Source: Candidatus Poribacteria bacterium
Lineage (GTDB): Bacteria; Poribacteria; WGA-4E; WGA-3G
Length of the DNA stretch: 64,000 nt
Reading direction: 5' to 3'
NCBI GenBank assembly: GCA_958295815.1
Contig: OY282374.1
Coordinates: 1,694,856-1,758,855, forward strand
This document shows positions 1-64,000 of this stretch, in pieces. Numbering within the stretch: position 1 is the stretch's first letter; every line of letters starts with the position of its first letter. Made by a program: the position numbers and the translations under genes. The notes beneath the pieces are model-generated. The model did not search any database. It was not told the DNA's origin and worked only from the letters and a program-made list of their open reading frames with translations.

Positions 1-860
1 GTGTCTACGAGAACATGGCGTTCCCACTGCATCCGAGAAAACTTTCCGCTGAGGAAATTGACCGACGCGTCAGGGATATCGCACAGATGCTCCATATTGA
101 GCACCTACTCATGCGGACACCGAATCAATTGAGCGGCGGTGAAACGCAACGTGTTGGTCTCGGAAGGGCAATGGTTCGCCGTCCCCAAGTCTTCCTCATG
201 GATGAACCGATCTCCAACCTTGACGCGAAACTCCGAACCGAAATGCGCGCCGAAATCCGTTGGCGACAACGCGACCTCGGCACAACCACTTTCTATGTCA
301 CGCACGATCAGGTGGAAGCAATGTCGATGGCGGATCGGATCGCCGTTCTGGAGGCAGGCAAAATCCAGCAGTTAGGAACACCCGCTGACATCTATAACCA
401 CCCCAAAAATCTCTTTGTCGCTGGCTTTGTCGGCAATCCGAGCATGAACTGCATCCCGTCCGACATCTCCAGATCCAACGGCGAACTCCACTTGACTTTA
501 GCGAGCGAAGTTGGTAGTGATAATTCGGTAACAATCCAAAGTGATGGGATTGCGAAAGTCCTAAATGACACTGATCCAGACCGAGATGTCGTCTTCGGTG
601 CGCATCCTGAAGATGTTGTGGTCAGTCATCAATCCATTCCGAACGCATTTCAGGCTGAAGTCTATAGTGTTGAGCCACTTGGCGCGGAAACAATAGTCGA
701 GTTGACACTCGGTACGGATGCAGAGGGCGCACATACAATCCTTAAGGCATGCACAGCACCCAATTTTGAAGCCGAAATCGGAGAACATCTGTACGTCACA
801 TTCGTTGATGACCGAATGCATTTTTTCGATAAAACGACTGGCGAAGCGTTGAAAATATAA
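1..860 (+). CDS. ABC transporter ATP-binding protein, MalK/UgpC type (5' truncated by window)
   Basis: ATPase subunit of an ABC importer, probably for sugars or polyols, working at the inner face of the cytoplasmic membrane. The open frame runs in from before the window, so the Walker A part is missing. Visible are the ABC signature LSGGE, the Walker B stretch VFLMDEP, the switch histidine in VTHDQVEA, and a C-terminal OB-fold (TOBE-like) regulatory region of about 130 residues. The order of motifs and the spacer 'VYENMAFPL' match the UgpC/MalK/MsmX group, which often serves several binding-protein/permease pairs. A full-length paralogue lies at 45360-46478. No permease or binding protein is visible next to it here. 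The family call is secure; the substrate cannot be told. Confidence 0.9.
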   Translation, partial: VYENMAFPLHPRKLSAEEIDRRVRDIAQMLHIEHLLMRTPNQLSGGETQRVGLGRAMVRRPQVFLMDEPISNLDAKLRTEMRAEIRWRQRDLGTTTFYVTHDQVEAMSMADRIAVLEAGKIQQLGTPADIYNHPKNLFVAGFVGNPSMNCIPSDISRSNGELHLTLASEVGSDNSVTIQSDGIAKVLNDTDPDRDVVFGAHPEDVVVSHQSIPNAFQAEVYSVEPLGAETIVELTLGTDAEGAHTILKACTAPNFEAEIGEHLYVTFVDDRMHFFDKTTGEALKI

Positions 861-875
861 TAATCTAAACGAAAT

Positions 876-1010
876 ATGAATTTGCGACTCAGACTCTTTA
901 ACCTCATCCCAAAATTTCTAAAACGTGTCGGATGTCAAGTCCTACGTCGATTCGGGTATGATCCTGATGCGTGGCTGGAAAACTTTCTCAGAGAACACAA
1001 AGGAGACTAA
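876..1010 (+). CDS. possible small protein, 44 residues
   Basis: A short ATG frame lies between the ABC ATPase and the ThDP enzyme, beginning 16 bases after one stop and ending 3 bases before the GTG start of the next gene. Its product starts MNLRLRLFNLIPKFLKRVGC and ends ENFLREHKGD: a basic amphipathic N-terminal half and an acidic C-terminal half. The last codons contain AAGGAG, which is the ribosome binding site for the downstream gene, so translation would be coupled. It resembles no family I recognise. It may be a real micro-protein or a chance frame; tight spacing on both sides favours a real one. Confidence 0.4.
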   Translation: MNLRLRLFNLIPKFLKRVGCQVLRRFGYDPDAWLENFLREHKGD

Positions 1011-1013
1011 TAC

Positions 1014-2648
1014 GTGAAAGGCGGAGATATTCTCATTGAATGCTTGAAAGCACAAGGGGTCTCAGCGGTTTTTGGAATGCCCGGCACCCAGAACATCCAA
1101 ATCTACGATGCTTTGCTACAACGTGGTGCTGGCACAATAGACCACTATCTCGTTCGGCATGAGTACGCAGCGACACAGATGGCGGACGGTTTTGCCCGCG
1201 CGACAGGAGAAGTCGGTGTTGCTATTACTGTACCGGGACCCGGTGCCAGCAATGCATCGACCGGAATCTTAGAGGCGTTCACTGACTGCGCACCTGTCCT
1301 GCTGATTACTGGACAGAGCGATTCCAGTCTCTATAGCAAACATCCGAGCAAGATGTTCCACGGATTAGATCAGATGCGGTTTTTTGAGTCGATCACCAAA
1401 TACTGTGCTATCGCCCACTCTGTCGCTGAGATCCCCGTTGTTGTCGAAAATGCCTTTAAAGCGATGCGCAGCGGAAGACCCGGACCCACAATGTTGGAAT
1501 TTCCCATGGACGTTGTCACGGGTGAAGGAGAGGTAAGAATTCCACCGCGTGTAGAACGCACCGAATTACCGCCGCCTGACGATGCAGATCTCAGCACCGC
1601 CGTTGAGACAATCCGTAACGCCAAGATGCCCCTAATCTTCGCCGGTTCTGCCATCTTCCACTCAAATGCCCGAAACGAGTTACGTCTCCTCGCCGAGAAA
1701 CTCAACGCACCTGTCATCGTCACACGCAATGGGAAAGGTGTTTTGTCGGAAGACCATCCGTTAGCACTGCAAATTTGCTACGGCTATCTCGGACGCGAAG
1801 CACTCGAACGTGCCGACTGTTTGATCGGCATCGGACCCCGATTTACCTCCATTGATACTCGAAATTGGAGTTTAGAACTGCCCCAACCCTTCATCCAAAT
1901 TGATGAAGATGCGGACGAGATTGGGCTTGAATATCCGTGTGATGTCGGTGTCGTCGGTGATTTGAGACTCACATTGCAGGCACTTATTGAAGATGTTGCC
2001 CCCGGTCAAAACGGGTGGGACGAGATACTGGTGGAACTTCGAGCAAAATCTGACGCACAGCCATCGCTGCCTGTCATTCACGAATTACAAGATGTTCTTC
2101 CGCGAGACACCATCTATGCGATCGATGTCCACGCCCTCGGCTACGCCTCTTTTGCCGAATTTCCTATCTATGATCCAAGGACTTTCCTCTACCCGAATAT
2201 CGGGGTGGCGTTAGGCCATGCCTATCCTGCCGCGATCGGTGCCAAAGTGGCACATCCCGACCGCCCTGTTATCTGTTTTAGTGGTGATGGTGGATTCCTA
2301 ATGGGAGCCGTGGAGATGGCAACCGCCATGAAATACGGCATCAACGTCGTGGCGATCGTCGTGAATGACGGTGCTTTGTCAGCGATTAAAGGCTCTCAAT
2401 TGAAGGGATGTGAAGGACGCACGATTGACACAGATCTGCTTAATCCCGACTTTGTCGAGTTCGCACAATCTTTCGGTGCGTATGCCAAGAGGGTTGAGAA
2501 CTTAGGCGACTTTAAAGACACATTACGGGACGCACTCGCTGCTGAAAAACCAGCACTCATTGAGGTAATGCTGCAGGAGCGAGGAGACGACATTATCAAC
2601 ATAATCAGTTGGTTGCAGTCCGAACCGCTCCGAAAAACCGGCTTCTAA
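1014..2648 (+). CDS. thiamine diphosphate-dependent enzyme, acetolactate synthase large-subunit-like
   Basis: A 544-residue ThDP enzyme with the three-domain layout of acetolactate synthase, benzoylformate decarboxylase and related 2-oxoacid enzymes. The activating glutamate is E50 (HEYAATQMADGFARATG). The ThDP/magnesium motif begins at GDG 424-426 and closes with N451. The start is GTG with AAGGAG about 7 bases upstream, inside the end of the small frame before it. No small regulatory subunit (ilvN/ilvH) and no other branched-chain gene is adjacent, so a catabolic carboligase or decarboxylase is as likely as biosynthetic acetolactate synthase. The family is certain; the substrate is not. Confidence 0.9.
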   Translation: MKGGDILIECLKAQGVSAVFGMPGTQNIQIYDALLQRGAGTIDHYLVRHEYAATQMADGFARATGEVGVAITVPGPGASNASTGILEAFTDCAPVLLITGQSDSSLYSKHPSKMFHGLDQMRFFESITKYCAIAHSVAEIPVVVENAFKAMRSGRPGPTMLEFPMDVVTGEGEVRIPPRVERTELPPPDDADLSTAVETIRNAKMPLIFAGSAIFHSNARNELRLLAEKLNAPVIVTRNGKGVLSEDHPLALQICYGYLGREALERADCLIGIGPRFTSIDTRNWSLELPQPFIQIDEDADEIGLEYPCDVGVVGDLRLTLQALIEDVAPGQNGWDEILVELRAKSDAQPSLPVIHELQDVLPRDTIYAIDVHALGYASFAEFPIYDPRTFLYPNIGVALGHAYPAAIGAKVAHPDRPVICFSGDGGFLMGAVEMATAMKYGINVVAIVVNDGALSAIKGSQLKGCEGRTIDTDLLNPDFVEFAQSFGAYAKRVENLGDFKDTLRDALAAEKPALIEVMLQERGDDIINIISWLQSEPLRKTGF

Positions 2649-2656
2649 CGCACTGT

Positions 2657-3481
2657 CTAATACTCTCCACGAGCATTCCAACCCGGGTATTGTTCTTCCA
2701 ACACCTCAAGTGTCTGTGGTGTGTAATACGGGTGTCCAGCAGGTGGGAACCGGAAGACCTCGCGCTCTGCCGCTGTCAGCGTGCCGATGAATTTCGAGAA
2801 TGTAGCGTTCCGACCTTTGTCCGTATAGTGCCTAAAGCCTTCCCAATAGTGGTCTGCACGTCCCAAACCGAACCCCCACGTGAAGCGTTGTCCATCTTCC
2901 CGCAGATAATCGCTTGCTGAGTGCAACGTGTAGTTGTTAAAAATACAGACGGTTCCACCCTTACAAACAAGCGGTTCATATTTAGAAGTATCCCGTCCAT
3001 GCTCCTTAGCAAGTAGTCTTAGGGGTGCTTGATCTTCGTCAACATCCTCAAGGTGTACCCAGAAGCCGATTTGCCCAAATTCACGAGCACTTTCGGACTG
3101 TGGTAGCAGTGAATTGTTGCCGTTATCAATATGCAAATTGCTTGGATCGCTATCAACACCTGGTCCTTTAAATCCGGGATAGCGTGCAATCATACACCCA
3201 GCACGATAGTGAATATGCTCCGTTTTCAGAAATTTACGGGCGAATTCCCACGCATCGTGGTCCACAATTGCTTGTAGCAAAGCCATTTCAGGGGGTGGAA
3301 ATTCCGTCAAGGTTGCTCTGCCCGGCGGTGGATCGTTTTTTACCTCTTCCCATGTTGGAAGCACGCGTCGTTGAGCACCTTGCATCTTCGCAAGTTGCTC
3401 ACCTGAATAGTAACCCGGAACAATTAGGTAGCCTTTTTCTAAGAGTTCATCAAGTTGTGCGTCAGTAAATTTTTTTGGCAT
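2657..3481 (-). CDS. phytanoyl-CoA dioxygenase (PhyH) family protein
   Basis: A 274-residue non-haem iron(II)/2-oxoglutarate dioxygenase. The iron triad is visible as H117 and D119 (LHIDNGNNS) and H187 (YTLHSAS), with R199 after the distal histidine placed to bind 2-oxoglutarate. Length and motif spacing fit the PhyH family, whose bacterial members hydroxylate a wide range of small molecules. The gene converges on the ThDP enzyme with only 8 bases between the stop codons. Many paralogues of this family are expected in Poribacteria-like genomes; no substrate can be assigned. Confidence 0.88.
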   Translation of the reverse strand: MPKKFTDAQLDELLEKGYLIVPGYYSGEQLAKMQGAQRRVLPTWEEVKNDPPPGRATLTEFPPPEMALLQAIVDHDAWEFARKFLKTEHIHYRAGCMIARYPGFKGPGVDSDPSNLHIDNGNNSLLPQSESAREFGQIGFWVHLEDVDEDQAPLRLLAKEHGRDTSKYEPLVCKGGTVCIFNNYTLHSASDYLREDGQRFTWGFGLGRADHYWEGFRHYTDKGRNATFSKFIGTLTAAEREVFRFPPAGHPYYTPQTLEVLEEQYPGWNARGEY

Positions 3482-3580
3482 GGTTACCTCGATTGTAGAG
3501 TAGAGTAAGTTTCAACAAGAGCACGTTAAAAATTTTGCTGACGAACCTTGAGCACCAAAGTCCGCCAGCAAAATTGGGAA

Positions 3581-3653
3581 CTCCCCCAGACGGACTCGAA
3601 CCGCCGACACGATGGTTAACAGCCATCTGCTCTACCAACTGAGCTATGGGGGA
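3581..3653 (-). tRNA. tRNA-Asn (anticodon GTT)
   Basis: On the reverse strand the sequence folds as a 73-nt tRNA: acceptor stem TCCCCCA pairs with TGGGGGA and is followed by discriminator G. The D arm contains AGCTCAGTTGGTAGAGC, the anticodon loop CTGTTAACC carries GTT, and the T arm contains GGTTCGAGTCC. CCA is not encoded. It stands alone between the PhyH gene and a small membrane protein. Confidence 0.96.
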
Positions 3654-3722
3654 ATGTTAGTCTTAATTATAACCCATCTCACTGGCAATTGCAAATTAAA
3701 TTACACTTTTTTACAAAATTTT

Positions 3723-4070
3723 TTAAGCGTGTTTCCTACTTAGCCATTTTCTTAGATCTAATCTACCTTGGGAAAAACCCCACAGAATACCAACAGCGAG
3801 GAAGATCCAGACACCTATCCATCCAACACTTACAACAATATCAGAGGCTGATGCGGACATATTATCATACCGTTGTGAGGCTTCTGCTATACTATTGTAA
3901 CTACCATCCAGACCTCGGTAAGCGACCTTTTCTATTATCCAGCCGACTATGTTGCGGGAGACAAAAGCGACGAAAACAAGCCAGAAGAAGCCCGCTACAA
4001 CGCCTAGTAGAACCCTCGCCAATAGAATTCCGAGAAACCGAAGACCGGCTTTGAACTTCTGCATAAACAT
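3723..4070 (-). CDS. small two-helix membrane protein, unknown
   Basis: A 115-residue protein with two hydrophobic segments (about residues 12-37 and 78-99) separated by a polar loop rich in Ser and Asn, and a basic C-terminal tail. Both ends should face the cytoplasm by the positive-inside rule. No family recognised. The next gene upstream on the same strand ends 44 bases away at 4115, so the two may be co-transcribed. The start could also be the ATG two codons later. Confidence 0.6.
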   Translation of the reverse strand: MFMQKFKAGLRFLGILLARVLLGVVAGFFWLVFVAFVSRNIVGWIIEKVAYRGLDGSYNSIAEASQRYDNMSASASDIVVSVGWIGVWIFLAVGILWGFSQGRLDLRKWLSRKHA

Positions 4071-4114
4071 AGTTCACACCTCCGATTACAACTGATAAGA
4101 AACTGGATTGTGTT

Positions 4115-6445
4115 TTACGGACGCACAGAAAAAACCTTAACCCTACCCGTATCAATCCACCGCGCAACCACACTCCTACCCGGAATTACGACATCTTGAT
4201 GCTCAAATGGATCGGACCCAAAATTCGCAAACATCTCAACCATATCGCCAAACTGAGTGCGTTGAACTCTCTTATCATTACTCAACCATTCAAAATCCGT
4301 CATCGTCTTCCCACCTATCTGCCGATGCAATGGCGAAAAGAAAGCGTAATGTCGCTTTATCCACGTTTTATGCTTTGAAAACCTTGCTATATTCAGATGA
4401 TACAACGGCGGCACGTTGTAGAGCAGTTCTAATAGTGTTGAGGTCTCTATCGCATTTACAAATTTGAGGCTGCCAGAGTGCCAATGGTTCGTCGTCACTA
4501 TAGAATCATGAAATACAATCTGGTAGAGCGGCAATCGAAAACGCGGGTCGTAATAGAGATAAAAATAACGCGATTTGAGAGGCACCTGATTCACATGAAT
4601 TGCAGGGGCTTCGGGGGGCCAGTACCCGCCTATGTAATATGGAGAGGTTTTATCCTTCATATCTGGGTCGCCCCACCCAATGACAGGGGACATCATCCCG
4701 TGCGCGAAGTGGATCGTCTCCGCAGCATAGGCAGAACCACCCTCTGAACCCACGACCATATTGTGTGTATCTCGAATCCACGCAATACGGGCAAGTCGTG
4801 CGTTCATGTCGTCCAACTGCGTTGCAGGATGCAATGGCGAATAATCGTCAAAGAGTTCCCCATAAGCGTCGCAATCAATAAACCACGTATTGAAGTCCGA
4901 TGGCATCTGTGCGACGATACCGTTGACACGATTCTCGACATAAGGCTGTGCAACGAGCGGGCTTAAATGATACCCTTTCTTTTTAAATCCTTTATTCTTT
5001 GTGCCGTCTGCATTGACAATCCCACCGCTTTCATAAAGCAAGAGATCAAACTGTGCTGTCTCCCAAGTATTCTCTTCGTCAGGGTGATGGATGCTGTGGT
5101 AGGAATCGTAGGGTCCAACCAGATAACCGAGTGCTTTCGCCTTTTCAACAGCGGCTGGATGTCGAAATCCGTCCTGCCACGAGTCAACTCCAAGCCAGAG
5201 TCTATTCAGTCCGTTTTTCGCAAACCGTTCCAGTAGTTTCACAGACAGACCGTCACCCCATTCATCTGGATGACGTAGCATCTTGGGGAAGGCTGCATAA
5301 AGCAGAAAACAGTTGCGCCGGTAAAGCTCCGTGCGCGATAGTGTGGACAGTTTTCGTGAGAGCAACGCCTCCGTTTCTGAGGCAAGAGAAATCCCTGTCC
5401 AAGCGTCCGGATTATAAAAATTCGGCTTCTCAAGCTGTCTGCTTATTGCACGACAGACAATCCGTTGGATGTAGTTGGAAGTATGATCGGACTGGACGAT
5501 CTCTTGGACGGCTTTCTTCGACTCTGCGTTGAGTCGTGAAAAAATACGTCCCTCGACAGTATCTGCCGCCCTTTCATTGCTACCACGACTCAGTTTTCTG
5601 GCGAACGCTTTCCAATCCGTTACATCGTACCGACTGAGGAGTTTGCCGCCCCATAAATAGACATGCGCAGCACCGAGTAATTTCTCGGCATCAGGGGTCT
5701 GCTTAATCTTTTCGGAAAACGAAACAAATTCTCCGTTCTGCTGCAACCAGGCTCGATACTGTTTAGCAGGAGCGACAGGCGATGCCTCACCGAGTGAGAT
5801 CCGCACGCCATACGTTTTCCGATCCCAATTCGGTGTGAAGGTGTGTGAGACCTGCATGCTTAAGCCAGATTTTTCGGCTTTACTGAATCGAATTTGGTTG
5901 TTGAAGGGATTCGTTAAAATATAGGTGAGTGTTCTCTCGCCAAGGTCCAGTCCCCAGAACGGCATAGAGAGCCCTGCTGTTGTGTTGATCGGTCCCTGTT
6001 CAGATAAGAAGTCCTGCCATATAGCGTCATCTTTTGGCACATAACTTCCCTCAAAAAAAGGGAAAATATAGCCCTGAATAGACTCGGTGTTTTCAACAAT
6101 GGGCCACGTTAAACTTTGCGTCTCGCTTACAGAAGCATCTTGAGTGAATTCAAACGTTAGCGAGTCCTGTTCTAGTTCAACACGAACACTAAGAAGTCGT
6201 TCTGGCAGTTTCCAACTGTAAATATTGCCTTCATGAGCAAAATCCGTCACATTGCCAAGTCCAGTCTGCCCCGACGAAATCTCCACTGCTATTTCCGTGT
6301 CTGCCGGGTAGACAGTCACAGCCAGTGACTGAGGAACAATCTCAGCTTCCCATGTAGTGTCACTGGAATGAATCTTTTCAGGCGTGTCACCCATACCTGT
6401 AGAAGCCAACAGTAAAATCCCTATGCATAAGGTATAAAATCGCAA
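4115..6445 (-). CDS. secreted glycoside hydrolase-like protein (GH101/GH129-like or DUF6259 type)
   Basis: A 776-residue protein with an N-terminal signal peptide (hydrophobic stretch residues 3-17). Residues 30-250 look like a beta-sandwich. Residues 400-650 look like a TIM barrel of the type in GH101/GH129-related enzymes: a strand ending GLNRLWLGVDSW (412-423), WFIDCDAYGE (521-530) with D524/D526 as candidate nucleophile, and VVGSEGGSAYA (565-575) with E568 as candidate acid. These assignments are by analogy only. It would act outside the cytoplasm on complex carbohydrate. The sugar-phosphate isomerase gene upstream on the same strand suggests a carbohydrate-use locus. The secreted-hydrolase idea is fairly firm; the family number is not. 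Confidence 0.6.
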   Translation of the reverse strand: MRFYTLCIGILLLASTGMGDTPEKIHSSDTTWEAEIVPQSLAVTVYPADTEIAVEISSGQTGLGNVTDFAHEGNIYSWKLPERLLSVRVELEQDSLTFEFTQDASVSETQSLTWPIVENTESIQGYIFPFFEGSYVPKDDAIWQDFLSEQGPINTTAGLSMPFWGLDLGERTLTYILTNPFNNQIRFSKAEKSGLSMQVSHTFTPNWDRKTYGVRISLGEASPVAPAKQYRAWLQQNGEFVSFSEKIKQTPDAEKLLGAAHVYLWGGKLLSRYDVTDWKAFARKLSRGSNERAADTVEGRIFSRLNAESKKAVQEIVQSDHTSNYIQRIVCRAISRQLEKPNFYNPDAWTGISLASETEALLSRKLSTLSRTELYRRNCFLLYAAFPKMLRHPDEWGDGLSVKLLERFAKNGLNRLWLGVDSWQDGFRHPAAVEKAKALGYLVGPYDSYHSIHHPDEENTWETAQFDLLLYESGGIVNADGTKNKGFKKKGYHLSPLVAQPYVENRVNGIVAQMPSDFNTWFIDCDAYGELFDDYSPLHPATQLDDMNARLARIAWIRDTHNMVVGSEGGSAYAAETIHFAHGMMSPVIGWGDPDMKDKTSPYYIGGYWPPEAPAIHVNQVPLKSRYFYLYYDPRFRLPLYQIVFHDSIVTTNHWHSGSLKFVNAIETSTLLELLYNVPPLYHLNIARFSKHKTWIKRHYAFFSPLHRQIGGKTMTDFEWLSNDKRVQRTQFGDMVEMFANFGSDPFEHQDVVIPGRSVVARWIDTGRVKVFSVRP

Positions 6446-6459
6446 CGCTTTACTCCGCT

Positions 6460-6480
6460 GGCGAGGTTTTTAACCTCGCC
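6460..6480. repeat. GGCGAGG-class hairpin repeat
   Basis: A perfect inverted repeat, GGCGAGGTT-TTT-AACCTCGCC, nine paired bases with a 3-base loop. It sits between the isomerase stop and the glycosidase start, so it would be in the message. Related GGCGAGG...CCTCGCC hairpins occur at 13951, 18403, 36385 and 55728. No T-run follows, so it is not a classical terminator. Confidence 0.75.
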
Positions 6481-6501
6481 ATACGCCTCTTTACCAACAA
6501 C

Positions 6502-7260
6502 TTACCTTGACAACTCTTCCCACAACGCCCGATAAAAATTCATCACACGCTCCGGATCCGAACTGCCAGCGATTTCTGCAAGCGTGTAGCCCGAATACCC
6601 GGACGCTCTCAACGACGTAAAGAGTTCCCGCCACGGATACTCACGTCGATGCAGTTCCGTGATATGCACCAAGCCGATTTTGCCTTTCACAAGGTTGAAA
6701 TTATCCTGAATAGAACCGTTTTCTACTTCACCGAAGTTCGAGTTCCAGCAGACATAGACGTTGTCGTGATCAGCGACATCAATAATCGTTCGGATATGCC
6801 GGAGTTCAGAGGTGCCACCCCCGTGCACTTCCAACCGAATCTGCACTCCGAGATCCGCAGCGAATGCACCACACTCTCGCAATGACATCCCAATTTGCTC
6901 AAGTGTCTTTTCAACAGGAACCTCTTCAGGAAGGCCATTCGGACGCACCTTAACGCCGGGAGCGCCGACATCTGCCGCCAGTTGAGAATACAACTTTGTT
7001 CCCTCTATATTCTCACGAACCGCATCCTGATCAACGGAATGATAATCAAATGCCGAACCTAAGCCAGCAATCTCGATCGGGGAATCATCGAATTGTCGTT
7101 TCACTGCTGCCCGTTCACTTGCCGAGAGTTGAACTTCAACGCCGTGTGCATGCGTCGTCCGCAATTCCACGCCTTTAAATCCTGTTTCCACACATTTTTC
7201 AATAATTGTTGGGATATCCCAATCTTTAGCCATATTATAAGTAACTAAACCAAGTTTCAT
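6502..7260 (-). CDS. sugar phosphate isomerase/epimerase (xylose isomerase-like TIM barrel)
   Basis: A 252-residue protein of the AP endonuclease 2/xylose isomerase-like TIM-barrel group. Expected metal ligands can be placed at E144 (LEVHGGG), H199 (GLVHITEL) and E229 (LAEIAG). The stretch where members usually carry an Asp or His ligand reads CWNSNFGE (171-178), with Asn where Asp is common. Members epimerise or isomerise free or phosphorylated sugars and inositol derivatives. The Uma2 gene upstream ends 9 bases before this start, so the genes are probably co-transcribed. Substrate unknown. Confidence 0.82.
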   Translation of the reverse strand: MKLGLVTYNMAKDWDIPTIIEKCVETGFKGVELRTTHAHGVEVQLSASERAAVKRQFDDSPIEIAGLGSAFDYHSVDQDAVRENIEGTKLYSQLAADVGAPGVKVRPNGLPEEVPVEKTLEQIGMSLRECGAFAADLGVQIRLEVHGGGTSELRHIRTIIDVADHDNVYVCWNSNFGEVENGSIQDNFNLVKGKIGLVHITELHRREYPWRELFTSLRASGYSGYTLAEIAGSSDPERVMNFYRALWEELSR

Positions 7261-7269
7261 AAAGTCTCC

Positions 7270-7842
7270 TTATTCAAAAAGTTGTGCGACTTGACATGAA
7301 AATCCCTCGACGACATCCTCGCCGCTGAGCGTATCATCGCTTGTGAGCAATTCAATGTCTGTTTCCGAACGATACACCGTCACCGTCTTTGCCACAGATT
7401 CAATGACCCAAACAAGCCGTACGCCAGCACTCAAATAAACGAGTGCTTTCTCAACAACATTGTATTGGATGTCCGTCCGAGAAACCACTTCAATGGCAAG
7501 GTCTGGTGGAATTGCAAACGCCCTGTGTCGATCTTCAGGCAGCCGTGCCGATGCAACAAACGCGATGTCTGGCATCAGCACACGTTCGCCGATCTGAAAG
7601 CCTGTGTCTGATGTGTAGACACGACCGAGTTGATTTTGATGGACATACGGACCTAAAGACAAAAATAGGTTGGTGCTAATATCACCATGTTCTCCTGAGG
7701 TCGGCGGCATCGGTATTAATGCTCCTTTTACATACTCATATCCCTCTATATCACTTTCAAGAAAATCTTCCAATGTCATATCCGTTTCTATAGGCGCGAG
7801 GGATATTGCAACCTGTTCGTAACCTTCTTTTGGAACACCCAT
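7270..7842 (-). CDS. Uma2 family putative restriction endonuclease (PD-(D/E)XK fold)
   Basis: A 190-residue protein of the Uma2 family. The nuclease-fold pattern is visible as PDIAF (D92), LAIEVVS (E118) and a lysine in NVVEKA (K132). The start is taken at the ATG at 7842 because GGAGG stands at a normal distance upstream; the longer frame would begin with TTG. Members are abundant in cyanobacteria and Poribacteria, often in many copies. Their biological role is unsettled, and some may be transposon-linked or defence nucleases. Nothing beside it suggests a toxin-antitoxin partner. Confidence 0.85.
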   Translation of the reverse strand: MGVPKEGYEQVAISLAPIETDMTLEDFLESDIEGYEYVKGALIPMPPTSGEHGDISTNLFLSLGPYVHQNQLGRVYTSDTGFQIGERVLMPDIAFVASARLPEDRHRAFAIPPDLAIEVVSRTDIQYNVVEKALVYLSAGVRLVWVIESVAKTVTVYRSETDIELLTSDDTLSGEDVVEGFSCQVAQLFE

Positions 7843-7879
7843 TAGGAACACCTCCTTCTTCAATGCTTGATGTTTTCAA

Positions 7880-7908
7880 TTGTGTTACACCGAATTTTTT
7901 GCTATAAT
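7880..7908 (+). promoter_or_regulatory. putative sigma70 promoter of the HTH-MBL gene
   Basis: TTGTGT and TATAAT separated by 17 bases, with the -10 ending 34 bases before the ATG at 7943. It lies in the divergent gap between the Uma2 gene and the HTH-MBL gene. Confidence 0.5.
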
Positions 7909-7942
7909 GTTCCTCAAATAAAAAGTTAAGGAGAACACCACC

Positions 7943-8770
7943 ATGGCTTATGCACTTGAAGACGAATTTGGTGACATCATCGGTAAAGCCCGACGCGGAC
8001 AAAATATGTCTCAGAACCAAACCGCCACTGCTGCTGGTATCACAGAGCCAGAACTTGCTCGTATGGAACAGTATACCTTAAAACCGACAGAATCGCAAGT
8101 CTTTCGTCTCGCAGAAGCACTCAATTTAGACGCTACCAAATTGCTCGATATCGCGACAGAGCAGTGGGAACCCGAACCCATTCAGGAGGCGAGCGATGCA
8201 AATCTTGAAGTGATCACAATTAGCGCGCCCGTCGGCGGATGGCCCGTCAATGCCTATCTCTTGATATGTAAAGCCACAGATGATACCGCTGTTATCGACA
8301 CCGCTGCACACCCGGAACTCATTGTAGAACAATTAGATGCCCGCAACGTGAATCCAACCACTATTCTTTTGACGCACGCCCACAGCGATCATACTGATGG
8401 ATTAACCCAACTCCAAACCGCTACCGGATGTGAAACTTATATCCATAAGAATGAACCGAAACCGAGAAGTAATAAGAAATTACATGAAGTCGCACACGGA
8501 GATATTCTCTCTGTGGGTGAACTCGTGGTAACCGTTGTCAACACACCCGGACATACACCCGGTGGGTGTAGTTTCCTCACACAGAGTGCTGCATTCGTCG
8601 GCGATGCGATCTTCGCCGGTTCTGTCGGAGGTCCCAATATCTCTTTGCAGGACGAAATCGACAGCGTCCGTGACAATCTACTCTCGCTGCCTGACACGGT
8701 TAGGCTCTTCCCTGGTCACGGTCCGTCCACGACTGTCGGCGAGGAAAAATCGCACAATCCGTTTTTCTAA
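7943..8770 (+). CDS. HTH (XRE-like) - metallo-beta-lactamase fold fusion hydrolase
   Basis: A 275-residue protein joining an N-terminal Cro/C1-type helix-turn-helix (about residues 8-70; helices around MSQNQTATAAGITEPELARM) to a glyoxalase II-like metallo-hydrolase domain (residues 88-275). The hydrolase has a complete metal site: HAHSDH 145-150, H204 (TPGHTPGG), D221 (VGDAIF) and H259 (PGHG). It could be a DNA-binding regulator that senses a thioester or related metabolite, or a hydrolase carrying a spare HTH. An in-frame fusion is clear because no start-and-stop break separates the halves. AAGGAG precedes the start. Function beyond the folds is open. Confidence 0.85.
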   Translation: MAYALEDEFGDIIGKARRGQNMSQNQTATAAGITEPELARMEQYTLKPTESQVFRLAEALNLDATKLLDIATEQWEPEPIQEASDANLEVITISAPVGGWPVNAYLLICKATDDTAVIDTAAHPELIVEQLDARNVNPTTILLTHAHSDHTDGLTQLQTATGCETYIHKNEPKPRSNKKLHEVAHGDILSVGELVVTVVNTPGHTPGGCSFLTQSAAFVGDAIFAGSVGGPNISLQDEIDSVRDNLLSLPDTVRLFPGHGPSTTVGEEKSHNPFF

Positions 8771-8829
8771 ACCTGCTGCTGTGTGAATCTCGCCAGAATC
8801 TGCTGATATTTTTGGAATCTATAGATTTC

Positions 8830-8987
8830 TTGTAGGCGGGGTTTGTAACCCCGATTATTGAAATATGAGTTGTTGTGGGAGGGGTTTGTAACCCCGATTA
8901 TTGAAATATGAGTTGTTGTGGAAGGGGTTTATTACCCCGATTATTGAAGTATGAGTCCTTGTGGGAGGGGTTTGTAACCCCGATTAA
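8830..8987. repeat. four 43-bp tandem units with GGGGTTTGTAACCCC hairpin
   Basis: Four units begin at 8831, 8874, 8917 and 8960, an exact 43-base period. Each carries TGTGGGAGGGGTTTGTAACCCCGA or a variant followed by ATTATTGAARTATGAGT. The GGGGTT/AACCCC arms form a short hairpin per unit. The array ends 17 bases before the TTG start of the downstream permease, so it probably sits in that gene's leader. Single copies of the same unit are scattered through the window. Confidence 0.9.
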
Positions 8988-9003
8988 GGACGAAGGTTGA
9001 CTT

Positions 9004-10026
9004 TTGCTCTCGTATCTCATCCAACGTTTTCTTTCAATCGGTCTGTCCCTGTTAGCGGTATCGCTCCTTGTTTTTTTGATGGTGCATCTCATCCCTGGCG
9101 ATGCCGCTGTCGCTATTTTGGGGGAACGTGCCACTGAGAAAGCACTCACCGAACTCCGAAAGGATATGGGACTTGACAAACCGCTATATTACCAGTACGC
9201 CAAATTCTTGTGGGATGTCGCACACCTTGATTTCGGACGCTCTTTTAAATCAAAACAACCCGTAATCGACGAAATCAGACGTTATTTCCCCGCAACAGCT
9301 GAACTCACCCTCGCGGCGATGGCTTTTTCTATTCTTTTCGGCATCGCTGCTGGGGTTATTGCTGCCATTTCTCGTGGGACGTTTTGGGATTATTTTTCCA
9401 TGTCCGTCTCCCTCGCTGGGATTTCCATGCCTATTTTTTGGCTGGGATTGATGCTCATCCTACTTTTCTCTCTTTTTTTTCCGGTGCTCCCAAGCACAGG
9501 ACGTTTAGATGTCGTTTTAGATTTAGACATCCAATCTCGCACAGGGTTCTATCTTATTGATACGCTACTCGCGGGAAACTTTACAGCGTTTCGGAATGCC
9601 ATCGCTCACCTCATCCTTCCCGCAATTACATTAGGCACTATCCCATTAGCGATAATTGCCCGGATGACCCGCTCCAGTCTACTTGAAGTACTAAATCAAC
9701 CTTATATCATGACGGCGTATGCGAAAGGTCTGACTCGGTGGAAAGTTATCGGCAAACATGCAATGAAAAATAGTATGGTGCCTGTCTTGACGATTATCGG
9801 ATTGGAATTCGGCTATTTACTGGGAGGCGCGATCTTAACCGAGCATATCTTCTCATGGCCCGGACTCGGTTCATGGTTACGTGCTGCTGTTGAGGCGCGC
9901 GATGTCCGCGCTGTACAAGGCGGTGTGCTTTTCGTCGCAGCCGTCTTTATGCTTGTCAACCTTATCGTAGATATGTTGTATGCCTATTTTGACCCGCGTA
10001 TCCGAGTGGAGGGTGTTGCCAAATGA
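9004..10026 (+). CDS. ABC transporter permease, DppB/OppB family
   Basis: A 340-residue inner-membrane permease with six hydrophobic segments, the N-terminal LMVHLIPGDAA signature of the DppB/OppB family and the C-terminal ATPase-contact loop. It imports oligopeptides, dipeptides, nickel or similar solutes together with DppC, two ATPases and a binding protein. The start is TTG with GAAGG about 9 bases upstream. Its stop overlaps the ATG of the next permease by 4 bases (ATGA), so the two are translationally coupled. No ATPase or solute-binding protein gene is present nearby. Confidence 0.93.
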   Translation: MLSYLIQRFLSIGLSLLAVSLLVFLMVHLIPGDAAVAILGERATEKALTELRKDMGLDKPLYYQYAKFLWDVAHLDFGRSFKSKQPVIDEIRRYFPATAELTLAAMAFSILFGIAAGVIAAISRGTFWDYFSMSVSLAGISMPIFWLGLMLILLFSLFFPVLPSTGRLDVVLDLDIQSRTGFYLIDTLLAGNFTAFRNAIAHLILPAITLGTIPLAIIARMTRSSLLEVLNQPYIMTAYAKGLTRWKVIGKHAMKNSMVPVLTIIGLEFGYLLGGAILTEHIFSWPGLGSWLRAAVEARDVRAVQGGVLFVAAVFMLVNLIVDMLYAYFDPRIRVEGVAK

Positions 10027-10877
10027 ACGCTCCAGGAATCGCCACTAGCCAACAACACGTCTTTCGGAAGTTGCTTCGACACCGTTCTGCCACTATCGGT
10101 GCGTCAATTATCCTGTTTTTTATCGTTGTTGCCATCTTCGCACCGCTCATTGCAACACACGATCCAAGACACGCCAACGTTGTGGAACGTCTCAAAGGTT
10201 GGTCGGACGTCTATTATCTCGGCACCGATGGCGTTGGACGGGACATCTTCAGCAGAATCGTCTACGGCACCCGTATCTCTCTGAAGGTAGGATTCATCGC
10301 GATGACCTTCTCGATTGGGTTTGGCACGCTATTCGGGGCAATCGCAGGTTATTATGGCGGTAGACTGGATAACCTGATAATGCGCGTGATGGATATGATG
10401 CTTGCCATGCCGAGCATCCTCCTTGCCATGGTTATCGTTACTATTTTGGGGCAGAGCCTCACGAACGCTATTATCGCTGTTTCCATCGTTTACATCCCCC
10501 AATACGCCCGAATTTTGCGCGCTGCAGTCCTCAAAGTTCGTGAGTTAGACTACGTCGTCGCCGCAAAGGTGATTGGTGCGAGTGACAGTCGGATCCTCTT
10601 AACAACGGTTCTTCCAAATTGTATTGCACCGCTGATTGTCCAAGCCACTTTGGGGATCGGGGCAGCGATTTTAGATGCAGCTGGACTCAGTTTCTTAGGA
10701 CTCGGTGCTGAGATTGGCGAACCCGAATGGGGAGCAATGCTCAACGAAAATAGGAAGTTTATCCGACGCTCACCACTCACTGTTACTGCTCCCGGTATCG
10801 CTATTTTCTTGATTGTCTTAGGCTTCAATCTCCTTGGCGACGCCCTCCGAGATGCACTCGACCCACAAATAGATTGA
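10023..10877 (+). CDS. ABC transporter permease, DppC/OppC family
   Basis: A 284-residue partner permease. It has the N-terminal single membrane segment and the 'HDP' extracytoplasmic motif seen in OppC, then LGTDGVGRDIFSRIVYGTR, a hallmark of the family, and five further hydrophobic segments. It overlaps the preceding gene by 4 bases. The pair stands alone: the following gene is a Fic protein, so the missing ATPases and binding protein must be encoded elsewhere or shared. Confidence 0.93.
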   Translation: MNAPGIATSQQHVFRKLLRHRSATIGASIILFFIVVAIFAPLIATHDPRHANVVERLKGWSDVYYLGTDGVGRDIFSRIVYGTRISLKVGFIAMTFSIGFGTLFGAIAGYYGGRLDNLIMRVMDMMLAMPSILLAMVIVTILGQSLTNAIIAVSIVYIPQYARILRAAVLKVRELDYVVAAKVIGASDSRILLTTVLPNCIAPLIVQATLGIGAAILDAAGLSFLGLGAEIGEPEWGAMLNENRKFIRRSPLTVTAPGIAIFLIVLGFNLLGDALRDALDPQID

Positions 10878-10919
10878 GGATGGTTTCCATACTTCAGTTT
10901 CGTAGAAAAGGATCTTATT

Positions 10920-11966
10920 ATGTTTGTCCCTGAATTCAATTATACACACAGTATTGTTAGAAATTTAATGGATATTGAAGGTGCGAAAGAGGTTGTCGAA
11001 AACTCTCCGATTCTCCCTATTTGGCAATCCCGCCTTCAAAAAGAGGCATTGATCCGGCAAGCGCACCATACTACCCGGATTGAGGGAGCACAACTCACTA
11101 TAGAACAGGTTCGGGATCTCATTGATGACAAACCTATTGTTGCCAGAGAACGAGACATACAAGAGGTACGCAATTATTTAAAAGTCGCCGCCTTCATTGA
11201 TGAAATCTACAGTGATCCTGATATGGAATTCGATCTTCGCACGATTCGACATATACATTACTTGACGCTTGCAGGAGTTACGGGGAGTTATGAACCAGGT
11301 GAATTCCGCAAAATCCAGAATTACGTCGTGAACAGCATAACTGATGAGGTGGTCTACACACCTCCACCTGCTTCGGAGGTGCCGATTCTAATGCTTGAAT
11401 TAGTCGATTGGTTACGCTCAGGTGGGGCAAGTCAATTATCACCGCCACTTAAGGCGGGTATTGCCCATTACCAGTTAGTTGCTATTCATCCGTTTCTTGA
11501 TGGTAATGGGAGAACTGCACGCGCACTCGCAAACTTGATATTATATCATGCTGGCTATGATATTAAGAGACTCTTTTCTCTTGAGGAATACTATGATACA
11601 GATCCTGCTGGTTACTATGAAGCTTTGCAGAGCGTGCGAACAACAGGTGAATTCACAACATGGTTGGAGTACTTCGCTGCTGGCATCGCCGAGGAAATGC
11701 AGAAAATTAAAGAGCTTGTGCTCACTCACAGCCGTGATAGAGCTTTGCGAGACAAAATTGGACAAGTAGAACTTTCCCCGCGGCAGTTGGAAATCCTCTC
11801 TTATGTTGAAAAACATGGACGGATTACCAATCGGGAGTTACAAGTACTCATTAATCTTTCACATGCATCAGCCCATAAGGAATTGATAATTTTGGTAGAA
11901 AGTGGAGTGTTAAAAAAAGAAGGAAAAGGACGAGGAACTCATTATCTACTGGTTGATGATTTCTAA
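10920..11966 (+). CDS. Fic family protein with C-terminal winged HTH
   Basis: A 348-residue Fic-domain protein, predicted to transfer AMP from ATP to a protein hydroxyl. The catalytic motif HPFLDGNGRTAR is complete at 190-201 with H190. An inhibitory helix motif of the (S/T)xxxE(G/N) type, TTRIEG, lies at 51-56, on the N-terminal side, which marks a self-inhibited class II Fic protein. The C-terminal 70 residues (ELSPRQLEILSYVEKHGRIT) look like a winged helix-turn-helix. No antitoxin gene is adjacent, as expected if inhibition is built in. Target unknown. Confidence 0.9.
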   Translation: MFVPEFNYTHSIVRNLMDIEGAKEVVENSPILPIWQSRLQKEALIRQAHHTTRIEGAQLTIEQVRDLIDDKPIVARERDIQEVRNYLKVAAFIDEIYSDPDMEFDLRTIRHIHYLTLAGVTGSYEPGEFRKIQNYVVNSITDEVVYTPPPASEVPILMLELVDWLRSGGASQLSPPLKAGIAHYQLVAIHPFLDGNGRTARALANLILYHAGYDIKRLFSLEEYYDTDPAGYYEALQSVRTTGEFTTWLEYFAAGIAEEMQKIKELVLTHSRDRALRDKIGQVELSPRQLEILSYVEKHGRITNRELQVLINLSHASAHKELIILVESGVLKKEGKGRGTHYLLVDDF

Positions 11967-12219
11967 CCGATTTTGGTTGATGATTATGCTATAAACCTAT
12001 AATGTATCAAGGTTTAGAGGGATTGATGATTTGGTTGACGATTCCTTGGTTTTTGGTTGGTAATTATGCCATAATCCTATAATATAACAAAGTATGTGAA
12101 AAGGTTTTAGGCAGTTAACGATTAGGTGCTGTATGGAGAAACACCTCATAGCAACACCCAAAGTTACCTCTCGACTTCATAAAACTCTTGTATTGCTTCC
12201 GCCAATTCCTGAAAAACCT
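11967..12219. other. intergenic region with imperfect ~40-bp duplication
   Basis: AT-rich gap after the Fic gene. Two similar stretches (about 11972-12010 and 12050-12090) share TTTTGGTTGRTRATTATG and CCTATAAT, and the same motif begins in the last codons of the Fic gene. No coding frame of interest is seen. Confidence 0.5.
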
Positions 12220-12248
12220 TTGAAAATTTTCCTAATCCATTGTATACT
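12220..12248 (+). promoter_or_regulatory. putative promoter of the dehydroquinase gene
   Basis: TTGAAA and TATACT separated by 17 bases, ending 42 bases before the ATG at 12291. Confidence 0.5.
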
Positions 12249-12290
12249 CTTTACGGCAAAGGCAATATTACATGCAAAAGGAACGCATAC

Positions 12291-12749
12291 ATGAACATCC
12301 TCGTCCTACACGGACCGAACCTACATCTCTTGGGGAAACGACAACCGGAGATCTACGGACACCAAACCTTAGCAGACATCAACGCTACACTTGACCGGAA
12401 TGCCGCAGCATCGCCTCACGAGATTACACTCAAAATCTCCCAATCTAACCACGAAGGCGAACTCGTTTCCATTATCGGAGACAATATCGACTGGGCAGAC
12501 GGTATCCTGATTAATCCCGCAGCCTACACACATACCAGTGTTGCCATCCGAGACGCACTTTCTACCGTCGCACTGCCCGTCATTGAGATCCATCTCTCTA
12601 ATATCTATGCACGCGAAGAATTTCGGCATCATTCCTATATATCAGCGGTTGCTGTCGGTGTCATCGGTGGTTTTGGAACCCATAGCTACACCCTTGCCCT
12701 TGAGGCAATGATCCAGATTTTACAGAAAAAGTTGGAGCCATCGGTATAA
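12291..12749 (+). CDS. aroQ: 3-dehydroquinate dehydratase, type II
   Basis: A 152-residue type II dehydroquinase of the shikimate pathway, converting 3-dehydroquinate to 3-dehydroshikimate. The N-terminal LVLHGPNLHLLGKRQPEIYG carries N10, the loop arginine R17 and the catalytic tyrosine Y22. Substrate-binding NPAAYTHTSVAIRDAL and EIHLSNIYAREEFRHHS follow. The start is the ATG at 12291; the longer in-frame version upstream would have a tail foreign to the family and would overlap the promoter. Length matches the family. The DegT aminotransferase gene starts 25 bases after. Confidence 0.96.
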   Translation: MNILVLHGPNLHLLGKRQPEIYGHQTLADINATLDRNAAASPHEITLKISQSNHEGELVSIIGDNIDWADGILINPAAYTHTSVAIRDALSTVALPVIEIHLSNIYAREEFRHHSYISAVAVGVIGGFGTHSYTLALEAMIQILQKKLEPSV

Positions 12750-12774
12750 TCATTTAAAAAGAAGGAATCCGTCT

Positions 12775-13917
12775 ATGAGCAAAAACCCGTTTATACCCTT
12801 TAGTCGCCCTTGGATTGACGATACCGAAATCGAAGCCGTCAGCCAAGTCCTTGCCTCCAAATGGATCAGCACAGGAAACAGAGTGCGCGAGTTTGAACGC
12901 GCTTTCGCCGAATACCTCGGTGTCAAGCACGCCATCGCTGTTAGTTCCTGTACCGCTGCGTTACATCTGAGTCTCGTCGTAGCCGAAATAGGTGCTGGAG
13001 ATGAAGTCATCACAACCCCTTATACCTTCACCGCGACCGCCGAAGCGATCCGATACGTCGGGGCAAAACCTGTTTTCGTAGACATCCAACCCGATACATT
13101 GAACATCGACGTAACCAAGATTGAGCAGGCGATAACACCGCTCACGAAGGCGATAATGCCCGTCCATTTCGCCGGACTCCCCTGCGATATGGATCCCCTA
13201 CAAGAGATCTGCCAAAACCACAATCTCGCACTTATTGACGACGCAGCCCATGCCATTCCAACCGAATACAAAGGGCAATACGTCGGCAACATCGGAGATC
13301 TGTCCGCTTTCAGCTTCTACGCAAATAAAAATATAACGACCGGAGAAGGCGGTATGGTCACGACCAACAACGACGCATTCGCCAAGCCACTCCGTACAAT
13401 GCGACTCCACGGCATCGACAAAGACGCTTGGGCACGTCAATCGCAACGCGCCATCTGGCAGTACGACATCGCCACTGAGGGATATAAATACAACATGACC
13501 GATATCCAAGCGGCGATGGGGTTGTGTCAACTCATGAAACTCAACAAGATGCACGAACGCCGACGGAATCTCGCACAGATTTACCAAACAGAACTGGCAA
13601 AGTTGCCACAGATTAGCACACCCGTGGTCCCGGATAATCCGAGTGAACATTCATGGCATCTCTACATAATCCAACTCCACACCGGTAACCGAGACGAATT
13701 CATCGAAACCTTGCGCGAGGCGAACATTGAATGCAGTCTCCACTATATTCCGTTACACCTTTTTGAGTTCTATCAGGAACAATACGGCTACCGCGTAGGC
13801 GATTTCCTGTGTGCTGAAGAAGCGTTTGAACGCGTCGTGAGTCTCCCCCTCCATCCCGCACTAACCGAAAAGGAAATCCATATCGTAATCGATGAGATAG
13901 GAAAAATTGTGGGATGA
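12775..13917 (+). CDS. DegT/DnrJ/EryC1/StrS family aminotransferase
   Basis: A 380-residue PLP-dependent sugar aminotransferase-fold enzyme. The PLP lysine is K185 in FYANKNITTGEGG, and the cofactor aspartate region is LIDDAAHA (153-160). Family members transfer an amino group to keto-nucleotide sugars for lipopolysaccharide, capsule or antibiotic sugars. A sugar nucleotide role here is inferred from the family only; the neighbours are dehydroquinase and a YkgJ protein. The ribosome binding site AAGGA lies upstream of the ATG. Confidence 0.93.
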   Translation: MSKNPFIPFSRPWIDDTEIEAVSQVLASKWISTGNRVREFERAFAEYLGVKHAIAVSSCTAALHLSLVVAEIGAGDEVITTPYTFTATAEAIRYVGAKPVFVDIQPDTLNIDVTKIEQAITPLTKAIMPVHFAGLPCDMDPLQEICQNHNLALIDDAAHAIPTEYKGQYVGNIGDLSAFSFYANKNITTGEGGMVTTNNDAFAKPLRTMRLHGIDKDAWARQSQRAIWQYDIATEGYKYNMTDIQAAMGLCQLMKLNKMHERRRNLAQIYQTELAKLPQISTPVVPDNPSEHSWHLYIIQLHTGNRDEFIETLREANIECSLHYIPLHLFEFYQEQYGYRVGDFLCAEEAFERVVSLPLHPALTEKEIHIVIDEIGKIVG

Positions 13918-13950
13918 CAATCCAGCAACAGAAATAGTCTCTTGCTTCAC

Positions 13951-14018
13951 CGCTGGCGAGGGTTCCAAATTATGCGACGAAAGCATAATTTGTCTTAGCT
14001 TTACATTCCTCGCCGCTG
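13951..14018. repeat. nested hairpin: GGCGAGG-class outer stem with perfect inner 9-bp stem
   Basis: Outer arms CGCTGGCGAGG and CCTCGCCGCTG enclose an inner perfect inverted repeat AAATTATGC (13967-13975) and GCATAATTT (13983-13991) with a 7-base loop. It fills the gap between the aminotransferase and the YkgJ gene. The inner hairpin looks like an insertion or an extra structural layer in the common GGCGAGG element. Confidence 0.75.
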
Positions 14019-14033
14019 ATACCGTGTCAATAA

Positions 14034-14606
14034 ATGATGGAGACACCTAACCCCGCGAATCCAACACTCTACCAAATCATACCCACCGAGGTCTGTTTCT
14101 CGTGTGATGTCTGTTGTCGGTTCTTAGAACCGGACAGTCCACTCGCACCGATTTTCACAGAGGCGGAAACAGAGAGACTTATAGCGCACGGAACCGATCC
14201 AGCACTGTTTCGTCCACAAGCAGACGGAAAAAGCGCGCAGATCCAACTAAAACCCTACAATGATCTCTATATCTGTCCCTTTTTTGACCCAGAAACAAGC
14301 CACTGCACCATCTATCCGATGCGTCCTCTTGATTGCCAACTCTATCCATTTGCCCTTATGTTTAGCGAGGATAGGAGCGAGGTTGTGCTTGGTGTGGATA
14401 CCCTCTGCCCGTTTGGAGAAGAACATCTCGAAACTGAAGCTTTTCAGCACCACATCCGCGATGTCATTCATTACGTTGAATCCGATGAAGTTGCCGCACA
14501 GATCACTGCCAACTGGAGCATCATCGGTGATTATCAAGACCCCGTGAAAATTGTCCATACGCTGAGTAGAAGCGAACGCCTAATCGCGACGCTTCAGACA
14601 ACTTGA
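14034..14606 (+). CDS. YkgJ family cysteine cluster protein
   Basis: A 190-residue protein with the cysteine pattern of the YkgJ/CxxCxxCC family: C21, C24, C27 and C28 near the N-terminus, then ICPFFD, HCTIYPMRP and DCQLYPF, which together could hold zinc or an Fe-S cluster. Family function is not established. Its stop is 3 bases before the start of the next gene (14610), so the two are probably coupled. The first two codons are both ATG and either may start translation. Confidence 0.88.
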   Translation: MMETPNPANPTLYQIIPTEVCFSCDVCCRFLEPDSPLAPIFTEAETERLIAHGTDPALFRPQADGKSAQIQLKPYNDLYICPFFDPETSHCTIYPMRPLDCQLYPFALMFSEDRSEVVLGVDTLCPFGEEHLETEAFQHHIRDVIHYVESDEVAAQITANWSIIGDYQDPVKIVHTLSRSERLIATLQTT

Positions 14607-14609
14607 GAA

Positions 14610-15533
14610 ATGCAACTGCAACCGCTAACACTCAATGACAAGCCAATTTTTGACCGATATGTGGATCAAACATGTCAGCGTTTGTCCAGTTATGCCTTCG
14701 CTTCGCTTTATATCTGGCAAAACCACTTCGCGTTTTATTGGGGACAGTTAGCGGAACACCTGTGCATTTTCGCGAAACAGAACGACGACTATTTCATGCC
14801 GATCTTACCGATCCCGTATAATACCGGCAGTTGTGGCTATTTGAATGTAGTGCACGAAGCGTATCAATTTATGTTAGAATCAAGTCGAAACTCGCATATC
14901 GCCAGAATCGAGAATGTCCCACAAGAGATGCTTCCACTCTTCGAGAAAAATGGGTTTTCTGCCACCTTGAAGGAGACCGAATACCTCTATGAAACACAGA
15001 CACTTGCTATGTTAAGCGGCAACCGCTACAAGAGCAAGCGAAGTGCATACAACGCTTTTGTTGAGCGTTATCCATCGGCGATGCTGAGTCCGTATGGTCT
15101 CACGGATCGTGACGCATGCGTTGCCCTCTATGAGGCATGGCGAACTGAGCGTGCGGCACAATCTAACGATGAAATTTATCAGGCAATGCTTGAGGATTCG
15201 CAATCCGCACACCGAATCGCCATCGCACATGCAGATGCACTCGGACTTCTTGGTAGGGTGGTCCGTATCAACGGGGAAATTAAAGCCTATACCTTCGGCT
15301 ATCCGCTAAACGCCGATACATTCTGCGTGTTGTTTGAAATCGCAGACCTTGATGTAAAGGGTTTAGCGCAGTTTATCTACCGCGAATTCTGTCGTGAGTT
15401 GATGGGGACTTACAGGTGGATTAACGCTATGGACGATTCGGGATTAGAAAACTTAAGGCGTGCCAAACATTCCTATCACCCAACGCGCCTAATATCATCA
15501 TACAATCTGGTGCGTCTATGCACACCGTCTTGA
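14610..15533 (+). CDS. DUF2156 protein (phosphatidylglycerol lysyltransferase C-terminal-like, GNAT fold)
   Basis: A 307-residue soluble protein resembling the C-terminal aminoacyl-transferase domain of MprF, with tandem GNAT folds. Visible family features are LNDKPIFDRYV at the start, the middle stretch SGNRYKSKRSAYNAF, and the C-terminal GTYRWINAMDDSGLENLRRAK. It lacks the membrane part of MprF, so it is not a flippase. Its gene sits tightly between a YkgJ protein and thiamine diphosphokinase. It may aminoacylate a lipid or small molecule, but the substrate is unknown. Confidence 0.85.
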   Translation: MQLQPLTLNDKPIFDRYVDQTCQRLSSYAFASLYIWQNHFAFYWGQLAEHLCIFAKQNDDYFMPILPIPYNTGSCGYLNVVHEAYQFMLESSRNSHIARIENVPQEMLPLFEKNGFSATLKETEYLYETQTLAMLSGNRYKSKRSAYNAFVERYPSAMLSPYGLTDRDACVALYEAWRTERAAQSNDEIYQAMLEDSQSAHRIAIAHADALGLLGRVVRINGEIKAYTFGYPLNADTFCVLFEIADLDVKGLAQFIYREFCRELMGTYRWINAMDDSGLENLRRAKHSYHPTRLISSYNLVRLCTPS

Positions 15534-15549
15534 TCCGAGAGCAAAAGCT

Positions 15550-16263
15550 ATGAGAGCAGCACTTATTTTTCTTAACGGCTATTACGATCTCCGCTATCTC
15601 GGTTTTTACCGTTCCGAGATTGAAAACGCAGTAAAAAATCGTTTCCCGCTTATCTGTGCTGATGGCGGCATCAGCATATTTGACGAATTAAATCGGCGTG
15701 GTGAGACACCACTTATCCCGGATGTCCTCATAGGCGACATGGACTCGGTTTCAGAGGCGGCAACGAAAGCAAAACATACCGTTCAGGAGTGGGTTGGACA
15801 GACAGACAAAGATTATACAGATGGACAACTTGCTGTAGATTATGCGTTGGAACGGTGCGACTGCCGACATATCATCATCTACGGTGGTTTGCCACGTCCG
15901 AACGAATATGAAACGGATCAATTTCTTGGAAACCTAAAACTCATGCGTTTTGGGCATTACCGTGTCTCTACGGGTAAAGACTACGCAGCCGAGATGCGAG
16001 ATCCACGACAAACAATCCACTACGTCTTATCGAGAGTCCAGTTATCTCGAAAAAGCAGCGGATTGCAACGTGTTTCACTCATTGCGGATGTCCCGAATGT
16101 TATTGTGGAGAAAAGCGAAAATTTGCGGTGGGATTTAGCATCGCTTCACATCCACCCCGACTTAACAAACGCTCTCCGAAATGAATTCACAGAGGACGCA
16201 GAGTGGGCAAGCCTCCAATTGGCTGAAGGCTCTGCCCCAGTTTATACAATTCACAACTGGTAA
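15550..16263 (+). CDS. thiN: thiamine diphosphokinase
   Basis: A 237-residue enzyme that transfers pyrophosphate from ATP to thiamine. Family motifs are CADGGISIF near residue 38, VLIGDMDSVS near 60-70, KDYTDGQLAVDYAL near 92-105, and the C-terminal beta-domain with KSENLRWDL. No TPP riboswitch was seen upstream, and the start lies only 16 bases after the DUF2156 stop, so the gene is expressed as part of that run. Its 3' end overlaps the convergent threonine dehydratase by 13 bases. Confidence 0.9.
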   Translation: MRAALIFLNGYYDLRYLGFYRSEIENAVKNRFPLICADGGISIFDELNRRGETPLIPDVLIGDMDSVSEAATKAKHTVQEWVGQTDKDYTDGQLAVDYALERCDCRHIIIYGGLPRPNEYETDQFLGNLKLMRFGHYRVSTGKDYAAEMRDPRQTIHYVLSRVQLSRKSSGLQRVSLIADVPNVIVEKSENLRWDLASLHIHPDLTNALRNEFTEDAEWASLQLAEGSAPVYTIHNW

Positions 16264-17216
16264 CCTAACACAGACTTGAGCGTCTCTGTATCCAGATTAC
16301 CGCCGCTCATCACCATCACCACATTTTTGCCCGCAAGTGTATCCGTGAGTTTATGCGCCGCTGCGATTGTGGATGCCCCCGCACCTTCTGCCAAGTTGTG
16401 TGTCCAGCGCAACGCCATACGGATACCCTCCTCAAGTTCTGCTTCACTCAGCAGGACAATGTCGTGAATGCCTTTATTAATAATGGAGAGCGGCAGTGGA
16501 AATGGTGTACGTGTGGCGAGCCCATCTGCTATTGTATCACAAGAGTCGGTTACGACCCGCTCCCCAGCTTTCCATGACTGATAGATAGCAGGGGCATTTT
16601 CCGCTTGCACACCGATAACTTTGACATTTCGGTTGATCGCTTTCGATACGGTAATAGCACCGCAGCAACCACTGCCACCCCCGATTGGCACAATAATCGC
16701 ATCCACATTCGGAAGGCTTTCAAAAATCTCAAGTGAATAGGTGCCGACACCCTGAAAAAGCCCAAGTTCCATGCACGGATGGACGTAGTAAAGCCCGCGT
16801 TCCACTTGGAGTTTTTCGCACAATTCGAGTGCCTCATCGAAATCTGCACCGTGCTCAATCAGTTCTGCCCCGAATGCCCGCATCGCACTGTTCTTTTCTG
16901 GGTTATTTCCGTGTGGCACAACAACGGTTGCTTTTACCCCAAACTGACCAGCTGCATAAGCAATAGACTGGCCGTGATTCCCACGGGTTGCTGTGATTAC
17001 ACCCTTTTTGCGTTGTGCTTGTGGTAGATGATGCATAAAATTCAATCCACCCCGCACCTTAAAGCTACCTGTTGGATGATGGTTTTCGTGTTTGATATAT
17101 GCTTGAAATCCGAGGCGATCGGACAATTCTGGGTAATGAATTAATGGTGTCTGTTTTAAAAATCGCGCCACGACTTTTTTCGCAGCAATGATGTCTTGAA
17201 GTCTAATAGTTTTCAC
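16251..17216 (-). CDS. threonine/serine dehydratase, PLP-dependent
   Basis: A 321-residue fold type II PLP enzyme. The Schiff-base lysine is K53 in HPTGSFKVRGG. The phosphate-binding loop is PIGGGSGCCG, and the C-terminal VMSGGNLD ends the cofactor site. It lacks the ACT-like regulatory domain of biosynthetic IlvA, so it resembles catabolic threonine dehydratases or serine racemases. Its end overlaps thiN by 13 bases on the opposite strand. Confidence 0.9.
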   Translation of the reverse strand: MKTIRLQDIIAAKKVVARFLKQTPLIHYPELSDRLGFQAYIKHENHHPTGSFKVRGGLNFMHHLPQAQRKKGVITATRGNHGQSIAYAAGQFGVKATVVVPHGNNPEKNSAMRAFGAELIEHGADFDEALELCEKLQVERGLYYVHPCMELGLFQGVGTYSLEIFESLPNVDAIIVPIGGGSGCCGAITVSKAINRNVKVIGVQAENAPAIYQSWKAGERVVTDSCDTIADGLATRTPFPLPLSIINKGIHDIVLLSEAELEEGIRMALRWTHNLAEGAGASTIAAAHKLTDTLAGKNVVMVMSGGNLDTETLKSVLGYQL

Positions 17217-17344
17217 ATTTTCTCCTTATTTATTTAGGATTATTAGTTTTCTTGTAGGAGGGATCTCTGAATCCCGACTGCTAACTGCTGGCAGCTTCTG
17301 ACAATCCGCACTGACTGCTAACAGCCAAAAACTAAATACCCCTG

Positions 17345-17373
17345 TTGCAAACCTAAACAATCTATGATAATAT
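17345..17373 (+). promoter_or_regulatory. putative promoter
   Basis: TTGCAA and TAATAT with a 17-base spacer, 55 bases before the ATG at 17428. Confidence 0.5.
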
Positions 17374-17427
17374 GATAACGTACTTAAACACCTATATCAA
17401 AATTAATCGCATAGGAAGGAAACATCT

Positions 17428-18369
17428 ATGGCACAAGAGTGGCACTCTACACAATTAGAAATTGATGAAAACGAGGATCTCATTGAGGTCTGCTATGAAA
17501 ACGAATGGACGGATGGGCTGCCTGTGGTTCCGCCAACGCCTGAACGTGTTGAACGCATGCTTGCGGGTACAGACCGAGGCCCGGACGAACTCATCGCCGC
17601 TGTTCCGCCAAAATGGGGCAGAGCCACCGTTGAAAAGGTCGCTATTAACGCAGTTATGGCGGGATGCAAACCGGCATATCTACCGCTTATCCTCACCGCA
17701 GTCGAAGCGTTAACATCCGAACAGTTCAACCTCCACGGGATTCAAGTCACAACCTCTCATGTCTCCCCGGTGCTCATTATCAACGGACCCGTCCGAAAGC
17801 AGTTAGAAATTAACGACGGATTTAACCTTTTTGGACAAGGATGGCGAGCGAACGCCACTATCGGACGCGCTCTACGCCTCATCTGTACGAATATCGGTGG
17901 TGGCTTACCCGGTGAACTTGATCGTGCTGCATTCGGGCACGCCGGGAAGTATACCTGCTGCATCGCTGAAAAAGAAGAGGGAAGCCCTTGGGAAGCACTG
18001 CATGTCGAACGCGGATTTCAAGCCGATGATAGCACGGTTACCATTTTCGCAGGTGCCGCACCACAAGCCGTAAACGACCACGGCAACAACACCGCAGAAG
18101 GCATCCTTGATACAATTGCCCACAACATCGCTGCCCCCGGTAACAGCATCGGTGAAACCGTCCTCGTCATAGGCGTTGAACATGCAAAGACGATTGCTGA
18201 TGACGGCTTCAGCAAAGCCGACATCCGGCGATACATCGCTGACACCACAGGGAGCTACTCGGCGGATGATCTCTTGCTCATGGTTGCAGGTGGACCCGCA
18301 GGCAGATGGACAATCGCTGTTCCCGGATGGGGAGGACGATCCTCTCTTGCTATAACAATAGCGATGTAG
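17428..18369 (+). CDS. conserved protein of unknown function (WTDGLPVVPPT family)
   Basis: A 313-residue soluble protein. The N-terminal motif WTDGLPVVPPTPERVERML is one I associate with a widely spread uncharacterised family seen in actinobacterial and environmental genomes. The middle has NLFGQGWRANATIGRALRL and GGGLPGELDRAAFGHAGKY, and a CC pair follows in YTCCIAEKEEG. No signal peptide or membrane segment. A strong ribosome binding site (AGGAAGGA) and its own promoter suggest a single-gene unit. Function unknown. Confidence 0.75.
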   Translation: MAQEWHSTQLEIDENEDLIEVCYENEWTDGLPVVPPTPERVERMLAGTDRGPDELIAAVPPKWGRATVEKVAINAVMAGCKPAYLPLILTAVEALTSEQFNLHGIQVTTSHVSPVLIINGPVRKQLEINDGFNLFGQGWRANATIGRALRLICTNIGGGLPGELDRAAFGHAGKYTCCIAEKEEGSPWEALHVERGFQADDSTVTIFAGAAPQAVNDHGNNTAEGILDTIAHNIAAPGNSIGETVLVIGVEHAKTIADDGFSKADIRRYIADTTGSYSADDLLLMVAGGPAGRWTIAVPGWGGRSSLAITIAM

Positions 18370-18402
18370 TCATTTCCAACCGTTGCCACAGCCATATTGA
18401 TA

Positions 18403-18443
18403 GGCGAGGTGTTTTTATAGGGGGTTTCCCTCCTAACCTCGCC
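18403..18443. repeat. GGCGAGG-class hairpin repeat
   Basis: GGCGAGGT...AACCTCGCC with a 24-base loop that itself holds GGGGGTTTCCCTCC. It is in the 301-base gap after the unknown gene. That gap also holds a GATTCAGACA element near 18528-18552 and the promoter of the next operon. Confidence 0.65.
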
Positions 18444-18585
18444 ATTGCCCTATCTTACCAATAACCCACAACCTACAACCCATTTCACTGACCGCTTACC
18501 ACACAATCCTGCAAATCCTTGAATCCGTGTAATCCGCGATTCAGACAATTATTACCACTAACCGCTCCGAAAATATTCTTGCAAG

Positions 18586-18614
18586 TTGCCAAAATATGTG
18601 GTATCCTTTAATAC
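18586..18614 (+). promoter_or_regulatory. putative promoter of the CBS-KorAB operon
   Basis: TTGCCA and TAATAC with a 17-base spacer, 57 bases upstream of the first CBS gene. It is the only convincing promoter seen before the four-gene run. Confidence 0.45.
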
Positions 18615-18670
18615 GAAAGAATAAGAAACTAAAATCGGTTTTCTGACGTTAAATTAAAGGAATATGTACG

Positions 18671-19099
18671 ATGGACGCAAGAACGTTATCTTTACCAATT
18701 AGCACACTCGATTATAAGCAACCTGCCACCGTGCCACTTGGCTCTCCTGTCTCTATTGCCATTGACATGATGCAAGAGGAAGGACGAGGGTGTGTTCTCG
18801 TTGTTGATGACGATGAACAATTGGTGGGGATCATTACTGAACGCGACCTGATCCGACACGTCAGTGGACAGCGCGCTGCACCCGCAGAATTCAAGGTTGA
18901 ACAGGTAATGACAGCGGATCCAGAAACGCTTCGCGCCAGTGACCCGATTGCCTTCGCATTAAACTTGATGCACCTCGGGCATTTCCGGCACTTACCTCTC
19001 TGTGTTTGGGACGACCAAGGCGAGGCATACCCCATCGGAATAATTTCGACCCGCGATATCCTTGACCATATCGCTATATTCATAGAAAATCAGGATTAG
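18671..19099 (+). CDS. CBS domain pair protein
   Basis: A 142-residue protein made of one Bateman module: two CBS repeats, roughly residues 14-72 and 78-138, each with the usual ending (VGIITERDLIRHV; IGIISTRDILDHI). Such modules bind AMP, ATP, S-adenosylmethionine or NAD and act as energy sensors. It is followed after 11 bases by a second CBS gene and then by 2-oxoacid oxidoreductase subunits. A role in sensing adenylate charge for that enzyme is an inference from position. Confidence 0.88.
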   Translation: MDARTLSLPISTLDYKQPATVPLGSPVSIAIDMMQEEGRGCVLVVDDDEQLVGIITERDLIRHVSGQRAAPAEFKVEQVMTADPETLRASDPIAFALNLMHLGHFRHLPLCVWDDQGEAYPIGIISTRDILDHIAIFIENQD

Positions 19100-19110
19100 G
19101 AGACACAACC

Positions 19111-19644
19111 ATGCTTTACGACTTAGCAATTGACGAAGAATTAGAACAAATGGACGAAGACGCTGCGTTAAAGGCATGGAGCGCACAAGAAATTCAGGTT
19201 TCCCTAAAAGACTTGATGCGGCCTATTGTCACAATTGACATCGACTGTAGCATAAACGAGGCGATTGACCTGCTTTTGGCAAACAACATCGGTGCAGTAC
19301 CTGTCGTCGAAGACGGGTATCTCCGCGGGATTTTTAGTGAAAGAGATGTCCTCAACGAAATTCTCAACAAACAGATAGGAGACCTTGACCGCGTCGGGGT
19401 CAAACAATTCATGATAGCTGACCCGCAGACGGCGAGTCCAGAAGATTCCCTGAACGCCGCTATTCTCTATATGGCGCACGGCAATTATCGACATGTACCT
19501 ATTGTTGATACACAGAACCGACCGATCGGTATGGTTTCGATTCGTGATGTAATCTCTTATCTTGTCGGAGAATTTTCACAAGAAGTTTTAGCACTACCTC
19601 CGAGGCCCGTTCGAGATGCCATGAAAGCCCGAGAGGGTGCCTAA
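19111..19644 (+). CDS. CBS domain pair protein
   Basis: A 177-residue protein with a 30-residue acidic N-terminal extension and two CBS repeats (about 34-92 and 100-160; endings LRGIFSERDVLNEIL and IGMVSIRDVISYLV). It resembles the preceding protein, so the pair probably arose by duplication and may form a heteromeric sensor. It is co-directional with korA, whose ATG is 69 bases downstream. Confidence 0.88.
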   Translation: MLYDLAIDEELEQMDEDAALKAWSAQEIQVSLKDLMRPIVTIDIDCSINEAIDLLLANNIGAVPVVEDGYLRGIFSERDVLNEILNKQIGDLDRVGVKQFMIADPQTASPEDSLNAAILYMAHGNYRHVPIVDTQNRPIGMVSIRDVISYLVGEFSQEVLALPPRPVRDAMKAREGA

Positions 19645-19713
19645 TGCTTTTCAATCATATTGTGTAGGTGTGCTTTTCAGGTGTACATCTATCAGAAAAA
19701 GGAAGCGATTGTA

Positions 19714-21570
19714 ATGCGCAAGCCAGTAGAGCAAATTGAGGAGGCGACTATTCTGTTTGCTGGCGACTCCGGTGATGGGTCGCAGACCATTGGCACACAA
19801 ATGACTGAGACCTCTGCCCTCATTGGGAATGATGTCGCTACGCTACCCGATTATCCTGCTGAGATTCGCGCACCCGCAGGGTCATTAGCAGGTGTCTCCG
19901 GGTTCCAACTCCACTTCTCAAGCGAACAAATTCATACACCAGGCGACCTTTGCGATGTTCTCGTAGCAATGAATCCCGCCGCTCTTAAAGTTCACCTCCA
20001 TAAACTCAAACCCAACGGCATTCTTATTGTTAATGTTGACAATTTCGCGCGACGCTCGCTGCGCCTCGCAGGATATGAGGACAATCCACTTGAGGATGGC
20101 ACCGTTGCAAAATACCAGGTCTTCTCAGTCGAATTAACACGACTCACCCGAAAAGCTCTCGAAAATACAGACCTAACGACACGCGAAATTGATCGGTGTA
20201 AAAATTTCTTCGCACTCGGTATGATCTTGTGGCTCTACAACCGATCCATGGAATATACAATGAAATGGGTGAAGACCAAGTTCGCCACAAAGCCGCAGTA
20301 TATTGAAGCAAACATTCTCGCGCTCCGTGCTGGCAATATTTATTGCGAAGCCACCGAACAGTTCGCTGTCTCTTACGATGTGAAACCTGCAGCCTTTGAA
20401 CCGGGAACCTACCGCAATATTGAAGGCAATATGGCGACTGTGCTTGGACTCATTGCCGCTTCGCATCAGTCCGGTCTCCCGCTCGTTTACGGCAGCTATC
20501 CGATAACACCCGCAAGCGACATCCTCCACGGACTCGCACAATACCGAAATTTCGGGGTTATCACGATGCAGATGGAAGATGAAATCGCAGCCGTTGGTGT
20601 CGCAATCGGTGCCGCGTTTAGCGGCTCACTCGGTGTTACCGGGAGTAGTGGACCCGGACTCGCACTTAAGTCGGAAGCCATTAATCTCGCTATGATTGCC
20701 GAACTTCCGCTCGTCGTTTGCAATATCCAACGCGCTGGTCCTTCAACCGGGATGCCCACAAAGACGGAACAGTCGGATCTCTTGCAAATGTTTTACGGTA
20801 GGAACGGCGAATCTCCTATTCCTATTGTCGCTCCCTCACGTCCGTTTGACTGTTTTGAGACGGTTTATGAAGCCTGCCGCATCGCCGTAAAGTATAGAAC
20901 CCCCGTGATATTCCTATCTGATCTCTATATCGGTATGGGTGCTGAACCTTGGCGGATTCCCAAACTCTCTGAATTGCCAGAGATTAAAGCGGATTTTGCT
21001 GGACGTGAATATGCACATGGAAACGGTTTTGAACCCTATCAACGCGACCCAGAGACCTTGGCGCGCCCTTGGGCAAAACCCGGGACGCCCGAATTAGAAC
21101 ACCGCATCGGGGGATTAGAAAAATCTGATATAACTGGACATGTCAGTTATGATGCCGAGAATCACGAGAAGATGGTGGAAATCCGGGCAGAAAAAGTCGC
21201 ACGCATCGCTAATGAAATACCTCCAACGGAAGTATTTGGCGCGCAGGAGGGCGACGTCCTCCTCCTCGGATGGGGTGGCACTTACGGTGCTGTCCGAACC
21301 GCAGTGGAGCACTGTGTTGAAGACGGACTCTCAATCGCACACGTGCATCTCCGACACCTTAATCCTTTCCCCAACGACTTAGCCGACATTCTAAACAGAT
21401 TTAAAAAAGTTTTAATCCCTGAACTAAACAGGGGACAGCTCCTTAAACTCGTCCGCAGCACCTATCTTATCGATGCAATTGGGTTTAACAAGGTACAGGG
21501 ACAACCCTTCCACGTTTATGAGTTGGAATCTAAAATTGACGAAATACTAAAAGAGTTAGGGCATTTTTAG
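19714..21570 (+). CDS. korA: 2-oxoacid:acceptor oxidoreductase, fused gamma-alpha subunit
   Basis: A 618-residue subunit of a ferredoxin-dependent 2-oxoacid oxidoreductase (2-oxoglutarate or pyruvate type). The gamma domain comes first (residues 8-200, FAGDSGDGSQTIG), followed by the alpha ThDP-binding part beginning GNMATVLGLIAA, with the YPITPASDILHGLA motif typical of KorA. The gamma-alpha order is that of KorA-type enzymes in bacteria and haloarchaea. The ATG at 19714 is preferred over a longer frame because GGAAG lies before it and the homologous region begins just after. With KorB it would decarboxylate 2-oxoacids to acyl-CoA and reduce ferredoxin. Confidence 0.93.
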   Translation: MRKPVEQIEEATILFAGDSGDGSQTIGTQMTETSALIGNDVATLPDYPAEIRAPAGSLAGVSGFQLHFSSEQIHTPGDLCDVLVAMNPAALKVHLHKLKPNGILIVNVDNFARRSLRLAGYEDNPLEDGTVAKYQVFSVELTRLTRKALENTDLTTREIDRCKNFFALGMILWLYNRSMEYTMKWVKTKFATKPQYIEANILALRAGNIYCEATEQFAVSYDVKPAAFEPGTYRNIEGNMATVLGLIAASHQSGLPLVYGSYPITPASDILHGLAQYRNFGVITMQMEDEIAAVGVAIGAAFSGSLGVTGSSGPGLALKSEAINLAMIAELPLVVCNIQRAGPSTGMPTKTEQSDLLQMFYGRNGESPIPIVAPSRPFDCFETVYEACRIAVKYRTPVIFLSDLYIGMGAEPWRIPKLSELPEIKADFAGREYAHGNGFEPYQRDPETLARPWAKPGTPELEHRIGGLEKSDITGHVSYDAENHEKMVEIRAEKVARIANEIPPTEVFGAQEGDVLLLGWGGTYGAVRTAVEHCVEDGLSIAHVHLRHLNPFPNDLADILNRFKKVLIPELNRGQLLKLVRSTYLIDAIGFNKVQGQPFHVYELESKIDEILKELGHF

Positions 21571-21696
21571 CCTTACATATCTAAAACGCCCTTTGCTGGC
21601 GAAGAGGAGTGCGTTTGGCATTCCAGAGAATTCCCAGTTCTGTCAGCAACAATACATCCTTAATTATCGGCTTTACTGTAGAAGGCGGTAAACATT

Positions 21697-22767
21697 ATGA
21701 AAAGAGAAAGAACTTCACGCACGAAAAGGAGTAGAACTTCACGCATTCCCGCTGGCGTACCCACCCTCTCAAAAAAGGATTTTGAATCCGACCAAGACAC
21801 ACGCTGGTGCCCGGGTTGCGGTGACTATTCTATTCTTGCCCAGACACAACGCATTATGCCTGAACTCGGCATCCCTCGCGAAAACATCGTCTTTATCTCC
21901 GGCATCGGGTGTTCAAGTCGATTCCCGTACTACATGAACACCTATGGTTTCCATACCATCCACGGTAGGGCACCGACGATCGCCTCCGGCGTAAAGATGG
22001 CGAACCCGAACCTCTCTGTCTGGGTTATTACAGGGGATGGTGATGCCCTCTCAATTGGCGGTAACCATTTTATCCACATGATGCGCCGCAACTTCGACCT
22101 CAACGTTTTGCTCTTCAACAACCGCATCTACGGACTCACCAAAGGTCAATACTCGCCCACTTCCGAGCAAGGTAAACAAACCTATTCGACCCCGCTCGGT
22201 TCTCTGGAGACTCCCTTTAACCCGATTAGCCTCGCCTTGGCTTCGGGGGCTACCTTTGTCGCACGATCACTTGATCGGGACCCTGATCATCTGCGGACGG
22301 TTATCAAGTCAGCGTTTGAACACAAAGGCACCTCCTTCATCGAAATTTATCAGAACTGCAACATCTATAACGATGGCACCTTCTTCCAATACACGGAGAA
22401 GGAAACGAAGGCTGACAATACGGTGTTTTTGGAGCATAGTGAGCCTCTCGTTTTCGGTGCAGAGCGGAACAAAGGTATCCGATTGAACGGGTTCCAACCC
22501 GAAGTCGTTGAAACCACAAACGGGGACTATACCACCGACGATCTCATCGTCCACGATCAGTATACTGAGGACACCACTTTAGCGAACTTCCTCGCGGGCA
22601 TGAGTGACACACCTGACATGCCGCATCCCATCGGTATTTTCCGCAGTGTCCGGCATCCCTGTTACGAAGACGCTATGACCAACCAAATCCACGGCGCAAA
22701 AGAGCGGGTCGGCGATGGCGACCTCGAAGCATTACTCAACGCTGGCGAGACGTGGACTGTGTCATAG
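21697..22767 (+). CDS. korB: 2-oxoacid:ferredoxin oxidoreductase beta subunit
   Basis: A 356-residue beta subunit holding ThDP and an Fe-S cluster. The cluster motif WCPGCGDYSIL is near residue 45, and ThDP binding is GDGDALSIGGNH with the closing asparagine in LFNNRIYGLTKGQ. The N-terminal 27 residues are very basic (KRERTSRTKRSRTSR) and are encoded by a short direct duplication (AGAACTTCACGC twice, 24 bases apart); most family members lack this. It is separated from korA by 126 bases. Substrate preference cannot be read from sequence with confidence. Confidence 0.93.
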   Translation: MKRERTSRTKRSRTSRIPAGVPTLSKKDFESDQDTRWCPGCGDYSILAQTQRIMPELGIPRENIVFISGIGCSSRFPYYMNTYGFHTIHGRAPTIASGVKMANPNLSVWVITGDGDALSIGGNHFIHMMRRNFDLNVLLFNNRIYGLTKGQYSPTSEQGKQTYSTPLGSLETPFNPISLALASGATFVARSLDRDPDHLRTVIKSAFEHKGTSFIEIYQNCNIYNDGTFFQYTEKETKADNTVFLEHSEPLVFGAERNKGIRLNGFQPEVVETTNGDYTTDDLIVHDQYTEDTTLANFLAGMSDTPDMPHPIGIFRSVRHPCYEDAMTNQIHGAKERVGDGDLEALLNAGETWTVS

Positions 22768-22797
22768 CAGAGTAGGCATTTTGGGTAGGGTTCCGCA

Positions 22798-23571
22798 ATG
22801 AAAATTTACATTTTGACCGACTTAGAAGGCGTTGCGATGGTATCCCGCTTCAGCCAAACCCGTGAAGAAGGTCCCCAGAAACAGACAGCCATGAGATTAT
22901 TGACGCAGGAAGTGAACGCTGCTGTTGACGGCATTCTTGATGTGGATCCGGACGCAGAAATTATCGTCTGGGATGGACACGGGACGGGTGGGATTGACGT
23001 GCTCGAATTTCATCCAAAGGCGAAACTAATTGCGCGGGGTCCTATTCGTCCGCCCTACTATCTTGACAAGACCTATGATGCCCTCTTTTTCTTAGGGCAA
23101 CACGCCATGGCAGGCACACCAAACGCGCCGTTGAGTCATACCTACTCTTCTTTGTCGATTGAATACTATAAACTCAACGGAAACATGATCGGAGAATTCG
23201 GATGCCGTGCAGCACTCGCAGGCACTTTCAATGTCCCAACCGTGTTCATCTCTGGCGACGATAAAGCCGTTATAGAAGCGAAGCAGCTTATACCCAGTAT
23301 TTATGGTGTTGAAACCAAGCAGGGACTCGGACAGGAACTCGCGTTGCATCTATCGCCCCAACGGTCGCGAGAACTGATTCGAGAGACCGCTGCGACTGCC
23401 TGCCAAAATATCGCTAATATCCCCCCATTGAAAATCCATCCACCTTATGCGTTTGAAGTCCGGGTCCTTGAAGGCAAATCAATTGACGGCTACCTGAAAC
23501 GCGGCGCGACCAAGGTTGACGACCGCACCGTTAGCTGGCACAGTGATGACCTCTGCGCTTTGTCTATTTAA
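22798..23571 (+). CDS. M55 family D-aminopeptidase (DppA-like)
   Basis: A 257-residue zinc peptidase of the DppA/M55 family. All the residues known from Bacillus DppA can be matched: D8 and E10 (LTDLEGV), H61 (DGHGTG), H102 (LGQHAMAG), E133 (GEFGCRA), and H114 (LSHTYS), which corresponds to the nucleophilic histidine. It would cleave D-amino-acid peptides such as D-Ala-D-Ala from peptidoglycan turnover. It begins 30 bases after korB and could be in the same transcript. Confidence 0.9.
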   Translation: MKIYILTDLEGVAMVSRFSQTREEGPQKQTAMRLLTQEVNAAVDGILDVDPDAEIIVWDGHGTGGIDVLEFHPKAKLIARGPIRPPYYLDKTYDALFFLGQHAMAGTPNAPLSHTYSSLSIEYYKLNGNMIGEFGCRAALAGTFNVPTVFISGDDKAVIEAKQLIPSIYGVETKQGLGQELALHLSPQRSRELIRETAATACQNIANIPPLKIHPPYAFEVRVLEGKSIDGYLKRGATKVDDRTVSWHSDDLCALSI

Positions 23572-23864
23572 GGTAGATGCTTATTTCCCTATGCTCGGTA
23601 GGTGAGGTATCTAACCGCACCGGTTTTTCTCTTACTAATGACTAACTACCAATTACTCAATTTCGGAGCAAAGAGTTTAGAAGTCAAAAGACGAATCCTC
23701 ACACAACCCACCCGCGGATTCAAGGGAGAACGTCAGCGATAAAACTACCTCTTCGATCCGCATAATCCGCGATTCAGACAAACACCAGATAGACCCACCG
23801 ATAAACCTCTATCTCAATCTACACCTTCTCTGTTACTCGGAACAATCCGCAGCAATTCACGCAA
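23572..23864. other. intergenic region without a gene
   Basis: About 300 bases after the M55 gene with no convincing frame. It contains a copy of the 'AATCCGCGATTCAGACAA' dispersed element near 23762-23780. Otherwise I see nothing. Confidence 0.5.
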
Positions 23865-23894
23865 TTGGCATAAATTGCCAACGTATGCTATAAT
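23865..23894 (+). promoter_or_regulatory. putative promoter with small inverted repeat in the spacer
   Basis: TTGGCA and TATAAT are 18 bases apart, 30 bases before the ATG at 23924. The -35 is part of TTGGCA-TAAAT-TGCCAA, a 6-bp inverted repeat that could bind a dimeric regulator. Confidence 0.5.
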
Positions 23895-23923
23895 TTAAAT
23901 AATCCATCTACGAAAGAAAATGA

Positions 23924-24805
23924 ATGGCAAACTTTGACACTATCACGAAAACGCAGGTGCGGATACATCCCATGGATTTCGTCAATCTCTGCTTCAAATT
24001 TGAGCAGCAGAATGTAGCCTTTTTGGAGATTATTACACCCGAGCAACCAACTATTGAAATGCATCAAGCAGATATGCTCATCAAAGTAAGGCTTAGCGGT
24101 GAAGAGGTCCTGGTCCATTTCGAGTTTCAAACCACTGATAGTTACGATCCCGAAATGGCTTTGCGGATGGCAGGTTATATCGTCAGAACGGTTGAAACCT
24201 ATAGATTACCCGTATACTCCAGCGTCATCTACCTCCGTCCTGATGCAGGTAGGAGCGACCCAGGGCACTATGTGCAAGACATAGTGGGACACCAAATCTT
24301 CATTCAATATCAAGTGTTACGTTTGATTGAAATGGATGGTGAACAAGTCTTGGATGCGAAACCAACCGGGTTGATCCCTTTCACACCCTTAATGAAGCGT
24401 CCGGCGGATGTGGGTGCGGAAGAGTGGTTACGCCGCTGTATTCAAACGGCGGATAGCATTGACGTGCCGAACAAGCCAGCATATCTCGGAAGTCTGGCAG
24501 TTTTGGGGAATTTAGTGTACGAACCAGAGACAATTTTAAATATCATCTTGGAGGAAACCATGCATCAACCCACTATCGTCGAATACTTAGCAGAAGAAGC
24601 ACATCAACAAGGAGCAAGAAAAAACGCTCGCGAGGCCATCCTTGAGGCACTTGCACTTCGATTGCAAATTGATACGGCAGAAACCTTCAAGCTGACGCTT
24701 GACGCTATTGAAGACATGGAACGCCTTAGGCAGTTACATCGTGCTGCAGTTTTGGCTGACACATTAGAAGACTTTACACAAGTTTTGGAGTCAAATCAAG
24801 ACTGA
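23924..24805 (+). CDS. Rpn/YhgA-like PD-(D/E)XK nuclease family protein
   Basis: A 293-residue protein resembling the Rpn/transposase_31 or DUF4351-linked PD-(D/E)XK group. The core is ADMLIKVRLSGEEVLVHFEFQT (residues 49-70), where D50 and E67/Q69 occupy nuclease-site positions, followed by MALRMAGYIVR and the strand VYSSVIYLRP. A C-terminal helical part (AEEAHQQGARKNAREAILEAL) resembles the coiled tail of related proteins. Members promote recombination or act as nucleases in some bacteria. The function here is not known. Confidence 0.75.
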   Translation: MANFDTITKTQVRIHPMDFVNLCFKFEQQNVAFLEIITPEQPTIEMHQADMLIKVRLSGEEVLVHFEFQTTDSYDPEMALRMAGYIVRTVETYRLPVYSSVIYLRPDAGRSDPGHYVQDIVGHQIFIQYQVLRLIEMDGEQVLDAKPTGLIPFTPLMKRPADVGAEEWLRRCIQTADSIDVPNKPAYLGSLAVLGNLVYEPETILNIILEETMHQPTIVEYLAEEAHQQGARKNAREAILEALALRLQIDTAETFKLTLDAIEDMERLRQLHRAAVLADTLEDFTQVLESNQD

Positions 24806-24899
24806 AACCTTTAGGGCAGTAGTGGTAGATTTCTCAATCCGCGAAATCTACGTAATCCGCAAATCAACGATTCAGAATAGCACCACCAACGGAGAACAC

Positions 24900-25247
24900 A
24901 TGCAAATAAACATCCAAACCAAAAACTTCACACTCCTCGAAATCCAAGGAAACATCATCGGACAAGACGCACTCGTCCTCAAAACAATGCTCGACGAACA
25001 CATCCAAACACTTGAGAAACAGGACGTAAAGCCCATGCTCGTTTTCAATATGGCGGACACTCAAACAATCGACAGTGCCGGTTTAGGCGTCATGATCACG
25101 ACGTCCACACAAATCCGTCAGATGGGCGGACGCGTCGTCCTCCTCAACCTCAACAGAAGCATCAGACGCATGCTAATCCGGACAAACCTATCATCACTGT
25201 TCGACTTTCCCAAGAACCTCGAAGAAGCAATAATCGGGACACTCTAA
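24900..25247 (+). CDS. STAS domain protein (anti-sigma factor antagonist)
   Basis: A 115-residue single STAS domain. The phosphorylatable serine is S59 in the sequence TIDSAGLGVM, as in SpoIIAA/RsbV. The start at 24900 is chosen because GGAG stands just upstream and the extra N-terminal residues of the longer frame translate a GATTCAG-type repeat. Such proteins relieve an anti-sigma kinase when unphosphorylated. No kinase or sigma factor gene is adjacent. Confidence 0.88.
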   Translation: MQINIQTKNFTLLEIQGNIIGQDALVLKTMLDEHIQTLEKQDVKPMLVFNMADTQTIDSAGLGVMITTSTQIRQMGGRVVLLNLNRSIRRMLIRTNLSSLFDFPKNLEEAIIGTL

Positions 25248-25294
25248 TCCCGATTCATAACTTATAACTTATAACCCTTCCCACTGACTGCTAT

Positions 25295-26668
25295 CTACTC
25301 CATATACCCTGTCCTGTCTGTATTCCCGCCATACTTCAGCGCGTAAATCAACAAATTCGACATAAACCGATAGACATCCGTAGAACGTCGGAGCCGTAGC
25401 ATCGTGCGGCTCTCAATTTCTGCAGTTTCCATCGCACACATATAGTCTTTACGGTTATAGACGACCGCTAACCGGTTGTCTATAATAATCCCTTTCTGAT
25501 AACGGAACTGCGTCGGTTGCGCGTTGTTCTCGTTACCCCAGAACACATCGCCACCCGTCGGCGGTTTCAGCAATGCATAGTGGATACTATAGAGTTCATG
25601 GTCGTGCGGTAGGATATCGAGCGGATATTCTGGAAAGATATCCTGAAGTTCATCAGCCACGATATGTGCGAACAAACCGTTGAAGCCACAATCGTCGAAA
25701 AAAAGCATCCCACCCTTCTCGACAATGTATTTCCGAAGCGCAGCACGTTCTTGTTGTGTAAAACCTGTCTGTAACGGACCATCTTTCGCAAGTCCACGTC
25801 CAACAGTAATATCTTTGTCGTGACCCGTCATAATGATGAGGGGGGCGTTCATGATGTGCGGATCGGTGAGCGGTAGGGCACCGCCTTTAAAATTCATATC
25901 CGCACGAATTGGGGTATGTTCTTCCAACCACTTGATGAGTGCAGGGATCGCAGTCGGATCTTGCCACCAATCCGAGAGCGAGTGTTTAAGCCGAATCAGT
26001 CGGATATGCCCGCGGATCTCGTCTCCCGTGCCTTCAAGAATACCACCCAACTGTCCTTTAGGCATCTTCACAAGATTACGGAAAGCAGTATCAAACCCGT
26101 CTCCCAAACCTGTCGTTAGTGGAGACCCATCGAGAAATTCCGATAACCCGCTATTCCCTGTCCCTCCAGCGCCACGCGGCACCAGAGGCGACCGACTTTT
26201 TTCAATCGTCGGCACTTCCGCTACAGATGCATCCGTAGGATGTACCGACGAAGAGCGTGATTTTGCAGCGCTGGTTAGTGTAGGAGACACCGCCACCTCA
26301 GCTGGATTTAGAACATCGGTGTCAACCGCTATGTCTGGTATATCCCGCACAACTTCTGTCTTCTCAGTTGGAAGCTGCGTTAAATGCGACAGCTGCTTCG
26401 GCGCATGAACCGTTGCAGCTGTTTCTATCTGAGGCGTGCTAACCGTCACATTTCGGCGAGTCGGACGGGTCGGGGCATCTCGCTTCGCGGAAGTGAGCGT
26501 GACGAGTTCCGCCTCAAACGTATCTTTATTTAATTCCCGCTGCCCTGAGAACAGCAACGCCGCAATTACAACAAAGAGCAGATGCAATCCAACCGAAGCG
26601 ATAACTGCGTGGCGTTTGTGTCGCAAGTTTTGGCTTGCAAGCTGCACCAAAAAGTGTCTCTGTCTCAT
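25295..26668 (-). CDS. DUF4159 domain protein with N-terminal membrane anchor
   Basis: A 457-residue protein. Residues 21-41 form one membrane helix after a basic N-terminus, residues 45-190 are a low-complexity Thr/Pro/Ser-rich linker, and residues 220-450 match DUF4159 (NAPLIIMTGHDKDI, then KYIVEKGGMLFFDDCGFNG, then a C-terminal FMSNLLIYALKYGG). DUF4159 has a class I glutamine amidotransferase-like fold without an obvious catalytic role. The domain would lie in the periplasm. It ends a four-gene reverse-strand cluster, 8 bases after the DUF1854 gene. Confidence 0.85.
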   Translation of the reverse strand: MRQRHFLVQLASQNLRHKRHAVIASVGLHLLFVVIAALLFSGQRELNKDTFEAELVTLTSAKRDAPTRPTRRNVTVSTPQIETAATVHAPKQLSHLTQLPTEKTEVVRDIPDIAVDTDVLNPAEVAVSPTLTSAAKSRSSSVHPTDASVAEVPTIEKSRSPLVPRGAGGTGNSGLSEFLDGSPLTTGLGDGFDTAFRNLVKMPKGQLGGILEGTGDEIRGHIRLIRLKHSLSDWWQDPTAIPALIKWLEEHTPIRADMNFKGGALPLTDPHIMNAPLIIMTGHDKDITVGRGLAKDGPLQTGFTQQERAALRKYIVEKGGMLFFDDCGFNGLFAHIVADELQDIFPEYPLDILPHDHELYSIHYALLKPPTGGDVFWGNENNAQPTQFRYQKGIIIDNRLAVVYNRKDYMCAMETAEIESRTMLRLRRSTDVYRFMSNLLIYALKYGGNTDRTGYME

Positions 26669-26676
26669 GGCATTCT

Positions 26677-27246
26677 TTAGAGATGCCGCTGGATCTGTAA
26701 ATAACTCTGGGCATCTAACTCCCGATAATCCGGAATATCATACCGGTTCCCCCGGACATCCGTCACAAAAAGCCGAGCGGGTGGTACCTGCTTGATGTTC
26801 TGATTCAACCCACGCACCGCGAAGATCACACGTCCCCGCTCCGTTTCAACCTCCCACTCATGGATGCCGAACTGCTCCTTCACCCTATAAACCTTCTGAA
26901 TCGTTGGCGTGAAGTAGCGTTTATCCAATTCCTCTTGTAGGATCTTCTGACTCTCCGAATCGAGTTCAGACGGGTCAACAAGGATGCCGATCTCAGTATC
27001 CTCATCCGCTGCGATGGAGATATACTGATTCGGTTTGCTGAGTGGCATAAGCCGCCGCACCACAACGCGCAGATAACACGCCTCTTTCCGAATTTCGAGA
27101 CGCGCCGTGCCGACCTCAGAACGTGTGAGTGTAAGATCGGCTGGATCCAGGTAACGCGGTGTAAAGTCATCCGGTTCAGACGGTGTGGGATTCACTGTTG
27201 GTGCAGCGGCAGGAGCTTCTTGTTTTTCTACATTTTCGTTCTGCAT
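26677..27246 (-). CDS. DUF1854 domain protein
   Basis: A 189-residue protein with a 35-residue Pro/Glu-rich start and a DUF1854-like core (RYLDPADLTLTRSEVG; KVYRVKEQFGIHEWEVETERG; FAVRGLNQNIKQVPPARLFVTDVRGNRYDI). DUF1854 genes commonly sit next to ABC exporter genes, as here: the start is 2 bases after the ABC stop. A role in regulating or coupling that transporter is likely but unproved. Confidence 0.85.
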   Translation of the reverse strand: MQNENVEKQEAPAAAPTVNPTPSEPDDFTPRYLDPADLTLTRSEVGTARLEIRKEACYLRVVVRRLMPLSKPNQYISIAADEDTEIGILVDPSELDSESQKILQEELDKRYFTPTIQKVYRVKEQFGIHEWEVETERGRVIFAVRGLNQNIKQVPPARLFVTDVRGNRYDIPDYRELDAQSYLQIQRHL

Positions 27247-27248
27247 GT

Positions 27249-29570
27249 TTACCTCTCTACTGCTTGCGCTTGGGCGCGAACGTTAGCCGCTTCCCGCTGG
27301 GTTTCGACGAGTTTGTAATAGATTCCCTGTTGCGCCATAAGTTCCTCGTGCGAACCACACTCGACACCCTTACCCTTCTCAATCACGAAGAGCCGATCCG
27401 CATTTCGGAGCGTTGAAAGACGGTGTGCGATAGCAAACGTCGTTCTATTTTGCACGAGTCTATCAATCGCCTGTTGAATCTTTTTCTCCGTCTCCACATC
27501 CACAGACGAGGTAGCTTCATCGAGAATCAAGATACGCGGATTATGTAAAATCGCACGCGCAATTGAGATGCGCTGCCGCTCGCCACCCGACAAACGTCCA
27601 CCGCGTTCACCGACTTCAGTATCGTAGCCGTCAGGGAATTTAACAATAAATTCGTGAGCATTCGCCGCTTTCGCTGCGGTGATAATATCCTCCATAGAGA
27701 TATCAGGCTGCGCGTAGGCGATGTTTTCCGCAATAGTCCCACTGAATAGATACGGTTCCTGTAGCACGACCCCAATCTGTCGCCGCAGATCCTTAAGGTC
27801 AATCTGCTTAATATCTTCGCCGTCAACCTCTAAAAGCCCAGAGTCTGGTGTATAGAACCGACAGATGAGATTAATAAGCGTCGACTTCCCTGCTCCCGAA
27901 TGTCCAACAAGCCCGATCATCTCACCCGGTTTCACATGCAAGTTAATATCCCGAAGCACCGGTTTATGCGAATCGTAACCAAACGTCATGTTATGGAATC
28001 TGACTTCTCCAGTGATATTCGGCATCGCCTTAAGCGTGCCATCGTCCAACTGCTCTGGCTGTGAGTCTATAACCTCAAATAACCGTTCCGCCGCTGTCAT
28101 CGAACGGGATGCCCAGTTAATCAACGGGCTAATATACCGCAACGGCTCATAGAACATTCCGAGATAGGCGTGGAAAGCCATCAATGTGCCGAGTGACATC
28201 GTACCCGCAATAACATCAAGACCACCAACGTACCATACAATAAGTGAGCCGAGTTGAACAGCAAACATCAATGGGGGGTAGTAAGTTGCCCAAATTAATT
28301 CGGCATTCGTTTCATACTCACGCACATCGACATTCGCTTCGCCGAACCGGTCAACTTCATTCCGCTGTTGCCCGAAAGCACGGACGACTCGGATACCCGA
28401 TACAGAATCGTTGACAACGTCGAACAGTTTAGAACGACGACGCCAGGCACGGTGCCAAAGGCTTCGCACCTTTTTCCAAAACCAACGTGCCCCGAAAATA
28501 ATTATCGGAATCGGGATTAAAATGAAGAACGCCAGCCGCCAGTTCATCCAGAAAAGGGCTGCGCCAATCCCGAAGAAGAGGAGCAACTCTACCGCAAGGA
28601 ACGACAGTCCCTCTAACATGAAGTCTTGAAGCCGTTCACTATCTTCGGTAATGTGCGAGATAACTGTTCCTGTTTTCCGTTTGTCGAAAAATCGAATAGA
28701 TAGATTGTGCAGATGCTTATAGACGTGTGACCGGATATTTGCAGCGACCCGGAACGTCAGCCAAGCCCCCAAACGCAATCGGAAAACTGTGAAAATCTCA
28801 CGGATGATTTGTATCCCTAATAGCGTCCCTACTACGATCGTCAGCGCGAGTCCGAGTGGTTGGATTGAGCGAAATATCTCTTGTAACCCCGTTCGGTTGC
28901 CTTCCTCTGTAGGTCCGACAGCGTCGTTTAACGCAAGAATATCGTCTATCAGGATACGGGTAAAGTAGGGTGGCACAAGCGAAATTACCGTTCCAATAAT
29001 AACGAATACCACAAACAGGATCGCCCTGCCGCGATACGGCTTCATATACGACAGAATCCGCAGCATTACCTTGTGTTTCTTTGTACATGCCGGACATGGT
29101 GAAAACTCATCTGGCAGCGGCAAACCGCACGACTGACAGAATTGTTCCTCCGGCTTATAGTCCCATATCGGGGCATCATCCCGTTTCCCGTCTCGAAACT
29201 CAATCTCGTCCCCAATAAATCGCGCAACAAACCCGAACTTCGCCGCGTAACCATTTGAGTAGCGGATGAGATCGACCGTCCCTTCTCGTGTCTCTAACAC
29301 CAAGAGACCCGCATCCACCACAATCTCCGCACGGATGCCCAAAACGTTCTTATAGGGAATATAGTGAAGTACTTCGCCGTTGCCTTTTACCGTAAATATC
29401 GCCGCGTCCGTTAGAACGAACCACTCTTCGCCGTAACTACCAGATGAACTCACGTCACTTTGAACAGCAAATCTGATCTGTTCCTGATCGATGTCTAATT
29501 TTTTTAGTGTGTCTTTAACTAAATCGGGTATTGGATCAAGTGTACCCGTCTGTGTCTCTGAAATTGCCAT
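27249..29570 (-). CDS. ABC exporter (fused permease-ATPase) with N-terminal PH-like and zinc-ribbon extension
   Basis: A 773-residue fused half-transporter, longer than the usual 580. Residues 1-130 form a beta-rich PH-like extension and residues 145-162 a zinc ribbon (C145, C148, C159, C162). Six membrane helices follow between 180 and 480. The nucleotide-binding domain has Walker A GHSGAGKS 556-563, signature LSGGE 660-664, Walker B LILDE 681-685 and the switch histidine in AIAHRLST. It would dimerise to export lipid, peptide or drug-like substrates. The same extended form is known next to DUF1854 proteins, and that partner gene follows directly. Confidence 0.92.
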   Translation of the reverse strand: MAISETQTGTLDPIPDLVKDTLKKLDIDQEQIRFAVQSDVSSSGSYGEEWFVLTDAAIFTVKGNGEVLHYIPYKNVLGIRAEIVVDAGLLVLETREGTVDLIRYSNGYAAKFGFVARFIGDEIEFRDGKRDDAPIWDYKPEEQFCQSCGLPLPDEFSPCPACTKKHKVMLRILSYMKPYRGRAILFVVFVIIGTVISLVPPYFTRILIDDILALNDAVGPTEEGNRTGLQEIFRSIQPLGLALTIVVGTLLGIQIIREIFTVFRLRLGAWLTFRVAANIRSHVYKHLHNLSIRFFDKRKTGTVISHITEDSERLQDFMLEGLSFLAVELLLFFGIGAALFWMNWRLAFFILIPIPIIIFGARWFWKKVRSLWHRAWRRRSKLFDVVNDSVSGIRVVRAFGQQRNEVDRFGEANVDVREYETNAELIWATYYPPLMFAVQLGSLIVWYVGGLDVIAGTMSLGTLMAFHAYLGMFYEPLRYISPLINWASRSMTAAERLFEVIDSQPEQLDDGTLKAMPNITGEVRFHNMTFGYDSHKPVLRDINLHVKPGEMIGLVGHSGAGKSTLINLICRFYTPDSGLLEVDGEDIKQIDLKDLRRQIGVVLQEPYLFSGTIAENIAYAQPDISMEDIITAAKAANAHEFIVKFPDGYDTEVGERGGRLSGGERQRISIARAILHNPRILILDEATSSVDVETEKKIQQAIDRLVQNRTTFAIAHRLSTLRNADRLFVIEKGKGVECGSHEELMAQQGIYYKLVETQREAANVRAQAQAVER

Positions 29571-29590
29571 TCCTCGCTTATACCCCCTTC

Positions 29591-29812
29591 TTACCTACCA
29601 GGTATGCGTTCGTCCGGATACTTCCAAGGGACTTTGCGATCAATAAACTTCCAACGCTTCGTATCAACACGTTGGACAACAAATATCTTCTGACCACACC
29701 TGCACTGCAAATCGTGAACATGCCCACTTGAACAGGTCTTTTCCTGTACAAAGTCGACACTCTCTTGATGAACGCGATAACCGCTCTTGCATGAATAACA
29801 AACCAAGTACAT
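29591..29812 (-). CDS. small zinc-ribbon-like protein
   Basis: A 73-residue protein beginning MYLVCYSCKSGYRVHQES with CxxC near the start, CSSGHVH in the middle, and a further CRC pair, giving a possible Cys4/Cys-His zinc site. The ATG at 29812 is chosen over a longer frame that adds 24 residues. It ends 20 bases before the ABC exporter start on the same strand, so it is likely the first gene of that cluster. No family name can be given. Confidence 0.55.
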   Translation of the reverse strand: MYLVCYSCKSGYRVHQESVDFVQEKTCSSGHVHDLQCRCGQKIFVVQRVDTKRWKFIDRKVPWKYPDERIPGR

Positions 29813-29990
29813 CACAAATACCTCTATCTGACCGAATTTCTTCCTATAAAACCCATTTCCTGCAATTAAATTCATAAAAATCAAACATAAATTCTTCTGG
29901 CGCGCTTATAAGGGCAATTCTCAATCAATCGGATCTATAATCCTGAAAATCCTTGAATCCAGTAAATCCTGGTTCAGACAATATCACTCA

Positions 29991-31112
29991 CTAAACCGAA
30001 ATCGAATGCTTCTCCAGAACCGCATCATTCAATTCAATACCAAGTCCCGGCTTCGTAGACGGAATGATGTATCCATCTTCCCACTGCAACGGCTCCTTGA
30101 GAATATCAGCATGGAAGCCGTCCCACATATGGATCCCTTCCTGAATCAGGAAATTCGGACTACAGACATCCAACTGAATATTCGCCGCACCGCCAATCGG
30201 ACCGCCGTACAGATGCGGTGCTATTTGGGCATAATGCGCCTCGCCCATAGACGCAATCTTCTTCGCTTCAAGAATACCACCGGTAATCGTCAAATCCATC
30301 TGCAAAATAGATGCCGCCTGCTGCTCTAACAGATCCACGAACTCATATTTCGTCAATAACCGTTCTCCGGTGGCAATCGGAATACTTGTTGATTGTGCGA
30401 CGCGTGCCATCTCCTTAACATTTTCCGGGGGTACCGGTTCCTCGAACCAGAGCGGATCGTACGGTTCAACGCGCTTCGCGAAACGGATCGCACTGTTTGT
30501 GTTGAATTGCCCGTGCGTCCCAATCAGAATATCGCACTTATCACCGACAGCATCACGGATGCCTCGGATGACACTCTCGGCGTAGTCGAGCGTTTCTAAC
30601 CTATCCGCCGTGCTCGGATTGACCGGATCAAACTTGACTGCAGTAAACCCTTTCTCAACATAAGAAAGTGCCAGTTCTCCTGTCTTTTCTGGAGAATCGC
30701 CGTGTCGCCAATGCAAAAGGTAGGAATAGGCGCGTAGTTTCTCATGAAACATACCACCTAACAGATTGTAAATCGGTTGGTTCAATGCTTTTCCGACAAT
30801 ATCCCAACACGCCATCTCAATCGCACTCATTGCCGGACTCGTCAATGGACCCGAATGTCGCACACACGGTCCCTCATACAGTGTAGACCAGATCCTCTCA
30901 ATCCGAAACGGATCCACGCCAATCAGGTAACGTTCTCCCCAATCCTTGATTAGCTCAATAACCACATGATTCAGTTGCGTATGATAGGTACATTCACCTA
31001 TACCCTCAATCCCCTCATCGGTTACCAGTTTGACGAAAATCCAACGCCTACCACCCCAATGCGGCGGCGGCACATCAACAAGATACGTTTTCACATCAAC
31101 AATCTTCATCAA
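29991..31112 (-). CDS. enolase-superfamily protein (mandelate racemase/muconate lactonizing group)
   Basis: A 373-residue protein with the capping domain (1-125) and TIM barrel of acid-sugar dehydratases. The second and third metal ligands are E224 (WFEEPVPP) and E250 (ATGERL), and the general-base histidine region is APHLYGGPIGG (H300). The first ligand should lie 26 residues before E224, at 198. That position is Gly in ILIGTHGQF, while the H200 that follows matches His185 of galactonate dehydratase. It may be a divergent dehydratase with altered metal binding. A GATTCAGACA element lies just beyond its stop. Confidence 0.88.
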   Translation of the reverse strand: MMKIVDVKTYLVDVPPPHWGGRRWIFVKLVTDEGIEGIGECTYHTQLNHVVIELIKDWGERYLIGVDPFRIERIWSTLYEGPCVRHSGPLTSPAMSAIEMACWDIVGKALNQPIYNLLGGMFHEKLRAYSYLLHWRHGDSPEKTGELALSYVEKGFTAVKFDPVNPSTADRLETLDYAESVIRGIRDAVGDKCDILIGTHGQFNTNSAIRFAKRVEPYDPLWFEEPVPPENVKEMARVAQSTSIPIATGERLLTKYEFVDLLEQQAASILQMDLTITGGILEAKKIASMGEAHYAQIAPHLYGGPIGGAANIQLDVCSPNFLIQEGIHMWDGFHADILKEPLQWEDGYIIPSTKPGLGIELNDAVLEKHSISV

Positions 31113-31204
31113 GTTTCTCCTTCTCTGGTAAAAGCAATCTCCCGCTCGCGACCGCTCAACGCCAACTATGGTGAAGCCTATAAATTAGTAGACATTTCAA
31201 TAAC

Positions 31205-31296
31205 CTGTGGGAGGGGTTTGTAACCCCAACCTGTGGGAGGGTTTGTAACCCCGAATTCCTCGTATTAACCCTTGTGGGAGGGATTTTAATCCCTAC
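31205..31296. repeat. three GGGAGGGGTTTGTAACCCC-type units
   Basis: Three head-to-tail copies of the unit (the third is GGGAGGGATTTTAATCCC) in the gap between the enolase-superfamily gene and the DUF5916 gene. This gap also holds ACTTATAACTTATAACCC heptamer-like repeats. No gene is seen between 31113 and 31382. Confidence 0.85.
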
Positions 31297-31382
31297 TCTT
31301 AACTTACAACTTATAACTTATAACCCACAACCTCTCTTACTGACTGCTGATCGCTGACTGCTGACAACCATTTCAGAAAACA

Positions 31383-33614
31383 TTACGGATTCCACCAATA
31401 AGTCACTTTACCAACCACGGTTGTATCCAGCAACCCCGTTGATATACTATCCGTTCCATATGTCTGATTAAAAACGAAATAAAAATCACTACCAGGGCTG
31501 TAGATATAATTAACTAAGAAATTCGTGGTGACCAAATTCCGGTCACTGTTCCATTGTACAAAAAGCTTAGTAAAGAGATCTGTGGAGAAGGAATAACCAA
31601 TACGTCCCCCGAAGATATTTGTATTAAACGAGCCTTCTGGTAGTGTGATGCGATTAAACTCGTATCGTGGCTCCAAACTAAAGCGTCCGGTGAGACGAAT
31701 ATCGAAACGGAGATCAAACCCGCGTCGAGTGCCGTTATAGAAATCCCCAATATTGAACCCAAAACGCCCGTTGAAAACTTGGCCCTGAGCATTGAGCATA
31801 AGATTATAGTTATTGTAGCTGTACTTGCCACTCGGAATAGTGATCCCCTCTCGAATTTCAAAGTCATCGGTGAGGTTCTCATAATTCCGGGAAAATCGGA
31901 AACCACCCCAACCGTTCGTATCCAATTCAAGCCAGGTACTCCAGATAAAATTTCGGGACTCTAATTCATTATCTGAGTTGAGGATGAAATCGATCTCTGG
32001 TCCAGTCCACAATCGACGAAACCCATGCCAATTAAGGTAAGGTGTGGCGCGTGCTTCTCCGCGTAGCCAACGTGAACCTGTACGGTAGACATAGCCGACT
32101 TCAGGGTTGAAATCCTCACCAATGTCCGTATAGGAAGCATTCACGCGTGCAACCGAGCTCTGCCAATTGCCTCCAAAATAGAGCGCGTTCGGGTTTGCCG
32201 TAGGAGATTCATTAGACAAGAGGCTATTTCCTGGAGAGGATTGCACACTGATTTCGCTCGGTTCAAAAGTGCGTGCCCAGAGTCCCCGAAAATTCATCTC
32301 GCCAGTCGGACGGTAAATAAAATCAACGCCGGTAGCACGATTGTGTGTGTCAAGACCTTGCTTATTAATCGCAATCACACCAAGACTCGACCCAGTGAAA
32401 AGATCGCGTTTGATACGCAACACCGAATAGTTCGTTCTGTCAACATCAATCGCATCTTCACTGTCCGTGGCATCAGCGGTGTAGTTGTCTGTGAGAACAT
32501 TCAGCAACCCCACGCCGAACCCTCCCACTTTACCTGTCACCTTTCCACCTGTCATAATTGGGACAGCGTGTCCTTCTTCAATACCGATCCGACGACTATA
32601 GAAAAGTAAAAGTGGTGGTGGCGCATTAAAACTTGTACGTGGAATACCAAAATCAAATAAGCCCGCGCCCTCTAAAAAGAATTGACGTTTTTCGGGAAAA
32701 AAGAGACTAAATCGCGTTAAATTCGCTTGTTCTTGGTCCGACTCAACTTGTGCAAAGTCTGTGTTAACAGTGAGATCAGCTGTCAGATTTGAGGTTAGGC
32801 TGACCTTTACATCTCCTCCCAAGTCAAACACACCAGCTGTCCCATCATCCTCTGTTAGGGCGACGCCGGGGAGTACATACGGCAGGAACTCAATATTCCG
32901 TCGTTGTGAAATACCAGATAAACCCGTTAGCGATCCGAGCTGCGTTGTTCGATAGCGCGCCAGATAAGTATATGCTGCTGGCACCGGTGCCCATGTGCCT
33001 TCTTCCTGATTCTTCTGAATTGAACGTCCAAGGTTCAAGCCCCATGTTAACGCTTCTTCGTCTTTAAACCTAAGCTGACTGAACGGGATTGCAATCTCTG
33101 TTGTCCAATTATCGCCATTAATTTTCGCTCGACTGTCCCAAACCGCATTCCAATTCTCGTTTCGGCTGTCCCCACTGTCCATTATCGCAACATCTTCCCG
33201 TGATCCCAGCGGATTAACCCTAAAGAAAAACCCACTACGCTGGTCGTTGTAAGTATCCAATAACACAAAAACGTTGTCGTTATCATATAACATCGTATCG
33301 CGCCGCATCTTATTAGCAATGATCTTGGATGGTTCAGATTCGCTGCAGACAAAACCGAAATAGATGTGTCTGTCATCATAAAGGATTCTAACTTCTGTCG
33401 GTTCCGTCATCGCGGCACCTTCATCGGGTTCATATTGGATGAATTGACGGATAGGCGTCGCTTTCTGCCAATCAGACTCCGTAAGTTCGCCATCGACTTC
33501 AATGCTCTCATAAGTGCGGTACGCCTCTGCCTGTAACGTCTCGGTTTCGGCATACACACCAGCACTGATAGAAAAAAGAAATAAAATTGATAGCCATCTA
33601 CATAGATAATCCAT
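31383..33614 (-). CDS. DUF5916 outer-membrane protein with N-terminal CBM9-like domain
   Basis: A 743-residue secreted protein with a signal peptide (residues 1-22, ending GVYAE). Residues 35-200 are a carbohydrate-binding module family 9-like sandwich (IEVDGELTESDWQKA; ILYDDRHIYFGFVC; EIAIPFSQLRF). The rest is the DUF5916 beta-barrel (FSLFFPEKRQFFLEGAGLFDFG), and the protein ends YWWNP. It probably sits in the outer membrane. Ligand and role are unknown; the family is often found near carbohydrate-active genes. Confidence 0.88.
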   Translation of the reverse strand: MDYLCRWLSILFLFSISAGVYAETETLQAEAYRTYESIEVDGELTESDWQKATPIRQFIQYEPDEGAAMTEPTEVRILYDDRHIYFGFVCSESEPSKIIANKMRRDTMLYDNDNVFVLLDTYNDQRSGFFFRVNPLGSREDVAIMDSGDSRNENWNAVWDSRAKINGDNWTTEIAIPFSQLRFKDEEALTWGLNLGRSIQKNQEEGTWAPVPAAYTYLARYRTTQLGSLTGLSGISQRRNIEFLPYVLPGVALTEDDGTAGVFDLGGDVKVSLTSNLTADLTVNTDFAQVESDQEQANLTRFSLFFPEKRQFFLEGAGLFDFGIPRTSFNAPPPLLLFYSRRIGIEEGHAVPIMTGGKVTGKVGGFGVGLLNVLTDNYTADATDSEDAIDVDRTNYSVLRIKRDLFTGSSLGVIAINKQGLDTHNRATGVDFIYRPTGEMNFRGLWARTFEPSEISVQSSPGNSLLSNESPTANPNALYFGGNWQSSVARVNASYTDIGEDFNPEVGYVYRTGSRWLRGEARATPYLNWHGFRRLWTGPEIDFILNSDNELESRNFIWSTWLELDTNGWGGFRFSRNYENLTDDFEIREGITIPSGKYSYNNYNLMLNAQGQVFNGRFGFNIGDFYNGTRRGFDLRFDIRLTGRFSLEPRYEFNRITLPEGSFNTNIFGGRIGYSFSTDLFTKLFVQWNSDRNLVTTNFLVNYIYSPGSDFYFVFNQTYGTDSISTGLLDTTVVGKVTYWWNP

Positions 33615-33795
33615 GGTAAAAATGAAAAACTCAACCTCCGTTGATGATCTCTAAATTTCTCTATATTATACCACATTTTTCCGATTTCTGCATACCTAAT
33701 CTATACTATTGCCAATAACTTATAACCCACAACCCCTGTAGGAACAAAACATTAAAAAAAGTTCAGGATCATTTAGTTTTCCAGTAATTCTACGG

Positions 33796-33851
33796 GGATG
33801 CCCGAACTTGTTCGGGACACGATACAAGAACCCGAATAAATTCGGGCATCC
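33796..33851. repeat. GGATGCCCGAA...TTCGGGCATCC nested palindrome
   Basis: Two palindromes, CCCGAACTTGTTCGGG and CCCGAATAAATTCGGG, are themselves enclosed in GGATGC...GCATCC arms. A single copy of the left half is at 37989-38009. The rest of the 559-base gap before katG holds a promoter and no gene. Confidence 0.75.
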
Positions 33852-33915
33852 AGACAATAGGCATCCTTCACATATGTGGACTTATTTCTTAAAACTAAAT
33901 AGCCGAAAAAAAGTT

Positions 33916-33943
33916 TTGATTCTTAGCAGTGTTGATGTATAAT
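33916..33943 (+). promoter_or_regulatory. putative promoter of katG
   Basis: TTGATT and TATAAT with a 16-base spacer, about 230 bases upstream of katG, which would give a long leader. A peroxide-sensor box was not recognised. Confidence 0.35.
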
Positions 33944-34140
33944 ATATATTATAGGAATAAGATGTCCGTTTCCCTTTTCTAACACTTACAGCCTGTTATA
34001 AAAGTAGGTGAAATCGTCATCTTTTGTCATTTTAGATGCAAAATCAACGGTTTTTAGAATTTGCCCGTAAAATGACAACTTTCAGAGATCCATTTGGATT
34101 TTTTATACACTTCTTGAGGAAGGCATACTTCAAAGAATAG

Positions 34141-36363
<2,223 letters not shown>

Positions 36364-36384
36364 TCTCAATAAAATCCCTGTTTG

Positions 36385-36404
36385 GCGAGGTCTCCGTGCC
36401 TCGC
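36385..36404. repeat. GGCGAGG-class hairpin repeat
   Basis: GGCGAGG...CCTCGCC just after katG. It is followed by a GTAGGAGGGATCTCCGCATCCCGA unit (about 36463) and an ACTTATAACTTATA tract up to about 36545. No gene in this 263-base gap. Confidence 0.6.
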
Positions 36405-36626
36405 CTACCCACAACCCTTTTCACTTCTAACCCCCAACCACAAATCTTCTTGCTTCCTTCCAGTAGGAGGGATCTCCGCATCCCGACTCTTAACTTATAA
36501 CTTATAACTTATAACTTATAACTTATAACTTACAACTTATAACCCACAAATCTTCTTGCTTTCCTTCCCAATCTGTGCCAAAATACAGGTGAAATCCCGA
36601 CCTCATTACCTTGCAGAAGGAGCACT

Positions 36627-37937
36627 ATGAAAAACGATAAGAAAACGATCTTCGGTTGGTGCATGTACGATTGGGCAAATTCCGCTTACATTACAACCGC
36701 TGCTGTCGCCTTGTTACCCGACTATTTCGCCAGAGCCGTCGTCGGCGAAGACGGTGTTAACCTCTTCGGAATGAATCTGACCGCGACAACCTTATGGGGT
36801 TATATGTTGGGAACGGCGGCATTCCTTGTATTTCTTTTCGCACCAGTGCTCGGTGCCATCGCCGATTTTTCTGCATCGAAAAAGAGATTTCTCACCGGAT
36901 TTGCGTATACCGGAAGTCTCTTTGCAATGATGCTCTTTTTTTGCAAATCTGGCAATGTCTGGCTAACCATCGCCTTGTTTATCACTACGCAAGTCTGTTT
37001 TGTTGGGGCGAACGTCTTCTATGACGCCTTCCTACCACAGATCGCCTCTGAGGACAAACTCGATGCTGTCTCAGCCAGAGGGTATGCTTTCGGGTATATC
37101 GGAGGTTCGCTGCAATTTGCCATCGCGCTTGCGCTTGTTGCTATGCACGAGACAGTCGGTATTAGCATAACATTGGCAGCGCGCATCGGAATGGCGATGA
37201 CAGGGATTTGGTGGGCAGGCTGGACCCTCTTGACGATGAAATACCTAAAAGAGGAAAAAACGCCACACGAACTGCCGGAGGCATACCGCAATCGACCCAA
37301 AGTTCTGGCATATCTTGCTCTCGGCATCAATCAGACCATCTCAACAGCGAAAAGGGTAGGACGCTTTAAAAATCTTACACTCTTTCTCATCGCCTATGTG
37401 ATCTATAACGACGGGATCCACACCGTCACAAGCATGGCGACAATCTATGGCACTGAAGAGTTAAAACTTACAACGACAGAACTCATGGTAACCCTCCTGT
37501 TGGTGCAGGTCGTTGCAATATGCGGTGCGTTGATATTCAGTCGATTGGCAAGCCGTATCGGTGCGAAACGCTCCGTGATGTTTGCCTTAGTCCTGTGGAG
37601 TGGCGTCGTCACCTATGGTTATTTCATCCATACCGCGGGGGAATTCTTCATCTTGGGCATGGTTGTTGGTATCGTTCTGGGTGGAACACAAGCCTTGAGC
37701 CGTTCGTTATATGGGTCAATGATCCCAGAGAGCGCAAGTGCCGAGTTTTACGGATTCTATTCTGTGTTTAGCAAATTCTCATCAATTTGGGGTCCAGTAA
37801 CTTTCGGCGTTATCAAACAGGTAACCGGCAGTGCACGCCTCGCTATTATTTCACTGATGATCTTCTTTATCACCGGGTTAATTCTGTTAGCGTTTGTGGA
37901 TGAGGAAAAAGCAAAAACCGACAAACTCGACTTCTAA
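36627..37937 (+). CDS. MFS transporter, UMF1/Atg22 type
   Basis: A 436-residue membrane protein with about 12 hydrophobic segments. The start (FGWCMYDWANSAYITT) is the signature of the UMF1 branch of the major facilitator superfamily, whose eukaryotic relative Atg22 exports amino acids from the vacuole. A basic central loop (residues 205-235) separates the two halves. AGAAGGAG stands 6 bases before the ATG. The substrate in bacteria is unknown. Confidence 0.92.
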   Translation: MKNDKKTIFGWCMYDWANSAYITTAAVALLPDYFARAVVGEDGVNLFGMNLTATTLWGYMLGTAAFLVFLFAPVLGAIADFSASKKRFLTGFAYTGSLFAMMLFFCKSGNVWLTIALFITTQVCFVGANVFYDAFLPQIASEDKLDAVSARGYAFGYIGGSLQFAIALALVAMHETVGISITLAARIGMAMTGIWWAGWTLLTMKYLKEEKTPHELPEAYRNRPKVLAYLALGINQTISTAKRVGRFKNLTLFLIAYVIYNDGIHTVTSMATIYGTEELKLTTTELMVTLLLVQVVAICGALIFSRLASRIGAKRSVMFALVLWSGVVTYGYFIHTAGEFFILGMVVGIVLGGTQALSRSLYGSMIPESASAEFYGFYSVFSKFSSIWGPVTFGVIKQVTGSARLAIISLMIFFITGLILLAFVDEEKAKTDKLDF

Positions 37938-38082
37938 GTTAACTGAACCTTCTTGACGCTGGCGCGGTTGAATGAAAATAATTCGGTTGGATGCCCGAAC
38001 TTGTTCGGGAGAGTTTAGTTGACCCGCGTCCCCAACCCCCTGAAGCCCAGAATCCGTTAATCCTGAAAATCCTGATTCAGAC

Positions 38083-38110
38083 AAAAAAGGGACGACCCGA
38101 AAGTCGCCCC
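38083..38110 (-). terminator. intrinsic terminator after the TonB gene
   Basis: On the reverse strand GGGGCGAC-TTTCGG-GTCGTCCC forms an 8-bp stem with one G-U pair, followed at once by TTTTTT. It lies 22 bases past the tonB stop and should end the TonB locus transcript. Confidence 0.85.
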
Positions 38111-38132
38111 TTACCTGCATCATACGTCATTA

Positions 38133-39080
38133 TTAATTCGCCAACGCAAAAATAATCGGAATCTCAAGTCTTAAACTGATACCCTCTTGTCCGTCAGGGA
38201 AAGGCGGATAAGGCACAGCGTTACGTATAGCGGTCAGTGCGGCATTGTCGAGTGCTTTCGAGCCAGAAGAGGAAGTGACCTCCGGATTCCGAACCGTTCC
38301 ATCTTTGAAAATCGTAAACCGAATTGTGGCAGTGGCACCATCTTCAAGGCTGCGGACACGCGGCGGGAAACGTTGCACCTGCTTAATCCGATCCCGTACC
38401 GCTCTTAGATATTCATAAAACGACTGTTTAGTGTCTCCTAAATTGACTGAGGCGAGTTCAAGATTTCCAGCGTCATTGAATTCGGTCTGCGCAAGGTTGG
38501 TTCCCACATCCAGTCTTGAGACTAAACTTGTGCTTTCAAACTTCGGCACATCGAACTTTGGTGTTGTTGTAACAATGTTTGCTTGTTGTCGAGATGTACC
38601 AAGCAGATCTCTACCGATGCCAGCCGTGCTCAGAGCCATCATAGGACGTGTGGGTGCTTCGCTCGCAGGCAGTGTGAAAGTAGCATTACCCATCGGAATT
38701 TTAGCACTCGTCGTGACAGTCTGTCCTTGGGGGGCACGAATCTCAGAAAACTTTGGTTTTGTCGGTTTTCGTGCTGTACGGGGTGGCGTGCGACGTTTCG
38801 GCTGCGGTTTCGATGCCTCAAGGACAACACTTTCTACTTTGTCCTTGTTCATATCTAACACCGTTTTCCGAATAAAATAGATAGCCCCAAAGATAATCCC
38901 GATTACGTGTAGTCCGATTGCGAAACCACCTGCAATGCGGATCGCTATCCTTTTCCGCCTTTGAGCAGCCTCACGGTTCTGCCGCTGAATATCAGCCATG
39001 GTCATTGAGGCAGAGCGGACCTGCGACGGTTGACCCGTTTTTTCATTTTCTAATTTCTTTTTCTTCGTATTATTACTCAT
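38133..39080 (-). CDS. TonB family energy transducer
   Basis: A 315-residue protein: a cytoplasmic basic start, one membrane helix (about 46-70), a long Pro/Thr/Ser-rich periplasmic spacer with SKPQPKRRTPPRTARKPTKP, and a TonB C-terminal domain from about 220 (RFTIFKDGTVRNPEVTSSSG; AVPYPPFPDG). The ATG at 39080 is chosen because GGAGG lies about 12 bases upstream; the longer frame has no such site. It would pass proton-motive energy to outer-membrane receptors such as the one encoded at 41426-44296. No exbB or exbD is in the window. Confidence 0.9.
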   Translation of the reverse strand: MSNNTKKKKLENEKTGQPSQVRSASMTMADIQRQNREAAQRRKRIAIRIAGGFAIGLHVIGIIFGAIYFIRKTVLDMNKDKVESVVLEASKPQPKRRTPPRTARKPTKPKFSEIRAPQGQTVTTSAKIPMGNATFTLPASEAPTRPMMALSTAGIGRDLLGTSRQQANIVTTTPKFDVPKFESTSLVSRLDVGTNLAQTEFNDAGNLELASVNLGDTKQSFYEYLRAVRDRIKQVQRFPPRVRSLEDGATATIRFTIFKDGTVRNPEVTSSSGSKALDNAALTAIRNAVPYPPFPDGQEGISLRLEIPIIFALAN

Positions 39081-39155
39081 ATAAAATTTGACCCTCCTCA
39101 AGTTTATATCCGAGTCAATCTGGGATTCAGACAATTAACAGCATTCAACTACAAC

Positions 39156-39674
39156 TTAATCTTTATAACTCAGCAACTTATATCTGTTATTCTTAACAAC
39201 CACCGATCCGAGTATTTCCAATTCCCGTTTTTCGCCAGCTGCGTTCTGTAACGTCAAAACAGTTCCACGCAAAAGTTGGAATCCGTCATAAGTTTCCTTG
39301 GGTTGATTGAAGCGGATACCCACGAACTTCAAGTTAGCTCCTCCGTATTGAGCAATCCACTTTTTCATTCCGATATTACATTTTCTATTCAGATTTAACC
39401 AAGCAAATTCACCCGGAAAATTACTGGGTGGTCGACTCGCTGGAAACGCCGGCCAAATCCAATCAAAATACACCTCGCTTTCCACCCGTAACCGATTTAG
39501 CTCCTCAATATCTTCCCGATTAAGAGCGTCAACGACTGCCAGACCGAGTTGGTCTGGCGAGTCGAGACTATTTTTCCATACGGATTTTTCACAACCCATC
39601 AAGCTACTGTAGATCAGCAGCCCGATGAATAGTATATGGAATATATAAACAGTACGTTCACTAATTCTGTGCAC
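39156..39674 (-). CDS. small predicted lipoprotein, unknown
   Basis: A product of about 173 residues. After a short start it has a hydrophobic stretch (YIFHILFIGLLIYSSLMGC) ending in a lipobox, so it should be a lipid-anchored protein. The GTG at 39674 overlaps the stop region of the lipoprotein gene before it, so the start is tentative. The rest, with DALNREDIEELNRLRVESEVYF, looks like an alpha/beta NTF2-like domain. It has no known family that I can name. Confidence 0.65.
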   Translation of the reverse strand: MHRISERTVYIFHILFIGLLIYSSLMGCEKSVWKNSLDSPDQLGLAVVDALNREDIEELNRLRVESEVYFDWIWPAFPASRPPSNFPGEFAWLNLNRKCNIGMKKWIAQYGGANLKFVGIRFNQPKETYDGFQLLRGTVLTLQNAAGEKRELEILGSVVVKNNRYKLLSYKD

Positions 39675-41034
39675 TCGTCGTCCATCCGGTTGTCCAGTTA
39701 TTGGACGGGCTAACACCACCGATAAAGTTAACATTTTCAAAGAAACCATCGGCAGGTGGGGCTGCTGGAGACACCGCAGCAGCACCGGCACCAGGTGTGA
39801 AGTTAGGGGCACTCTTGTTGAACGGGTCTACCAAACCAGGATCCGTTTCTGTGTTACCATTCGAGGCAGCAAAATCGGCTTCGTCAAAACCGTCATCATC
39901 TTTCTCATCACCGAAATTGCCTTTTTTATTCGCAAAGAAGATACTGTTTTTTACAACCAGTTTACCGCTATCTGCTTGGGCATGGGTCGCTTCGTTGTTG
40001 ATATCGAGCCCGACTTTATTAAAGCCAGTGACAATGAAGTTGGCGAATGTCCCAGCGGCACCTTCACGAATCAGCATGCCGTTATCGCTTTCTGGACCAC
40101 TTGGGTCGCCGACGAGCGTCACATTATAGATCGTCGCAGCGGAACGTGGGGTCGCCTCGTTATCTTTACTGCTGTTATCAACTTCAAAGCCGTTATCGGC
40201 GTCATCACCATAGTGTTGTACGACGAGGAATTGTGCTTTACCTGTCCAACCATCCGTCCAGTCAAAGGAATCATCACGCGCACCAGTAACCATGACATAT
40301 TTAAGGTTCACCGTACCGCCGAACATCTCAACGCCGTCATCTTGGTTCATGTGGACTTGGACGTGCTCAACGATTGTACCCGATCCGACACCTTGGAAAG
40401 CGATACCGTTCAGCTCATTATCAGGACTAAATTCGATACCTGCGTATTCGACCCGGACGTAGCGCAGTACACCGCTGCTATCGGTAGGATCGTTTCCGCC
40501 AAACGCACCCGTATCACCTTCACCGAAAGTCACACCTTGGTTCGTCGGCGCGTTTCCGTTGATAATCAAACCGCCCCACTGTCCGCGGGCACGTGTGCCT
40601 TCAAAGGCATCACTCGACATAACAATCGGGGCACTTGAGGTGCCATTCGCCATAATTTTGGAACCTTGGGCGATAATGAGTGTGCCGTTCGTCGCTTGCT
40701 CACCAAAAATTTGAACACCTGAATCGATGGTTAACGTCGCGCCGCCTTCGACAAATACAGCACCCCGCAGGAGGTAATCGTACTCCGCTGTGAGCGTCTC
40801 ATCTGCATTCAGTCGACCTTCAAGCACGACCACTTGGCGACCATCAACATCAATAATGGTTCTACTGGTTGAGAGTTCATTTGCCGTTCCTTCGGTGTCT
40901 GTTTCTTCGTCGCTACCACAACCGACTAAAGCTAAGGCTAAACCGATTGCAGAGACCGCTACTAACTGGAACAGCCAATTTTGATACAAACCCTTCGTCC
41001 CTGTGGATGCCGGGGCTGACCCAATATTAAACAT
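39661..41034 (-). CDS. beta-helix lipoprotein linked to TonB-dependent receptor
   Basis: A 457-residue lipoprotein with lipobox ALVGC (C39). The body is a right-handed beta-helix of repeats such as RGAVFVEGGATLTIDSGVQIFG and WGGLIINGNAP, with acidic loops (GDDADNGFEVDNSSKDN) that may bind calcium. Similar lipoproteins are often encoded beside TonB-dependent receptors and are thought to be surface partners. Here the receptor gene lies upstream on the same strand, and a small lipoprotein and TonB follow. AAGGAG stands 11 bases before the ATG. The ligand is unknown. Confidence 0.85.
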   Translation of the reverse strand: MFNIGSAPASTGTKGLYQNWLFQLVAVSAIGLALALVGCGSDEETDTEGTANELSTSRTIIDVDGRQVVVLEGRLNADETLTAEYDYLLRGAVFVEGGATLTIDSGVQIFGEQATNGTLIIAQGSKIMANGTSSAPIVMSSDAFEGTRARGQWGGLIINGNAPTNQGVTFGEGDTGAFGGNDPTDSSGVLRYVRVEYAGIEFSPDNELNGIAFQGVGSGTIVEHVQVHMNQDDGVEMFGGTVNLKYVMVTGARDDSFDWTDGWTGKAQFLVVQHYGDDADNGFEVDNSSKDNEATPRSAATIYNVTLVGDPSGPESDNGMLIREGAAGTFANFIVTGFNKVGLDINNEATHAQADSGKLVVKNSIFFANKKGNFGDEKDDDGFDEADFAASNGNTETDPGLVDPFNKSAPNFTPGAGAAAVSPAAPPADGFFENVNFIGGVSPSNNWTTGWTTSAQN

Positions 41035-41214
41035 TAGCTAACTAAGCTCCTTTTTTGTTTGTTTTTGCCCAGCCGGTCAACCCGGAGGGCACATCGTCGC
41101 GACCCAACTTTATACTTTGCTTTATTATGAATCGCTATTGTTAATTTATCTTACTTTAAGGATACCGATAAATTGTTGCAGAAAAGTGACAATGTTATAT
41201 TTTTTTTGCGTGCT

Positions 41215-41412
41215 CTGTAGGAGGGATTTGTAATCCCGATCCCTGACTTCCCGACTCTTAACTTATAACCAACAACTTATAACTTATAACCCACATCCCT
41301 GTAGAAGAGATCACCGCATCCCGACTTGACTTCTTATCTTCTGTAGGAGGGATTTGTAATCCCGACCTCTGACTTCCCGACTCTTAACTTATAACCAACA
41401 ACTTATAACTTA
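41215..41412. repeat. two ~70-bp direct repeats containing GGGATTTGTAATCCC
   Basis: The stretch beginning CTGTAGGAGGGATTTGTAAT and running through the ACTTATAACCAACAACTTATAACTTA tail occurs at 41215-41288 and again at 41341-41412, with a diverged third unit (GTAGAAGAGATCACCGCATCCC) between. It lies in the gap between the receptor and the beta-helix lipoprotein genes. Confidence 0.85.
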
Positions 41413-41425
41413 AAACCAATAACCC

Positions 41426-44296
41426 CTACAAATCATAACTTACCCCAAACGAAAACGCTCTGCCCAACTTATACCGAACATAGGGTTCCTCTCCCTGCTT
41501 AAAATGAACGTCAGGATCAAGCAGATTTTTCGCCGAAATACTAATCTTGAAGTAATTCGCAACCACCCGACTAAAACTAACATCCAGTTGACCACGCGGT
41601 TGTTCATATACATCTGGCACGCCGTGGTTGCCTACCTCAGAGAGCCTGCGTCCGAAAATGTTATACGCAATCGCGCTTGTAATACCCCAGTTAGGAGCTT
41701 CATAGCCGACTGAGACGTTGACGATATACGGACACTGACCCTGTAAAGGACGCTCAGAGGAAGTCTGAATGCCTACATCGGGCAGAACCACTTGCGAAGA
41801 AATCAACGCTGCGTTCGTATTAACCGAAAAATTACGCAGCGCGTCTGTAAGAATACCTAAATTCTGACGGGCTTCTAACTCCAAACCGTAGTTGTTAGCC
41901 GCGTCAGCGTTTTCGTAGGTAATCCGAACTTCCGCCTGCGGTTGCACGATCTGTTCAATCGGTTTTTGGAACCGCTTATAGAATGCACTAATCGCTAAAA
42001 CACCACCAATCTGTGGAAAAGCCTCCCAACGGAAATCGAAATTATTGATTTGCGTTCGTTCCAATTCTGGATTTCCGAGTACCGTTCTGCCACCCACAAA
42101 ATCTGTAAATTCAAACGGCGCGAGTTCTCGGAAATCAGGTCGCGTGATCGTTCGAGATGCTGCAAGCCGCAAATTCATGCGTTCTGTTAGACGGTACGTC
42201 AAGTTCGCACCCGGTAGGAGATCAAGTGTGTCCAGATTTGCTACAATTGGTTTAGCCGCCACAGAGAATGGATCATAGGTGGTAACCTTTTGCGCTGAAG
42301 ATTCCAAGCGTCCCCCCGCCATAAACTGCCATTTCGCGCTTATCGGCATATCCAGCATCAGATAACCCGAGTAAATAGTATGGTCTGCCAGATAGTTATC
42401 TGTCGCACGTGTGGATTCACGCAATTCAAAAACACGTGGCGCAATGTTTTTAGTTTGGAAAAGTATTTCGGGTGGATCAGATAAATTTACAGTAGCATCT
42501 ATATTATCTGAAGGCAGAAATCTAAAGCGACGCGCATCAAATGTACGAGACCTGTCGCGTAGGAGTCCCCCAAATTTGAGTAGCCCTTCCGCACCGATCG
42601 GAACCTTCCAGTCAGCGCGTGCGTTGTACTCATCATCTTCAAGGTCGAAGAAGAATCTGCTGCCACTATGTGTAACATCTCGGAACGTATAGGTGCCATC
42701 ACCTCTATCTTCGTAGATGTTCTCGCGTGTGTCCGGTTCATCGCGAGATGCACGAGAGTAAGTGAGCCGCCACTCCATAGAAATATCAGGTGGATTGGCG
42801 GTTGCGACTACGTCCGATTCTTCCAATTCTTCCAATTCGGGTTCACCGAAATTGAAGTCGTGTGTACCGGCAAGCTGCCCGGAGAAAAGTTCACGTTCAA
42901 CATACCGCAGCCGGAAGCTTCGCAGGTCAGTATTTCTGTCAGCGTTAAATCCATCCCATGTCCGTGTTTCATCTTCGGCGGTATGTGTGAAGAGCGTTCT
43001 TATACTGAGTTGGTGCTGCGGTGAGAAGCGAAGGCTCGTGTTCAGCACACCACCCCAATCTACTTCATTGCCACTCCGTTCAACGTTATACGAGGTTACT
43101 GGCGAAAGCGTCTCGTTTAAGCCTATACGAAAGGCATTACGCACTTGGGTCCCGTAACTGTGACTATTACCATATGAGATGACACCTAAATAGCCAAACT
43201 CTTTACCAAAAAGTGTGTTGCTGTTACCCAAACTGAATTTGTAACTTTGATTGACGGGGATAACTTGTCGTACCGGAGACCAGACATTTGAAAATGACTG
43301 ACCGAACTCTTGAATCTGTTCAGGTGTGAATCCTAACGGTGTAAAACGACCACGTTCCCGAATCGGTAAATCTGCCGCACTATTCTCAACAATGCCGGGT
43401 AAGTCGCGTGAGCCATCATCAAAACCTAAAAAGTCGAGATTACCACCCGGATACGTCAAACCGTCTGCACCCGTTGTTTGAGTGTTGAAACCGCTCGACA
43501 TGGATAGCGACATCGTTAAGTCTTCGGGGAAGTCTTTGGTAAATACTTGAACGGAACCACCAGCGAAACCGCCGGGCTGATCGGGGGTGAATGTTTTGAC
43601 TGTCTGTAAACTCGCCAGAAGGCTTGCCGGAAAAATATCCATCGGCACAACCCGTCGATTCGGTTCTGGACTCGGAATCTCAACATTGTTAAGAAGGGTG
43701 TTGCTGTAGCGTTCTCCCAACCCACGGACAAATACATAACGACCGCCAACAATACTAACGCCTGTTACCCGTTTAATCGCGTCTCCTGCCGAAGATGCCG
43801 GAAGTCTACTAATCTCTTCGGTACTAATGCTGTCCTCAATTCGGGAACTCCGCATGCGTTGTTCAAGGAGACCTCGCTCACTCGACTGACTTAACTGTAC
43901 CGGCAACTTGATCGCATCAAGTTTAACTATTTGCGGAGCCATGCGTATTTGCAAGGGGAGTGGTGTTTCCAACGCGTTGACTTGAAAATCGGGGACCATG
44001 TATGTGTTATATAACGATGCAGTTGCTTGGATTTTGTAAGTGCCACTCGGCAATTCCAGTGAAAATGTCCCCGTTTCATCTGTTGTTACCCGAATCTGTG
44101 TATCAATAACCCGAACAGTTACGCCTGCCAGTGGCTCATCAGTTTCACTATCGACAACGATACCTGTTATTTTAACGACCTGTTGTGTTTGTTGGTCTGC
44201 AGCTCTCGTTTCCGCAAGTCCGAGTCCTATTCCGAGGAACAAAACCGACAAACCTATGCAGAAACGTTCCCAAAACGGTGGGATTTGGCAACCCAT
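41426..44296 (-). CDS. TonB-dependent outer-membrane receptor
   Basis: A receptor of about 956 residues: signal peptide (1-32, ending ETRA), a carboxypeptidase-regulatory-like beta-sandwich (41-125, ITGIVVDSETDEPLAGVTVRV), the plug (EEISRLPASSAGDAIKRVTGVSIVGG; FVRGLGERYSNTLLNNVEIP) and a beta-barrel to the end. The ATG at 44296 is preferred because AGAGG is well placed before it. The architecture resembles SusC-like or carbohydrate/peptide receptors more than classical siderophore receptors. It would be driven by the TonB protein encoded at 38133-39080. Confidence 0.92.
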   Translation of the reverse strand: MGCQIPPFWERFCIGLSVLFLGIGLGLAETRAADQQTQQVVKITGIVVDSETDEPLAGVTVRVIDTQIRVTTDETGTFSLELPSGTYKIQATASLYNTYMVPDFQVNALETPLPLQIRMAPQIVKLDAIKLPVQLSQSSERGLLEQRMRSSRIEDSISTEEISRLPASSAGDAIKRVTGVSIVGGRYVFVRGLGERYSNTLLNNVEIPSPEPNRRVVPMDIFPASLLASLQTVKTFTPDQPGGFAGGSVQVFTKDFPEDLTMSLSMSSGFNTQTTGADGLTYPGGNLDFLGFDDGSRDLPGIVENSAADLPIRERGRFTPLGFTPEQIQEFGQSFSNVWSPVRQVIPVNQSYKFSLGNSNTLFGKEFGYLGVISYGNSHSYGTQVRNAFRIGLNETLSPVTSYNVERSGNEVDWGGVLNTSLRFSPQHQLSIRTLFTHTAEDETRTWDGFNADRNTDLRSFRLRYVERELFSGQLAGTHDFNFGEPELEELEESDVVATANPPDISMEWRLTYSRASRDEPDTRENIYEDRGDGTYTFRDVTHSGSRFFFDLEDDEYNARADWKVPIGAEGLLKFGGLLRDRSRTFDARRFRFLPSDNIDATVNLSDPPEILFQTKNIAPRVFELRESTRATDNYLADHTIYSGYLMLDMPISAKWQFMAGGRLESSAQKVTTYDPFSVAAKPIVANLDTLDLLPGANLTYRLTERMNLRLAASRTITRPDFRELAPFEFTDFVGGRTVLGNPELERTQINNFDFRWEAFPQIGGVLAISAFYKRFQKPIEQIVQPQAEVRITYENADAANNYGLELEARQNLGILTDALRNFSVNTNAALISSQVVLPDVGIQTSSERPLQGQCPYIVNVSVGYEAPNWGITSAIAYNIFGRRLSEVGNHGVPDVYEQPRGQLDVSFSRVVANYFKISISAKNLLDPDVHFKQGEEPYVRYKLGRAFSFGVSYDL

Positions 44297-44564
44297 ATTT
44301 AGAAGTCCTCTCATTTTAATATTCTCAGTGCTCTCTAATGGTGAGAAAATTTTAATCTGCAAATGATACAAAAATGTGTTATTTTTTTGTTAAAAAATCA
44401 CAATAATTTTACAGTATATTTAATCCTTCCATATTTCCTGTGGGTGAGGGTCTAAGGTTGCCTTCTTTTCAACTCTTGTGGGAGGGGTTTCTAACCCCGA
44501 TTCTTTCACTACTCTTAACTTACAACCTATAACCCACCACCCATAACCCACCACCAATTACCCC

Positions 44565-44593
44565 TTGAATATTTCCATAGTAAGCCGTATACT
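44565..44593 (+). promoter_or_regulatory. putative promoter of the polyprenol/DAG kinase-like gene
   Basis: TTGAAT and TATACT with a 17-base spacer. Its position argues that translation starts at 44661 and not at the upstream in-frame ATG, which overlaps the promoter. Confidence 0.55.
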
Positions 44594-44660
44594 AATTAAA
44601 CTGAGCATCAGCGACATTCTATTCTTCGCAGATCTACACTTTGTAATGGAAGGCACCTAT

Positions 44661-45239
44661 ATGATAGCCGAGCTGCTTCGGAAAAGCATTCATTTAGCAG
44701 GACTTATCCTACCCGTTATCTATTTCTTTATCGATAAACCGACCATGTTAATTGGGGTCGGTATATTGACAGGAATAGCGGTTGCCGTGGAATTAGCGAA
44801 ATGGATTTCTCCACGTTTTAGTGATTTCTTTTTCAAAATCTTTTCCGTGATGCTCCGAAGTCATGAACGCAGTGGTGCCATGACAGGCGCAACCTATTAC
44901 ATCATCAGTACTTTCCTGTGCGTCCTTTTATTTGCTAAGACCCTCGCCATCGTTTGCATCTTTTTTATGGTCCTCGGAGATCTCGCAGCGGCGTTGGTAG
45001 GAAAAAAGTGGGGGAAAACGAAGCTTATTGGCAAGAAAAGCTTAGAAGGAAGTGCGGCGTGTTTCATCGTTTGTGCCATAATCGCTTTAGTCAAATTAAA
45101 CCCCGTTATCGGGATTATCGGCGCATTAGTCGCCACGGTCGTAGAAATGCTGCCATTCCCAGTCGACGATAACCTCACCGTCCCGTTGGTTTCTGGGGCA
45201 GTGATGCATTTTCTAATGCATGGTCCATTCAGTTTTTAG
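44661..45239 (+). CDS. diacylglycerol/polyprenol kinase family membrane protein (SEC59/DGK1/VTE5-like)
   Basis: A 192-residue membrane protein with about six hydrophobic segments, beginning MIAELLRKSIHLAGLILPVI. The family signature is visible as LGDLAAALVGKKWGKTKLIGKKSLEGSAA and PVDDNLTVPLVSG. Relatives phosphorylate dolichol, diacylglycerol or phytol using CTP. The start at 44661 is chosen for GGAAGG 7 bases upstream. Which lipid alcohol is used cannot be told from sequence. Confidence 0.85.
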   Translation: MIAELLRKSIHLAGLILPVIYFFIDKPTMLIGVGILTGIAVAVELAKWISPRFSDFFFKIFSVMLRSHERSGAMTGATYYIISTFLCVLLFAKTLAIVCIFFMVLGDLAAALVGKKWGKTKLIGKKSLEGSAACFIVCAIIALVKLNPVIGIIGALVATVVEMLPFPVDDNLTVPLVSGAVMHFLMHGPFSF

Positions 45240-45289
45240 CCGTATAGATGTTGTTCCTGTGGGAAAAAACGTTGGCGAGAAGTATCTTA

Positions 45290-45336
45290 TAATCTGCGTA
45301 ATCTGTGTAATCCGTGTAATCCGCGATTCAGACAAT
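45290..45336. repeat. AATCTGCG/GATTCAGACA dispersed element
   Basis: A run of AATCTGYG/AATCCGTG repeats ending in AATCCGCGATTCAGACAA. It stands directly upstream of the ABC ATPase gene. Other copies are near 18528, 23762, 29941, 38050, 39113, 56295, 62730 (reverse) and 62954. Confidence 0.8.
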
Positions 45337-45359
45337 GAATACCCATACTACTCAAATTT

Positions 45360-46478
45360 ATGGCAAATATCAAACTTGAAAATATAGAAAAACGTTTTGG
45401 CGATTTTGTCGCTGTCAAAGATTTTAACTTAGAAGTTCAGGACAAAGAATTTGTTGTTTTTCTCGGTCCCTCAGGTTGTGGCAAGACCACGACACTCCGT
45501 CTCATCGCCGGATTAGAGTACCCCGAAGAAGGCGATATTCTCATTGATGGAGAGCGGGTCAACGATCTTACCCCAGCTGACCGAGACATCGCTTTCGTTT
45601 TTCAATTCTACGCGCTCTATCCGCATCTCAGCGTTTATGATAACATCGCTTTTCCACTCAAAGCCGTGAAGGTATCAAAATCTGAGATCGACACCCAAGT
45701 TAAGCGGGTCGCCGAGATTTTACAAATAGCCAATATGCTGAACCGGAAACCGAGCATGCTCAGTGGTGGGGAGATGCAACGCGTTGCACTCGGACGCGCA
45801 ATGGTTCGCCAACCGAAAGTCTACCTCCTTGATGAACCGATGGCGAATTTAGATGCCAAAATCCGTGTTGATACCCGTGCCGAAATTAAACGACTCCAAC
45901 ACGAAATCGGGGCAACGACCATTTTTGTAACGCACGATCAGGTCGAAGCGATGTCCTTAGCCGACAGGATAGCCGTCATTCACCAAGGGGTCTTACAGCA
46001 AATCGGCACACCCTACGAAGTCTATAACAGACCAGAAAGCCTCTTTGTAGCCGGATTTATGGGGATGCCAACGATGAACCTCCTTGATGCTGAACTCACC
46101 GCACAGGGAGGTGAATCCGCTCTACGGCTTAGTCATACCGATGTTTACCTCCCGCTATCCCCTCAAAGACAGACGACTATCAGCACCGCTGCACAGAAGA
46201 ACGGCTTGGTTTTCGGGATTCGACCTGAACATATCACCGCCGTGAACCAACCCAGCGAGCGGAGCATTGCCGCCGATGTTCACCTTGTTGAGCCGCTTGG
46301 TGCCGTAAATATTTTGGACATCCGTCTCGGCACGCACTTAGAAACGCAAGAACCTGTCTTACTGCGCGTGAGAACCCATCCGACGTTCCATGTTACGGTA
46401 GGTGATACGATCTGGTTAAATTTCAATGAAACCGAGATACATCTCTTTGATCGGGAAACCGAGCGAGTCCTCTCGTAA
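45360..46478 (+). CDS. ABC transporter ATP-binding protein, MalK/UgpC type
   Basis: A 372-residue importer ATPase: Walker A GPSGCGKT (36-43), Q-loop glutamine in FQFYALYPH (Q82), signature LSGGE 134-138, Walker B LLDEP 156-160, switch histidine in FVTHDQVEA, then a C-terminal regulatory OB-fold region to 372. The Q-loop reads QFYALYPH where QNYALYPH is usual. It is a full-length paralogue of the truncated gene at the window start. No ribosome binding site is visible before the ATG. The solute is unknown and no permease lies near. Confidence 0.95.
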   Translation: MANIKLENIEKRFGDFVAVKDFNLEVQDKEFVVFLGPSGCGKTTTLRLIAGLEYPEEGDILIDGERVNDLTPADRDIAFVFQFYALYPHLSVYDNIAFPLKAVKVSKSEIDTQVKRVAEILQIANMLNRKPSMLSGGEMQRVALGRAMVRQPKVYLLDEPMANLDAKIRVDTRAEIKRLQHEIGATTIFVTHDQVEAMSLADRIAVIHQGVLQQIGTPYEVYNRPESLFVAGFMGMPTMNLLDAELTAQGGESALRLSHTDVYLPLSPQRQTTISTAAQKNGLVFGIRPEHITAVNQPSERSIAADVHLVEPLGAVNILDIRLGTHLETQEPVLLRVRTHPTFHVTVGDTIWLNFNETEIHLFDRETERVLS

Positions 46479-46520
46479 CGTGAAATACGATAATATAAAA
46501 TTCAGATGGAGGAGAAAGAA

Positions 46521-47336
46521 ATGGAAGGAGAAGGGACAAAAATTCCCTGTCGCTTAGCAGCATTTGATTTGGATGGGACGCTGCTGAATAGTGAACACAC
46601 ATTACCATCCACAAACCGAGACGCACTTCGAGCCCTCGCAGCCAACGATATTCTCGTCGTCTTAGTATCTGGAAGGATGCACCGTTCTATGCAACCCATT
46701 AGCGACGAGATCGGCTTAGAGAACCCTATTATTTCATATAACGGCGGGATGGTCCAGCATCCTATAACCCGTGAAGTCTATCATCACACACCAGTGCCAG
46801 CAGATTATGCCATGGCAGTCGTTGACGTATGTACGCAACGCAAGCTACATCTCAATTTCTGTTTGAACGATGAACTCTATGTGGCTGAACGGAACGCGTG
46901 GAGTGATCTTTACGAAGAACGGACAGGGGTTCCAGCGACAGCGGTCGGAAACTTACGTGAGTTGGCAGGTGAAACGCCTACGAAAATGCTTGTTATTCAC
47001 ACACCCGAAGAATTGCCGTCGCTCTTAAGCGATTTTCAGACAGATTACACAGGAAAACTTTACGTCACACAGACCCAAGCAGAATATATAGAATTTATGA
47101 ATCCAGAAGTTACCAAGGGACGGGCTTTATCAGCACTTGCGAAAAATTTTGACATCCCAATGGATACGGTAGTTGCTTTTGGGGATAGCTACAATGACGA
47201 AAGTTTACTCAGAACTGCTGGTTTTGGCATAGCGATGGCAAACGGAGTCCCACCAATTCATGCCTGCGCGGATTATATCACCGGCACGAACGACGAGAGT
47301 GGAGTTGCAAAGGCCATCTGGGAATTGATACTCTGA
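46521..47336 (+). CDS. HAD superfamily hydrolase, Cof type (IIB)
   Basis: A 271-residue phosphatase with the HAD motifs FDLDGTLLNS (motif I), VLVSGRM (motif II), a lysine in TKGRAL (motif III) and GDSYNDESLL (motif IV), and a type IIB cap. The ATG at 46521 has GGAGGAG just before it; an earlier ATG at 46506 lacks a site. Members dephosphorylate sugar phosphates, nucleotides or cofactors such as pyridoxal phosphate. It follows the ABC gene by 42 bases. Confidence 0.92.
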   Translation: MEGEGTKIPCRLAAFDLDGTLLNSEHTLPSTNRDALRALAANDILVVLVSGRMHRSMQPISDEIGLENPIISYNGGMVQHPITREVYHHTPVPADYAMAVVDVCTQRKLHLNFCLNDELYVAERNAWSDLYEERTGVPATAVGNLRELAGETPTKMLVIHTPEELPSLLSDFQTDYTGKLYVTQTQAEYIEFMNPEVTKGRALSALAKNFDIPMDTVVAFGDSYNDESLLRTAGFGIAMANGVPPIHACADYITGTNDESGVAKAIWELIL

Positions 47337-47403
47337 TACAGTTGAACAAGCGCAATTTCCTGCCGACGCGCGGTTTGAACGCGCAAATCTTCTAAACAAA
47401 AAG

Positions 47404-47676
47404 TTATCGATTCATACTCACGTCGTGCGCTTTCTTGTAAGGAAAATCTGCGACGAGGACGTAGGAGTTGCCTTCGGGTTTCAGCGAGATCTGTACAGAG
47501 TCCATCGAAAACTCAAAATACTTTGCTAAGACCTCTATCAATTCATGATGTAACCTGGTAACGACGCGATCATCCACATCGAACCTATCTTGTGTGATGA
47601 CAAGCTTCAGGCGCTGTTTAGCTATACTGCTTGATTTTGGCTTGCGCCCAAATAATTGTCTAATGCTTATACTCAT
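47404..47676 (-). CDS. minE: cell division topological specificity factor MinE
   Basis: A 90-residue MinE. The N-terminal SISIRQLFGRKPKSSSIAKQRLKLVI has the membrane-targeting and MinD-releasing segment, and the C-terminal ISLKPEGNSYVLVADFP fits the topological domain. The start at 47676 has AAGGAG before it. It ends the reverse-strand minC-minD-minE operon; its start is 11 bases after the minD stop. MinE drives pole-to-pole oscillation of MinD so that division occurs at mid-cell. Confidence 0.93.
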   Translation of the reverse strand: MSISIRQLFGRKPKSSSIAKQRLKLVITQDRFDVDDRVVTRLHHELIEVLAKYFEFSMDSVQISLKPEGNSYVLVADFPYKKAHDVSMNR

Positions 47677-47687
47677 ATGTTCACTCC

Positions 47688-48482
47688 TTAACCCTTTCTG
47701 GTGAACCAATTCATAATGCTCGTGAACAGACCTTTCTGATCGAAGGCAGGGATCGGAATCTGCTGTCCGGTAATCCGTCGCGCAATTCGCATATACGCTT
47801 GTCCACCCTCAGATCCTTCTTCGTAAACAAGTGGGATTCCACGATTTGTTGAGGTAATTACGCCTGTGTCTTCCGGGACAATACCCAAGAGATCGATATT
47901 CAATATATCTATGACATCTTCTTGATCTATCATGCTCCCGTTCCCGACAAGTTCTGGCGAGAACCGATTTAAAACAAGATTGATCGGTTCGATTCTTGCA
48001 TGTTGCAGCAATCCGATAATGCGGTCGGCATCCCGAATCGCGGAGACATCTGGCGTTGTGACAACGATGGCTTCATCGGCACCGGCGGAAGCGTTGCTGA
48101 ACCCACGCTCAATACCAGCAGGCGAATCGACCAAAACGAAATCGTGTGTAGACCGCAACTTATCACATATCGCTTTCATCTGAGCCGGTTGAATATCGTC
48201 TTTATTGTTTTTCTGAGACGCTGCGAGGAGCGTCAAACCGTCAACTCTCCGATCTCTAACCAACGCTTTAGAGAGTTCACATTGTTTGTCTATAACGTCC
48301 ATTGAGGTGTAAACGATACGACTTTCTAAACCCAGAACAATATCAAGATTCCGAAGTCCAACATCTGCGTCAACCAGGACGACCGTTTTACCCAGGAGCG
48401 CAAGTGCCGTCCCTAAATTGGCTGTAGAAGTCGTTTTCCCGACACCTCCCTTTCCTGATGTTACTACGATCACTTTTCCCAT
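47688..48482 (-). CDS. minD: septum site-determining ATPase MinD
   Basis: A 264-residue deviant Walker ATPase: SGKGGVGKTTSTANLG (signature lysine K11, Walker K16), DADVGLRNLDIVLG and VDSPAGIERGF. The C-terminal segment, ending GLFTSIMNWFTRKG, is an amphipathic membrane-targeting helix. It recruits MinC to the membrane and is released by MinE. The gene is preceded by minC with 17 bases between. Confidence 0.95.
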   Translation of the reverse strand: MGKVIVVTSGKGGVGKTTSTANLGTALALLGKTVVLVDADVGLRNLDIVLGLESRIVYTSMDVIDKQCELSKALVRDRRVDGLTLLAASQKNNKDDIQPAQMKAICDKLRSTHDFVLVDSPAGIERGFSNASAGADEAIVVTTPDVSAIRDADRIIGLLQHARIEPINLVLNRFSPELVGNGSMIDQEDVIDILNIDLLGIVPEDTGVITSTNRGIPLVYEEGSEGGQAYMRIARRITGQQIPIPAFDQKGLFTSIMNWFTRKG

Positions 48483-48499
48483 AACCGGAACCTCCTTTG

Positions 48500-49171
48500 T
48501 TAAAACTTAACAAATTTTTCAACTATAATTACATCTTCCGTCCCGATGCGCGCTATTTCTGGATAGCCTCGGGATTTTTGGTCAATAGGTAGACGGTTCA
48601 AATAGTTACCGATCTGAAGCTGCAAAGGCACCAAGTCCATAGCAATGATTACAGATGAAAGTCTGCCATTCATACCGGCGTGTGCATTCCCCCGTAGTGC
48701 ACCTAAGATAACAATATCGCCACCGGCTACCACTTCAGCACCCGAATTGACATCACCATAGATAATCAAGCTGCCTTGCGGGAAATCTTCCGTTTGCCCT
48801 GAACGAATTGTATATGGGATAATCCGAGATGGCTCACTTTCACGGCTGTCCGAAGAATTCACGGCTTGTGGTATGATGTGTGTCGTTGGTGCAGCAGCAA
48901 TCGGCTCCGGAGTTGGCTCATCAGATACCATAATGCCTCGCACTGTCAGATTGTAAGACTCCTTGAGTTTTGACCGTAAATACGCCAACTCATCCTCTTC
49001 CAGAGTCGGACCCTTGACGTCAATCTGCACAGTGGTCCCGGATAAGGGACGATTCATCCGAGACATCTCCTCTTGAATAGCCACTTCTATTTCCGATATA
49101 GATAGATCTGGCTTAATGATTAAATGTAAACCATCTCTATATGCCCTGAGTGCTACAGTTGAATTTGACAT
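48500..49171 (-). CDS. minC: septum site-determining protein MinC
   Basis: A 223-residue MinC. Residues 1-105 form the N-terminal domain that antagonises FtsZ. The C-terminal beta-helix (residues 125-210) shows SGQTEDFPQGSLIIYGDVNSG and GGDIVILGALRGNAHAG, which match the MinC signature. The ATG at 49171 is preferred over an upstream TTG that would add a non-family tail. It is the first gene of the min operon. Confidence 0.93.
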   Translation of the reverse strand: MSNSTVALRAYRDGLHLIIKPDLSISEIEVAIQEEMSRMNRPLSGTTVQIDVKGPTLEEDELAYLRSKLKESYNLTVRGIMVSDEPTPEPIAAAPTTHIIPQAVNSSDSRESEPSRIIPYTIRSGQTEDFPQGSLIIYGDVNSGAEVVAGGDIVILGALRGNAHAGMNGRLSSVIIAMDLVPLQLQIGNYLNRLPIDQKSRGYPEIARIGTEDVIIVEKFVKF

Positions 49172-49238
49172 TTTCACTGAATCTCGATTCAATAATTTCA
49201 ATAATATGAAGGATTTCCTCGGAGGTGCAACCTTGGGG

Positions 49239-50519
49239 TCAAGATTTGCTATCTAATTGCGCTAAGACATAAGGTCCCTCAGGAATCACCGCAATTTGAG
49301 CCTCTGCTCCGTACCGTTCTAAGAGTTCTTCAATACCTTCCTGCGCATTCTTCAGTGGGTGCACGAACAGTTTTGCGCGTTGGTGATACGGAATGCCATC
49401 GGTATAGAAATAGATATCTGCTTTCCGGGCAACCTTTGCCAATTCTTCAAGCTGCCACTGATCAATAACAAAATTCGCTGGGTTGTAAAGTCCTTGGACA
49501 AACGATGTTAAATCATCGGTTTTAAAAATTAAGTCTGTAAACGGTTTACTGCCGATACCCTCGCTACATGCCGCAACAAGCAAGATACTCCCACCCTGTT
49601 TCACGATTTCAACAGCCGTCAACAAGCCTTTTATTGCTTGATAGAACGTTGTATCCAAGGGGTAACCCGCACTTGAGACGACGACAACATCTGCAGGGTT
49701 CGGGAGTGTAACCTTTGCATGTTCTTCGACAAACGCCGCACCGATACGATGAGATTTAACCATATCACCGGCAAAAACCCCTGTGATCCGACGTTCCTTG
49801 TCAATCGCAACATTCAGGTTAAAGTCGGCTCCTGCCATCAGTGCGATTTCTGTTGCCTCTAAATGAAACGGGTTGCCATCCAAGATGCCGACAGACGATT
49901 TTGGGTGTTCCATGAGTTCCGGTCCATGCATCACCTTCATCGTCTCAATAGAGGCAATCCCTGGGCAAATTGCCTTCCTACCGCCAGAATAACCCGCCAT
50001 CAAGTGTGGTTCAATCAATCCAGTGATAATTTTCAGGTCTGATTCAAGATAAGTTTTATCGATGTGAACTGGGGTGCCGTTTTCTGTTCTGCCTAAATAT
50101 GTGTGTGTTTCTGACTTCTGCGAAAAGTGGTTCACGATCCGGTAACGTTCCATAATATCGCGCCCAACCATTATTTCCAGTTCTTCGGCGTTATTAGGAC
50201 GGTGGATACCGGTCGCAATGAGGATAGTAATTCGATCGCGTGGGATACCTGATGCTTCAAGCGTTTCCAACATCGGGGGTAGGATAACTTTGTTTGGCAC
50301 GGGACGGGTTATATCAGAGATTACGATACACGCTGATTTACGTCCCTTCGCTATCTCAGCCAAGGGTGGTGAGGCGATAGGCTGCGCAATTGCCTCCCGA
50401 ACCGCGCCATCTTCATCCGGGAGTGGAATGCTGTCCGAGATTTCAAGGACCCTGACAACGTTCTTATCCGGAATTTCGATGGGTAGTGTTCCGGTACCAT
50501 ATCTCATTTTCACTCGCAT
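49239..50519 (-). CDS. larA: LarA family nickel-pincer racemase
   Basis: A 426-residue protein of the LarA family. Four residues that hold the nickel-pincer cofactor and the substrate in Lactobacillus LarA (H108, H174, K184, H200) all appear two positions earlier here: H106 (TGIHRPN), H172 and K182 (PHLMAGYSGGRK), and H198 (MHGPE). The family racemises lactate or other 2-hydroxyacids and needs LarB, LarC and LarE to make the cofactor; none of these is in the window. It may therefore act on another 2-hydroxyacid. Confidence 0.92.
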   Translation of the reverse strand: MRVKMRYGTGTLPIEIPDKNVVRVLEISDSIPLPDEDGAVREAIAQPIASPPLAEIAKGRKSACIVISDITRPVPNKVILPPMLETLEASGIPRDRITILIATGIHRPNNAEELEIMVGRDIMERYRIVNHFSQKSETHTYLGRTENGTPVHIDKTYLESDLKIITGLIEPHLMAGYSGGRKAICPGIASIETMKVMHGPELMEHPKSSVGILDGNPFHLEATEIALMAGADFNLNVAIDKERRITGVFAGDMVKSHRIGAAFVEEHAKVTLPNPADVVVVSSAGYPLDTTFYQAIKGLLTAVEIVKQGGSILLVAACSEGIGSKPFTDLIFKTDDLTSFVQGLYNPANFVIDQWQLEELAKVARKADIYFYTDGIPYHQRAKLFVHPLKNAQEGIEELLERYGAEAQIAVIPEGPYVLAQLDSKS

Positions 50520-51009
50520 GTCGAATTTTTCCCTTCGGGTTGGCTAAACAAAATACTATGCTGGCGCACGTTTGGCGGAAAAAACAATCTCCTGAAAGTA
50601 TTATACCTTTTTTTTCAAAAAAAATCAAATTATTTATCTGTTTTTTTCTACCCTAAGTCGCTATCTAACTGAAAAAAATGTATAAACCGCATAGAAATCA
50701 TATGAAAACAATATTATATTATATAATTTTTTTATCTAATTCATACATTAGTGTGCTTTATTGTAACACGCTCTTCCAGTGTTAATCAAGTTAAATCGAC
50801 AATAAATGATTAATATTTCGTAAAGAATGTATCATTTTGTGAATATTATTAAAAAATTAAACAATTTTTGTAGGACGCTCTCAAAATTGTACTATAAAAA
50901 TACAATTTGTTCCGCTGGCGAGGTTTCCAAACTCGCTTCTTCCATTTCCCGACTTGTAACTCACAACCCATAACCCACAACCCATAACCAACTTCCCTAA
51001 TTCATAACC
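50520..51009. other. AT-rich intergenic region
   Basis: About 490 bases of very AT-rich sequence between the divergent larA and the small unknown gene. It contains one GGCGAGG-type half hairpin near 50917 and the ACAACCCATAACCC repeat near 50960. No gene is seen. Confidence 0.5.
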
Positions 51010-51038
51010 TTGACTTTTTTACCATAACATGTTAGAAT
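51010..51038 (+). promoter_or_regulatory. putative sigma70 promoter
   Basis: TTGACT and TAGAAT with a 17-base spacer, 58 bases upstream of the ATG at 51097. It is one of the better consensus matches in the window. Confidence 0.6.
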
Positions 51039-51096
51039 GCCTACATAAAATCTGTCCATCTAACTACTATAATTTTCAAAACGGAGAAACAAGGTA

Positions 51097-51510
51097 ATGC
51101 AGCGCATTGAAGTTACCACAAAACCCAACGGCGCAGGTCGCAACTGGTTAGAAGTCGGCCATTTCGAGACTGACACCCTCGGACGCAATCAGTGGGTGAA
51201 AAAGAACGTACCCCATCAGGAATCGAAACTAACTGTAGATAGGCAGTACTCCCCACGCGGTGAAACTATCGACTGGATCGTCATCATTCCTGAAAACTAT
51301 CCTTTCGCGCTCGCTAAAGTTACCTATGATCGGCTGAATCCAAAAGAAATTGAACTGCTCTGGGATCCTAATGCGACATCGCAAACCGAGACAGAGACTG
51401 AACAGACGGAGACACAGCCAGATCGTGAAGAAAAAATCAAACGCGCCTTTGAACTCGCTACCGACAACGATGAACTCACAAATCTCCTCAAAGAACTCCT
51501 CCCACCTTAA
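51097..51510 (+). CDS. small protein of unknown function
   Basis: A 137-residue protein with no signal or membrane segment. The first 90 residues look like an alpha/beta domain (GHFETDTLGRNQWVKKNV; DWIVIIPENYPFALAKVTY; LNPKEIELLWDP). A Thr/Glu/Gln-rich linker (TETETEQTETQPDREE) and a short C-terminal helix follow. It has its own promoter and a GGAGAAA ribosome binding site. No family recognised. Confidence 0.65.
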   Translation: MQRIEVTTKPNGAGRNWLEVGHFETDTLGRNQWVKKNVPHQESKLTVDRQYSPRGETIDWIVIIPENYPFALAKVTYDRLNPKEIELLWDPNATSQTETETEQTETQPDREEKIKRAFELATDNDELTNLLKELLPP

Positions 51511-51652
51511 GATTCCACATCCTGATTCCCAACTCATAACTCATAACTCACAATCCTTGTGGGAGGGGTTTGTAACCTCGACTCTTTCTGACCACTGATT
51601 GCTGACTGCTATTTGTGGGAGGGGTTTGTAACCTCGACTCTTCCTGACTGCT

Positions 51653-51864
51653 GACGGCACACGGAGTGTGCCTACTACTTTGTCTCCCCGATTCTTTCTG
51701 ACGGCACACGGAGTGTGTCTGCTACTTTGTAACCCCCGATTCTTGCTGACGGCACACGGAGTGTGTCTGCTACTTTGTAACCCCCGATTCTTGCTGACGG
51801 CACACGGAGTGTGCCTGCTACTTTGCATTATTATACGGCACACGGAGTGTGCCTACTACTTTGT
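51653..51864. repeat. five-copy GGCACACGGAGTGTGCC hairpin array
   Basis: Five copies of GACGGCACACGGAGTGTGYCT with RCTACTTTG behind it, starting at 51653, 51700, 51748, 51796 and 51834. GGCACAC-GGA-GTGTGCC is a perfect 7-bp hairpin in copies 1, 4 and 5. The spacers (17-20 bases, CCCCGATTCTT type) are nearly the same, so this is not a CRISPR. Two GGGAGGGGTTTGTAACC units precede it at about 51558 and 51614. It fills the gap before the convergent nucleotidyltransferase gene. Confidence 0.9.
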
Positions 51865-51878
51865 CCGCCGATTCTTTT

Positions 51879-53273
51879 TTACCATCCGTACCGCTCAGGT
51901 CCCCACGGTTTTGTAATCAACTCCTGCTTCGCCATCACCATGGTTTTGCTTGGAACATCGTCGTATAAAATAACACCCGGTCCGACAACACTATAAGAAC
52001 CGATACGTCTACCCGGCATAAGGATCGCGTTCACACCTGTCCGGCAATAGTCACCCATATAAGTCGAGTTTGACCCGTATGACGGTACCTCATGCCGTCC
52101 CTCCACCTGTATAGACGTGTCTCCGTCATCGAATCGGAGCGTTCCGCAGACGGTCGCTGCTCCAATATCCGTAGCACATCCGAATACCCCTGACATCTCG
52201 CAATAATGGTAGAGGTAAACCTTATCAAACAGGACACCTGACATCTCCGCACCGTGCCCAATAATACACCGATTTCCGATCGCACTACTCCCGACATCAC
52301 AATAATCACTAATCCTGCACTGATCGCCGACGAGGATATTTCCGTGTAAAATTGCGCCGTTTGTAATGTTATTATTCGCACCCGCAATGAGTGTGCCGTT
52401 GACAACAACGCGTGGACCAATCACAGAGTTTTTACCTAAAACCACGTGTCCATTAATTTCAGCAGCATCTGAAATCCGCGCACCCGGTGCAACCTGATCC
52501 TCCGTGACCTGTTTCGCAAGGTAGGCGACCAAACGATCGTTTGCTTCCAACACGTGCCACGGTTTATCAACATCAACGAGGAACTCTGTCGCCTGAACCG
52601 CCAACACTGTTTTCCCCTCGTCAATCATAAGTTGCAGAGATTGCGCAATTTCAGATTCAGGGGGTGGCATCCCGCCAACAGGGACCCTTGTAACAATACC
52701 CGGATTCCTTAGGAGATAAGATGTCGCGCTACTACGGAAGGCGTACACACCACAGAGCCGATGCGAACCACCGCGTGGGTGTCCTTCAATACCGGTGAGC
52801 GTCGAGGCACTTTCTCCATTGACCGCTGCCGTGCCAATACCCGCACATAGCCAATTGCTTGCGTCCTCGTTTCCGAGCGGTTGCACAAGTGCTCCCGCTT
52901 CCACGTCAGCGGAACGGAATTCTTTAATAAAATTGCGGAGATTCTCAGGGGCGGTTACGATGTCACCGTAGACCACGAGGTAAGGTTCGTCTTCGAGATG
53001 ATCTGCGGCAGTCAGCACCGCGCTTGCGGTGCCGTCAGGAGTGTGTTGCGTAACAAAAACAACATTTGGCATATCAGCGAGGGCACCACGCACCTGTTGC
53101 GCGTGATGCCCGACCACAACGACAACGCGTTCACATCCTGCTTCCACCAAACTCTCTACGAGTCGGCGGACAATCGGTTTATTGGCAACCGGAATCGTGC
53201 ATTTCTGCCGAAATTCCCCATAGGGCCACGCTTTACGTCCTAATCCTGCGGCGAGAACAATCGCTGTTTTCAT
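51879..53273 (-). CDS. GlmU-like sugar nucleotidyltransferase with left-handed beta-helix
   Basis: A 464-residue protein with an N-terminal nucleotidyltransferase domain (1-230) and a C-terminal left-handed beta-helix of hexapeptide repeats (about 260-440, VVLGKNSVIGPRVVVNG; GAILHGNILVGDQC). The layout is that of GlmU. The nucleotide-binding signature reads AAGLGRKAWP in place of the usual AAGxGTRM. A uridylyl- or thymidylyltransferase with a changed acceptor pocket, or a regulator, is possible. The ATG at 53273 begins just after a 24-bp direct repeat. Confidence 0.87.
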   Translation of the reverse strand: MKTAIVLAAGLGRKAWPYGEFRQKCTIPVANKPIVRRLVESLVEAGCERVVVVVGHHAQQVRGALADMPNVVFVTQHTPDGTASAVLTAADHLEDEPYLVVYGDIVTAPENLRNFIKEFRSADVEAGALVQPLGNEDASNWLCAGIGTAAVNGESASTLTGIEGHPRGGSHRLCGVYAFRSSATSYLLRNPGIVTRVPVGGMPPPESEIAQSLQLMIDEGKTVLAVQATEFLVDVDKPWHVLEANDRLVAYLAKQVTEDQVAPGARISDAAEINGHVVLGKNSVIGPRVVVNGTLIAGANNNITNGAILHGNILVGDQCRISDYCDVGSSAIGNRCIIGHGAEMSGVLFDKVYLYHYCEMSGVFGCATDIGAATVCGTLRFDDGDTSIQVEGRHEVPSYGSNSTYMGDYCRTGVNAILMPGRRIGSYSVVGPGVILYDDVPSKTMVMAKQELITKPWGPERYGW

Positions 53274-53282
53274 GTAAAGTAT

Positions 53283-54514
<1,232 letters not shown>

Positions 54515-54518
54515 TAAT

Positions 54519-54651
54519 CAGGACTTACGCAAATTAGCACGGAATGATAGATTATTTTCTTTATAAACCCCCTAACAAATCAACGGTATGAATGCCGTAT
54601 GGCATTCACCGCCCCTTATCAGGGGGACTTATGAACGCGCTGCGTAAGTGC
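54519..54651. mobile_element. MITE-like element with 7-bp target duplication
   Basis: A 133-base non-coding element with terminal inverted repeats GGACTTACGCA (left) and TGCGTAAGTGC (right), nine bases perfect (ACTTACGCA/TGCGTAAGT). It is flanked by TAGTAAT on both sides (54512-54518 and 54652-54658). Inside are hairpins GAATGCCGTATGGCATTC and CCCCTTATCAGGGG. The left target copy is made partly of the last bases of the 12-bp array, so the element went into the edge of module copy 1. No transposase is encoded here. Confidence 0.75.
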
Positions 54652-54663
54652 TAGTAATAAAAT

Positions 54664-54692
54664 TTGCATTTATCTGCGTTATGTTATATACT
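54664..54692 (+). promoter_or_regulatory. putative promoter of the 310-residue unknown gene
   Basis: TTGCAT and TATACT with a 17-base spacer, 70 bases before the ATG at 54762. Confidence 0.5.
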
Positions 54693-54696
54693 TTAT

Positions 54697-54725
54697 ATAG
54701 TATAAACTATTTTTGTTTATACTAT
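54697..54725. promoter_or_regulatory. 11-bp inverted repeat operator or hairpin
   Basis: ATAGTATAAAC and GTTTATACTAT are perfect complements with a 7-base spacer. They begin 5 bases after the predicted -10, over the expected transcription start. This suits an operator for a dimeric repressor or a 5'-end hairpin of the message. Confidence 0.6.
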
Positions 54726-54761
54726 GATGAATATCCTATTTTATGAGAAGGAAGATTAGTA

Positions 54762-55694
54762 ATGCAGACAATGAAAGCACAAGTTTCTCCGCAAGACCTG
54801 CTGAGTGATGAGGCTTTGACGAAAATGACCATTGAGTACGGACCGAGTGTAAAAGAGTTAGCCGAGATGTTCAGTGGGTATGAATATATTGATGAAATGA
54901 TCAAGCATGCCGGGCAATATGCCGCTCAACAATTAGGGCATCCCATTGGACTCAATTTAAATGAAGTGGATTCACATACGCTTGAGACAATTCGAGCCGT
55001 AACCAGTGGGATATTACAGAGATTAGTTCCAGGTTTTATATCCGACACACATCGTGAGTTTTTTGTCCGTTGTCACGCACGTGGGCTCTCTACCTCCGAG
55101 GCATTTATGGAGTTGATACCCGAAGATAAGACTATACAACGTTTTATACAGCACGATGCCGTAGGTCTCGGACCACTCAAAAGTATGTTGGTAACCCGAT
55201 TGGCATATCTCAAACCCGGTTCAACCCGATGGCCCGAAAAGAAATACGGCGCAATCTGGCGGGACGAACGGGAACGCCATAAAAAAGAGGTAGATGACAT
55301 TCCATTCACTTCTCGAACCGAGCAGGCTGCACTGTTAGCCAAGCATGCCGGACGTCTTGACGGTCTATTAGAGCATAATGAGCACTCCGCTGCTGATTGG
55401 CAGTTATTGACGAATTCCCTCGTTAAAACGCTGGAGAGTTTACGAAAAGTGTCAACGGTTGAGCAACAGGAACCTACCCATCTATCTGGGACGCAGCTTA
55501 TTGGTGTCTTAGAACGGTTAACCCTTGCCTTAGATGCGCCTGAGCAACTCGCACCGGGTACTGACACTGACGCACTTGTTGGCGTGCTTGAACGATTAAC
55601 GCTTGCACTGAAATCTCCGAGCCACGAGGTGGTTGCAGACCAAGTTAAAGCCATTCCCGCAAATACCAATGCCGATGACGGCAGTTCAGTGTAA
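54762..55694 (+). CDS. unknown protein between inverted repeat modules
   Basis: A 310-residue soluble protein with no recognised family. Most of it should be helical. Residues 100-180 hold CHARGLSTSEAFMELIPEDK and WPEKKYGAIWRDERERHKKE, a charged segment that could bind nucleic acid. Two near-identical 17-residue helices, LIGVLERLTLALDAPEQ (246-262) and LVGVLERLTLALKSPSH (272-288), lie 26 residues apart near the Asp/Asn-rich C-terminus. GAAGGAAGA precedes the start. It has its own promoter and operator-like palindrome and is enclosed by modules 1 and 2. It may be linked to the repeats, but this is inference. Confidence 0.75.
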   Translation: MQTMKAQVSPQDLLSDEALTKMTIEYGPSVKELAEMFSGYEYIDEMIKHAGQYAAQQLGHPIGLNLNEVDSHTLETIRAVTSGILQRLVPGFISDTHREFFVRCHARGLSTSEAFMELIPEDKTIQRFIQHDAVGLGPLKSMLVTRLAYLKPGSTRWPEKKYGAIWRDERERHKKEVDDIPFTSRTEQAALLAKHAGRLDGLLEHNEHSAADWQLLTNSLVKTLESLRKVSTVEQQEPTHLSGTQLIGVLERLTLALDAPEQLAPGTDTDALVGVLERLTLALKSPSHEVVADQVKAIPANTNADDGSSV

Positions 55695-55727
55695 GCAGTT
55701 CTGTTCGACTGAGGTATATTTGCTACT

Positions 55728-55785
55728 GGCGAGGTTATCAGATTAAGCAATTATATTGTATCTATCTGTGATATAATGCCTCGCC
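55728..55785. repeat. GGCGAGG-class hairpin repeat
   Basis: GGCGAGG (55728-55734) and CCTCGCC (55779-55785) enclose 44 bases. It follows the unknown gene and precedes module copy 2. Confidence 0.6.
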
Positions 55786-55872
55786 ATTCCATTGATACTA
55801 TGAATCCTCTAAACCCTGATTCAACATGCAGTTTGAGGTGCGAAATAAGACACTTTTACAGCACATTCTATG

Positions 55873-56244
55873 GCGCGTTCTGTGGCGCGTTCTATAGCGC
55901 GTTCTATGGCGCGTTCTGTAGCGCGTTCTGTAGCGCGTTCTATAGCGCGTTCTATAGCGCGTTCTATGGCGCGTTCTATAGCGCGTTCTATGGCGCGTTC
56001 TATGGCGCGTTCTGTAGCACTTTCACCGTAAAAAATACTGAAGCTGACTGCCCATCGAAAAAACACAACCCACAATCACTGTGAAAATTTCATAGCAAAT
56101 TTCATAGCACTCCTCACACTAACCCTACCCAAAAACACCAAAAAACCCAGTTGTCATCTGTGTTAACGGTCTCTCTCCAAATCCCACACATTTCCTATGC
56201 TGCTATGAAAACTATGAAATTAGCTACCCACCAATCCTCCCTTA
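55873..56244 (+). repeat. repeat module copy 2 (12-unit 12-bp array plus conserved block)
   Basis: 55873-56016 is twelve units of GCGCGTTCTRTR with only the last bases varying (ATA, ATG, GTA, GTG). The conserved block to about 56244 follows: AGCACTTTCACCGTAAAAAA, AATTTCATAGCAAATTTCAT, GTTAACGGTCTCTCTCCAAA, GCTATGAAAACTATGAAATT and CCCACCAATCCTCCC. Frames read from the array (ERAI repeats) have no other support as protein. Confidence 0.9.
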
Positions 56245-56292
56245 AAATGCACTTTCTTCTATCACCAACCACGACCACTAACCGCGATTACT

Positions 56293-56336
56293 TTATCCTG
56301 AGAATCCTTGAATCCTGAAAATCCTGGTTCTGACAA
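56293..56336. repeat. AATCCTTGAATCCTGAAAATCC dispersed element
   Basis: A member of the GATTCAGACA family (here ending GGTTCTGACAA). It is followed near 56357-56385 by GAATGCCACACGGCATTCATACCGTTGATTT, which is nearly the reverse complement of the centre of the MITE-like element at 54519. The 1007-base gap from 55695 to 56701 has no gene. Confidence 0.65.
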
Positions 56337-56442
56337 TCCCTTACTGACCGCTGACTCGGGGAATGCCACACGGCATTCATACCGTTGATTTTGATAGCTG
56401 ACCACCATTCCTCCCACAACCCATAACCCTAAGATATTTTAC

Positions 56443-56470
56443 TTGATTTTTTCTTGAAATCTGCTATTAT
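56443..56470 (+). promoter_or_regulatory. putative promoter of the hsd operon
   Basis: TTGATT and TATTAT with a 16-base spacer. If used, the three GCCCCAGCGGGGC hairpins would lie in the leader before hsdM. Confidence 0.4.
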
Positions 56471-56490
56471 TTTAATGTGAGTTCGGTTTA

Positions 56491-56620
56491 AGTATGTTAT
56501 CTATAGCCCCAGCGGGGCGATAGGTGTATAGAAGTATGTTATCTATAGCCCCAGCGGGGCGATAGGTGTATAGAACGTCCGTGGTCAGATTCAATAAGCC
56601 CCAGCGGGGCGACAGGTGTG
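56491..56620. repeat. three GCCCCAGCGGGGCGA units (REP-like)
   Basis: Units of AGTATGTTATCTATAGCCCC-AGCGGGGCGATAGGTGTATAG at 56491 and 56533 (42-base period) and a shorter third one ending at 56620. GCCCC-A-GCGGGGC is a near-perfect hairpin. Two copies in the opposite orientation lie beyond hsdR at 62875. Confidence 0.88.
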
Positions 56621-56701
56621 ATTAATTACCATTTCTTCTACCGACCTGTCACCCTACTACGCGAATCATAATATAAACACGATACATAGAGAAGGAAGTG
56701 C

Positions 56702-58447
56702 ATGGCAAATTACCAAGAACTGGCAAATTTCGTTTGGAATGTGGCAGATGATGTTCTCAGAGGACTCTTCAAACCGCACGAATACGGCGACATTACCCTC
56801 CCGTTTCTGGTGCTCCGCCGATTGGACTGCATCTTAGATGAGGACGGACGAAAAGAGAAAGCCATTGATACCTACAATCAATACGACGGCAAAGTAGATG
56901 AAGACCTAATACCACCGATTATTCTGAGAGAGACAAACACCAGTTTCTATAACACCTCCCAGTACGACCTATCCCGACTGAAAGCCGACCCGAATAATAT
57001 CCGTCTCAACTTTGAGAACTACCTCAACGGGTTCAGTAAGGACGTGCGCGACATCATCGAAAACTTCAATCTCGGAGGGTTTATTGATCGACTCGACAAT
57101 AACAATCGATTGTACATCTTCTGCGATAAGTTCACCGAAATCGATCTACACCCCGATAAGGTGGACAACCATACGATGGGACAGGTCTTTGAGGAGCTGC
57201 TCCGCCGATTCTCAGAGATGTCCAATGAGACCAGTGGGGAACACTACACGCCGCGGGATGTCGTACGGCTATTGGTCTCACTACTATTTGCGGAACACCG
57301 TGAAGATCTGAGTGGACAGGGGATTATACGCAGTATTTTCGATCCGTGCTGCGGGACGGGTGGTATGTTGACGATTGGGAAAAACTACTTTCGCGAACAG
57401 ATTAATCCGGATGCCAATATTCGGCTGTTAGGTCAGGAACTTAACGCACAGACCTACGCAATTTGTAAGTCGGATATGCTTATCACCGAAGAGGACCCCG
57501 ACAATATTCGACATGGATCGAGTCTCTCCAATGACCAATTTCAAGGGGAGCGTTTCGATTATATGATTACAAATCCGCCCTTCGGTGTCAGTTGGAAGTC
57601 TGATGAGGCGGCGGTGAAAACAGAAGGGCAGAATGCTTACGGCAGATTCTCTGCTGGCACACCTCGCACCTCAGATGGTGCTCTACTGTTTCTGCAACAC
57701 ATGCTCTCCAAGATGGAGGACCGTGGGAGTCGGGTTGGCATTGTCTTTAACGGGGCACCGCTCTTTACAGGCGATGCCGGTAGCGGTGAGAGTGAAATCC
57801 GACGCTGGATTATCGAGAACGACTGGCTGGAATGTATTATTGCGCTGCCCGATAAGCTGTTCTTCAACACCAGTATCGCCACCTATATTTGGATTTTAAC
57901 AAATCGGAAATCAGAGGCGAGACAAGGTAAGATACAACTCATCAATACTGTTGATTTCTTTGATAAGATGAAAAGAAATCTCGGGGATAAGAGTGTTTTC
58001 ATTTCCGATAGCCATATTCGTCACATCACTGAACTGCATACTAACTTTGAAGAGACTGAGTACTGCAAAATCTATCCAAACGATTTTTTCGGCTACACGA
58101 AAGTGACGGTTGAGAGACCACTCATCGAAAAGCGTGAGATTCTGGGAGAGGAAAAGGAAGTCGTTGTCAGAGACAAGAGGGGTAATCCCAAACCGGATAC
58201 CAAGTTGCGAGGCACTGAGCGCGTTCCCATCACAGAGAACATTGATGATTACTACCAACGAGAGGTGAAACCGCACCTACCGGATAGTTGGATAGATAGG
58301 AAGAAGGATAAGGTGGGCTACGAAATTAATTTCAATCGATATTTCTACCAATACACACCGCTACGCTCACTGAAGGAGATCGCCGATGAAATACTTGCAC
58401 TTGAGGGGAAAAGTGAAGGCTTGCTGAATGAGGTGTTAGGGTTATGA
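56702..58447 (+). CDS. hsdM: type I restriction-modification system methyltransferase subunit
   Basis: A 581-residue N6-adenine DNA methyltransferase. The N-terminal HsdM helical domain (1-150) is followed by the AdoMet motif DPCCGTGG (214-221) and the catalytic NPPF (291-294). The C-terminal coil (LKEIADEILALEGKSEGLLN) contacts HsdS. GAAGGAAG precedes the ATG. It overlaps hsdS by 4 bases (ATGA). With HsdS it methylates the host target, and with HsdR it cuts unmodified DNA. Confidence 0.96.
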   Translation: MANYQELANFVWNVADDVLRGLFKPHEYGDITLPFLVLRRLDCILDEDGRKEKAIDTYNQYDGKVDEDLIPPIILRETNTSFYNTSQYDLSRLKADPNNIRLNFENYLNGFSKDVRDIIENFNLGGFIDRLDNNNRLYIFCDKFTEIDLHPDKVDNHTMGQVFEELLRRFSEMSNETSGEHYTPRDVVRLLVSLLFAEHREDLSGQGIIRSIFDPCCGTGGMLTIGKNYFREQINPDANIRLLGQELNAQTYAICKSDMLITEEDPDNIRHGSSLSNDQFQGERFDYMITNPPFGVSWKSDEAAVKTEGQNAYGRFSAGTPRTSDGALLFLQHMLSKMEDRGSRVGIVFNGAPLFTGDAGSGESEIRRWIIENDWLECIIALPDKLFFNTSIATYIWILTNRKSEARQGKIQLINTVDFFDKMKRNLGDKSVFISDSHIRHITELHTNFEETEYCKIYPNDFFGYTKVTVERPLIEKREILGEEKEVVVRDKRGNPKPDTKLRGTERVPITENIDDYYQREVKPHLPDSWIDRKKDKVGYEINFNRYFYQYTPLRSLKEIADEILALEGKSEGLLNEVLGL

Positions 58448-59724
58448 GGCGTTATCCTGAATATAAATACAGCCCACTAGGTTGGGTAGGTGAGATTCCT
58501 AAACATTGGGAGATGAAACGTGCTAAGTTCATTTTTCGGCGGCTGCAACGCCCTATTCGGGAAAATGATGAAATCATAACTGCTTTCAGAGACGGTATTG
58601 TAACTCTTCGTAAAAATCGTCGTACACTCGGATTCACAAACTCGCTCAAAGAAATTGGCTATCAAGGTATCCGAAAGGACGACCTGATTATTCATGCTAT
58701 GGATGGCCATGCGGGGGCAATAGGTGTGTCTGACTCCGATGGCAAATCCTCGCCTGTTTATTCTGTCTGTCGTCCAATCTCACAAGAAAACGTCTACTAT
58801 TATGCATACCTTCTTCGATATATAGCTTTAAGTGGTTTTATTGAGTCTCTTGCGAGAGGTATTCGTGAAAGGTCAACGGAATTTCGTTTCAATGAATTCA
58901 AAGAACTTGATTTACTGATTCCAACTGTTTCTGAACAAGCCCAAATCGCCAACTTCCTTGACCGCAAAACCGAACAGATTGACGAGCTCATCCGCATCAA
59001 AGAACGACGGATAGAACTGCTGCAGGAACAACGCACCGCACTGATAAATCAGGCAGTGACGAAGGGGCTTGACCCGAATGTGGAGATGAAACCGTCGGGG
59101 GTAGAGTGGATTGGGGATATACCGGGGCATTGGGAGGTAATTAAGTTTCATTACCTCTCGCAAGAATCTAAAAGAAAAAATGATGATGATATTGACCGGG
59201 AGATGCTCTCTCTATCCAGTTATACAGGAATTAATGTTAAGCAATATGAATATGAAAACATTAAAAGAAGCAAGGAAGAAAGTTTGACCTATCTCGTTGT
59301 TGAACCGAACCAACTTGTGGTGAACCCAATGTGGCAAATTCAAAGAGGCATTGGTGTGTCTTATCTTCATGGGATTGTCAGTCCTGGCTATAGAGTCTAT
59401 TACATAGATTTGGAAAGATTAATTCCTCAGTATCTTCACTATTTAATGAGGAGTGATATCTATGTAGATGAGTATAATAAGCATATCAGAGGTCTAACAA
59501 CATACGATAGGTCGGTCAAGAAAGAGGATTTCGAGGCAATTCCCGTTCTACTCCCTACTAAACAGGAACAAACTCAAATTACCAACTTTCTTGATCACAA
59601 AACCGAACAGATTGACGAACTGATAGCAACAGAGCAGCGAAAAATTGAACTCCTCAAGGAATACCGTCAATCCCTCATCTCCGAAGCGGTGACCGGCAAG
59701 ATTGATGTCCGAAATGAGGTTTAG
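58444..59724 (+). CDS. hsdS: type I restriction-modification system specificity subunit
   Basis: A 426-residue subunit with two target-recognition domains. Each is opened by a similar segment (GWVGEIPKHWEMKRAKF; VEWIGDIPGHWEVIKFHYLS) and closed by a conserved helix (IANFLDRKTEQIDELIRIKE near 172; ITNFLDHKTEQIDELIATEQ near 380). The repeat-helix layout is typical and defines a bipartite target. Both domains are intact. The hsdR start follows the stop by 3 bases. Confidence 0.95.
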   Translation: MRRYPEYKYSPLGWVGEIPKHWEMKRAKFIFRRLQRPIRENDEIITAFRDGIVTLRKNRRTLGFTNSLKEIGYQGIRKDDLIIHAMDGHAGAIGVSDSDGKSSPVYSVCRPISQENVYYYAYLLRYIALSGFIESLARGIRERSTEFRFNEFKELDLLIPTVSEQAQIANFLDRKTEQIDELIRIKERRIELLQEQRTALINQAVTKGLDPNVEMKPSGVEWIGDIPGHWEVIKFHYLSQESKRKNDDDIDREMLSLSSYTGINVKQYEYENIKRSKEESLTYLVVEPNQLVVNPMWQIQRGIGVSYLHGIVSPGYRVYYIDLERLIPQYLHYLMRSDIYVDEYNKHIRGLTTYDRSVKKEDFEAIPVLLPTKQEQTQITNFLDHKTEQIDELIATEQRKIELLKEYRQSLISEAVTGKIDVRNEV

Positions 59725-59727
59725 TCC

Positions 59728-62679
59728 ATGCAGACGTATCGGGAAATAAATTTTGAAGATCACATCGAACAACGCCTGAATCAGTCGGACTACCATTCGT
59801 TACAACCTACTGACTATGATAAATCCCTCTGCCTAATACCCGATGAGGTTGGACAGTTTATCCGGGCAACCCAACCCAAGACGTATCAGAGACTGGAAAG
59901 ACAATACGGCGCGGACACACCGCAGAAACTCACGCTCCGTATCAGCAATCAGGTTGCGAGTCGAGGTGTGTTGGATGTGTTGCGGAAAGGTGTTAGGGAT
60001 AGGGGTAGTCATTTTCATCTGACCTACTTCCAACCCTCAAGTGGTATGAACCCCGACCATCAACGGCTCTACGCTAAGAACCGATTCTCACTGGTTCGGC
60101 AGCTCAGGTATTCAGAGCGGAACGAAAAATCGCTCGATATGGTGTTGTTCCTCAATGGTCTGCCGTTGGTCACAATGGAACTGAAAAACAGTCTCACCGG
60201 TCAGGTAGTCACGGATGCGGAGAAACAGTATCGGACAGATCGGGATCCGAGGGAGCCGTTATTCCAATTCAGGCGGTGCTTGGTTCACTTTGCGGTGGGC
60301 AACGAGAAGGTTTCAATGACAACCCACTTACAGGGAGGTAAAACACGCTTCTTTCCGTTTAACAAGGGTATCGAAAATCCTGTGAACCCGAAAGGGCACA
60401 AAACCGCTTATCTGTGGGAGGACATCCTACACCCCGATAACCTGCTGGAGTTAATCAACAACTTTATCCATGAGCAGGAGACCACAGAAAAGGTTTACGA
60501 TCACAGAATTGATGCGGTGAGAGATGAGAAGCACCGCGTGCTCGTTTTCCCGCGATACCATCAGCTTGATGTGATTCGTGAATTGCAAGCCGCTGTCGTG
60601 GAAGATGGGGTTGGAAACAACTACCTAATCCAACACACCACAGGGAGCGGCAAATCGAATTCCATCGCATGGTTAGCGCACCTACTAACGCATCTGTACC
60701 GCGCTCAGACCGATACAAATCGGATCTTCGACTCCGTCATCGTCGTGACCGATCGGCGCGTCCTTGACAAGCAGCTGCAGGAGACGATTAAACAGGTGGA
60801 ACAGGTTGACGGCGTGGTGCATTCCGTTGATAAGACTTCAGCACAACTCAGGGATTTCCTCGAATCCGGCAAAGACATTATCATCTCAACGATTCAGAAG
60901 TTCAGCGTGATTGCCGAGGAGATCGGCAAACTCAAAAGCAAGACCTTCGCCGTGATTATTGACGAGGCACACTCCTCGCAAAGTGGTGAGTCGGCAAGGA
61001 GCCTCAGAACTTCGCTCTCGAAAGGCGTTGAGGGAGGTGTAGAAGAAGATGACGCCGACGAAGTATCGGATATAGACGCTCGGATTATTGAGGAGATGGA
61101 ACAGCGTAGAATGCAGGAGCATATCTCCTATTTCGGTTTTAGCGGTACACCAAAGAACAAGACTTTAGAACTGTTTGGACGGAAGGACGAAGAAGGGAAA
61201 TTTGTCCCGTTCCATACCTATTCGATGCGCCAGAGTATCAGCGAAGGGTTTACACTGGACGTGCTCCAGAACTATACCACCTTTAAGAGGTATTTTGAAC
61301 TGGTCAAAAGTGTGCCAGAGGATGAAGAGTACGAGAAGGCGCGGACGCTCAGGACACTGACCAATTACGTTGACCTGCAACCCCACAGTATTGAGACCAA
61401 GACCCGGATTATCCTCGAACACTTCACCACGCGGACGGCAAAAACGATCGAAGGGAAAGGACGAGCGATGTTAATCACGCCGTCACGACTGCACTGCGTC
61501 AGATACAAGCAAGAGTTTGATCAGCAGATGCGGGAGATGGGACTTTCCTACGGGTGTCTGGTAGCGTTCAGCAGCACGGTGCACGACACAGACAATGGTA
61601 AGGATTACACGGAAGACGGGATGAATGCGTTACCGCCGAGCGTTTCGATTGCGGACAGTTTTAAGAGTCCTGAGTATCGGATTCTGATTGTGTCGAATAA
61701 GTTCCAGACGGGTTTCGATGAGCCGATGCTACAGACGATGTACGTCGACAAGCGATTAGACGGGTTGCAATGTGTTCAGAGTTTGAGTCGCCTGAACCGT
61801 GTTGCCGCCGGTAAGACGGATACGTTGGTACTCGACTTTGTGAATGAACCCGATCAGGTCCAAGAAGCGTTTCAGCAATACTATCAGACCACAACGCTCG
61901 CCGAGGAGACCGACCCGAATCGGTTGTATGACCTACAGAGCCAGTTGGAGGGTTATGACCTATACGATGCGGATAAGATTGGACGTTTTTGTGAAATCTT
62001 TTATGATCCAAATCAACCGGATGAGTTGTTACAGGGTGTTCTTGATAGCGTCGTTGAGCGATGGTTGGCACTTGAAACAGAGGACAGGGAGGAGTTTCGT
62101 TCTACCTTACAGAGTTACATTCGTCTCTACGGATACATCTCACAGTTGATTACCTTCACAGATGTAGATTTGGAAAAGTTGTATGTCTTCGGTCGCAGTT
62201 TGAACAAGAAGTTGCCGAAACGAGAGCACCCCGACCTGCACGATGTGCTGGCATCCGTAGATTTGGATTCGTTTCGTGTACAGAGAACCCATGAGGAGTT
62301 ACAACTCTCTCTTGAAGCGGAAGATAGCGAGGTTGAAGGGATTGGCAGCGGTGTTGGTATACTTAGGGAGCAGGAACAGGATTTCCTTTCTAATATCATT
62401 AACGCCCTGAACGATGCTTATCAGACGGATTTCACAATGGAAGATAAGGTTGACATTGAGACCATTCACCGAAAAGTGAGCGAGAATGAAGAGCTTCGGC
62501 AGGTGATTGAAGGCGATAATACGGAGACCAACAAACGGTATAAGTTTGATCAGGTGGTTGAAGAGATTTTATTCGGTTTCGTCAATAGTAAGTTGGATCT
62601 CTTCAATAAATTATCGAAACCGGAAGTCAAGGCGGATCTCAAGCGTCAGCTTTATCGGGCATATCTTGGGCAAGCTTAA
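59728..62679 (+). CDS. hsdR: type I restriction-modification system restriction subunit
   Basis: A 983-residue motor-nuclease. The PD-(D/E)XK nuclease site is near D137, E151 and K153 (VTMELKN). The translocase has Walker A TGSGKSN (305-311), DEAH 412-415 and further helicase motifs, including FSGTPKN and QTGFDEPMLQTMYVDK. It ends with a helical region that binds HsdM. All three hsd genes are intact, so the system looks functional. Confidence 0.95.
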   Translation: MQTYREINFEDHIEQRLNQSDYHSLQPTDYDKSLCLIPDEVGQFIRATQPKTYQRLERQYGADTPQKLTLRISNQVASRGVLDVLRKGVRDRGSHFHLTYFQPSSGMNPDHQRLYAKNRFSLVRQLRYSERNEKSLDMVLFLNGLPLVTMELKNSLTGQVVTDAEKQYRTDRDPREPLFQFRRCLVHFAVGNEKVSMTTHLQGGKTRFFPFNKGIENPVNPKGHKTAYLWEDILHPDNLLELINNFIHEQETTEKVYDHRIDAVRDEKHRVLVFPRYHQLDVIRELQAAVVEDGVGNNYLIQHTTGSGKSNSIAWLAHLLTHLYRAQTDTNRIFDSVIVVTDRRVLDKQLQETIKQVEQVDGVVHSVDKTSAQLRDFLESGKDIIISTIQKFSVIAEEIGKLKSKTFAVIIDEAHSSQSGESARSLRTSLSKGVEGGVEEDDADEVSDIDARIIEEMEQRRMQEHISYFGFSGTPKNKTLELFGRKDEEGKFVPFHTYSMRQSISEGFTLDVLQNYTTFKRYFELVKSVPEDEEYEKARTLRTLTNYVDLQPHSIETKTRIILEHFTTRTAKTIEGKGRAMLITPSRLHCVRYKQEFDQQMREMGLSYGCLVAFSSTVHDTDNGKDYTEDGMNALPPSVSIADSFKSPEYRILIVSNKFQTGFDEPMLQTMYVDKRLDGLQCVQSLSRLNRVAAGKTDTLVLDFVNEPDQVQEAFQQYYQTTTLAEETDPNRLYDLQSQLEGYDLYDADKIGRFCEIFYDPNQPDELLQGVLDSVVERWLALETEDREEFRSTLQSYIRLYGYISQLITFTDVDLEKLYVFGRSLNKKLPKREHPDLHDVLASVDLDSFRVQRTHEELQLSLEAEDSEVEGIGSGVGILREQEQDFLSNIINALNDAYQTDFTMEDKVDIETIHRKVSENEELRQVIEGDNTETNKRYKFDQVVEEILFGFVNSKLDLFNKLSKPEVKADLKRQLYRAYLGQA

Positions 62680-62874
62680 GGATTATAGGTTGTTGGTTCC
62701 TATTTTTAGCGGTGCTATTTTTCCTGTCTGAACCAGGATTTACAGGATTCAAGGATTTGCAGGATAGCAGATGGCAGGCAAGAGTCGGGATGGGAGGTAT
62801 TTTCTTCAGTCAGCGGTCGTTGGTCGGGATTCAGAGATCCCTCCTACAGAGAATATGGTCAGAAAACCTCTATG

Positions 62875-62952
62875 CACCTGTCGCCCCGCTGGGGCTAAGC
62901 GATGCCGGAATATCTGCTGCTATACACATTCCGCCCCGCTGGGGCTATACAC
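62875..62952. repeat. two GCCCCGCTGGGGC units (reverse of those before hsdM)
   Basis: CACCTGTCGCCCCGCTGGGGC at 62875 and CGCCCCGCTGGGGCTATACAC ending at 62952 are the reverse complement of the units upstream of hsdM. A GGGATTCAGAGATCCCTCC unit at about 62826 and an AATCTGTGTAATCTGAGGTTCAGAC element at about 62958 adjoin them. Confidence 0.85.
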
Positions 62953-63063
62953 ATCTGTGAAATCTGTGTAATCTGAGGTTCAGACTTTAGCACTCTTCCC
63001 AACATCCAACCAGACATCCTCCCATCAGATAAAAAAATAAAATAATATTTGCATTTATCTATA

Positions 63064-63414
63064 GCGCGTTCTATAGCGCGTTCTATAGCGCGTTCTATAG
63101 CGCGTTCTATAGCGCGTTCTATAGCATTATCTGTAGCACTTTCACCGTAAAAAAATACTGAAGCTGACTGTCCATCGAAAAAATACAACCCACAACCACT
63201 ATGAAAATTTCATAGCAAATTTCATAGCACTCCTCACACTAACCCTACCCAAAACCGCCAAAAACCCCAGTTGTCACCTGTGTTAACAGTCTCTCTCCAA
63301 ATTTCACACATTTCCTATTCTGCTATGAAAACTATGAAATTAGCTACCCACCAATCCTCCCTAACTAACCCCCTAATTCTACCAACTCGCATCCCATAAC
63401 CCACAACTCACACA
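63064..63414 (+). repeat. repeat module copy 3 (5-unit 12-bp array plus conserved block)
   Basis: Five perfect GCGCGTTCTATA units (63064-63123) and a decayed sixth (GCATTATCTGTA) are followed by the conserved block. TTTCATAGCAAATTTCATAG at about 63208 and TGCTATGAAAACTATGAAA at 63321 can pair as a stem about 100 bases apart. The block runs to CCTCCCTAACTAACC and CCATAACCCACAACTCACAC. The 833-base gap from 62680 to 63512 has no gene. Confidence 0.88.
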
Positions 63415-63422
63415 TCTTTTTC

Positions 63423-63451
63423 TTGACTGCTTTGACCAGATAGGTTATCAT
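63423..63451 (+). promoter_or_regulatory. putative promoter of the HflK-like gene
   Basis: TTGACT and TATCAT with a 17-base spacer, 61 bases before the ATG at 63513. It lies just beyond module copy 3. Confidence 0.55.
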
Positions 63452-63512
63452 TGCATACGTTAATTACAATGACTACTTTAAATTATCGTTAAAATAAAAA
63501 AGGAGAATTCTT

Positions 63513-64000
63513 ATGCAAGAACTCCATGAATTGATTAGGGAGCAACCCTACACGCAACTCATCACTCCCAAGCGGATTTTGTATGTGATTCTGGGTCTGA
63601 TCGTCTTAGCGTGCTTAACAACAAGTTTTTATACCGTTGAAGCAGACGAGATAGCGGTTGTGCTGATGTTTGGTAAATCTGTCCGGCAAGCCGAACCCGG
63701 ACTCCATTTCAAATTGCCACTCGGTATTGAGAGAGCCATTAGCGTTCCCGTCCGAAAAGTCTTTAAAGAGGAATTCGGTTTTCGGACCCTGAGAGCAGGT
63801 GTTCGGACGCAGTACGACACCCGTGATTTCTCGGATGAATCGCTTCTGCTATCGGGTGATCTGAACATCGCCGATGTCGAATGGGTCGTCCAGTACAAAA
63901 TCAAGGATCCCAAAAGTTTCCTGTTTTCTGTGAGGAATCCACAACAAGCTTTGCGTGATCTTTCGGAATCAGTGATGAGCCGTATAATTGGGGATCGGAC
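63513..64000 (+). CDS. SPFH/band 7 family protein, HflK-like (3' truncated by window)
   Basis: The first 162 residues of an HflK-type membrane protein. After a short cytoplasmic start comes one membrane helix (about 22-42, RILYVILGLIVLACLTTSF), then the band 7 domain (VEADEIAVVLMFGKSVRQAEPGLHFKLP; DLNIADVEWVVQYKIKDPKSFLF). HflK and HflC form a cage that limits the FtsH protease. AAGGAG lies 7 bases before the ATG. The gene runs out of the window, and hflC would be expected next. Confidence 0.9.
   Translation, partial: MQELHELIREQPYTQLITPKRILYVILGLIVLACLTTSFYTVEADEIAVVLMFGKSVRQAEPGLHFKLPLGIERAISVPVRKVFKEEFGFRTLRAGVRTQYDTRDFSDESLLLSGDLNIADVEWVVQYKIKDPKSFLFSVRNPQQALRDLSESVMSRIIGDR

Follow-up and report, generated by a model that had tools for sequence, protein, structure and literature searches.

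CBS-domain proteins linked to a KorAB-type 2-oxoacid:ferredoxin oxidoreductase in Poribacteria and other phyla: candidate regulatory subunits

In anaerobes and in many uncultured phyla, a large share of the flow of carbon and electrons runs through 2-oxoacid:ferredoxin oxidoreductases. The window analyzed here, a 64,000-nucleotide stretch of a Candidatus Poribacteria genome, encodes an enzyme of this group (KorAB) behind two small CBS-domain proteins. Do these proteins regulate the enzyme? Our literature searches found no description of a dedicated regulator for two-subunit 2-oxoacid:ferredoxin oxidoreductases, or of a partnership between CBS proteins and KorAB.

The locus and its enzyme

We found that the two CBS-module genes precede korA and korB, with all four genes on the + strand, as the first-pass annotation had described. 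The domain matches agree with that description. The features are:

18671..19099, + strand: CBS1, a stand-alone CBS pair of 142 aa without the tail motif (PF00571 twice)
19111..19644, + strand: CBS2, a stand-alone CBS pair of 177 aa with a conserved C-terminal tail (PF00571 twice; cross-phylum alignment A4; AlphaFold2 model)
19573..19641, + strand: coding part of the CBS2 tail, FSQEVLALPPRPVRDAMKAREGA, stop codon excluded; conserved across phyla, low pLDDT
19714..21570, + strand: korA, 2-oxoacid:acceptor oxidoreductase alpha subunit, 618 aa from ATG 19714 (TIGR03710; nearest solved relative 6n2n)
21697..22767, + strand: korB, 2-oxoacid:acceptor oxidoreductase beta subunit, 356 aa (TIGR02177, PF02775)

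By these coordinates, the intergenic gaps are 11 (CBS1-CBS2), 69 (CBS2-korA) and 126 bases (korA-korB). The mechanical open reading frame of korA starts at TTG 19660. ATG 19714 is the likelier true start because the open frame of a relative (locus L039) ends upstream at the matching Met. The operon may extend beyond korB, since the start of a peptidase gene (22798-23571) follows it after 30 bases. A single predicted promoter had also been claimed, and the scan did not support this claim. A 9-of-12 site at 18608-18635 has rivals of equal quality on the + strand at 19062 and 19226, and a scan of 7 kb on both strands gave 16 sites compared to 8.6 +/- 3.4 in shuffled sequence. Thus, no promoter site stands out.

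KorA scored 643 bits against TIGR03710 (OAFO_sf; curated cut-off 482.75) and was below every equivalog cut-off among the models listed. KorB scored 268.7 bits against TIGR02177 (curated cut-off 261.9) and also matched PF02775. KorA aligns over residues 12-608 (E 3.7e-65) with chain A of 6n2n, which we take to be the Magnetococcus OGOR. For the solved KorAB / 2-oxoacid:ferredoxin oxidoreductases (6n2n and 6n2o; 5b46-5b48, of which 5b46 is presumably the Sulfolobus enzyme), the structure listing names no partner chains. The name KorAB implies 2-oxoglutarate as the substrate. This assignment stays putative because the genome encodes a second KorAB whose KorA scores higher against 6n2n (307 bits, compared to 224 bits for the KorA in the window). 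We found no OGDH E1 (TIGR00239) in this genome.

Linkage of CBS genes to korAB within and beyond Poribacteria

The order CBS1-CBS2-korA, read by eye from coordinates, was present in 37 of the 40 class genomes, including the genome of the window; both partners were missing from the remaining three. Wherever the class has CBS2 (37 genomes), CBS1 lies upstream of it. The link between the CBS genes and korA is therefore beyond chance. The order is not unique to this contig, and a quirk of a single contig is ruled out as its explanation.

The first-pass annotation had called for a survey of other phyla, and there too the partnership recurs, with differing gene order. We found it in Planctomycetota, Chloroflexota, Omnitrophota, Fidelibacterota and one acidobacterium. 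The CBS genes lie upstream of korAB, downstream, or on both sides, depending on the lineage, and the commonest order outside Poribacteria is tail-CBS/korA/korB/Zn-ribbon-CBS. This last protein, the second CBS protein of other phyla, has an N-terminal Zn-ribbon-like CxxC...CxxC module in many loci; CBS1 of the window has no such module. Among 80 close KorA loci, 21 adjoin a CBS gene, and 18 of those belong to phyla other than Poribacteria. At the other 59, some with short flanks, no CBS neighbor was visible. KorAB can thus work without a CBS partner. Profile searches scored approximately 26 candidates per genome, so their match counts are lower bounds; among matches by sequences absent from the profile, the gene adjoined korA or korB at 3/3 loci in Chloroflexota, 22/22 in Omnitrophota and 22/26 in Planctomycetota. 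A CBS neighbor was absent from 29/29 further Planctomycetota loci and 5/5 Chloroflexota loci chosen for lacking a strong profile match. One tail-CBS gene is distant from korAB (genome G381), and Planctomycetota also have tandem CBS pairs that are orphans; two of these end in EGA.

KorB::CBS fusions, in which one chain holds KorB and a CBS pair, occur in five genomes from two phyla. Four of the five fusion loci also have, upstream of korA, a CBS gene ending in G-G or G-A (that of L118 without Leu-Pro-Pro); in the fifth genome (G225), a CBS gene with such an end lies beside korA on another contig. In GC-rich genomes (L146, L156, L158 and L111), several open frames of ~430-520 aa resembled fusions but were rejected, as KorB lies on another ORF. 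The partnership between CBS proteins and KorAB is well supported: recurrence in several phyla and the five fusions make the positional link stronger than a single window could.

We found that the presence of a CBS neighbor changes 19 times on a KorA tree, at least 13 of these changes being forced by well-supported branches, and 18 times on a KorA+KorB tree (both FastTree; gain is not distinguishable from loss). Together with the lineage-specific gene orders, these changes make it unlikely that a single frozen operon was simply inherited. In 60 of 75 column-residue candidates tried, no KorA or KorB column convincingly marked the CBS carriers (the best reached ~4 to 5 of 12 independent pairs), and KorB of CBS carriers had no extra length, fusions aside. 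A tree of the CBS proteins was poorly resolved (23/104 inner branches starred), with fused pairs scattered and several single downstream tail-CBS proteins grouping on the CBS1/Zn side. Because of this poor resolution, we dropped orthology of the window's CBS1 to the Zn-ribbon or fused CBS proteins, which the tree cannot support.

Row selection was as follows. L041 (contig shared with L048) and L129 (shared with L118) were dropped from the KorA, CBS and KorA+KorB trees and from the tail and motif counts. L130, L135 and L155, and loci without a KorA match, including L147 (korB and CBS only), were dropped from the KorA tree, the tail counts and the KorA+KorB tree, with L130 retained as outgroup of the KorA tree. 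The KorA+KorB tree also omits L220, L229 and rows with a short KorA or KorB. Motif counts exclude L126-L128, L131, L136-L138, L153, L155, L189 and L190.

Ligand sites and the C-terminal tail of CBS2

Both proteins contain a CBS pair (Bateman module): two PF00571 stretches score 90.1 bits (E 1.2e-25) in CBS1 and 103.1 bits (E 1e-29) in CBS2 (gathering cut-off 24). The site motifs of the window proteins are intact, GIITERD and GIISTRD in CBS1 and GIFSERD and GMVSIRD in CBS2. The AlphaFold2 model of CBS2 has a confident CBS core, and its fold resembles solved CBS proteins, several of which hold AMP, ADP or ATP. Across loci, the first adenosine-site motif was retained in 63/74 tail-CBS and 57/58 second CBS proteins, and the second-site motif in only 13/74 and 20/58, respectively. 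In Poribacteria CBS2 (alignment A2), the first-site Ser/Thr is replaced by Gly (GIFGERD) in 6/8 rows. CBS2 may therefore not bind a ligand everywhere. The proposal that these proteins sense AMP or ATP is consistent with retention of the first site. However, the Gly in CBS2 relatives, together with a c-di-AMP synthase (DAC) domain encoded in the same genome (89.3 bits), leaves AMP/ATP as a candidate ligand only.

CBS2 belongs to a family of tail-bearing CBS proteins whose sampled members are mostly beside korAB. We defined a tail-CBS protein by a CBS pair, a Leu-Pro-Pro tail, Gly-Ala/Gly at the stop codon and a position beside korA/korB, and CBS2 of the window has all of these. The tail pattern, ...P.EVLNLPP...EG(A/G), reaches the stop codon and is usual on the CBS protein closest to korAB. 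A G-A/G end was present in 48/51 of these nearest proteins (24 of the 51 derive from matches to a profile that itself includes the tail) compared to 1/37 second CBS proteins, the exception being CBS1 of L047 (EGGA). Loci retrieved via KorA alone had the end in 21/21 cases, and the Omnitrophota loci L212-L233, which are not part of the 51, had EGG in 22/22. Mean pLDDT per block drops along the CBS2 tail from 83 to 65 and 49. Among 12,139 ORFs near korAB, the pattern matched 73, comprising 69 CBS proteins and four others that, judged by eye, look like chance. A ubiquitin-like or ThiS-like Gly-Gly end was set aside as a reading of the tail because Gly-Ala ends are also common.

Proposed regulation and alternatives

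Because the same partners recur in several phyla, are sometimes fused to the enzyme and usually show the same tail on one of them, KorAB probably has a dedicated regulator. We favor, at a probability of roughly 0.6, CBS1 and CBS2 as dedicated regulatory subunits of the KorAB-type enzyme that set its activity according to a nucleotide, with docking by the tail. For the ligand, the sign of the effect and the tail mechanism, we infer the following. The CBS pairs would assemble on KorAB, and at least one pair would bind an adenine nucleotide (AMP, ADP or ATP) at its conserved first site. The ligand state would shift the flexible CBS2 tail, whose Leu-Pro-Pro and free Glu-Gly-Ala end may dock on KorAB as a docking or plug peptide and so raise or lower enzyme activity in step with the cellular energy state. 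Tentatively, binding or release of an adenine nucleotide by the CBS core might, in several phyla, make the flexible C-terminal peptide (Leu-Pro-Pro ... Glu-Gly-Ala/Gly-COOH) of a nucleotide-sensing CBS subunit enter or cap KorAB, either at its active site or where ferredoxin or CoA enters. If true, low-potential carbon metabolism would be gated by energy state in a new way.

Fusion and linkage show partnership rather than regulation, and the CBS proteins could be structural, assembly or stabilizing subunits of KorAB, or aids in iron-sulfur cluster loading, with no nucleotide-dependent control of the enzyme. The Zn-ribbon-like module of many second CBS proteins and the often degenerate second site, along with the altered first site of CBS2 in Poribacteria relatives, fit such a role. 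We consider it unlikely, given that nearly all second CBS proteins keep the first adenosine-site motif. That the CBS proteins share the operon for co-expression only and serve another function, such as general energy sensing, is the least probable reading: the distant tail-CBS gene of G381 and the orphan pairs point that way, but linkage persists through different gene orders and KorB fusions exist. These same fusions, the multi-phylum recurrence with varied order and the order shared across the class lead us to infer that direct action on KorAB is likely. The annotation's interpretation thus stands in part: AMP/ATP sensing is consistent with the data, and the single promoter is unsupported.

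One of the closest parallels is DarB (CbpB) of Bacillus subtilis, also a stand-alone CBS pair, which binds directly to a central carbon enzyme and adjusts its activity under the control of a nucleotide; pyruvate carboxylase is activated by apo-DarB, an effect that c-di-AMP inhibits (PMC8822347). By analogy, the ligand here could be c-di-AMP rather than AMP, ADP or ATP, tying KorAB to the potassium or osmotic state. The DAC domain encoded in the genome agrees with this; CBS1 and CBS2, however, score far below the cut-off of the CbpB model NF041630 (27 and 36.1 bits; cut-off 125), and we regard this ligand as improbable. The enzyme also differs, and here there are two CBS proteins, linked or fused to it, one with a conserved C-terminal tail.

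In CBS-PPase, a nucleotide-controlled pyrophosphatase, the CBS pair is an adenylate-responsive regulatory part of the enzyme (PMC11172384). The CBS pairs of the AMPK gamma subunit have a comparable role. Unlike the window proteins, the pair of CBS-PPase sits within the catalytic chain, and that of AMPK serves a kinase.

If the CBS proteins are KorAB sensors, adenylate state would be coupled directly to ferredoxin reduction or CO2 fixation, which is testable with the four-gene cassette. As an element, the CBS2 tail is precise and can be removed; the KorB::CBS fusions offer a ready one-chain construct.

The conserved tail, the Zn-ribbon form and the KorB fusions were all absent from the first-pass annotation. 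Ta0289 has a Zn-ribbon module at its C-terminus, whereas the module in korAB loci is N-terminal. Going by the title of 3ghd, Zn-ribbon CBS proteins of the Ta0289 type (1pvm, 2qh1, 3ghd) share the CBS pair and a Zn-ribbon-like module with the second CBS protein of other phyla.

CBS-pair genes linked to korAB

A set of CBS-pair partners of KorAB, a 2-oxoacid:ferredoxin oxidoreductase, recurs in several phyla; a tail at the C-terminus is its hallmark, and fusions to KorB occur. In the window, two such genes precede korA and korB, and all four lie head to tail:

18671-19099, + strand: CBS1, two CBS repeats (Pfam, NCBIfam)
19111-19644, + strand: CBS2, two CBS repeats (Pfam, NCBIfam)
19714-21570, + strand: korA, alpha subunit of a two-subunit 2-oxoacid:acceptor oxidoreductase (Pfam, NCBIfam)
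21697-22767, + strand: korB, beta subunit of a two-subunit 2-oxoacid:acceptor oxidoreductase (Pfam, NCBIfam)

CBS1 and CBS2 are 31% identical across 127 columns. Judging from their spacing, the four genes may be co-transcribed. An M55 D-aminopeptidase gene (22798-23571) starts 30 bases past korB and possibly shares its transcript; frames downstream of korB in the two other loci inspected (L041 and L045) look different from it. A predicted 313-aa protein encoded upstream of CBS1 (17428-18369) matches nothing in Pfam or NCBIfam at E 0.001.

The source genome, a member of Ca. Poribacteria (5.13 Mb, one contig), encodes a second KorAB elsewhere (locus L130), which has no CBS neighbour and whose KorA is 33% identical. 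This second KorA matched the solved enzyme 6n2n with 307 bits, compared to 224 bits for the window KorA. A TIGR00239 search found no OGDH E1 in the genome; an E1_dh-type gene (354-aa frame) is present and is perhaps a pyruvate dehydrogenase. Based on these results, we assigned the window enzyme to the KorAB type and not to one 2-oxoacid.

We found that the CBS1-CBS2-korA order, read from coordinates, is not unique to this contig: it is present in 37 of 40 genomes of the class, including the source genome. In one of the 37 (G026), CBS2 lies ~1.1 kb from korA. Three genomes (G013, G020 and G039) contain neither the CBS pair nor this korA.

The linkage also extends to other phyla. We used an alignment of KorA to scan the genomes of GTDB species, took the best 80 of 580 loci, and searched these with a CBS profile built from Poribacteria proteins. 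A CBS gene adjoined korAB in 21 of the best 80 loci, 3 from Poribacteria and 18 from Chloroflexota, Planctomycetota, Omnitrophota, Fidelibacterota (Marinimicrobia) and the acidobacterial Ca. Versatilivorator. In 14 of these 18, one CBS gene was upstream of korA and a second was downstream of korB, the latter encoding an N-terminal CxxC...CxxC (Zn-ribbon-like) module. Two loci (L070 and L076) had a single CBS gene of the tail-bearing kind, downstream; one (L108) had the upstream CBS gene only, and one (L118) had a KorB::CBS fusion. The Poribacteria order, CBS-CBS-korA-korB, was found in two Planctomycetota genomes (G291 and G354). The first-pass annotation had proposed that the CBS proteins may sense AMP/ATP and directly control KorAB, in an operon with a single predicted promoter. 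Its observation is real, and the case is stronger than was stated there, with linkage recurring across phyla and as fusions to KorB. The single promoter found no such backing, as a promoter scan of the locus was uninformative.

A C-terminal tail and KorB fusions

The CBS protein nearest korA upstream, or the sole downstream one, usually bears a tail with the consensus (F/Y)P.E(V/I)(L/Y)NLPP....(R)EG(A/G), directly followed by the stop codon. A Gly-Ala or Gly-Gly end was found in 48/51 proteins in this position (exceptions in L134, L156 and L186) versus 1/37 second CBS proteins; 24 of the 51 had been picked up by a profile that includes the tail. For loci found through KorA alone, the count was 21/21. 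Window CBS2 belongs to this kind (C-terminus ...LALPPRPVRDAMKAREGA). Across the final 150 residues, its identity to the proteins from other phyla is only 25-35%; despite this, Leu-Pro-Pro and Glu-Gly are among the best conserved columns. The AlphaFold2 model of CBS2 has a confident CBS core and low confidence in the first 30 residues (52-64) and in the tail, where the block means are 65 and 49, as would be seen with a flexible peptide.

KorB followed by a CBS pair in one open reading frame was found in five genomes (L118 and L135, Chloroflexota; L184, L185 and L187, Planctomycetota), three of which were covered by a Pfam check. In all except L135, a CBS gene whose product ends in G-G or G-A lies upstream of korA, and in L118 this product lacks Leu-Pro-Pro; in the genome with L135 (G225), such a gene lies beside korA on another contig (L134). 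These fusions argue that the separate CBS pair also sits on KorAB.

Tail-CBS genes outside the profile

Most tail-CBS genes outside the profile were also linked to korAB. Among 151 Chloroflexota genomes, four had a full-length match (E 1e-25 or better), one already in the profile; the three new matches were all beside korA. Nine of the 151 had a close KorA, and the five of these without a tail-CBS had no CBS neighbour either. In 145 Omnitrophota genomes, all 22 new matches were directly upstream of korA and ended in EGG, with a Zn-ribbon CBS gene downstream in 18; the other 4 loci were cut by a contig end. Two Omnitrophota loci (L212 and L226) have a second, divergent korAB pair upstream of the tail-CBS/korA/korB/Zn-CBS cassette. 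In 149 Planctomycetota genomes, with matches required to score E 1e-32 or better and to extend at least to profile position 138 of 149, 22 of 26 matched loci outside the profile were beside korA or korB. One adjoined a divergent KorAB paralogue (G291 C46), one was at a contig end (G288), and two were unlinked (G381 and G305). In G291, one of the two genomes with the Poribacteria order, the KorAB next to a second tail-CBS gene with a REGA end (L155:1548-5166) is a different and more distant paralogue, and the two are arranged divergently. Among 45 genomes behind the KorA-scan loci, all 18 with an adjacent tail-CBS gave a full-length match and the other 27 gave none reaching the profile end without a stop (E 1e-15), a comparison that is partly circular since the profile was built with 17 of those 18.

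Partnership, ligand and possible role

In a FastTree built from 146 KorA sequences, including one outgroup, the CBS-neighbour trait switches 19 times, and well-supported branches force at least 13 of these changes; a tree of joined KorA and KorB (148 rows) has 18 changes. These counts are rough because the Planctomycetota sample was chosen partly by CBS matches. The cassette is gained or lost repeatedly and mostly linked where present. The CBS proteins are too short and too diverged for a firm tree.

Several observations count against a dedicated CBS regulator of KorAB. The CBS neighbour was missing from 59 of the best 80 close KorAB loci, some with short flanks, and no KorA or KorB column tried follows its presence. 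Unlinked tail-CBS genes or orphan tandem pairs in Planctomycetota also speak against it. The sequence covered around the tandem pairs (L126:6926-8351, L127:2552-3609, L128 and L189) gave no match to KorA, and the G305 pair clusters with them; they are possibly a sister system with another partner. One protein each in L126 and L127 has a REGA end.

Degenerate CBS2 sites in some relatives are a further point against. Of the two adenosine-site motifs (G..[ST]..[DN]), the first is kept in 63/74 tail-CBS and 57/58 second CBS proteins, and the second in 13/74 and 20/58. All four motifs are intact in window CBS1 and CBS2. Gly replaces the first-site Ser/Thr in 6 of the 8 CBS2 rows from Poribacteria, so CBS1 alone may bind nucleotide in some relatives.

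Nucleotide regulation of KorAB is proposed as the likeliest role of the CBS proteins. Among the closest solved folds are CBS proteins carrying AMP, ADP or ATP. Stacking of two CBS pairs into a disc is common, and CBS1 and CBS2 could form a mixed disc on KorAB. The source genome encodes a DAC domain, so c-di-AMP stays a possible ligand. A precedent for the proposed control is DarB, described as activating pyruvate carboxylase as an apo-protein, an effect inhibited by c-di-AMP (PMC8822347). A search of 5.39 million open papers found no paper linking CBS domains to 2-oxoacid/ferredoxin oxidoreductase or korAB. The tail-CBS profile matches a solved 392-aa PDB chain labelled only 'Dehydrogenase' (9sr9_H; 8 entries) across its CBS part (E 6.7e-34).

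What the first reader, a model, noticed from the sequence alone, without database searches (positions are those of the whole stretch)
54762..55694. Unknown 310-residue protein with internal helix repeat and its own promoter-operator
No known family could be named. It has two matched 17-residue helices near the end (246-262, 272-288), a charged middle part, a promoter with a perfect inverted repeat at the transcription start, and it lies alone between inverted repeat modules beside an R-M system. This setting suits a mobile or defence-linked gene. The function is an inference from setting only.
Basis: partly seen in the sequence, partly recalled or inferred. Interest (0 to 1): 0.6.

Follow-up and report, generated by a model that had tools for sequence, protein, structure and literature searches.

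The report
Solitary phage-terminase-like gene with matching repeats
This gene of a Candidatus Poribacteria bacterium makes a DNA-binding protein distantly related to the part of phages that picks which DNA gets packed, but it stands alone without the packing motor, sits beside defence genes, and is tied to a family of short repeats, some scattered round the chromosome, that look like its own docking sites, a pairing not described before to my knowledge.

Summary
The ORF, its C-terminal repeat, promoter palindrome and inverted flanking modules are real. The protein has no Pfam, NCBIfam or PDB match, but belongs to a fast-evolving Poribacteria-only family (40/85 genomes of the phylum, up to 6 matches each; dN/dS about 0.2-0.5). 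Profile comparison links it (hhalign E 7e-13) to DUF2280-type proteins that sit directly before large-terminase genes in phages: it is a solitary small-terminase (TerS)-like DNA-binding protein. Neither of two large-terminase profiles found a partner in its genome. The flanking module is the more important find: most family genes carry beside them an element of two arms of TTTCA[T/G/C]AG repeats at 9-12 bp spacing, inverted round a roughly 90-100-bp spacer. The variable base is uniform within a locus but differs between lineages (0/10,000 shuffles), and related elements are dispersed in genomes carrying the matching gene lineage. The protein most likely recognises these elements, like TerS and pac. 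The gene inserted, repeatedly and independently, in variable, defence-rich sites; in one genome it moved as a 1.6-kb unit with 9-bp target duplications. Whether it only regulates itself, or redirects or blocks packaging by infecting phages, is open.

The parts
54762..55694 (+). Solitary TerS-like (DUF2280-like) gene, 310 aa: N-terminal helical extension 16-92, HTH core about 93-128, conserved YLKPG..RWPEKKYG..W region 149-166, helical hairpin about 185-233, C-terminal amphipathic repeats 246-262 and 272-288
54232..54374 (+). Left repeat element: arm TTTCATAG x2 (54234, 54243), spacer of about 95 bp, inverted arm CTATGAAA x2 (54345, 54357)
54433..54514 (+). 12-bp tandem array CGCGCTAYAGGA, 6.6 copies, attached to the left element
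54663..54692 (+). Promoter TTTGCA-18-TATACT, conserved with homologues at other genomic sites (L061, L062, L065, L066, L067, L069, L081)
54697..54725 (.). Perfect palindrome ATAGTATAAAC-N7-GTTTATACTAT just after the -10: candidate operator, unique in the genome
55866..56018 (-). 12-bp tandem array (unit CGCGCTATAGAA on - strand), 12.8 copies, attached to the right element
56081..56221 (-). Right repeat element, inverted copy of the left one (TTTCATAG 56088, 56100; CTATGAAA 56203, 56212)
54147..56437 (.). Whole insertion relative to the empty bioD-hsdM intergenic region of G042 and G054 (boundaries about +/-20 bp)
63059..63410 (-). Third copy of element plus array, after hsdR, in the slot where the L061 lineage keeps its gene; preceded at about 63047 by AATATTTGCATTTATCT, like the gene's promoter, so probably a remnant of a second cassette (inferred)
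56702..62679 (+). Neighbouring type I R-M operon hsdM, hsdS, hsdR: a conserved locus of the genus, not part of the cassette

Best explanation
The gene encodes a solitary small-terminase (TerS, DUF2280-type) DNA-binding protein that, inferred from the sequence pattern, recognises a cognate inverted repeat element: arms of TTTCATAG units at 9-12 bp spacing (in other lineages TTTCAGAG or TTTCACAG) on either side of a roughly 90-100-bp spacer. Shown by sequence: family, remote homology to TerS, insertion into a conserved R-M locus, linkage of gene and element, matched change of the repeat base within each locus, dispersed copies of the element. Inferred: that the protein binds the element (as an oligomer with several HTH units along the arms), that binding in its own leader or flank regulates the gene, and that gene plus element form a cassette that is gained, lost and moved in defence-rich variable islands. 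The likeliest wider role is a terS-pac-like module that acts when an infecting phage supplies the large terminase (redirecting or jamming packaging); this last step is speculation from homology and setting.
For: Homology: hhalign of family profile A1 against relatives A2, probability 97.8, E 7e-13 over HTH and linker. A2 member L119 hits DUF2280 above Pfam's cut-off (27.2 vs 24 bits). A2 member L116 lies directly before a TerL-like gene (phrog_38, 1.7e-5), and the Salinibacter phage relative before a gene with TerL-like Walker A/B motifs. The published A. baumannii prophage table lists a DUF2280 gene just before the large terminase (PMC7760358). Foldseek's top viral hit (prob 0.99, E 0.068) is a 240-aa Fnu1 phage protein; the 240-aa gene 13 of that phage precedes a Walker-motif protein. 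Element: at least 3 motif octamers within 600 bp in 17/42 family genes vs 1/141 control genes, p 1e-11, also in other families of the order not used to find the motif (L124, L126, L127). Repeat base uniform within locus, 0/10,000 shuffles, also with one locus per lineage. Element types co-occur with the matching gene lineage (p 1.3e-4, 2e-5, 7e-4), not with the other lineages (p at least 0.09). Selection: dN/dS 0.18-0.48 in most pairs. Mobility.
Against: The window protein itself matches no family directly and Foldseek against PDB finds no TerS. At 310 aa it is about twice the size of ordinary TerS (15-21 kDa, PMC9611059). No TerL is adjacent, and two TerL profiles find none in the genome (other TerL families not tested). 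Two of the three genome-level associations lean on the gene-linked copy: counting only unlinked copies, the first lineage stays strong, the third is marginal and the second is not significant (hit lists). About a third of the family genes (L075, L076, L078-L081, L087-L090, the G021 copies, L097, L099, L100, L125) show no TTTCANAG element. No binding was measured.
Confidence: 0.6

Rival explanations
1. An ordinary autoregulated HTH transcription factor. The protein binds operator repeats in its own leader or flank, and the dispersed elements are its regulon or scattered operator copies. The TerS likeness is only a shared fold from an old domestication, with no packaging link.
For: In several lineages the element lies between promoter and start codon; no TerL found in the genome; dispersed copies are intergenic as far as seen; purifying selection.
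Against: Gene lineages come and go independently at the same slots and sit near defence genes, which suits a selfish or phage-related gene better than a housekeeping regulator; element copy number varies from 0 to 15 between related genomes.
Confidence: 0.35
2. A mobile-element family of REPIN/MITE type: the dispersed elements are non-autonomous copies, and the gene is the partner protein that mobilises or maintains them, as RAYT does for REPINs.
For: Dispersed short inverted elements with a linked gene and lineage-matched sequence; sharp element boundaries; a 1.6-kb unit with terminal inverted repeats and 9-bp target duplications in G021.
Against: No transposase or nuclease signature in the protein; conserved residues are those shared with TerS-like relatives; the G021 ends look IS256-like and are not the TTTCANAG element, so those copies probably moved with a foreign transposase; no target duplication was seen round the window insertion.
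Confidence: 0.2
3. An anti-phage decoy: the solitary TerS-like protein mixes into or competes with the TerS of infecting phages and stalls packaging.
For: Repeated location beside R-M and other defence genes. Precedent: the Rpp proteins of PICIs bind phage TerS and block packaging of phage DNA (PMC6739421).
Against: No phage target known; the phage TerS relatives found are very distant (E-values 1e-10 to 1e-4); a pure decoy does not explain the cognate elements.
Confidence: 0.15
4. Gene and modules are unrelated: the modules are ordinary interspersed repeats that happen to flank the gene.
For: The two-sided, array-bearing arrangement is seen only in the window; modules also occur in genomes without a detected gene, such as G055 and G037.
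Against: Elements lie within tens to about 200 bp of most homologues, including other families of the order.
Confidence: 0.05

Closest known systems
Small terminase (TerS), DUF2280 / PF10045 and phrog_1459 type
   Same: HTH core followed by the conserved FP-KY-W/F-R-Y region and helical hairpin; phage relatives lie just before large terminase; a recognition site for the protein in or near its gene (pac lies in the TerS gene of P22, PMC9611059)
   Different: Solitary in bacterial chromosomes, no adjacent large terminase, extra N-terminal helical domain and C-terminal amphipathic repeats, not hit directly by the family profiles, chromosomally dispersed copies of the cognate element
REPIN-RAYT systems (PMC3116915, PMC8049555)
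   Same: Dispersed inverted repeats with a linked, lineage-matched gene
   Different: The gene is not a tyrosine transposase (no Y1/HUH domain); arms are multi-copy short direct repeats
Phage-inducible chromosomal islands that carry their own TerS or Rpp (PMC6092414, PMC6739421)
   Same: A packaging-specificity gene without its own motor, in a mobile setting
   Different: No integrase, replication or capsid-remodelling genes; a cassette of 1.6-2.3 kb with one gene

Membership tests
Small terminase (TerS), DUF2280 type | Direct match to the family profile (PF10045, PHROG terminase small subunit) | tested here: not met
   Window protein: none. Three family members reach DUF2280 only at E 0.042 at best; the distant relative L119 passes the cut-off
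Small terminase (TerS), DUF2280 type | Profile-level homology over HTH and linker | tested here: met
   A1 vs A2 hhalign probability 97.8, E 7e-13; A2 to Salinibacter phage TerS-position protein E 1e-12
Small terminase (TerS), DUF2280 type | Gene next to a large terminase gene | tested here: not met
   None recognised beside the gene or homologues; genome negative for phrog_38 above noise and PF03237. Met only by phage relatives L116 and Salinibacter phage
Small terminase (TerS), DUF2280 type | Fold match to solved TerS structures | tested here: inconclusive
   All-helical model, core pLDDT about 88; no PDB match; top viral match is a 240-aa Fnu1 protein, by length its gene 13 before a Walker-motif protein
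Small terminase (TerS), DUF2280 type | Ring oligomer that binds pac or cos and engages TerL | not testable with these tools
   Needs biochemistry
REPIN-RAYT | Dispersed inverted repeats linked to a gene | tested here: met
REPIN-RAYT | Gene encodes a Y1 (HUH) transposase | tested here: not met
   No transposase family among the matches listed for 34 members in Pfam, NCBIfam or PHROGs
Phage satellite (PICI) | Integrase and replication genes in an island of several kb | tested here: not met
   The insertion of about 2.3 kb holds one gene
Insertion sequence or transposon | Terminal inverted repeats, target duplication and transposase | tested here: inconclusive
   G021: terminal repeats GGGTGTGTAAAGTT..TTGGCAC and 9-bp duplications but no transposase; window: inverted modules, no clear duplication
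Anti-phage defence gene | Blocks phage when expressed | not testable with these tools
   Only neighbourhood evidence

The most novel reading that the evidence does not exclude
A minimal packaging parasite or transfer device: one TerS-like gene with its pac-like element, and further pac-like elements spread over the chromosome, which borrows the large terminase and capsid of infecting phages so that host DNA next to the elements (including defence islands) is packaged and transferred.
Probability: 0.2. Interest if true: 0.92.

Novelty: new variant of a known kind. Interest (0 to 1): 0.7.

Why it matters
TerS-pac recognition is hard to study because sequence-specific binding is weak in the classical phages (PMC9611059). 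Here dozens of natural pairs of protein and repeat exist, in which one base of the repeat changes from lineage to lineage together with the protein, a ready data set for how a small terminase reads DNA. If the cassette does redirect packaging, it would be among the smallest known phage satellites and a route by which defence islands move.

Tried and rejected
1) Direct annotation by Pfam, PHROGs, NCBIfam, PDB sequence and Foldseek against PDB: nothing usable. 2) Flanking inverted repeats as a general property of the family: rejected for the two-sided form (no excess over control genes); the core element was only found through its DNA. 3) The palindrome at the start site as operator of a regulon: unique in the genome, so at most self-regulation (one search used a wrong spacer and is void). 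4) RNA element: no relevant Rfam match; in lineage 1 the arm pairs barely vary, so structure is neither supported nor excluded. 5) Phage and IMG/VR searches with family members: no relatives. 6) Defence enrichment by site count: only suggestive; the PADLOC family counts (186 in 111 neighbours, 77 in 87 distal, 13 in 108 random) are inflated by redundant models and by island structure. 7) Matching the HTH residues to the repeat base: no clean rule.

Full report
WHAT WAS CHECKED. The window lies in a 5.13-Mb single-contig genome. A scan of one genome for each of 84,980 species returned 26 relatives of the family, all in records titled Candidatus or uncultured Poribacteria, and several are the very contigs of the relatives used here.

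A FAMILY, NOT AN ORPHAN. 37 of 59 genomes of the same taxonomic family have a match at E 0.1, and with the profile 40 of 85 genomes of the phylum at E 0.001, all in the same order. Identity to the window protein is 20-57%. The best conserved part is ITD.HREFIVR.HARGLST..AV..L..ED followed by RL.YLKPG..RWPEKKYGA.WRE.RE. Close pairs show dN/dS of 0.18-0.48, so the protein is kept under selection; the four nearly identical G021 copies are too close to say. The C-terminal 26-residue repeat is family-wide, three copies in L125.

WHAT THE PROTEIN IS. No library names it. The profile, however, reaches shorter relatives of about 210-270 aa in the same phylum. hhalign joins the two sets with probability 97.8 and E 7e-13 across HTH and linker. 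One of these relatives passes the DUF2280 cut-off. Another, on an 80-kb phage-like contig, lies immediately before a large-terminase-like gene. The same set matches a Salinibacter phage protein whose next gene carries Walker A and B motifs, and a published prophage table lists a DUF2280 protein just before the large terminase (PMC7760358). AlphaFold gives an all-helical fold with a confident core. Its best viral match (prob 0.99, E 0.068) is a 240-aa Fusobacterium phage Fnu1 protein, which by length is that phage's gene 13, again just before a protein with Walker motifs (the identification by length is an inference). I therefore read the protein as TerS-like: HTH, helical hairpin, variable C-terminus, as TerS is described in PMC9611059, plus an N-terminal extension. 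It fails the membership test for TerS proper: no direct profile hit, no TerL neighbour, no TerL found in the genome with the two profiles tried.

IT IS AN INSERTION AT A HOTSPOT. glmU-bioD, hsdM-hsdS-hsdR and two further genes form a conserved locus across the genus. The gene sits between bioD and hsdM in the window and G053 and, next to bioD, in G052 and G035, and between hsdR and the next conserved gene in G040, G046 and G057, with G034 at the same far end; G028, G045 and G057 keep fragments near bioD. The tree shows that the bioD-side genes come from at least three separate lineages. In G042 and G054 the bioD-hsdM gap is only about 80-175 bp, which places the window insertion at about 54147-56437. 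In G021 four nearly identical copies exist; two are 1.59-kb units with identical ends, terminal inverted repeats GGGTGTGTAAAGTT..TTGGCAC and 9-bp target duplications GCATAGATT and CAGATAAAT, probably moved in trans by an IS256-like transposase (inference from the ends, from memory).

DEFENCE CONTEXT. Away from the hsd locus, family genes lie near a type IIG R-M enzyme (L066), a Dsr1-like SIR2 protein (L127), Cas10d (L128), a ThsB-like TIR protein (L070) and a DpdF-like helicase (L087). PADLOC models matched at 1e-8: 186 for 111 near neighbours, 13 for 108 proteins of 20 random loci. Because models are redundant and genes farther out are also rich (77 for 87), I treat this as a location in variable islands, not as proof of function.

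THE REPEATS BELONG TO THE GENE. The module flanking the window gene has about a dozen copies in the genome. A search of 58 genomes found its core in 12 genomes and, without being asked, directly behind the family gene in G034, G040, G041 and G046. Reading the flanks shows that most family genes carry an element with one plan: two or more TTTCANAG units at 9-12 bp spacing, a spacer of roughly 90-100 bp often holding an AACCC..GGGTT hairpin, then the same units inverted. In lineages 2 and 3 it lies between promoter and start codon, in lineage 1 behind the gene, in the window on both sides with an added 12-bp array. At least three units within 600 bp occur in 17/42 family genes and 1/141 control genes (p 1e-11; the motif was read from part of these genes, but L124, L126 and L127, from other taxonomic families, were not used and all pass). 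The variable base N is T, G or C depending on lineage and is uniform within a locus: pair identity 0.73 observed, 0.39 in shuffles; 0.81 vs 0.34 with one locus per lineage; 0 of 10,000 shuffles reach either. Such concerted change of direct and inverted copies is what a binding site that follows its protein would show. Each element type co-occurs with its own gene lineage (p 1.3e-4, 2e-5, 7e-4) and not with the others, with the caveat that gene-linked copies contribute, decisively so for lineage 2. Dispersed copies are sharply bounded units of about 130 bp in lineage 1. The distant solitary relatives L111-L115 and L118 also have inverted arms upstream of the gene, in L112-L114 with tandem units, but of other sequence (ATGAACAT; AAATGTTAC), so the plan 'TerS-like gene plus inverted arms' recurs with other motifs.

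MECHANISM. Shown: family, selection, insertion, linkage, concerted base change. Inferred: binding of the element by the protein, self-regulation, and mobility of gene plus element. Speculative: use of an infecting phage's large terminase, either to package DNA from the element (satellite or transduction device) or to jam packaging. The analogy with pac is that the recognition site sits in or at the TerS gene (P22, PMC9611059). From memory, phage P1 pac also has two clusters of short repeats about 100 bp apart; I could not read a source for that here.

LIMITS. No binding or phenotype data; fold matches are weak (E 0.07 at best); element absent or unrecognised at about a third of the family genes; most genomes are fragmented metagenome assemblies. 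The rival confidences overlap, because self-regulation, mobility and packaging interference do not exclude each other. Rating: a new variant of known kinds (TerS-pac, REPIN-like repeats), with a plausible but unproven path to something categorically new.

Noticed in passing
window 63041-63410: After hsdR, a promoter-like stretch AATATTTGCATTTATCT is joined directly to a 12-bp array and an element copy: looks like the remnant of a second cassette in the slot used by the L061 lineage.
   Followed up: partly
L111-L115, L118-L120: A second set of chromosomal solitary DUF2280-like proteins (about 250 aa), near secA (L111) or oxidoreductase genes (L118); most have inverted arms upstream of the gene with other motifs (ATGAACAT, AAATGTTAC).
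   Followed up: partly
L116/L117 (G056:C3): An 80-kb phage-like contig of a Poribacteria assembly with a TerS-like gene before a TerL-like gene; the same stretch appears near both contig ends.
   Followed up: partly
L095 6559-6867: Complete 309-bp MITE-like element with the same IS256-like terminal repeats beside one G021 copy of the gene.
   Followed up: no
window 54577-54611 and 56357-56391; also L067, L081, L095: A separate small repeat AAATCAACGGTATGAATGCCGNNNGGCATTC (or parts of it) in these intergenic regions.
   Followed up: no
window 51649-51876: 48-bp tandem repeat TGCTGACGGCACACGGAGTGTGCC.. downstream of the glmU-like gene.
   Followed up: no
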